NCBI GenBank assembly: GCA_033297075.1
Contig: MU858326.1
Span: 1 to 31,299 of the forward strand
Direction of reading: 5' to 3'
DNA length: 31,299 bases
DNA from: Rhypophila decipiens
Lineage: Eukaryota > Ascomycota > Sordariomycetes > Sordariales > Naviculisporaceae
Shown here: positions 1 to 31,299 of the stretch, one piece after another
Numbering within the stretch: the first letter of the stretch is position 1
Layout of the letters: the number at the start of each line of letters is the position of its first letter
The notes under the pieces: model-generated
Seen by the model: the letters and a program-made list of their open reading frames with translations, nothing else
Databases searched by the model: none
What the model was told of the DNA's origin: nothing
Position numbers and translations under genes: made by a program

Positions 1-1161
1 CTTGAGATCGGCGAACTCATCTTTGGCGTCGGCCAGTGCATTGGCGTTTCCATATTGTTCAGTCAGGTGCTTGATCAGCTTGTCAACGGTGTCCAAGCGA
101 TCAGGATGGGTGTCGTCCAGATACGGAAGAAGATCCTCCGCAGCTTTTCCGCCAAGTCGGGACTCGATGTATCCGCATTTCATTCTCTCAGTCGGGAAAT
201 GATCGGTATTGTTGTCAAGCTTGTTGAGAAGCATGCGTCGGAAATATTCGAATACGACGGTGTCCTTGTCTTTTTGATTATAGAAGATGGGCGGGTCGGC
301 TTGCTTGACACTCTTCGAATTTGTCGTAGTGCTGGTAGAAGGTGCAGCTCCGCCAGCAGCGCTTCCACCTGGAGGAACTGAGCCTGTGCGAGCCAGAGCT
401 CTAAGTTCTTGAGTCATGTCAACAATGTCGTTGCGCAGGGACATGTTTTCGCGTTCCTTGTCGTCGAAATCCTTCTGGACTTGCTTGAGTTCGTCCATCA
501 AGGCCTGGATTTGCTCATTGTTGCCTTGCTCTGCGGCATCATGGAATGCTTCGGTGTCCCTGTTCATGGCTTGTTCACCCAAATGTTTGCCCCATTCCAG
601 GAGGACTTTCTGGTTGTGGGTAGACGAGATAAGGATTTTGTGCATTGCAAGCATGTTGTCGGTGAGCGCAATGTTCATCAGGAATCTGAGCTTGATCTCA
701 ATGAACAGAGCCTCTGGATCGGTCGCATATAGCTGGGAGAATACCTGAAAATCGACAAGCCCCTTGTAGGTGATGCCATCCTTACCAATTTTGGTGAGGG
801 ATTGGTAAGGGAAGCTGGGAGCAAACTTCGCATGGTTTGCGGCGTACTGCTTTGTCGCATCGTTGACTTCATTGAAAAGTTGAGAAGTGATGTAGTTGTA
901 CATCCATTGTCCCTCGTCGGTCTCAATGAAGTTCTTCTTAAACGTCTCGTAGTTCCAGACATTCTCAGATGTGTCGCCGAGTTCGTCATCCTGGTCGTCC
1001 AGTGTCGCAGTCTGTGCTCCAGGGTTGTCGATGGTACGAAACTCGTCGGCAACGATGCTGTGGCGAGTCCGAGCGCGCTTTGTCGCATTGGGCAAGCCGG
1101 ACAAGTAATCGTCGTGGTCGTACTCGACTTCCGATTGGGCGGTTGCGATAGACTTAGCCAT
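1..1161 (-). CDS. Gag-like retrotransposon protein, N-terminal part (runs off the left edge)
   Basis: An open frame of 387 codons reads leftward from the ATG at 1161-1159 to base 1 with no stop. An in-frame TGA lies upstream of the ATG, so this is the first possible start. The N-terminal third is acidic and has no recognised domain. A charged, probably coiled-coil stretch follows (about residues 215-260), then a Ser/Thr/Gly/Ala-rich linker. The last 90 residues (FEYFRRMLLNKL..., IESRLGGKAAEDLLPYL, LIKHLTEQYGNANALADAK) have the pattern of the retrotransposon gag capsid domain of Ty3/gypsy-type fungal elements. Capsid, nucleocapsid and pol would lie left of the window. I found no convincing LTR or primer-binding site in 1162-1418. 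The frame is intact, so the element may be young or domesticated. The gag assignment rests on pattern only. Confidence 0.7.
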   Translation of the reverse strand, partial: MAKSIATAQSEVEYDHDDYLSGLPNATKRARTRHSIVADEFRTIDNPGAQTATLDDQDDELGDTSENVWNYETFKKNFIETDEGQWMYNYITSQLFNEVNDATKQYAANHAKFAPSFPYQSLTKIGKDGITYKGLVDFQVFSQLYATDPEALFIEIKLRFLMNIALTDNMLAMHKILISSTHNQKVLLEWGKHLGEQAMNRDTEAFHDAAEQGNNEQIQALMDELKQVQKDFDDKERENMSLRNDIVDMTQELRALARTGSVPPGGSAAGGAAPSTSTTTNSKSVKQADPPIFYNQKDKDTVVFEYFRRMLLNKLDNNTDHFPTERMKCGYIESRLGGKAAEDLLPYLDDTHPDRLDTVDKLIKHLTEQYGNANALADAKDEFADLK

Positions 1162-1418
1162 GGCTGCGGCTTTGAATGGTGTAATGTCGCGAAGTCGGTT
1201 TGTAGAGTCGTGGGTCAATTCAATTCGTGTAATTCAAGTCGTTCAATTGGAGTATTATTTTACCTCTCCAGGTTAGTGTGAAGTCGGTCTTACTTTTGTC
1301 ACAATCACCAAGTACGAAGGGTCAACGCGCCAACGAATACTGTAGTATTGTACTGAAAAAGTAAGACGAAGAAGAAAGGAAGGAAAAGATCAATCCAGCG
1401 ATCGCGGCCGTGGGGTAA

Positions 1419-1818
1419 ATGGCCAACGGTTGGCTGTGCAGCCCCATGGCTGGCGGACTGCCAGTTGGCTGCAGGTGCCAAGCGAATCTCGTGACAAACC
1501 AACCATACCACCATCAGCCACACAACACTCAGCCACACTACGGTCAGCCTTACCACAATCAGCTGAACCACTACCAGCCACCCCATTACCAGCCTTACCA
1601 GAACCAGCCACACCTGAGCCAGCCTCACCAGATCTCGCCCAACCAGATCCACCCCGCCGGCTCCGTTAGTCCGAAGGCTCTCCCGTGCTCACGATGCATT
1701 AAACTTCAGATCAAGTGTACCTATAAGTACCCCGATGCCGCCAATTCAGCCTGCGGAACAATGCTATAAGCGTGGCTGGCCGCACCGGTGTGTGCCCGGC
1801 ATGACCTCAGCTCCTTAA
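1419..1818 (+). pseudogene. Frameshifted Zn2Cys6 (fungal-type) zinc-cluster protein with a QP-rich repeat
   Basis: The ATG at 1419 follows an in-frame TAA. The frame encodes a short leader and a Gln/Pro/His/Tyr-rich pentapeptide repeat. It then reads PCSRCIKLQIKCTYKY and stops at TAA 1767-1769, just after the fourth cysteine. Dropping one A from the AACAA run near 1758-1762 continues into a second frame with Q-C-Y-K-R-G-W-P-H-R-C-V-P-G and ends at TAA 1816-1818. Across both frames the cysteine spacing is C-x2-C-x6-C-x11-C-x2-C-x8-C, a complete GAL4-type binuclear zinc cluster. No dimerisation or activation region follows. It is best read as a truncated, frameshifted transcription-factor fragment next to a retroelement. 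A sequencing error at the A run is the main alternative. Confidence 0.6.
1500..1649 (+). repeat. 15-bp tandem repeat (CAGCC-headed) encoding pentapeptides QPxxx
   Basis: CAGCC or a close variant recurs every 15 bp: ten units from 1500 to 1649, with only the third to fifth codons varying. In the plus frame these read QPYHH, QPHNT, QPHYG, QPYHN, QLNHY, QPPHY, QPYQN, QPHLS, QPHQI, SPNQI. The codon-length period and the Zn2Cys6 domain in the same frame just downstream suggest it was part of a protein. The antisense strand is also open but gives only a hydrophobic mirror repeat. Confidence 0.85.
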
Positions 1819-2329
1819 ACTCGATCCTATGTCTTATACCACATCATCCCAATGATCAGACGGCAACGAATAGGCCGCACAAGACTCTGGATGGCAGATA
1901 TATCGGAATAAAGGAGGACACTAGGTACTTATATAGCGAAAACAATATAACAAAAACAATATACATATTTTCCTCTGGTGTTTGTAGTGTGACGAGCGGT
2001 ATCTTTCCGTCGTATATGCTCCCCTCGGCTCCATCCCATATGCCTCCATTTTAAGAACAAAACAAGCCAACATTATGTGTTCCTTTTACGATAAACATGA
2101 TTCAGCCAGCCCACCGTGACACCAAGAAATAGAAGAACACCATGGGATGACCCATAAACCTAACAAATGCACATGGAAAAGAAAAATAGATGCAATGCCT
2201 AATGAATCAATAAAGAAGAGGAGAAAACAAGCCAAAACACCAATCATAACGTCGTCCAACCCGCTAAAAGAAACTGCACAAAATAACAAACACCATCCCA
2301 GAGCAAGTCACTTCATCACAATGCCCGGC
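1819..2329. other. Intergenic, AT-rich; presumed 3' flank of the histidine-phosphatase gene
   Basis: No convincing gene. The stretch holds A/T-rich runs around 1900-1970 and the downstream flank of the minus-strand gene that ends at 2330. Short ORFs here have no motifs. Confidence 0.6.
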
Positions 2330-4479
2330 CTAACTCCTCTCCGTCACGGTCCATCGTCTCTTGGACGAGCTGAGATCCCTAAGCGCATCTGCCTCGTCGA
2401 TAGGCTTTCTCTCTCTACCCCACAGACCACCACTGGAGATAGTATCCGCGCTCTCCGAGTCCTCAGTGGCCTCAAAGTACCCAATGATCTGACCCATGTC
2501 TGCCTTGGGCGTAATCATGTCTGCCGGCTTTGTCTTATCCCCCTCAGTTGGGGTCTTGAGCTCATCCAAGTCCAACCCCTTCACATCTGCCGATGGAAAG
2601 TCTGTCAGGTGTATACTAGCCAGGCTGTCACTTGAAACTTTGTCCAGGGCTGAGTCCGGCGTGGCGGGGGTCGCGTGCTTTTCGTGGCTGAAGTTCAGCA
2701 CCATGGCGTCTTCATCATCATCTTCCTCATCTTCGCGTGCTGAAATGGGAGTCCAGAGACCCATGGAGGGCGTGCGTTGCGGGAAGGTGAACCTGGTCTG
2801 GAACGATGTAACGCCACTGCCCACCGTGATGCCGCCTCCGGTCCTGGGGCTGTCGGTGTTTATATACGAAAATCTGGGTGTGGCGGCGGCACTCTTGCGG
2901 AGACTGCTCAATGCCGCGTTGGCCGATGCGGTCCTGCTCCCAGAACGGTCATCAAACGAAAAGTTGTTCAGAGAGGAGGAGACCGAGTAAGAGTGAACGC
3001 TCCTGGATCCATGTGTCAGCCCAGCATTTGATGGGGACCTTGAGGAGGATGGTGTCATGGCCATTGTTCGCAGGTGGTCAGTATTGGCGAACATTTTGAG
3101 ATCATAGAGCATGTGGACAGGAACCGACTCCTTGCCCTTTTCCGTAGTCCTCTCCAACGACGGTTTCCGGACAGCCATGGTGAGCGAGGCCATACCAACA
3201 TCCATAAGCACCGGTTGGTGGGTGATGGCACCGATCATGGCATTGCATCCGGCTCCGTGGGAAACCATTATAACAACAGCCTCTGTCTCTACATCATCCT
3301 CATCCTCGCTATCCAGCTCGTCCGAGCCGGCAGAACCCTTTCTGCCGTTTCTGATGGCCGTCTTGGTTACCATCTCGGTTGGGTTCTCTTCGGTCGAATA
3401 CCAGTCCACCAGTTCCTGAATTCCCTTGCGGAACCGTCGGTGCATATCCGTCCATTCTTCGGGGAAGGTCCCGCCATCTTCCCACTCCAAGGGGCTTCTG
3501 GTCGAGTCCCATTGGTAGTCGATATCGACACAAGCATCACGTGCATGGGCAACATAGCCAGGCGGAATTGTGTTGTTGCTGCTGACAGCATAGTGAGGAA
3601 TGGGAGCGACATAACCGCTCGCCTCACTAGAAGCAGATGTTGACCTCGTGGAAAAGTTGCTGGTGCTGCTAATGCTGGTTGACCTCGACAGAGGCTCCAG
3701 GTCGTCACTAAAGATAGATGCCTGACTAGAACGCCCCACTGGACTCCATAGGTGGCCTTGGGAGCTGGAAATGGAGCTGGAATGGACGTGATGGCTAAAG
3801 CTGGGGTAGTGGGTGTAATCCTCGCGTCTCAAGAGGTCTGCCTTGGCGCTGGCAAGCATCATGACCGACTCGGGAGGCGGGGTGATGAGTTCGTAGTAGC
3901 TAGGCGAGAGCCACTCGCCCAGAAAGGCGTCGAGACGGAGAACCGATTTGCGGATCATGGGTGCAGGTGATGGCTTGCTGATTGCCATGTTGGCATCTGT
4001 GAGGAAAGATGGCCTCGTGCGGGGGCTCAAGACAGGCGACTGCACCGAGAGGCGACGTTCGGCATCCGGGTCAGTGGGCCCGAAGGGGGTCGAATCCTGG
4101 GCCAGCCCAGCGCTGATGGCAACTGATGTCTGGATGCAACGCAAAAAAGGCGAGCTGTGAATAACGACCTTGTATCTCTTGCGCTTCCGCTTACCGGAGC
4201 CATCTCCCGCTTGTTTCTCAGCCAGCTCATCCTCACTGACTCGGTCGCGTATTAGAGAACCTATCCGGGCGCCAAGGTTCTTTGCTTGCTGCCAGCCGTT
4301 GTACGTGAGTGGTGGATCGTATGGAGTGGGAGACGAGAGGTGCCATTGCTTGTCCGCAGCGTCGAGTCGAATGCCGTGCCTGCGTGTCTGCGTTAGCTCA
4401 AAGCCTGGGAAGTCGACTATACTCGTGTGATTGGGGTTTCCCACCTCACGACAAATAGTAGAGCTGGTGGAAGTCCCAT
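2330..4479 (-). CDS. Phosphoglycerate mutase-like (histidine phosphatase superfamily) protein
   Basis: Two exons: 4479-4445 and 4379-2330, with a 65-bp intron 4444-4380 (branch point GCTAAC, acceptor CGCAG), giving 694 residues. This start is preferred because splicing creates the N-terminal motif LLFVVRHGIRLD expected of the family. The unspliced frame reading to 4555 lacks it. R12-H13-G14 holds the phosphorylated histidine. HSSPFLRC at about 86-93 is the second conserved segment, and VSHGAG with H386 is the second catalytic histidine. Long Ser-rich inserts (about 190-270) and an acidic linker before H386 separate the halves. The C-terminal 250 residues are low-complexity, Ser/Thr- and Asp/Glu-rich, and probably disordered. 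The family includes mutases, phosphatases and regulators, and the substrate cannot be told from sequence. Donor GTGGGA is weaker than usual. Confidence 0.88.
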
Positions 4480-6383
4480 CTCTGCTACCTTTGGCCTTTC
4501 GGCGTCCTCGACTGTTGGGCACAGGGTACAGTCGGCAATAGGAGACAGATGTCAAATGTCAAGGATGCCAAATGAGAGTTGGCTCTGGCGTTGGCGGTGT
4601 TTTAAAAGGGTCAAGGTGAGACCTGGACTCAAACGGTGACGTTTTTAGACGACCGAGCGGAAAGAGGCCGGATGTGTTTAATATTGCTGTGCAACGGAAT
4701 GTGAGCGTCCGATCAGTCCGTCGCGGCGAGACAGAGAGCCGAGGGCCGTGGCAGCACCAAGTTCCAGCGGCTGTGTTGTTTGACGGTTGCTGTGTACCGG
4801 CCTCTGCACAGTTCGGCTAGAGGAGTGGGCGTGTATTGGAATTTAGGTGGTGGTAGAAAAGAGGTCGTTGGTTACTTGCGTGACAGCTCGGAGGTTTTTC
4901 TGTGCACCTGTCTTGGACCGCGCCGCACTGGTTGAGGCGTTGATGTTAGCGGTAGGTGCAGGTAGCAAATGTCGTCAGTCGGCTCTTGTTGTTCAGACTA
5001 AAGGCGCGGCACTCGCGTGCATCGGGGCGATTGTGGCAGAAGGCGAGGCATTGCGCAAAAGTAGAGGCTCGGGACAGATGTGACGACGATGAATGGGTCG
5101 ATGGTGCTAACCGCGGGGATGACTGGTAATGGCGCCCCCAAGGTTGGTGAGAATTGATGCCTTGATGAATAGTCAAGACACAAAAAAGCGAGATTGGAAG
5201 AACAATGATGCACTCTTTTTGAGTTGATGTCCAGAGTGACCGGGCAAAGAACGAACAAGTGAGACCACTCCTCGTTCGATCCAGGCGGCGCGCACAGAAG
5301 AAACGGAGATCAAAGCTCACCCCCGTCACCCCCGTGCCTGCCTCACTTGTGACAGTGTCACCCCCTCACCCCTCAATCTGGCGTGCCCCTCACGCCAATT
5401 TCCCCCACTAGAGAAGGCTTATTAGAGGTGTTGCTTTCAGCTGTTTCGAAATAAGAGACGGGAAGTGGCCTATGGCGGGGAACGGAGCTCGCCCCCGACA
5501 AAGGCTCACCAAATGACGGCTCCAAGTGACTCTTTTTGGACCTCAATAGCGCAAAGCCTGGAATCAGTCGGGCAATGGCTGCAGCAGCCACAGCATAAGA
5601 ATAGCACTGTTCGGAAGCTACCTTGAAGTTGAACCTTCTTTGACGCCTTCTTCGACTTTAACAATTTCCTCAACACCTCCCAACCCTGTCTCCCGTGGAC
5701 CCCGTAATCCACACAATCCACATTGCATGCACATTGGCGTCACCCCCCGTCACATGGCGACAATGGAGGTTCCATTTCCGGCGCGTGACTCCCTGTCGTG
5801 GTTGCTGGAGTTTGGTTGTGCGACCGGCCCCTCATGAATTCTCGGTCCGCCAACGAAGCATCTGAAAACGGCCTGAAAACCCGCACGCAGCCGCTGTAAC
5901 TCAGCGGTTGATGGAATGTGGCATCCCCTGTGTGTAATCCGAATCTTATCCGTAACGGATCTTCGCGAGGCATCACTGAATTTTTGATGAGCGCTGATTT
6001 CGAGTTGTCTCCCCGTGGAGTCTCGGGAGTTTGGCCGAACACTTGTCAGGGGCAGCCTGGCAGGTGATCTGCCTTCTCCACCACATTCTGGGGCTGGAAC
6101 GCCAGAGCCGCAGCGCCTGCAGGACCCATCGTAGCTAACCCGATTCAGTGTAACCCCTGGATCAACGTCAACTTGGCAGTGTCGAAATCGCCAACAAGGA
6201 GATGACAAATGCCATCATCACCAAAAGGATTACCATTTCCTTGGTAACCGGCGACAGCATTTTTCTGACTACGACGGCGACGACGACAATGACGATAGTA
6301 GGGAGGCGATGAAAACAACATAACCATTCACTTCGACACATTCCTTTTACCAATATTCGATTTCCTTTTTGCGCAACCGAAAA
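4480..6383. other. Divergent promoter region between the histidine-phosphatase and GPI8 genes
   Basis: About 1.9 kb separates the two start codons. ORFs of 60-150 codons occur on both strands, but none has motifs, paired splice sites or a persuasive start. The region carries C-rich strings around 5318-5372 and 5737-5752 and long pyrimidine stretches typical of fungal promoters and leaders. No RNA gene was seen. Confidence 0.55.
5318..5375. repeat. Cluster of GTCACCCCC / TCACCCCT strings
   Basis: TCACCCCCGTCACCCCCGTG is followed closely by GTCACCCCCTCACCCCTC, and a related GTCACCCCCCGTCAC lies at about 5737-5752. The repeated C-rich boxes are a plausible regulatory cluster in the shared promoter. 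No specific factor is claimed. Confidence 0.35.
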
Positions 6384-7672
6384 ATGAAGCTGTCCGACGC
6401 CCTCCGTCTTCCGGTCCTTTTGGCCGCGACGCTCCTTACCCCCGCCGTCGTCGAGGCCGAACACACGAGCAATTGGGCAGTCTTGGTATCAACGTCGCGA
6501 TTCTGGTTCAATTACCGCCATCTTGCCAACGTGCTCTCCATCTACCGTACTGTCAAGCGACTCGGCATCCCTGACTCGCAGATCATCCTCATGCTCCCCG
6601 ACGACATGGCGTGCAACCCACGCAACGCCTTCCCGGGCACTGTCTACTCCAACGCCGACCGCGCCGTCGATCTCTACGGTGACAACATCGAGGTCGACTA
6701 CCGCGGCTACGAAGTCACGGTCGAGAACTTTATCCGCCTTTTGACTGACCGCGTTGGCGACGAGATGCCCAGAAGCAAGCGGCTGCTGACCGACGATCGG
6801 AGCAACATCCTGGTCTACATGACAGGGCATGGAGGCGCCGAGTTTCTCAAGTTTCAGGATGCCGAAGAAATCGGCGCGTTTGATCTTGCTGATGCGTTTG
6901 AGCAGATGTGGGAGAAGAAGAGGTGAGCCACACTTGCCCGCTTGGAATTTGCTATGATATACGGATATCTAACCACTGATCAATTCACAGATATCACGAA
7001 ATCCTCTTCATGATCGACACCTGCCAAGCCAACACCATGTACAGCAAGCTCTACTCGCCCAACATCATCGCGACCGGATCCTCAGAGCTCGACCAGTCCT
7101 CGTATTCCCACCACGCCGACAACGACGTCGGCGTCGCCGTCATCGACCGTTACACCTATTACAATCTTGAGTTCCTGGAAGCCGAGGTGCGCGACACGAG
7201 CAGCAAAAAGACTGTTGGGGACCTGTTTGACAGCTACTCGTACGAAAAGATCCACTCCAATGCTGGTGTGCGCTATGATTTGTTCCCCGGAGGCGCTGAG
7301 GCGGCCCGGAGTAGGTTGCTCACGGATTTCTTTGGCAATGTCCAGAACGTGGAAGTCGATGACGGGTCAGCCAAGAATTCCACCCTGGAGGAGGATTTGC
7401 TTGGTCTTAGTCGGACGATCGCAGCGCTGAGGAAGAAGGCTGACGAGGAGGATGCACTGGCGCCTGCTGCTGCCACCAGAAAAAAGATAACTACACCTCA
7501 GTCAGAAACAAAAGAAAATAAGACGGCGGCGTTAAGTAGCAAGAAACATAGTAGCCAGTTTGCGAAGCCGCTGACGGATGATAACTGGTGGACGAAGAAG
7601 ATCTTCGGGGCAACAGCTGTTGCTGGCTGTGCATTATTATGGGGGCTGGGATCTCTCCTGGAAGGAAAATAG
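6384..7672 (+). CDS. gpi8: GPI-anchor transamidase catalytic subunit (Gpi8/PIG-K, peptidase C13)
   Basis: Exons 6384-6922 and 6991-7672, with a 68-bp intron (GTGAGC...CACAG, branch TCTAAC), encode 406 residues, close to the 411 of yeast Gpi8. The enzyme acts in the ER lumen: it cuts the C-terminal signal of GPI-anchored precursors and transfers the protein to the GPI lipid. Residues 1-25 form a signal peptide. The C13 caspase-like domain follows, with the [20 protein letters not shown] start typical of Gpi8. Catalytic His149 lies in MTGHGG and Cys191 in MIDTCQAN; the intron falls between them. The C-terminus has a Lys/Ala-rich linker and one hydrophobic anchor (about 383-403, ending GSLLEGK). 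An in-frame TTG upstream was not used because the ATG at 6384 gives a clean signal peptide. Very secure. Confidence 0.97.
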
Positions 7673-7917
7673 GCACATTAACGGTAGCACTTAGCATTCT
7701 GGAGTTTTTGCTTGGGCTTCTCTATATCTCTCTTTTACTTTGTATGTAGCTTGCCGTTTTGTCACCTGGGCATCTTCCTGCTGCTGCAGCAAAGATAGCA
7801 AGCGCTTCTTTTGTTCTTGGAATTGCAACGTTCTTCAGCTATCAGGGTACCTCCCTTCCAGGTTACTTTAATACTTACTTTTATGTATCATGCCATGATA
7901 CCGTTGTATCTCCTCAG

Positions 7918-8047
7918 CTTGGAGAAAAGTCCAATGACAAAGTAGGCCTAGCGATTGTATGAAAGAAATACATAGTGGTCCCTTTCTGCATCCTTTGCGA
8001 TTTTAGCGGGAACTAGGCCTACTTTGTCGCTAGACCCTTTTTCCAAG
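7918..8047. repeat. 130-bp element with imperfect 34-35-bp inverted terminal arms
   Basis: The left arm (7918-7951) starts CTTGGAGAAAAG and ends GACAAAGTAGGCCTAG. The right arm (8013-8047) is its near-perfect reverse complement, CTAGGCCTACTTTGTC...CCAAG. The inner 16 bp match exactly and the outer part has a few mismatches. About 60 bp lie between the arms. It fits a MITE-like relic or a large stem-loop. No target-site duplication is obvious. Confidence 0.6.
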
Positions 8048-8366
8048 TTTAGTAGATATGTTAGGCATTTATTACTCCATTATAAGGCGTGCGCGAGTCT
8101 TATTATATGCGTGATATGATCTCGCTGGGGGTGTTATTACAGTCCCCTACGCGTAGTAGAGAAATCCACAACTCCTAGACAGGGAACTTTATACACCTTA
8201 TTCTTTATCATAATACGCCTCCAGGCCCTGCGGATCTGCACCAAATTCCGGTCATTTATTTTTCGCAGTGCCTGGCTTCATACATCCCGGGTCCATTTAG
8301 CTGTGAGTTTAACTCCTGGGCACCTTCCTGTATCGTTCAGGGTGGCCCTTTGGTTTGACCACTTCC

Positions 8367-8379
8367 GGGTTAGGGTTAG
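8367..8379 (+). repeat. Short telomere-like string GGGTTAGGGTTAG
   Basis: About two units of the TTAGGG repeat used at most fungal telomeres, inside the chromosome. It is too short to separate from chance. Confidence 0.3.
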
Positions 8380-8791
8380 ACGTGCGACGCAGCACTTGCA
8401 CTCATTTCTTCACACCTTGGTGGGGTCTGGTTTTCATCCCACCTCCGAACAAACATCACCAGAAATATTTCAGCAGCATTGATCCAAAAGATTCACTCGA
8501 ATGTGGCGAGATTAGTATCATCAAGTCGGCAGAATTTCACAGCATACATTTGAGTCTTTTTTCCCTTCCAGCTTTCTTGGTTGGACCCTTGATCATCAAT
8601 ACACAATGTTAACATTCCACATGATAAACCCCACGCCAAAAAAGCGGGACAAGTTAAAGGTGAGCGAGTGAGCGAGTCGCTTGGAGGAGTGATTCAAACA
8701 AGCACTGGAGTTGGATTACTCACTTTTTTCCACAACATTACATACTCGTCATCGATGTCTTCGTTTCATCTCATCCCCCTTGGCAATTCCA

Positions 8792-11759
8792 ATGTTGAGG
8801 TCGCCCCTCATCTACAACTCACAACTCCGAGTCAATACCCCACATACAAAAAAGGAGCAATCCGGCTAACCTTACACCTCGGTGTTCACAGTTTCTCCCC
8901 CTCCGGCACTTAACCCTCCACTCCCGACCGCTCGCCAATCGCCCCATCAAATTCTCGTGCGATGGTGAGCTAGCAGTAGCAGCCGATGACTCTGTGCACG
9001 TTTTTGTGCCCGAGTTTCCGGACGTGGCGAAACAAGCAAGGGAGCGCAAAGAACGGAGACGTCTGAGGCGCCTGCGGAAACTGGAGGAAGAGAAGAAGAA
9101 TGCAGCCAATGACTCTACATCTCCTCCAACCACTGCTCAAGAAGGGGCCGCCGATACGGTAGATGTTGGGCAGAGCAAAGCGCTAGCAGACGGTGACGAT
9201 GACGAGGAGGACGATAGTGAGAATGGGGAGGAGGACGAAGAAGACGAGGAGGACTCTCTTAACGACCTGCGCGCGCAATACAGTGAGGGAAGCCGGCATT
9301 TGCCTGTTTCGTACCCGCCGCTGGACCCCAGGATGAATCGGGAGTTGTTTTACAATCTGGGGATGGAGTTTCCTTATGATGACGTTGAGGAGGGGGATGG
9401 TGAACAAGAAGGTGATGAAAACGAGGAGGAGGATGCAGCCGGGAGTACCGGTCAGCCAAAGCACAATTCAAGGGCCGGGACAAAGGAACTCGGTCTTGAC
9501 GGTGCTGATTCCGACGAGGAAGGTGATGAGGAGGAAGATGATGATGAAGACGACGACGACGAAGAAGATGAGGACGAGGATGGGGAAGGGGACGTCATTG
9601 GCGGCCGGAGACCGAGAATCATTCCGAATGGTCCGTTTGGAGCCGGTTACGGGGCCATCACCAGCACCGGGAGCAGCATGAACCATGTGGTCAATATGGA
9701 TTGGTCACCTTCTGGGTTGGGCGCGAATCGACGGCCTATCTTGGCGATCTTGACGGGCTCGGGGACGCTGGCTATGTATGGCGATGGGAGTACGCCCGCC
9801 AAGATCCTGCCTCGGGTGAACGAGGGCATGCTGCAGCATCGGGAGCTCAACTCTTGGGAGGTCCTCTGGGGCGTTGGGGAACGGTTGATTGCGCCGGGGC
9901 AACAGGTCGAGGTCAGTGAGTACTTGAGGGGCTTTTCTTGGGCCAAGGAGATTGCGCCTGGCCAGGCACTGTTGGCTACAATCAGTGATCAGATGGAGGT
10001 TGCCATCTTGACTGTCCAAACTGTCTTTCGTCCTGATCCAGATCAGCAGGGACAAGAGAGGTTGGTCTGGCTTGTGCAGGAGGTGGCTAGGTTCGTGGCC
10101 AAGGGACCGCATGACAGGGGCGACGTAAGTCTACATTTATGTGCCTCCAGTCTGTGGGAATCAAAGTACTGACAGAACATCAATCGCAGATGCTCGACCC
10201 TGACTACGTACCCTATGGGACATCGTTCGGTCTCAACTGGACACCTTGGCACCACACAAAGGATTCCATGGCTTCCATCATTTCCTTTGTGGACAGGAAT
10301 TATATCGGCTTCAGAAAGATCACTGTCAAGACACCCTGGGTGAGGGGCGAGCTTCCACTGGTTGAGGTGGACAAGGAGGACATCTTTGGCAAGTGTGTGC
10401 ATCTCTCGGTGAACAGTTTTGTCGAGTTTGAAAATGCTGTGAGTTCTGGGAGCATGTCATGAATTGTTGTGGTCGGTGACTGACTGGAACTCTGCCAGAT
10501 ATTGTCTCAAGAGGACATCACAAAGTGCCGGGGTATCGTAGTTTCCGGCTGCAAGACAATGCCGTTCGAGATTGCCCTTTCCGGTGGCACCAGCTACTCT
10601 CACAAACCGCATACTCCCCGTGATTGCGGGACAGTCTATCCGCCCGTCGAAGCCAATGGTTCGCAGAACAAAATAGCTGGTACGTTAAGGACCTCGATGC
10701 TTGTGAAGTCTCGGTCAGTCACTGACAGTTTGTACAGACCTTGTTATACACCGCCCGGATCCGGCCAATGTAAAACCCACTCCATTGTACACCCTTGTCC
10801 GCATGTCAGCAACCATCAAGACCCGCGACTGGTACGAAAGCAACATTGAGGATACAGGCATCCCGAGCGACGGCGAAACAAGCGAAGTAGATGACACAAC
10901 ACCACAGTGGGTCCGCGACATCCAGGAAAAGATAAACATATCCGTCCCCGCGAACATGCAAATGAGATATGGATTCGAAGGAGAAAGCGACTCCGAGAAC
11001 GAAGAAGAGTCCGAGACGGATGACGAGATGGACGAGAACGAATGGGAAGATGAAGATGACGAGGATGAGGACGAGGACGAGGACGAAGAAGACAATACCC
11101 GCACTCCAATCCCAGAGATCCATCCCCATCGATACCGGCTGCATGGCTTGGCTGTCTCGTCTGGCGGTGGCGTAACGGCTGTCTTGGCTAGTCAATACAG
11201 CACACAACATCCCGAACGAGGCGGCTGGCATACCGTCAGATCAACCATCATGTTTGCGTACAACAGAGAACAGACCTCGCAACCCAAGCAGGATCCCTCA
11301 CCAGCCCCATCCGATGACATCCAGCTTCCCCAACTCACAACCGAAGGTAAACTGTTCGAGTGGCTGTACGGAGGCGGGCCTCCTGTGCCAGGGGTAAACT
11401 TTCCCGCACCGCCACAAACGGATAGCACGGATGCAGGAAACCCGGAGGATACCAACCTCAAGACTCTTTTCCAACCCATCGTCGAGAAGCAGACGTGCGA
11501 TCTATGCGGCACGAAAATGACACCCAACAAACGCGGCCAGCTGAGCGGATGCGAACAGGGTCATTTCTTTGGGACATGCGCCACGAGCAGATTAGCGGTG
11601 CAGATGCCGGGCATCACCAGGAGCTGTGGGGCTTGTGGGCTGAGAACAATCCGTACCGAGGAGCTGGTCCAGAAGATTCCCCCTGAGCAGCGTGATGGGG
11701 TTTTCAAGGCGCTTGGGGAGGGCGTCTGCGGTGGGTGCAGTGGCAAATTTCTGATCTAG
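8792..11759 (+). CDS. Transcription factor TFIIIC subunit, 90-kDa/delta type (GTF3C4/Sfc9-like)
   Basis: Supported exons: 8892-10124, 10190-10438, 10499-10679, 10738-11759 (introns of 65, 60 and 58 bp, donors GTAAGT, GTGAGT, GTACGT). A first exon is needed because frame 8892 has no ATG. The best guess is 8792-8830, joined across an intron ending GGCTAAC..TTCACAG; an ATG at about 8758 with donor GAG/GTCGCC is the alternative. The product is about 907 residues. The early segment RPIKFSCDGELAVAADDSV is the first strand set of the TFIIIC-delta beta-propeller. Very acidic runs follow (about 80-240 and in exon 5). The C-terminus has CDLCGTKM, GCEQGHFFGTC and SCGACGLRTI, the zinc-binding zf-TFIIIC domain. 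TFIIIC recruits Pol III to tRNA genes by binding A/B boxes. Identity is firm; the N-terminus is uncertain. Confidence 0.85.
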
Positions 11760-11774
11760 TCACCTGGAGATTCG

Positions 11775-11924
11775 GCTCCTGCACTCCAAGATGAGGCGGT
11801 GGGAGAACAGGTTGCCGAAGTCTGCGACATGATGTCTTCCCTCCACTTAGCTCCTGCACTCCAAGATGAGGCAGTAGGATAACAGGTCGCCGAAGTCTGC
11901 GAAACGATGTCTTCCCTCCACTTG
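11775..11924. repeat. 75-bp tandem duplication just past the TFIIIC stop codon
   Basis: Two copies (11775-11849 and 11850-11924) begin GCTCCTGCACTCCAAGATGA and end CTTCCCTCCACTT. They differ at about seven positions. The period is 25 codons and the first copy is in the TFIIIC frame: TAG at 11757-11759, five codons, then APALQDEAVGEQVAEVCDMM. The equivalent frame in copy 2 has a TAA where copy 1 has GAA. The minus strand is also open and repeats GGKTS-RRLR-PV. Confidence 0.85.
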
Positions 11925-12310
11925 AGTGCTTAAGAGGATAATCTGGCATGTACTAAACTGACGAGTCCAGAAAGAGAGGAAGGCCCTAGAAGAACAAGTA
12001 GCGATACCAGCGTCTCTCTTATAGAAATATAGCTTGATTATTCACATAGGAGACGTGAAGAGATTGTGCTAATGTATCCATTATGAGATGAGCAGGCCTT
12101 GTTATAGGAAGTACAGCATGTGTTGAAACCGCAGCTATGGCCGAAAATGGAGTTTGAAATGATTTGCATACGCCTTTGACAATCTCGTTATATATATATA
12201 TAATCCATCTCCTAAATGCATTAAAAGGACCAAGAAATACACATTAAAGAGAAGCCTATAGGGCATAAAGAGCTAATTTCTAAGGCGTGCAGCAATACTT
12301 TGAAGGGCAT

Positions 12311-12460
12311 TTAGTTTCTTGAATTATCATGTTGAATTTGCATTTCACGGCCCATTTTCTGAACCAGTTCCTCCCGATGCTTATTACCGGCAAACTGGGC
12401 AAGCTTTTCTCGTTCGGCTCTCTCCTTGTTCAGCCGCTCCTTCTACAACTTGATGACTGG
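12311..12460 (-). pseudogene. Decayed coding fragment with a charged helical C-terminus (unidentified)
   Basis: Read leftward from 12460, the frame gives PVIKL, a stop, KERLNKERAEREKLAQF, and then a charged tail with the segments HREELVQKMG and EMQIQ, ending in TAA at 12313-12311. It is locally GC-richer than its AT-rich surroundings and has a coding-like bias. The dense Lys/Glu/Arg helix recalls the C-termini of some fungal DDE transposases, but no catalytic part is present and I cannot name the family. Confidence 0.3.
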
Positions 12461-12835
12461 ATACGGGGCCTCCGAGTAACGGAGCCGCCTCGGGAGCGGC
12501 GAGCCAGCACCGTCAAACCACGTCGGATCTCCCATAGGGTTCGCGGCAAATATAGGACCTTAACCTAACCGTCTTTCATGATTATCGTCGATACTGGACT
12601 ACAACTATTAAGGACCTGTTCGCCAAGCTCTACTTCCTGAGACATTTCCCGTCCGGGACGGCCTGGACTTGTTTACATCCCTGAAATTTCGAGTATTGAG
12701 CTGGGAGGCAACCCACGACTGCAGTTGGTATAGAATGTAACTGTTGGTGGGCGATCTGACCGTAAGCGGCAACTTCGACCGATAAACGGCTATTTACGGT
12801 CCTCGCGACGCGTGGCCACTTATGATGTGAGCCCC

Positions 12836-12843
12836 TATTTAAA
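12836..12843 (+). promoter_or_regulatory. TATA-like box TATTTAAA upstream of the carotenoid oxygenase gene
   Basis: The only clear TATA-like string in the 300 bp upstream of the ATG at 13078, about 235 bp before it, which implies a longish leader. Sequence match only. Confidence 0.3.
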
Positions 12844-13077
12844 TCTCTTGGAGTCGCACTTTTGGACATCAGCATGCGTGGCAGAGCTGCCAGAGATACA
12901 TACTAGGCGTGGTAAGTCAGTGTGGCATGCCCATTTACATTAAAAACGGCCCCTTTTCACAGTCTCGCATACTCGTTCAGGATAAGATACTAATGGGATC
13001 AGCAGATTTTATCTAATCCCTTACCGGATAGTCTCAAGCTCCATCCAACAACGACGGGGCCAACCTACATCTATCCA

Positions 13078-14766
13078 ATGATGGGTTCAACATACATTCC
13101 GCAGGGAACTACAACGAAGCTATCCCCGGCTGATAGAGAAGCCTCCATCAAAGCTTCGACCGACAACTTGAGGAGAGAGGCCTTCACCGAATGGCCCAAC
13201 GACGCGGGCTTCGATGGTTTGACGGAACACCGCGGTCCCATCGAGTTGAGCGTCAAGGGGAACATACCTGTCTGGGCAGCAGGCTCGCTATACCGCACCG
13301 GCCCGGGCCAGTGCAAGGTCGACGACACCAAGTCGGGCACGTTTCACGTCTCTCACTGGTTTGACGGACTTGCCCATACCCACCGATTTGATATAGTGCC
13401 ACCCGCCCAAAGCGAAGATGGCCCAGTCAAGGTTCTATACTCGTCCCGCCGCCAATCTGAAAAACTTGCCGCCGATATAAAAAAGAAGGGCATCTTGCGT
13501 TCCATCACATTTGGCCAGAGAGTTGATCCTTGCGTCGGCATCTTCTCCAAATTCGCAAGCGTCTTTAGCAAGCGTCAGGATCTGGTCAACGTTGCGGTGA
13601 CCGTCAACACCAGCATGCCTTCGTTCGGACCTGGAAGCGTTGTCCTTGGAACTGACGCCTCCAACATGTGTCACATCGACCCAGTGACGATGGAGCCCAA
13701 AACGTTCCTCAACCAATCCAACTTGCACCCGGAATTGAAAGGCCACTTTGGCGCAGCCCACGGCCTCGTCGACCCGCAGACAGGTGACTACATCAACTAC
13801 AACCTTGATTTCGGCAAACAGTCCACCTACCGAATTTTCCGGCTCGACGCGGCGACTGCAAAAGCTCATATCTTGGCCGTCATCCCATACAAGCCGGCCT
13901 TCGTGCACAGCTTTTTCATGACGCAGAACTATATAGTCCTCTGCGTGCCGGTAGCACATTACGAATGGAATGGGCTCAAGATCCCGTGGGAAGGTAACAT
14001 GCTTGACGCTTTCAAGCCTTTCGACCCGTCCGAGAAGTGCCGGTGGTTCGTCGTCGACCTGAGGCATGGACGTGGCCTCGTGGCCGAGTTTGAGTCTCCA
14101 GCTCGCTTCTTCTTCCACACAGTCAATGCATTCGAAGAAGAAGACTCTGGGGATATCTACTGTGAGGTCATTGACTTTCCCAATCGCTACATCATCGACG
14201 GCTTCTATTACAACGTCCTTCTCAACCGCAATAACGCGGGAAGAGAGTACTGGGGAAAAGATGGTCAGCTGACAAAGGAGTCGTACCCTCGTCTATGTCG
14301 GTTCCGCCTGCGCAAGCAGGACTTTGTCACAGGCGCGGCATCCTTGCCGGCCCCCGAGTGTGTCATGGAGTTATCGGGCCCTCAGGCTGGTGATTTTCCT
14401 GTCATCAACCCCAACTACAACTGCAAAAGGCACCGCTACGACTACATCCTCACGTCCCGAGGACTCAGCACGTTCTTTGATTCCATCACCAAAGTCGACA
14501 CGGACACTCAGGAGGTTCTCCGATGGGAAGGGCCCCATGGTCACACTCCGGGGGAAGCCATTTTCGTTCCACGCCCGCCAGCCTCTGCCGGTGAGGTCTT
14601 GGACGAGGACGACGGTGTACTATTAAGCGTCATCCTCGACGGTCCGAACCGCACAAGCTACTTGTTGTGTCTGGATGCCAAGACAATGACAGAGTTGGGT
14701 ACTGCTGAGTGCGGGTTTGCTGTGGCTATTGGCCTTCATGGCAGACACGTATCGGTCTCTATCTAG
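13078..14766 (+). CDS. Carotenoid cleavage oxygenase (RPE65/BCO-like family)
   Basis: An intronless gene of 562 residues. The first of two adjacent ATGs is taken as start. GSLYRTGPGQCKVDD and HVSHWFDGLAHTHRF are hallmark N-terminal segments and look closer to animal beta-carotene oxygenases than to plant CCDs or the fungal CAO-1 stilbene cleaver. The four Fe(II)-binding histidines of the seven-bladed propeller are all visible: H228 (FGAAHGL), H277 (AFVHSFF), H347 (RFFFHTVNAFEEE) and H554 (IGLHGRH). Second-shell acidic residues follow H347 and lie in PGEAIFVPRP. All catalytic residues are kept and the length is normal, so it should be an active non-haem iron dioxygenase splitting a polyene double bond. 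The substrate (carotenoid, apocarotenoid or stilbene) cannot be assigned. No phytoene synthase or rhodopsin gene lies nearby. No signal peptide. Confidence 0.93.
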   Translation: MMGSTYIPQGTTTKLSPADREASIKASTDNLRREAFTEWPNDAGFDGLTEHRGPIELSVKGNIPVWAAGSLYRTGPGQCKVDDTKSGTFHVSHWFDGLAHTHRFDIVPPAQSEDGPVKVLYSSRRQSEKLAADIKKKGILRSITFGQRVDPCVGIFSKFASVFSKRQDLVNVAVTVNTSMPSFGPGSVVLGTDASNMCHIDPVTMEPKTFLNQSNLHPELKGHFGAAHGLVDPQTGDYINYNLDFGKQSTYRIFRLDAATAKAHILAVIPYKPAFVHSFFMTQNYIVLCVPVAHYEWNGLKIPWEGNMLDAFKPFDPSEKCRWFVVDLRHGRGLVAEFESPARFFFHTVNAFEEEDSGDIYCEVIDFPNRYIIDGFYYNVLLNRNNAGREYWGKDGQLTKESYPRLCRFRLRKQDFVTGAASLPAPECVMELSGPQAGDFPVINPNYNCKRHRYDYILTSRGLSTFFDSITKVDTDTQEVLRWEGPHGHTPGEAIFVPRPPASAGEVLDEDDGVLLSVILDGPNRTSYLLCLDAKTMTELGTAECGFAVAIGLHGRHVSVSI

Positions 14767-17700
14767 GGCTCTTTTTTCTGCTCAATATCTGGCTCTCCAT
14801 ATATGAGCTTTTTGATCGTACTCTTTCTCCATCTATCTTAACAGGCTTTAGTATTAGAAAGACATCTTGATATTATCACTGAGTATATTTGCACCCAGAT
14901 TTACTAGATGAGTATAGGTTCAATAGTTGATTAAGAGGGGGCCCCTAAAGGTCAACTGGGGCTTAAAGGCTGATCTCTTCAAATGAACGACGTATCCTAG
15001 ACATAATACTTTCCTATCTAAAATCTTATAGTTATTATCTTTTCATCTAATATTATTACATATAACGTTATATCTATCTGGTCATTTTCACAGATGCTTG
15101 CTGAAAGTATTTGATATCAGCAGTAAGAAACGAATCCTCGGTATCCAGTTAGAAGCGGCACAAACACAAACAAGAATCGTCTCTACTAATAAAAGGAAGC
15201 CGCCGACCGGAGCCGCCGTGGAACCCGGAAGGCCCGCCACAATGAAGGTCGTCTTCGGCCTCCCTTAATCCCTAGTAGCTAAATGTACTTCCTGTCGATC
15301 TGCGCCTCCTGCGAGATTTCCAATCTAGGGCAAGACGCAGGCAGAAAACCCTCTCACCAAGGCCGTGGAGAAGGACAAGACTGCTGGCTGCCAAGAAATA
15401 CGAAAGATAATGTGTTTAATTATCCTTATATAGGCCTTTTACACTTCCCTTTAATGCGTGATAGGGATTGTACTCACCCCTACATTCAGAATTAGAAACG
15501 GCTTTGTGAAATGGATAAAGGTATTTACTTCTTTTTTTAAATAGGCCTTAAATGGATACAAATCCCCCTTCTTGAGACAATAACAAGCCCTTGAATTTGC
15601 CCGATAGAGGTGTCATGGACATCTCTTTCCACGCATATCCATATTGGGGATCATGTACATACTTACGAGATTGTCTCTACGTCTTATAAAGGATCTCACT
15701 ATTCCTTGCTTTAGTTGTACCCCCATTCAAACTTAAAACGCGTTGTAATCGTTATCAAACCATAAAGTATATAATGGAAAAGAAGATAATACAACTTGTT
15801 GGATATTGTAACACCGTTATTCACTTATAGGGGTTATGACTAATACATATCCCAATGCCACAAGCTTCGTGACAAAGATCTAAGTTGAAGGATAATCATA
15901 AATAATATACTATGTAAATATAACTCCTGAAAACTGTCCGAGGAAGCCAGGGTCTTGATTTGCACACTACGACTGCGAGGAACACTTGCAACCATCAGGG
16001 CAGACCAGGGTGATTAGTTATTCACCTTATGAACTAAAGTTAAATCAACTTCGAAATTCGCATAAGCTGGACTGGAGACTAGATCGGCGCTTATGTGAAC
16101 GTTCCTAAGCCACAGAACGCACGACTAAGCAACAACAATACTTACTTATCGTGGGGGCGGCATGATCTGTTATAGGAGAGAATATGGGAAACTAGACTCC
16201 ATTTGGATGAGCCGCAAGTGGCGGTGGCGGTCCTCCCGTCCCCTGCAAACATGGCCCATGATTTGAACAACAGCACACAAAAGAAAAGTCTGAAGGGCCC
16301 GAAAAGGGCTTCTTTGCAAGATTATATTGGTCTGTACACTCTAGAAGCACCAGCCATCTGTGTCCGCGTGGCGTTTGGGCGGAAACTGGAAGGGACACGT
16401 GCCGGTTGGCTGCTGGCTGGATACGTGAAACTACCACTTATTTGGAAATTGTCATTTAAACAGAGAAATGATGTATTTAGGTTCCTAGTATCACAACCCG
16501 TGTTTCTGAGTGAGCCTGCTGGAAAACTAGCTGATGCCTTGGCCCGAGGTTGAAAATATGGAGGTTGGAACTTTTAGAAGATGGTGGGTTGGGTCATAAG
16601 GATGGGTGGTGGTCAAATCTTTTGACTGTTAGTATCAGGTGGTCATCATGCAGCTGATGATTGCTTGCAGGCTTCCGCGTTTACCGCTTTAGGGACAGGC
16701 TGGGCCGGGCTGATTGGTTGTGATAACAATGCGCCCAGAGAAAATTTCAGGTGGTGTGCTAAGCCCGTAGCTTCGGGCACAGAAAGGAATGTGTGGAGGG
16801 AGAATGGAATTTCTTTGAGTTGGTGAAAGCCGGAGCCTGATCGGCCGGCCGGACATGGCTCATAAAGAGGGCGAGGTCGCTCCAGCACTCAATGACCGAG
16901 AATTTCCCTGCTGCCCCAGAGTCCGGTTACAACCCTTCTGAACCATTTATTTTCACCGCGTCAAATCTTGACCAAATCTTGTTACATGTTCCATTTTTGC
17001 GTCTCGGATCTGATCAACTGGCAAATATGACGGCAATAAAACGTTCAAACAGTGTTGCCGTCCTCGACACGAAAAGAAATACCTTTCGCGTGTGCGATCG
17101 GGCCGTTGCAGAGAAATGCAAGTTGTCTTTTGGACGTTGGACGTTCTTTTCTCATTCTGGTTTTGCAGCCTGCTAATACTTTTGATCTGGATATCCAGTG
17201 CACTCCCAAAAAGTCAGCTTACCTCGCTTCAAGAGTAGTGTCCATGTATATGTCAATGTGAGAGACCAACACAAGGAGGAATATCTCGCTACTGTTCATG
17301 TCTGGCGTCTGGGGCTTGGATACAACATTGAGAGAATATTAGGTTGGAGCAAGGAATTGTGGGTGATCATGGGGCCCGAAGAAGTAGCGTGAGATGAGGA
17401 AGGGTTTTCGGAGGGTGCCGCTTTTGGGAACAGGAAATTTGTGTGAGGATAGTGCATCGGCGGCGAGGATGCTTACGGTGGGATGGGTTGCCGACCTGGT
17501 TACCCATGCTTTCGGCATCTTCATATCTTTGGGGTCAGCTGGGATTCGCTGGAAACATGGTGGTCGTTCGTATTTCATTCATCGCCGTGCAGTATTTGCG
17601 GCTACGCAATCCATTTTGCCAAACAATTCTCTTGACTTGTCGCCCAACTCGTGCCCGTCTATCGAGACTCATCGAAACAACATTGCTTTCAGGCGGGCGT

Positions 17701-18339
17701 CACCCAGCACGAAAGATGCGCAAAGTGGGTGTTCTCTCTGCCGCATCCTTTTCCAACCACTCCACATATGGAATCGCGCACAACTTTTGGTGGAATTACA
17801 CCACTCTTATCACACTTGGCGTTAAGATTAGCGCTGCAGCACTCTCTTTCAAGGAGATTCATGGGAGGGGCTTGCATAATGTGGCTGGCCTCGGCACATT
17901 AGTATTGGACGCAGTTATTCAGCCCCTTCTGGGCAACCATGTAGGCTGATTCGATAATGCGGCGAAGCTAGTTTGAGCGCACCAATATCGACACAGAACG
18001 AGGAGAAAAGCCCGCCCATGGCACACACACACCAGATGCGCTACAATATTGGCCGCGAAGAAACAAGACCACCCCAGGGGTAAGAGTGGGGCTAAGAGTG
18101 GCGAGCACTGTACGTAGTCCATGCCACGCCGGTGAGGGCGGAGCCGTATCTACAGTTTGAGCCGTCATTCAGCTCCTCGCTCTCCTAATTGACGCATAGA
18201 TAAGGAGAATGTCCGTCTCCGCTACTTGTGCGGTAGCGACTGATCGATCCACCGCACTCCATGTGGAGACTCAAGTTAATCATCATCCAGGCCGTTGAAC
18301 ATTCAAGCCCTTGAAGGAACCCAGTCAATATATATTGGG
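14767..18339. other. 3.6-kb gene-poor region
   Basis: 14770-15170 and 15400-16150 are strongly AT-rich with many TATA/ATTA strings and no coding signal, like eroded repeat DNA. A GC-richer island at about 15180-15380 includes a possible nine-codon ORF and coding-like composition but no recognisable protein. ORFs of 80-170 codons at 16203-16553, 16892-17176 and 17394-17949 overlap in several frames and show no motifs or splice structure. 18100-18339 is the patatin promoter. Confidence 0.5.
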
Positions 18340-20073
18340 ATGTCTACCATCGCCTCTCATGTCGAACTCAGCAACGCGCCAGCTCAGGCAGCACCTCCTT
18401 TAGCCCGACCCCATCCATTACGAGACCACCATTTCACGTCTGATGAAGCTATCGACGGCCCATGGGCCAGGAAAGTCGCCATCGCATTCGGTGAGTGGCT
18501 GATGATAAATCATGTTCGATGCAGCATGCTAACAGTGCCTTTTATAGATGGCGGCGGGGTTCGGGGTTACTCAAGCTTGCTGATCCTTAAAAGGATTATG
18601 GAAGAGATCAAGAGGATTGAGCTAGAGCATGATCCCGCAGCGAAATCAAGTGCGTACTATGGATGGCAAGGGCCCCAGAGCCCGGACGGTGGTGATCCTC
18701 CGACTTCCGATGGCGTCTATTTGCCTTGCCATTATTTCGACTACATGGCTGGAACATCGACTGGCGGGTAGGTCTCAATCTGATGTGACTGATGACTGGC
18801 GCATCTCGGCTGACCTGTTTCTAGGCTTTCAGCAATCATGCTGGGCAGGTTGCGCATGTCAGTGGATGATGCGTTAGCACAATACACCCAATTTGGAAAC
18901 GAGGTCTTTGGAAAAGCTAGGTGGTGGCACGAGAGATCCATCCTTTGGTATCCGAGAGCCAAATATCCTAGTAGGAAAGTCAGAGCAGCCTTTAAACGAA
19001 TCATCATGGAGCAGTTGGAGAGAATGGAAGACGGCAACTCCGAGGCTGGATCTGAAGAAAGAGCCTCTCGTGAGCCGTTCAAGTACCGAGAGGATCGAAC
19101 ACGGACGTAAGTGTAACGAAGTCTTACTGTCATTGCCCAGGAGACGTTCACTAAAAGCACGAATCATAGCATGGTGTTCTCTTTTTGTATTGACAAAAAG
19201 TTGGGAGTCGATCGTCCGCACCTATGGCGAACTTATGACAACAACTGGGGAACCAATACCCTTAACGGGTCAAGGGCCCATGATGAGGAAATTTGGAAGG
19301 TTGCGCGTGCAACGTCAGCCGCCCCGAGATATTTCGAGTCGATAAAGTTGGGAGGCAGTGGAAACAGGCAAAAGCATTTCGACGGGGGCATGTGCGCCAA
19401 CAACCCCTCGCTCAAAGCTTTTTGGGAGATTCACCACCTCCATGGCCAGTTGACCCCGGCGTTCTTTGTCAGTATCGGCACCGGCAAGAAATCTCCCGAG
19501 ACTACAGCCGAGGCACGGGTGCGTCTTCGGGACTTTGACAGAGTCACAAAGACCGATGATGTCCGGCGTAAACAGTTCGTCAAGAAATACCTCGAGATTG
19601 GATCGCATTGGAAGGACTTCATGACCGACACCGAGGGCGATCATGGCTACCAGGGCTGGGACAATGTTGGAAGCCTCCAAAACATGCCCCGGGTGCGGTT
19701 CAACGTCGAAGGTGATCTGGCTCGCATTCCTCTCGATGACTGGCGCCCGACAGGTAGCGGCGCAGCTACGCTCGAACAAATGAGATTGGCGACAGAGCAA
19801 TACCTGGACCAAGAAGACCAGAGAACAAAGATAACCGAAGCTGCTCGTACTCTGGTGAGAATCCGGCGCGAACGGTCGAAGACCGAACGTTGGGAATCGT
19901 TTGCCGTCGATGTCACATACCGGTGTCCCAACCCCGAATGCGCTTTAATGCCGCTATACAAGACAAGGGACGAATTTCGAAAACATGTGGAGCTTCCCGG
20001 TGGCCGCCATACAGGCATTGAGGAGGATGGCATCGAGGATTTCTTGAACACCGGCCGGCGATGGATGAGGTAG
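18340..20073 (+). CDS. Patatin-like phospholipase with a C-terminal zinc-finger-like motif
   Basis: Four exons: 18340-18490, 18548-18767, 18825-19106 and 19170-20073 (introns of 57, 57 and 63 bp, donors GTGAGT, GTAGGT, GTAAGT), 518 residues. The first intron splits the oxyanion motif and the second falls right after the nucleophile. The patatin/iPLA2 fold is shown by D-G-G-G-V-R-G at 51-57, GTSTGG with Ser121, ARATSAAPRYF at about 263-273, and the catalytic Asp in DGGMCANNP (D289). These form the Ser/Asp dyad that hydrolyses phospholipid or triacylglycerol acyl esters. The C-terminus has C470-x4-C475 and H490, H498 in a C2H2-like arrangement, which may bind zinc. There is no signal peptide or membrane segment. 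The start is the first ATG in frame. Enzyme class is firm; lipid substrate and any role in the neighbouring peptide locus are unknown. Confidence 0.93.
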
Positions 20074-20587
20074 TAACTTTTAGGACTCTGGCAAGCTCAC
20101 AGCAATCTTGAGCTGTGTGTTTCTATCAATATTTATATGCTGTCTATAATACCGGATATAAACTTGGACGCCGGTAGTCATTATACAATACCCGAGATAA
20201 TTAGCCGTAACTTGCGCCATAATAATTATATCAACTTTTTCTATTTACTAGAAAAGCACTACGAGTATAGTCTAATGTCGGGTTGAATCGGCCTGGACAG
20301 GATGAAATAGGGAATCGAATACTTCCCAACTAATAAACCCAAACATAGCTTCTAGTGGTTCGGTGAATGCCGCGCGCAAGTACAGCTCTATTAATAACTT
20401 CAACCAGATAATTTTACAGCCACATAGAGGGTAAAGAAAAACAAGACAAAAGCTAATACGTTCAATTCAGTTGTCCTTAAAACATGCCTTAATTTATTTT
20501 AGAAGTTCCAATGAGTCCCTTTACATCTGCAAGCCTCGTAGCTCGCGTTGAATAACCCCTTCTAGACATCAAAGCGAGGACAAAATG
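20074..20587. other. AT-rich spacer between convergent genes
   Basis: The 3' flanks of the patatin gene and the minus-strand UstYa gene meet here. AT-rich, no ORF of note and no repeat recognised. Confidence 0.6.
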
Positions 20588-21544
20588 CTAATACAATCGA
20601 GGATTTGGAGCCGGCAAGACGGTAGCCCCCTCCGGAACATCCAACCTGGCCCAATTCCGCTTGTAATCTCTAATAGCATGTTCCTTGCCCCATTCCATAA
20701 GCCCGTCAAAATCACGACACTGCCTTGGCTGGGGATCAAAATCGGCAATGGGCGTATGGTACGTCTTGCGCCAGTTATGCGTGATGATAACCGAGCTTGC
20801 GCTACACATCAGCTCCTCAAGCAAGATATGTAGACAGTGATTCTTGTGATTGTAGAATTCTGCAGATTTGTTGCGCGGGGGGGCATAGTAATGGTCCCAG
20901 TGGACTTGCTTGCGGAGCTCGTCGAGACAATGAATCAGATGGAAGACGTGGATTTGTGCAAAGTACAGAGGTTCGTTGTTGGGGTTGGGGATGTTGCTTG
21001 TGGACAGGTCCCACCAGGCGGGGACCTTTGCAAGGAGAGAGGGGTCACGACCCAGAGCTAGGGCTTGGGAATGGGTTATGGCTGTCATTTCGGAGGTTTC
21101 AAGGGAGAGGGAGTCCCATGCTGCGTCCACTTCTGGGGAGGGCGGCTGGATGTATATCGAGGAGGACTCGTTGGTAGCGTAGTGAGACTTTTGGCGTGAC
21201 GGGAGGAGGTTTCGAAGCTTCAGAGACGAGAAGATGATTTCTGTATGTTGGCGAAGATGTTAGGACGTGCTGTGGTAGGATGGTGAGACGGGACATGCAA
21301 AGGGCAAGGACAAACCATCTTGAGGACCGCTCCATCTAGTGTATGAGTCTTGTGAACTTTGCTTCACCAGATAGCTTACCGTTCCGACGGCCGTGATGGA
21401 TATGATGAGGTTGACGATTGTGAGGACTAGACCCGTACGCCATCTTTTTCGTTGAGCGTGATCTCGGGCATCTGGTGTGATCTGGCCGTTGAGAAGGCCC
21501 TCTTGCGAGCTTGGGTCCTCGTCACTGCTGAACGACTTTGCCAT
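20588..21544 (-). CDS. UstYa-family (DUF3328) peptide-cyclising oxidase, copy 1
   Basis: Exons 21544-21316 and 21240-20588, with a 75-bp intron (donor GTTTGT, branch CCTAAC, acceptor TACAG), 293 residues. There is a short cytosolic N-terminus, a KRWR stop-transfer charge cluster and one membrane helix (about 38-60), then a lumenal domain. Both family motifs are present: HLIHC (H177-C181) in HVFHLIHCLDELRKQVHWDHYY and HKNHC (H208-C212) followed by LHILLEELMC. ITHNWR and the acidic Cys region are also typical. UstYa proteins are thought to use these HxxHC motifs, probably with copper, for oxidative ring closure in ustiloxin, phomopsin, asperipin and cyclochlorotine pathways. The gene is divergent from the repeat-precursor gene at 23605, which supports a shared pathway. 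The stop is TAG; the start is the first ATG. Confidence 0.93.
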
Positions 21545-22077
21545 ATCGCAGAGTTGAATTTGAACATGAGATCAAGTGGTTGTTGGCGGCAATGTGAGAA
21601 TGACTGAGGGGAAATGGGTGCTGTGGTGGACAATCCGAAAGTTCTAACATTGAAGGTCGGTAAGCCCCACCACCAGTCGAGGTAGAACGTGTTGTTGGCC
21701 CGTTGTTGATGTTTCTCGGAGATCAACGTCTATCCGCCAGCCGCACTATCTGTTGATGCGACAGGCAATGCCCGACAACGAGCATGTGTGATGCTACACG
21801 GCACTCGCTTCGTTTCGGGCCTAATTAGGTTGTCACTGGGAGACATTGTTTGGAATAAAGGTTGACGAATCCATGGACCATGACTTCTTGAACGACATCT
21901 CGCCAGAAAATTCCCTATTGGGGAAGGTCTCACGGAGTGCGATGGTTAAGTGCAAGACACAGTCCATAATGAACATGACATGTTCATGCAGGACCAATAA
22001 GAGACCGTTGAAGGTCGATGTCACCGGTACAATATCTGGGGCATCCCGTGGTCAGAGTCTTAGTTTAACCGGCAGGG

Positions 22078-22094
22078 TGTGGTACAGTACCACA
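22078..22094. promoter_or_regulatory. 17-bp perfect palindrome TGTGGTACAGTACCACA
   Basis: 8-bp arms around a single central A, between the UstYa-1 and precursor genes. Partial copies (GTACC, ACCGGTAC) lie within 80 bp. Candidate binding site for a dimeric regulator; seen by symmetry only. Confidence 0.4.
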
Positions 22095-22269
22095 ATAGTA
22101 CCGGGGCTGGTATGGCAAATAAATCGCAGGGTGGGACAAGACCGTAAAATGGGAAATCTGAGCAAATGGCCACAATATCTCAAAGGTTAACAGTTCATAC
22201 CACTAGTTGATCACACCCCACTACCACATTAATTGCAGAGGAAAGACAGGATGGTGTTGTGGTATGGTG

Positions 22270-22281
22270 CGGTATATACCG
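22270..22281. promoter_or_regulatory. CGG-N6-CCG palindrome (CGGTATATACCG)
   Basis: A perfect 12-bp inverted repeat of CGG and CCG half-sites with six bases between, the geometry bound by some Zn2Cys6 regulators (Ppr1/UaY-type spacing). It lies in the shared intergenic region of the peptide locus. No regulator gene of that type is intact in the window. Confidence 0.4.
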
Positions 22282-23439
22282 GTATTCACGAACCATGTAC
22301 ATACAATACATAGCGTCCAGTATCCCGTATTAAATCGAGCCAATCATGTGTACGGGGGGTGACAAGTAGGGTTTCCCCACACGCGGGCTTGGCATCCATT
22401 CCCCACAGCTAAGACAAGGGTCTTCTGTGGGGTAGCGTCGCGGTGGTCTCAGCCGCCAACCACAAATGTCTCTTCCACAACGCGACAGACCAAAATTAGT
22501 CGACAACATTCCTTGCAACTTGAGGCCCAAAAGCCAATCCCTCTCCACACGCGGAGCAATCGAACCAAGTCGAGATTAAGGACCCAGTAAAGCGTCTCGG
22601 AATGTTTTCCCCTCGAGCCGCGCAGCTTTTGGGTCCTCCAGCCCAGCTAGCCGACTGAGGTTCCGAATGGTTTTGCAGCGCCTGTCGGGTACCTATCTCA
22701 CCGGCGCGTCACAGGAAATAGAGCTACAGTCTCTACCATTTCTCGGTTTAGACAGAGGATATTTTGCCATAATTCTCGGAAGACCGAGGCACATCTTGGC
22801 AACACTAGCCGGTGAGCCTAAAGCCTTTGCCGCGTTGACCCCAAGCCACTGACAACGCTCCAGGTCACTGGTGACATCCTCGACGGAATCGCGCAAATTC
22901 TGACAAGTCTTGCATCTTGTTTGGCCCGCATAAGGTAACAAGGTTGTCTACATCCACGCCTCATAATCCTAGCCTACCTTCCGAAGGTTCACTTCATGCT
23001 GCAGCGCTAACATCATGACATCCAGTGACACCATCACAATGACATTGCTTGACAGCTAAGCAACGCCAGGACAGATCAGTATCCCGGCCAAAAACCGTTG
23101 AAGGATTCTCGGCATGGATGACCAACATTCATCTCATTCCATCAGACGCAGGGCTGCCGTGATTTGGATCCTCATCGGTGCGTTCAACGCCTGGAATAGA
23201 GTGAATCAGTTTGTGGTCACATTCTGCAAGGCGCCGTCTATGGTGTGATCCCATTGGAGGGCGGAGAACTCAGGAATCAAACCCCAGATGTGGATTTGCG
23301 TCCAGCTTGGGACCTTGGGTCGGTGATGGGAGCAATTGCGCCACAGAAGGGGGGAAGAGGAGGGAAAGCGAGGACATCATTTCCAAGCACGCACTCGAGC
23401 AATGAAGCCATGCCCCTTGCGCTTTTGCTTTCGAAATTC

Positions 23440-23445
23440 TATAAA
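23440..23445 (+). promoter_or_regulatory. TATAAA box of the precursor gene
   Basis: A perfect TATAAA 165 bp before the ATG, followed by a CT- and CA-rich leader (23455-23604) of the kind seen on highly expressed fungal secreted-protein genes. Confidence 0.6.
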
Positions 23446-23604
23446 GCCTCTTCTGGTCGCCCCTCCGGAAATCCAAACCTCCACCCCAGACTCCTCACTC
23501 ATCAGCATCAAGTTCTCCGAATCATCCAAAGCTCTCTTCTCTCTCAAATACTCGCACTCGCACACTCGATCCACTCGGATAATCCCACTCAGCCACTCTT
23601 CAAG

Positions 23605-25052
23605 ATGCAGTTCAAGCTCACCTCCGCCATCATGGCCGTCTTCGCCGCCACTGCCCTCGCCGCCCCCTTGGAGGCCCGCGCCGAAGTTGGTATGTTCTGA
23701 TTTCCTTTTCTCCTGCCACAACACCTCACCAACCAATGTTTCCATCGCCTGTAGCCTACACCAAAGGTGACGATGTCAGCGATCCCCCGCAGTTGTCCGT
23801 CGGTATGTTCATGGAAGGCCCGGACCATCTCATGTGGCACTTTATATTTATCTGATGTTTACTGGATGATTATACTGATCCGATATAGCTTACGGTCGGT
23901 ATACGGATGACGTCAAGCCCGTCAAGGAAGTCGATGCTGTTGTCGGTAAGCTTTTCGCTGTTATTTGGGTCTCATCCAGACTCCTTTATTTCTTTGATCT
24001 CTCCCATGATTCACTCCCTCTCATTCCACCTGTGCGCTTTTCTGGCGATCATTTTTCACTATCCTATAGTGTTCGACCGATTTGGCGGGAAGGGCTTCAT
24101 AATCATTCCTCTCCCATTCAATTATCCTCATACCAATATCCCATGTTTTCTTCTATCTGCCCTGTTGTCGCTGAGGTCCCAGTCAATTCTTTCCTCGGTC
24201 TGCTTCGGTCTCTCCACCATTTCATTTGTCATCCCCATACTTATACGAGAGCTATCTATGCCCATCGTTTCCCTACCTGTATTGTTCCCCACGTCTTCGT
24301 TGGCTCTTTGAATCACTTCATCCTTGTCGTCCTGCCATCCAGGTCTCCAGACGAGGCTAGAGGGGCATGAGCAAGTTCAAGGATTGGATTGGGACAAACA
24401 GCCTGTCGCTGCTTTGAAATCCTCAGCCCTGTCTTGCTCCTATCCTCTTGCACTTTCGATGTTCACATTTCCCACTTTTCATCAACCTTTTACCTCATTT
24501 TTCCCCCTGTTTGCTTCGAGAACGGCGTGCTAAACTATTAAAAAAGCATACGGAAGACACACCGACGATGTTCAGCCGGTCAAGAGAGCTGAAGTTGGTA
24601 AGCTTGTTTCATTTCTGGTGTTTATTGATCGAAGGGGTTGTTGGGAGATTGAGGCGCTGTCATATGAGGCCATCATGATTGGCTTCGTTGCGCGGCTGAG
24701 TTTCTGTGCACGCCAAGGGGCTAGCGGATACAGCCGCCTTGGCAGGACCACATCAGGATGACATGCTCGACCAGGCTGCCAGGTCTCATCCCCAAACATC
24801 CTCAATGTTATCCAATCTCCTTTTTCATCACAAATTTTATCAGACCACCATTAACTCATTCGATCCCAGCTTACGGACGGCATACCGATGATGTTGAGCC
24901 AGTGAAGAGTGAGTGAACTACCGATTTCGCTTTTTAATCTTTTTTCATATTAGGTGTCTGCTTCAGACAGTGGACAGCATTCACTTGGAATTTTCCCTTC
25001 CTTCCACCCTTTTTCATCGCTGACTAACAATATGGCTACAGACTTTGAGTAA
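23605..25052 (+). CDS. Putative secreted RiPP precursor with exon-encoded core repeats (dikaritin-like)
   Basis: Six exons: 23605-23689, 23755-23802, 23889-23945, 24547-24597, 24870-24908, 25042-25052; 96 residues. Introns are 65, 86, 601, 272 and 133 bp, with donors GTATGT, GTATGT, GTAAGC, GTAAGC, GTGAGT. All junctions are phase 1 and the frame holds to TAA. Exon 1 encodes a signal peptide (MQFKLTSAIMAVFAATALA, then APLEAR). Exons 3, 4 and 5 each encode one repeat: AYGRYTDDVKPVK, AYGRHTDDVQPVKR, AYGRHTDDVEPVK. Exon 2 is a diverged copy (AYTKGDDVSDP). Linkers R-A-E-V recur, and KR after repeat 4 is a Kex2-type site. Two UstYa genes flank it, so the repeats are the likely substrates, with Tyr the probable cross-linked residue. 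Without the last intron the reading would end two codons later in exon 5 (TGA). Other possibilities are a pheromone-like or surface repeat peptide. Not a family I recognise. Confidence 0.82.
23889..24908 (+). repeat. Three dispersed near-identical exon repeats (A-Y-G-R-[YH]-T-D-D-V-x-P-V-K)
   Basis: Copies at 23889-23945, 24547-24597 and 24870-24908 share ten of twelve positions after the split alanine. Position 5 is Y/H and position 10 is K/Q/E. Synonymous sites differ freely (GGTCGG, GGAAGA, GGACGG), so the peptide is conserved rather than the DNA. Introns 3 and 4 both begin GTAAGCTT and introns 1 and 2 both begin GTATGTTC, which suggests whole exon-plus-donor duplication. Confidence 0.85.
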
Positions 25053-27142
25053 ATGGCCTCCCTGAGGTCAAGTACTTCCCAGGGCACAAAGCTCGGCATG
25101 TATCAGATTCACACCTGAGCGCAAGGCAGGTGGAGGTCGAGATCAGGGCCTGTTGAGGAACAAATCAGAACATGAATCTGGCTTGGTGTGTTCTGACGGA
25201 GTTGGATGATGTGTGATGGACTGGGGTTGCTGGGTGCGGGTCATGAAGAAGCATGTACTACTGCGAGCCTTTGACAGCTCGATGGCTTTTAGGTTATCAT
25301 CTCGTGCTAAGTAGTAATGCATATTGTTTCATACTCTTGTGTACATTTCTGTCTGAACTCGAAATGAATGAACCTCGGGCCGATATCACAAGCCTGAGCA
25401 GAGTTAGTAAACACCCTTTTGAAATCAAAACACACGGCCTTGAATTTAGCATTTTAGGCATTATAACCTTCTCTTGTAGGGTCGGTTCGGTAGTTCTGGC
25501 AACCTGGAAGATTAAAGTAGTGTTTTCGTGTTGCGAGGGAAGAAGATCGGTAAAGACCATTCTACACGAGCTCATAATCCTCTAGTGGGAATCTGTACGA
25601 TTCATACGGGCTACATTCAAAGCATTTGGGATATTGATACTTGCTGGCACTTGTTGACAATAAAACTGTCTTTCTTATCACCACCTACACGGCTAACGGG
25701 ACCTGACCTGAGCCACAGACCACTCAATTCACTCACACCGTGCCACAACGCGGCTAGGCTATTAGCGCGGGACTTGTAAAAGCCTTACAACCTCCCAACA
25801 GCAAGGAATATAGCGTGTGCAAATTTCCTCAAGCTTCCCTTTCATGCCTCACTGGAATTTTCAGAACGTCTTGGGAGGAATTGATAAAGGCACTCCTCTC
25901 ATTCTCTAAATGTCCTGAATGCCAAATTCAATCAGCACCAGCTGGTAGCGAAAGGGACTATTGGGCGTTGGTTCCTGAGCGTGGCGCATCTGAACCCGCT
26001 CAATCGTCGGATGGTTCAACCGTGGACCGCGAGCCGTTGGGTAAGCAGTGGCGGTGAGTGCTTGATGGCTTGATGCAGCAGCAAAGACCAGACTTGGCGA
26101 TCATCACTGGAATGTGAGGTTCTATCATTAAGCGGGAAATGGCGACATCCTCGTCAGTCCTGTCAGGCTCCCGCAGTGTCATTCACTTGCCCCTGTAAAT
26201 GATCGCCATGTCAACATTCCAGATGACACGAGTCTTATTCGGGCTAGTAGCCGATTCGAGGAGGTGGTATCCCGAAACAGCTGCCGCGTCGATCCGAGTC
26301 ACCTTGCGAGACATTTTGTTCCATTTTCAGCTTCATCATTAATTGAATTTCAGGCGGTGTGTCAGTCTTTCAGCTCGTGGTTGGCCGGTCGCCTCGTTGG
26401 AATCGCTACCGTAAAAACAGGGTAGCACACATCTGGTGTTCCCACACGGGGCCAGACTGATACCACCCTTCTCCAATGCAAGCGATCGGCCGGTCCGGTG
26501 CTACTCATTTAGCGAGGGAGGGTTACACCTGTCGAGATATAACGGCCGAGTCGCGTCACTCGCTTAACGGCTGAATACTATCCGCTGGATCGTGGTCAAG
26601 TTTGTCAATGTACCAGGTACATGTCTGAAAAAGTTGGGGAAGATGTGCATAAGCGCGGGACTTGTGCGGAGGAAAATAGATTACCAAACATTGTTTGGAA
26701 GAGTGGCATCTTGGCGTCGTACCAGACTATATGCTGCTCATCTCATCGGGCGTATCATCTCCGAGTTACTGAAGGGAAATGGTTAGCGAGACTATACGAA
26801 TCCTGATTATTGTCTCTGTGACAGACCATAGTGAAACCGACAAGCCTGTTCACAGCTGACATTCCGGATCAAGATGATTGGAAAACCGCTGCGGAGGCTG
26901 ACGGGGTCATTTTGGTGTTGTTGACTTGGATTGAAAGACATGCAGCAGGGCCGGAAAATCTTTGGGCAAGGAAATATGCCTAGTTCCGGTCCCAGGCTTG
27001 GTTAGATCTGCGATCCATTTTGTTGGTCGACATCTGTGGTGATCGGGCATATCCCCTCCAGTGAGAAATTGAGGGTCTTCGTCTGTCCTCTGTTCCAACC
27101 ACACCTTCCTCCAAAATCCGGTGACTGGCTGCCACGCCAACA
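25053..27142. other. 2.1-kb intergenic region within the peptide locus
   Basis: No gene is supported. Short ORFs (for example 25253-25585, 25815-26057, 26592-26786) lack motifs, and I could not chain them by plausible introns. It should hold the precursor 3' flank and the promoter of the second UstYa gene. CGGCCG-type strings occur at about 26485-26495 and 26543. Confidence 0.5.
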
Positions 27143-28205
27143 ATGGGCTCTCCAGCGTTCGTCGACCGTTTAAAGTGTCTGTTGAGAAGAGAAGAGCTCT
27201 CCAAGGGGCGGGATTATGCACCTCTCAGACAGAAGCAGAGCCATGAAGAACAGGTAGGAGACAAAGTCGAGTCCCAAGTAATCCTTCTTTGCTAACAGGT
27301 TGCCAGCAACAATATATTCCTCAGACTCCGACAAGCTCCCGCATCTTCTTGTGGTTGAACTGCAGTCTCTTCATTGTCTCTGTGGTGTGCCTTGGTCTTT
27401 CGTACAGGCAGTCTCACCGGTCATACACATGGCATCTTAAACATACGCTAGGATATTGTACGTGCTCTGCCATCCACTGACTCTATGAATGCTAACATGC
27501 TCCACAGCTCCATTCCTTGAGAGACTTGACCTTGGCGAGGGCGTCCCTCGGTTGGAGGAGAACGAACTTTTCGACCGCCCAAACGCATACAAAATATATC
27601 GTGGCCCACCATCCAAAGAAGTAGACGATGCATGGGAGGCCATCTCTGAGGTCGGAGTCGTGCTGATCTCTGGAGACGAGGTGCGAAAGGTCGGAAAGGA
27701 CACATCCAAGACCGTCAAAGCTCCTTCACACTGGGGCCACGGCGATGATGCCTATCTTGCCCAGGTAGATGGGCAGCATCGCATTCACTGTCTAAACGTC
27801 CTCCGAAAGTGGATGCACTACGACCATTACTTCAAGCCCAAGCTGGGAGAGAACCCGGGCATCATCCAGCTTGCCCACAGAGACCACTGTCTGGTGTTGC
27901 TCTTGCAGACACTGACCTGCCATGTGAGTCTGGACGTCATTACGCACAACTGGATGGACACGCAGGGGTATCCGGTCCCGGATTTCAACATGAATCGCAA
28001 ATGCATGAACCATGACAGGATCTTGGAGTGGCAGGAGAAGAGCAGGATTAGCATGGAGCAATGGGACGAAATTCGGCCACAGGAGGGTGATTACGTGTTG
28101 CCCTTGTGGCCGGAGTTGGTCGAGTTGAACAAGCTGCACGGGTACAAAGTTACGTACCAGAACAGTACCTCTTTTCATGACAATGGTTTTGAGTGGGGGC
28201 ATTGA
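27143..28205 (+). CDS. UstYa-family (DUF3328) peptide-cyclising oxidase, copy 2
   Basis: Exons 27143-27253, 27307-27457 and 27508-28205 with introns of 53 and 50 bp (donors GTAGGA and GTACGT; the second has branch GCTAAC), 319 residues. The start at 27143 is chosen because it yields the family-type N-terminus with R-D-Y-A-P-L-R before the membrane helix (about 49-70, IFLWLNCSLFIVSVVCLGL). Both motifs are intact: HRIHC (H178-C182) in GQHRIHCLNVLRKWMHYDHY and HRDHC (H211-C215) followed by LVLLLQTLTC; ITHNW is also present. The protein has clearly diverged from copy 1, so the two may do different ring-closing or dehydrogenation steps, as UstYa and UstYb do. It lies downstream of the precursor gene on the same strand. 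The acceptor of intron 1 has an alternative 8 bp upstream, which breaks the frame. Confidence 0.92.
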
Positions 28206-28799
28206 GTAGGTAGCGCGGGGCAACTTTGGTGTGAAGTCGCTTGGTATAGAATACGTAGTAAGTTAAACCAGTGGCGCCAAACACCAATCGCTAGGACAAA
28301 GAATAATATTTCCTTGTGATTTTGGCGTTCGAATTACAATATAGAGTTTATGGTCAACGTTGAGTTTTAGAAAGGTAGTCTTGCATACGTCGTCTAACAT
28401 CACGACCACAAAAACCAAAAATAAAGTTTTCATCATCATTAAAAAGTATAATATAAAAACCTAAAATGTTGCCGCGGAATTTGACTTCAAATGACTGTAT
28501 CGGCGAGAGTGTAAGACCGATGAGTTACTGACTGTTTTGACTTTTTATATCCTGAACTTTATTGAGGGGAGCAGATATTTAAGTTCAATTTTGCGGCGAA
28601 TTCAGCTGACTTTACACTGGGAAGCTTTGTGGGTAAATCCGGGAGATAAAACCCCGACTGGGGTGCCCTACTTGAAACTCTTTCTCTTTCCGACAAAACA
28701 ACAGTCAGAGTTGAATCTCCTCAAGCATCCCCTTACACCCAGCCAGGCAAATAATTTCCGACCCTTAACTCAACTTGGAGAATCCATCCACCATTCACC
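28206..28799. other. AT-rich spacer before the M61 peptidase gene
   Basis: No gene. It contains an AATAAA at 28420-28425, which may serve the UstYa 3' end, and a CT-rich leader from about 28675 to 28799. Confidence 0.55.
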
Positions 28800-30923
28800 A
28801 TGCGCGTAACTCACATTTCTGTCGACCTGACGGAAGCCAATCGGTATATTGTTCACGCAAAGATTGAGCTCCCCGTACAGCCTGGGACCATCGCGCGCTT
28901 CACCACACCGGTCTGGTTAACAGAATCTCACGAGAGGAATGGTCCAGTTTGGGCTCTGGCGGGTCTCCACTTCTTCTGTCATCAAAAGGAGCTCACAACC
29001 GAGTTGAAATGGTCACGGGATCCACAAGCAGGCCATGAGTATCTCCTGCATGTTCCCCGAGACGTGGATACTATACATGGCGAATTCGACGCAATTATCA
29101 CCAAAAATGTCACTCGGCGAATCATATTGTTTCAATGGGTACATGTTTTGTTATATCCCATCTGTAACAGCGAGAGCCGGGGCAGCTCCCGATTCAACAT
29201 CCACAAGATACCCATCCAAGCCACGGTGACGGTGCCGAAAGGATGGGGAATAGCCACCGCCTTGGAGAATCTAGGGGATCCCATCGTCGTTGCGGACGAG
29301 ACAAAAGAGACATACACGTATGCAACCACGACCGTCCAAGGCCTCGCTGACTCTCCCATTCTCGCTGGCCTGTTTTTCAAAACGCATCGCATCGAGGGGT
29401 CCTCGAATGAACAGACTCGGGAAGTCCTCTGCATTGCCGCTGACCAAGAGCAATACGTCGCCATCACCCCACCTTCCCTCGACAATCTCTCCAAAATAAT
29501 CTCCCAGGTCCAGCTCCTCTTTGGCGGTGGACCTCCGCCATATGCGCCTTCTCCGGCCCAACCCCTCCAACCAGCCCAGAAAGCGGAGCCGGAAAAACGG
29601 ACCAGATATTTCTTCCTCGTTGCCCTGTCCTCTCACCTCGACAACTGGGGCGGAGTGGAGCATCTGTACTCCACAGCAATCGTCGCCCGCTTGATGGCCT
29701 TCTCTTACTCGACACAGACGAAGGAAACCCTCCAGCTACTGGCACATGAGTACATCCACAGCTGGAACGGCAAGCGCTTGATACCGAAAGGGCATAATCC
29801 CAACGACTTTAACACCCCATTAGATGGCCGTTTGCTCTGGGTCTATGAAGGGCTTACTACCTATTATGAGACCGTCATTGCCGCGCGGGCTGGTGTTTTG
29901 AGCAAGGAAGAATGGGTCTCGCAACTAGCAAGCCACGTGGCCGAGCGGATGGGAGAAACGGCGACACAGTGGAGAAGTCTGGAAGATCTCGGGACTGGCA
30001 ATGACGTTGATCATATGGGAGCGAGAGTGGACAGCTGGCGCAGCTGGAGGGGCGACCGGGATGGATTCTACAACGGTGGGGCCCTGGTGTGGCTGGGTGT
30101 CGATGTTTTGCTCAGGCGACTTACCGCCAAGTCGAAGACGGGGGCAAAGTCCCTGGATGATTTTATGGAACTGTTTTTTGGGTTACCCAGAGAGCCGGGA
30201 GATAAAATTTCCCGATGGAGCGAGAGCGTACCAGAATTACAGCACAGACGGAGAGGCGCGACGCTGATTGAATACACGCTTGATGACATTGCTCGTGAGT
30301 TGAACAAGATCTGCGAGTACGATTGGAAGGGTCACTTCCAGGCCACCGTCGTGGATGTCCTGCCTGAGGTGGACATGTCTGGCATCGCAAATGCAGGATA
30401 CACCTTTCGATGGGACGCCGATGCATGGACGATGAAGTTGCCTCACAAAGACCGACACTCAGCGGAAGAGCACAAGCATGTTGCAGATGAAAGGAAGATT
30501 GATGACGATGACATGCAGGATGCGATATGGAACTCCATCGGTATTTTAGTCTCCTGGAATGGAGAAGTCATTGACGTGCGACGTTGGGGACCGGGCGATG
30601 CGGCAGGATTGGCCCCGCGACAACGTATTGCAGAGGTCTATGATCCTTGTGTACCATCGTCCCGTGAAGATGATGAGTGCAGCGTGTTTCGCAAGTTCGG
30701 CGGTCTGTCTCTACTTGTCAAGGCTATAAGGAAGTCCGCTGACACGAAAGAGCCGATAAAGCTTTTGATGACTCATCAGCGAGATAACTGGACTGCAGAG
30801 ATTCAATATCTTGATGGGATACGGTACCCAGTCATTGAGAGAGATGAAGACGGTGGCTTGTCGGATTTGTTTGAAGACATATTACGGCCACTGGCACCTT
30901 CCTACCAGCTAGTTCACAGATAA
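28800..30923 (+). CDS. M61-family (glycyl aminopeptidase-like) metallopeptidase with PDZ-like C-terminus
   Basis: An intronless gene of 707 residues; the first ATG is used. The N-terminal beta domain starts VTHISVDLTEANRYIVHAKI, matching the M61 N-terminal domain. WGGVEHLYSTAI at about 283-294 is the family's substrate-side motif. The zinc site is HEYIH (316-320) followed by SWNGKRLIP, with third ligand Glu350 in VYEGLTTYYE. A PDZ-like region (about 567-680, with GILVSWNG and RRWGPGDAAGL) closes the protein. It has no signal peptide or membrane segment, so it is probably cytosolic. M61 enzymes are mainly bacterial and cleave N-terminal small residues. The lack of introns, unlike most neighbours, fits acquisition from bacteria. 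It could trim peptides from the nearby RiPP pathway, but the location argues for caution. Family assignment is secure; role is inference. Confidence 0.93.
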   Translation: MRVTHISVDLTEANRYIVHAKIELPVQPGTIARFTTPVWLTESHERNGPVWALAGLHFFCHQKELTTELKWSRDPQAGHEYLLHVPRDVDTIHGEFDAIITKNVTRRIILFQWVHVLLYPICNSESRGSSRFNIHKIPIQATVTVPKGWGIATALENLGDPIVVADETKETYTYATTTVQGLADSPILAGLFFKTHRIEGSSNEQTREVLCIAADQEQYVAITPPSLDNLSKIISQVQLLFGGGPPPYAPSPAQPLQPAQKAEPEKRTRYFFLVALSSHLDNWGGVEHLYSTAIVARLMAFSYSTQTKETLQLLAHEYIHSWNGKRLIPKGHNPNDFNTPLDGRLLWVYEGLTTYYETVIAARAGVLSKEEWVSQLASHVAERMGETATQWRSLEDLGTGNDVDHMGARVDSWRSWRGDRDGFYNGGALVWLGVDVLLRRLTAKSKTGAKSLDDFMELFFGLPREPGDKISRWSESVPELQHRRRGATLIEYTLDDIARELNKICEYDWKGHFQATVVDVLPEVDMSGIANAGYTFRWDADAWTMKLPHKDRHSAEEHKHVADERKIDDDDMQDAIWNSIGILVSWNGEVIDVRRWGPGDAAGLAPRQRIAEVYDPCVPSSREDDECSVFRKFGGLSLLVKAIRKSADTKEPIKLLMTHQRDNWTAEIQYLDGIRYPVIERDEDGGLSDLFEDILRPLAPSYQLVHR

Positions 30924-31299
30924 TCGCATTATTATAGACCTCCTCAGATCTACATCTGTTCTACCTTATAGCTCCCGGCTCTTATAAACTTGAGTTGCCC
31001 CAAAATCGGACCGTTTCTAGCGATTCCGTGAATACTGTGCAGAGACATAAGGTTATCAACTTTGGCTATCTTAGCAACCCTATTAGCCTTCTATAATTAA
31101 CTTGCTATTAGTCTTAAACGCTAGTATCCCCTTAGTATTTATACTAGTTGATAATAGTACTACTATACTAACTTTTAATGGATTTCCCTCTTTTCTTAAT
31201 TAATTATATGTTACAACCTGACACCTGGGTAGGTACAGACTGCAAGGCCGGACGCCTAACGGGGTTTGACAGTTGGAAAGGAGGTTGTACGCGGTAAGT
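30924..31299. other. AT-rich 3' flank to the window edge
   Basis: Downstream flank of the M61 gene, AT-rich from 31070 to 31210, then GC-richer to the edge. No gene seen. Confidence 0.6.

Follow-up and report, generated by a model that had tools for sequence, protein, structure and literature searches.

The closest described counterparts of the gene reported here are the dikaritin precursors of ustiloxin, phomopsin and asperipin-2a, which share with it a signal peptide, a short repeated core containing Tyr and adjoining UstYa (DUF3328) genes (PMC7329392). Dikaritin clusters have been defined by five genes including a tyrosinase, a methyltransferase and a transporter or peptidase, and clusters without some of these were described later (PMC12048977). 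A wider group of secreted repeat proteins with short repeats, the KEPs (Umemura 2020), was delimited by the rule that at least three repeats, each of at least 8 aa, lie between Kex2 sites (KR, KK, RK or RR), and that survey reports that 6,120 of 7,878 KEPs had no DUF3328 gene nearby, that Tyr-containing repeats amounted to 65.6% in KEPs near DUF3328 genes vs 38.2% elsewhere, and that the repeats comprised 838 types plus 2,560 stand-alone ones (PMC7329392). According to the same text, the epichloecyclin precursor GigA from Epichloe, which we liken to our gene by description only, is also secreted and multi-core and yields cyclic peptides, and Neurospora POI2, a repeat protein required for perithecial development, is called a homolog of the ustiloxin and phomopsin precursors (PMC7329392).

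We analysed a stretch of 31,299 b, hereafter the window, which forms one contig (C282) of the 45.7-Mb assembly (408 contigs) of Rhypophila decipiens, a dung fungus of the Sordariales. The gene of interest likely encodes a precursor for a ribosomal peptide modified by UstYa enzymes, that is, a dikaritin-like RiPP, whose cores would have been gained and lost as whole frame-neutral exons. The preliminary description had likened it to dikaritin precursors, and as regards secretion, repeats and UstYa genes on both sides this comparison stood, while a Kex2 site between the repeats was mostly absent (one KR), so that the precursor is not of the standard ustiloxin type. In contrast to the dikaritin precursors, its cores lie in separate exons and a single Kex2-type site occurs in all; because there is just one dibasic site, it also fails the KEP rule, although it resembles KEPs as a secreted protein with short repeats. 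UstYa-linked repeat precursors with very diverse repeats are known already, and this published diversity makes a new core in itself less surprising (PMC7329392). What is new is the symmetrical exon cassette together with the near-absence of Kex2 sites; a narrow phrase search, in a collection that leaves out most subscription journals, found no published description of one core per exon. To our knowledge, the core AYGR[YH]TDDV is unlike the cores of ustiloxin, phomopsin and asperipin-2a.

Exon structure of the precursor gene

The gene extends from 23605 to 25052 on the plus strand and encodes a secreted-type protein of 96 aa in six exons. Exon 1 (23605..23689, +) encodes the signal peptide and leader, MQFKLTSAIMAVFAATALAAPLEARAEV, and is followed by the donor GTATGT in phase 1; exon 2 (23755..23802, +) contributes the diverged unit, AYTKGDDVSDPPQLSV, exon 3 (23889..23945, +) the unit AYGRYTDDVKPVKEVDAVV, the first base of whose Ala codon is located in exon 2, exon 4 (24547..24597, +) the unit AYGRHTDDVQPVKRAEV with the sole dibasic (KR) site of the protein, and exon 5 (24870..24908, +) the unit AYGRHTDDVEPVK, while the small exon 6 (25042..25052, +) adds NFE before the stop codon TAA. 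These parts are joined in the order given, and each intron leaves the first base of the following codon on the upstream exon. All five introns (65, 86, 601, 272 and 133 nt) are of the GT-AG type and in phase 1, so the repeat exons are without exception symmetrical (phase 1-1), with the cut placed between the spacer and the core Ala and one unit starting each exon. The N-terminus, which consists of MQFK, a hydrophobic stretch and ALAAP and has a mean hydropathy of 1.96 over residues 5-20, was judged by eye to be a signal peptide, and the leader of exon 1 is also kept in the sister protein V8F33_003722 (P0001) of Rhypophila sp. PSN 637. The precursor corresponds to the GenBank protein QBC37DRAFT_406585 (P0002), deposited as a hypothetical protein, whose units and their order are identical to those of the six-exon model; after the last PVK it continues with 35 different residues from an alternative last exon, the acceptor of which lies, by eye, 8 bases downstream of that in our model. 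The C-terminal NFE of the six-exon model is matched by the deposited sister model, and the splice sites, conservation and deposited models together point to the six-exon splicing proposed here. Our gene model, with its six exons and five GT-AG introns, reproduces the coordinates that the preliminary description had given, and confirms that observation.

Intron 3 (23946-24546), at 601 nt, is long by fungal standards, and its acceptor, TAAAAAAG, has no adjoining pyrimidine tract. Ungapped 13-aa comparisons found no fossil unit in the introns of the precursor gene (at most 5/13 matches), and the flanks of the introns showed no convincing likeness of the kind expected from recent exon duplication (at most 17/40 identical). 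The first 8 bases are common to introns 1 and 2, and likewise to introns 3 and 4, which may reflect the donor consensus only.

Repeat units and relatives of the precursor

The precursor carries three units of the form AYGR[YH]TDDVxPVK and a diverged fourth. On the DNA level the repeats span 40 nt and begin at 23887, 24545 and 24868, the second being 70% and the third 80% identical to the first. The best pair of 13-aa segments on the same strand within 2.3 kb agreed at 12 of 13 positions, compared with a best pair of 7/13 in 43 and of 8/13 in 17 of 60 Markov-simulated versions of this stretch. Among the codons differing between units, synonymous changes outnumbered nonsynonymous ones in all three pairs (8/2, 6/2 and 6/1), which argues for purifying selection on the peptide. 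The repeats represent a peptide maintained by selection rather than a product of chance. When the complete genome was searched with a degenerate core pattern allowing up to two mismatches, all three occurrences fell into the precursor gene, and a reversed control gave none. Similarly, the sister protein P0001 as query matched five places in this genome, every one inside the precursor gene. A more distant relative, the metagenomic protein P0003, gave no match in the same search, though the precursor gene is its relative, and empty results of such searches on short exons consequently mean little.

Comparison of the precursor with Pfam and PDB yielded nothing significant; the Pfam entry APC_u13 (E 0.043, below its cut-off) and one PDB chain (E 0.37) were taken as chance matches. 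The relatives P0001 and P0003 likewise had no match in Pfam or NCBIfam, and four core strings were absent from the literature searched, a body of text from which most subscription journals are missing. Within the limits of these collections, the earlier statement that the core is not recognisable was borne out.

In the protein database, seven candidates were scored with the precursor as query and three matched: the precursor itself (P0002), P0001 (E 6.6e-54) and P0003 (E 1.2e-10). The PSN 637 protein has the same design and one additional unit, AYGRHTDDIKEVSPAAAV, which sits between the diverged unit, here AYTKGDDVTDPPQSSV, and the first close unit. P0003 contains four AYGR[YH]TDDV units. Across these three relatives AYGR[YH]TDD[VI] was kept in 11 of 13 units, the exceptions being the first, diverged unit in each of the two Rhypophila proteins, and the Tyr was retained in all 13. 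The core is better conserved than the spacers, which vary. In P0003 the segment GELPCLLPLVFIVSLRSPNAIFHL, which precedes the last core, looks like an unspliced phase-1 intron of 72 nt in the corresponding position, where the spacer meets the core Ala. Should P0003 have been predicted without introns, one exon would hold its first three units, and the strict layout of one core per exon may be limited to Rhypophila. Moreover, P0003 contains an H-type unit ending in PAAAV that is followed by a Y-type unit, which parallels the additional unit of P0001 and its successor. This parallel of five spacer residues and unit order suggests that R. decipiens lost the additional exon; given the lack of a fossil match in the introns, the missing unit left no detectable trace there.

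UstYa neighbourhood and other precursors in the genome

The precursor gene is flanked by two genes of the UstYa family. The first, UstYa#1 (QBC37DRAFT_406584, P0012, 293 aa), occupies 20588..21544 on the minus strand in two exons (21544-21316 and 21240-20588, junction set by eye) and matches PF11807 with an E-value of 2.4e-36 at 20588-21259 (-), or 1.2e-39 for P0012. The second, UstYa#2, occupies 27143..28205 on the plus strand in three exons (27143-27253, 27307-27457 and 27508-28205, set by eye against its PSN 637 ortholog P0004), and its last exon matches PF11807 with 5.1e-45 at 27489-28202 (+). Both proteins have an N-terminal hydrophobic stretch and two HxxHC motifs (HLIHC and HKNHC in UstYa#1, HRIHC and HRDHC in UstYa#2). 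The start of UstYa#1 (21544, -) and the ATG of the precursor are 2.06 kb apart, the precursor stop (25052) and the start of UstYa#2 (about 27143) 2.09 kb, and the GenBank numbers of UstYa#1 (406584) and the precursor (406585) are consecutive. The gene model, the PF11807 matches and the HxxHC motifs thus bear out the earlier picture of a secreted-type precursor, flanked by UstYa genes, in which every repeat has its own exon. Genome-wide there were 67 UstYa exon matches, which when roughly merged correspond to about 49 genes; 0.47% of the genome lies within 2.5 kb of a UstYa gene, and the 0.08% (36 kb, including 6.1 kb of the window) that is enclosed by a pair of UstYa genes separated by no more than 6.2 kb is a background rate and not the outcome of a test planned beforehand.

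P0004 is 94% identical to UstYa#2, and P0001 and P0004 are each encoded on a PSN 637 contig of 312,476 b, which we take to be one and the same contig. The preliminary description had regarded a conserved homolog of the precursor in genomes with no UstYa gene nearby as evidence against its proposal; the comparison with PSN 637 gave no such case, as the sister precursor and the UstYa#2 ortholog are on contigs of equal size and may be linked. No separate PSN 637 ortholog of UstYa#1 appeared among the matches listed, and the three-member cluster of UstYa#1 at 90% identity in the database may contain it. P0005 (86% identical to UstYa#2) and P0013 (79% identical to UstYa#1) share the source 'lgn' with P0003 but lie on different contigs, and possibly all three belong to one organism. 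More distant relatives of UstYa#2, at 65-67% identity, occur in Grosmannia clavigera (CMQ_2462) and Stachybotrys elegans (B0I35DRAFT_359656). The protein search, with its seven scored candidates, returned no precursor from either, which speaks against the proposed pairing, though genome annotation readily misses genes of this kind.

Other UstYa loci of the same genome offered a direct comparison. Repeated 8- and 9-mers were sought in all frames within 1.5 kb on either side of 30 of the 67 UstYa exon matches (L004-L033, two of which are inside the window), and eight further stretches were scanned besides. Three other clear repeat precursors of secreted type were found near UstYa genes. C208 (L018:3329-3825 and L039:1-372; beginning MQLLRN) consists of a signal-type exon and, after an intron placed by eye, one exon with eight Trp-rich [AS]D[ATD]IWLW cores, seven of which are followed by KK (DAIWLWKK). 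C59 (end of L040 and L022:1-188; beginning MRFSFIAALLAG), near two UstYa genes, has a signal-type exon and, again after an intron placed by eye, one exon with PP[SD]W-type cores, counted as eight, or seven on a recount since one core spans the joint of the two loci, with KR after 7/8 (PPP[SD]WKR). C53 (L044:806-1129, -; beginning MKFAIIALVSS), near a UstYa pair, is a single exon with four VVTWADVSK units at 60-nt spacing, three of them followed by KR (VTWADVSKR). These three precursors share a secreted-type leader and repeats near UstYa genes with the window precursor; in contrast to its one Tyr-containing core per exon and single dibasic site, their Trp-containing cores stand in one open frame within one exon, with KK or KR after every core except the last. 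The earlier remark that the split layout is unusual therefore held for all three other precursors at the scanned UstYa loci, and since the scan covered part of the UstYa loci, further exon-split precursors may be present elsewhere in the genome. Two further repeat families were rejected as precursors, CPVVGT at L016 because its one 180-aa frame has no signal-like start and PPQTSYAPP at L042 because it lies in a long ORF. The repeats PVVED[KR] at L007, which are also in one frame, as well as weak families at L017, L019, L032 and L043 and one on the minus strand of the window, were left out of the precursor count.

These observations allow us to weigh other explanations of the gene. It is unlikely that the secreted repeat protein gives rise to linear, unmodified peptides with a pheromone-like, developmental or effector function and that the UstYa genes serve another product. 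The many KEPs without a nearby DUF3328 gene would fit this reading, as would the developmental role of POI2, though the survey regards that protein as homologous to the precursors of ustiloxin and phomopsin (PMC7329392); against it stand the UstYa genes about 2.1 kb away on both sides, the 0.08% background for such a position, the equal length of the sister contigs that carry the UstYa#2 ortholog and the precursor, and the Tyr present in every unit of the three relatives. The scarcity of dibasic cleavage sites might alternatively indicate that the repeat protein functions in its entirety or as spliced modules (as a cell-wall, disordered or effector protein) and releases no small peptide, which we regard as quite improbable in view of the conservation of the core above that of the spacers, the small size of the protein and its UstYa neighbours. 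Finally, an artefact of the gene model in which at least one exon is not spliced in, as the length and acceptor of intron 3 and the differing last exon of the GenBank model could imply, is extremely improbable, given repeats that are under selection despite long non-coding interruptions, five of five introns in phase 1, and a sister model with the same units, one more, and an identical C-terminus.

Processing model and cluster content

With one Tyr-containing core per exon and UstYa genes on both sides, the product of the proposed dikaritin-like precursor is probably a new cyclic peptide of unusual modular build. The higher share of Tyr-containing repeats in KEPs near DUF3328 genes (PMC7329392) also favours the dikaritin-like assignment. 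In this model the signal peptide would direct the spliced precursor to the secretory pathway, where the two membrane-anchored UstYa oxidases would cross-link every core, most likely via the invariant Tyr; the candidate partner is the Y/H position, located three residues further on. Proteases would then release the cores by cutting at the basic unit ends and at the EAR that ends the leader. The close units end in PVK, PVKR and PVK and the diverged unit lacks a basic residue at its end, which calls for either cleavage at single basic residues or a product with several cores; with one dibasic site, a KR, in each of the R. decipiens and PSN 637 precursors (three in P0003), a clean Kex2 release of each core is left unexplained.

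Because each core constitutes a frame-neutral exon, cores could be acquired or dropped as entire exons in the course of evolution, and the PSN 637 precursor exceeds that of R. decipiens by one complete unit. The exon layout thereby offers a concrete route to an altered core set through exon gain, loss or skipping. Including or skipping any repeat exon preserves the frame, and different core sets are thus conceivable from one gene; that alternative splicing indeed generates different sets of core peptides, with lineages altering their product by exon gain and loss, is a rather unlikely extension, which if true would mean that splicing determines the product of a fungal RiPP gene. Furthermore, a precursor that is split at the DNA level and almost devoid of dibasic sites fails a rule applied to proteins, and a class of UstYa products may have been overlooked by the large survey of fungal repeat precursors.

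Among 18 of the 77 window frames of at least 100 aa that were run against Pfam, the recognised families were UstYa, patatin, RPE65, M61 peptidase, C13 peptidase, parts of TFIIIC and, below its cut-off, a histidine phosphatase. The C13 peptidase is, we presume, GPI8-like. Of the further genes in the five-gene definition of dikaritin clusters, no tyrosinase or methyltransferase, and likewise no transporter, was recognised in these 18 frames, on a contig whose ends restrict the view, and the cluster thus looks minimal, comprising the precursor, the two UstYa genes and perhaps the M61 peptidase. The latter, a gene of the glycyl aminopeptidase-like type at 28755-30923, lies about 0.55 kb past UstYa#2 and may either take part in processing or stand there by chance. 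Searches of viral contigs gave 13 pattern matches with UstYa#2 and 45 with the precursor alignment A1, none of which was confirmed. One sequenced strain of R. decipiens, PSN293, is described in a 2025 paper as homothallic and isolated from donkey dung, and the genomes given there include those of the Rhypophila species myriaspora, pleiospora, reunionensis, brasiliensis, camarguensis and alpibus (PMC12734299). Upstream of the precursor, the window also contains genes for an RPE65-type carotenoid oxygenase (12994-14766) and a patatin-like phospholipase (18280-20073), as well as a 75-nt tandem repeat (11774-11896) whose frame yields APALQDEAV and RSLR[HN]DVFPPL, each twice.
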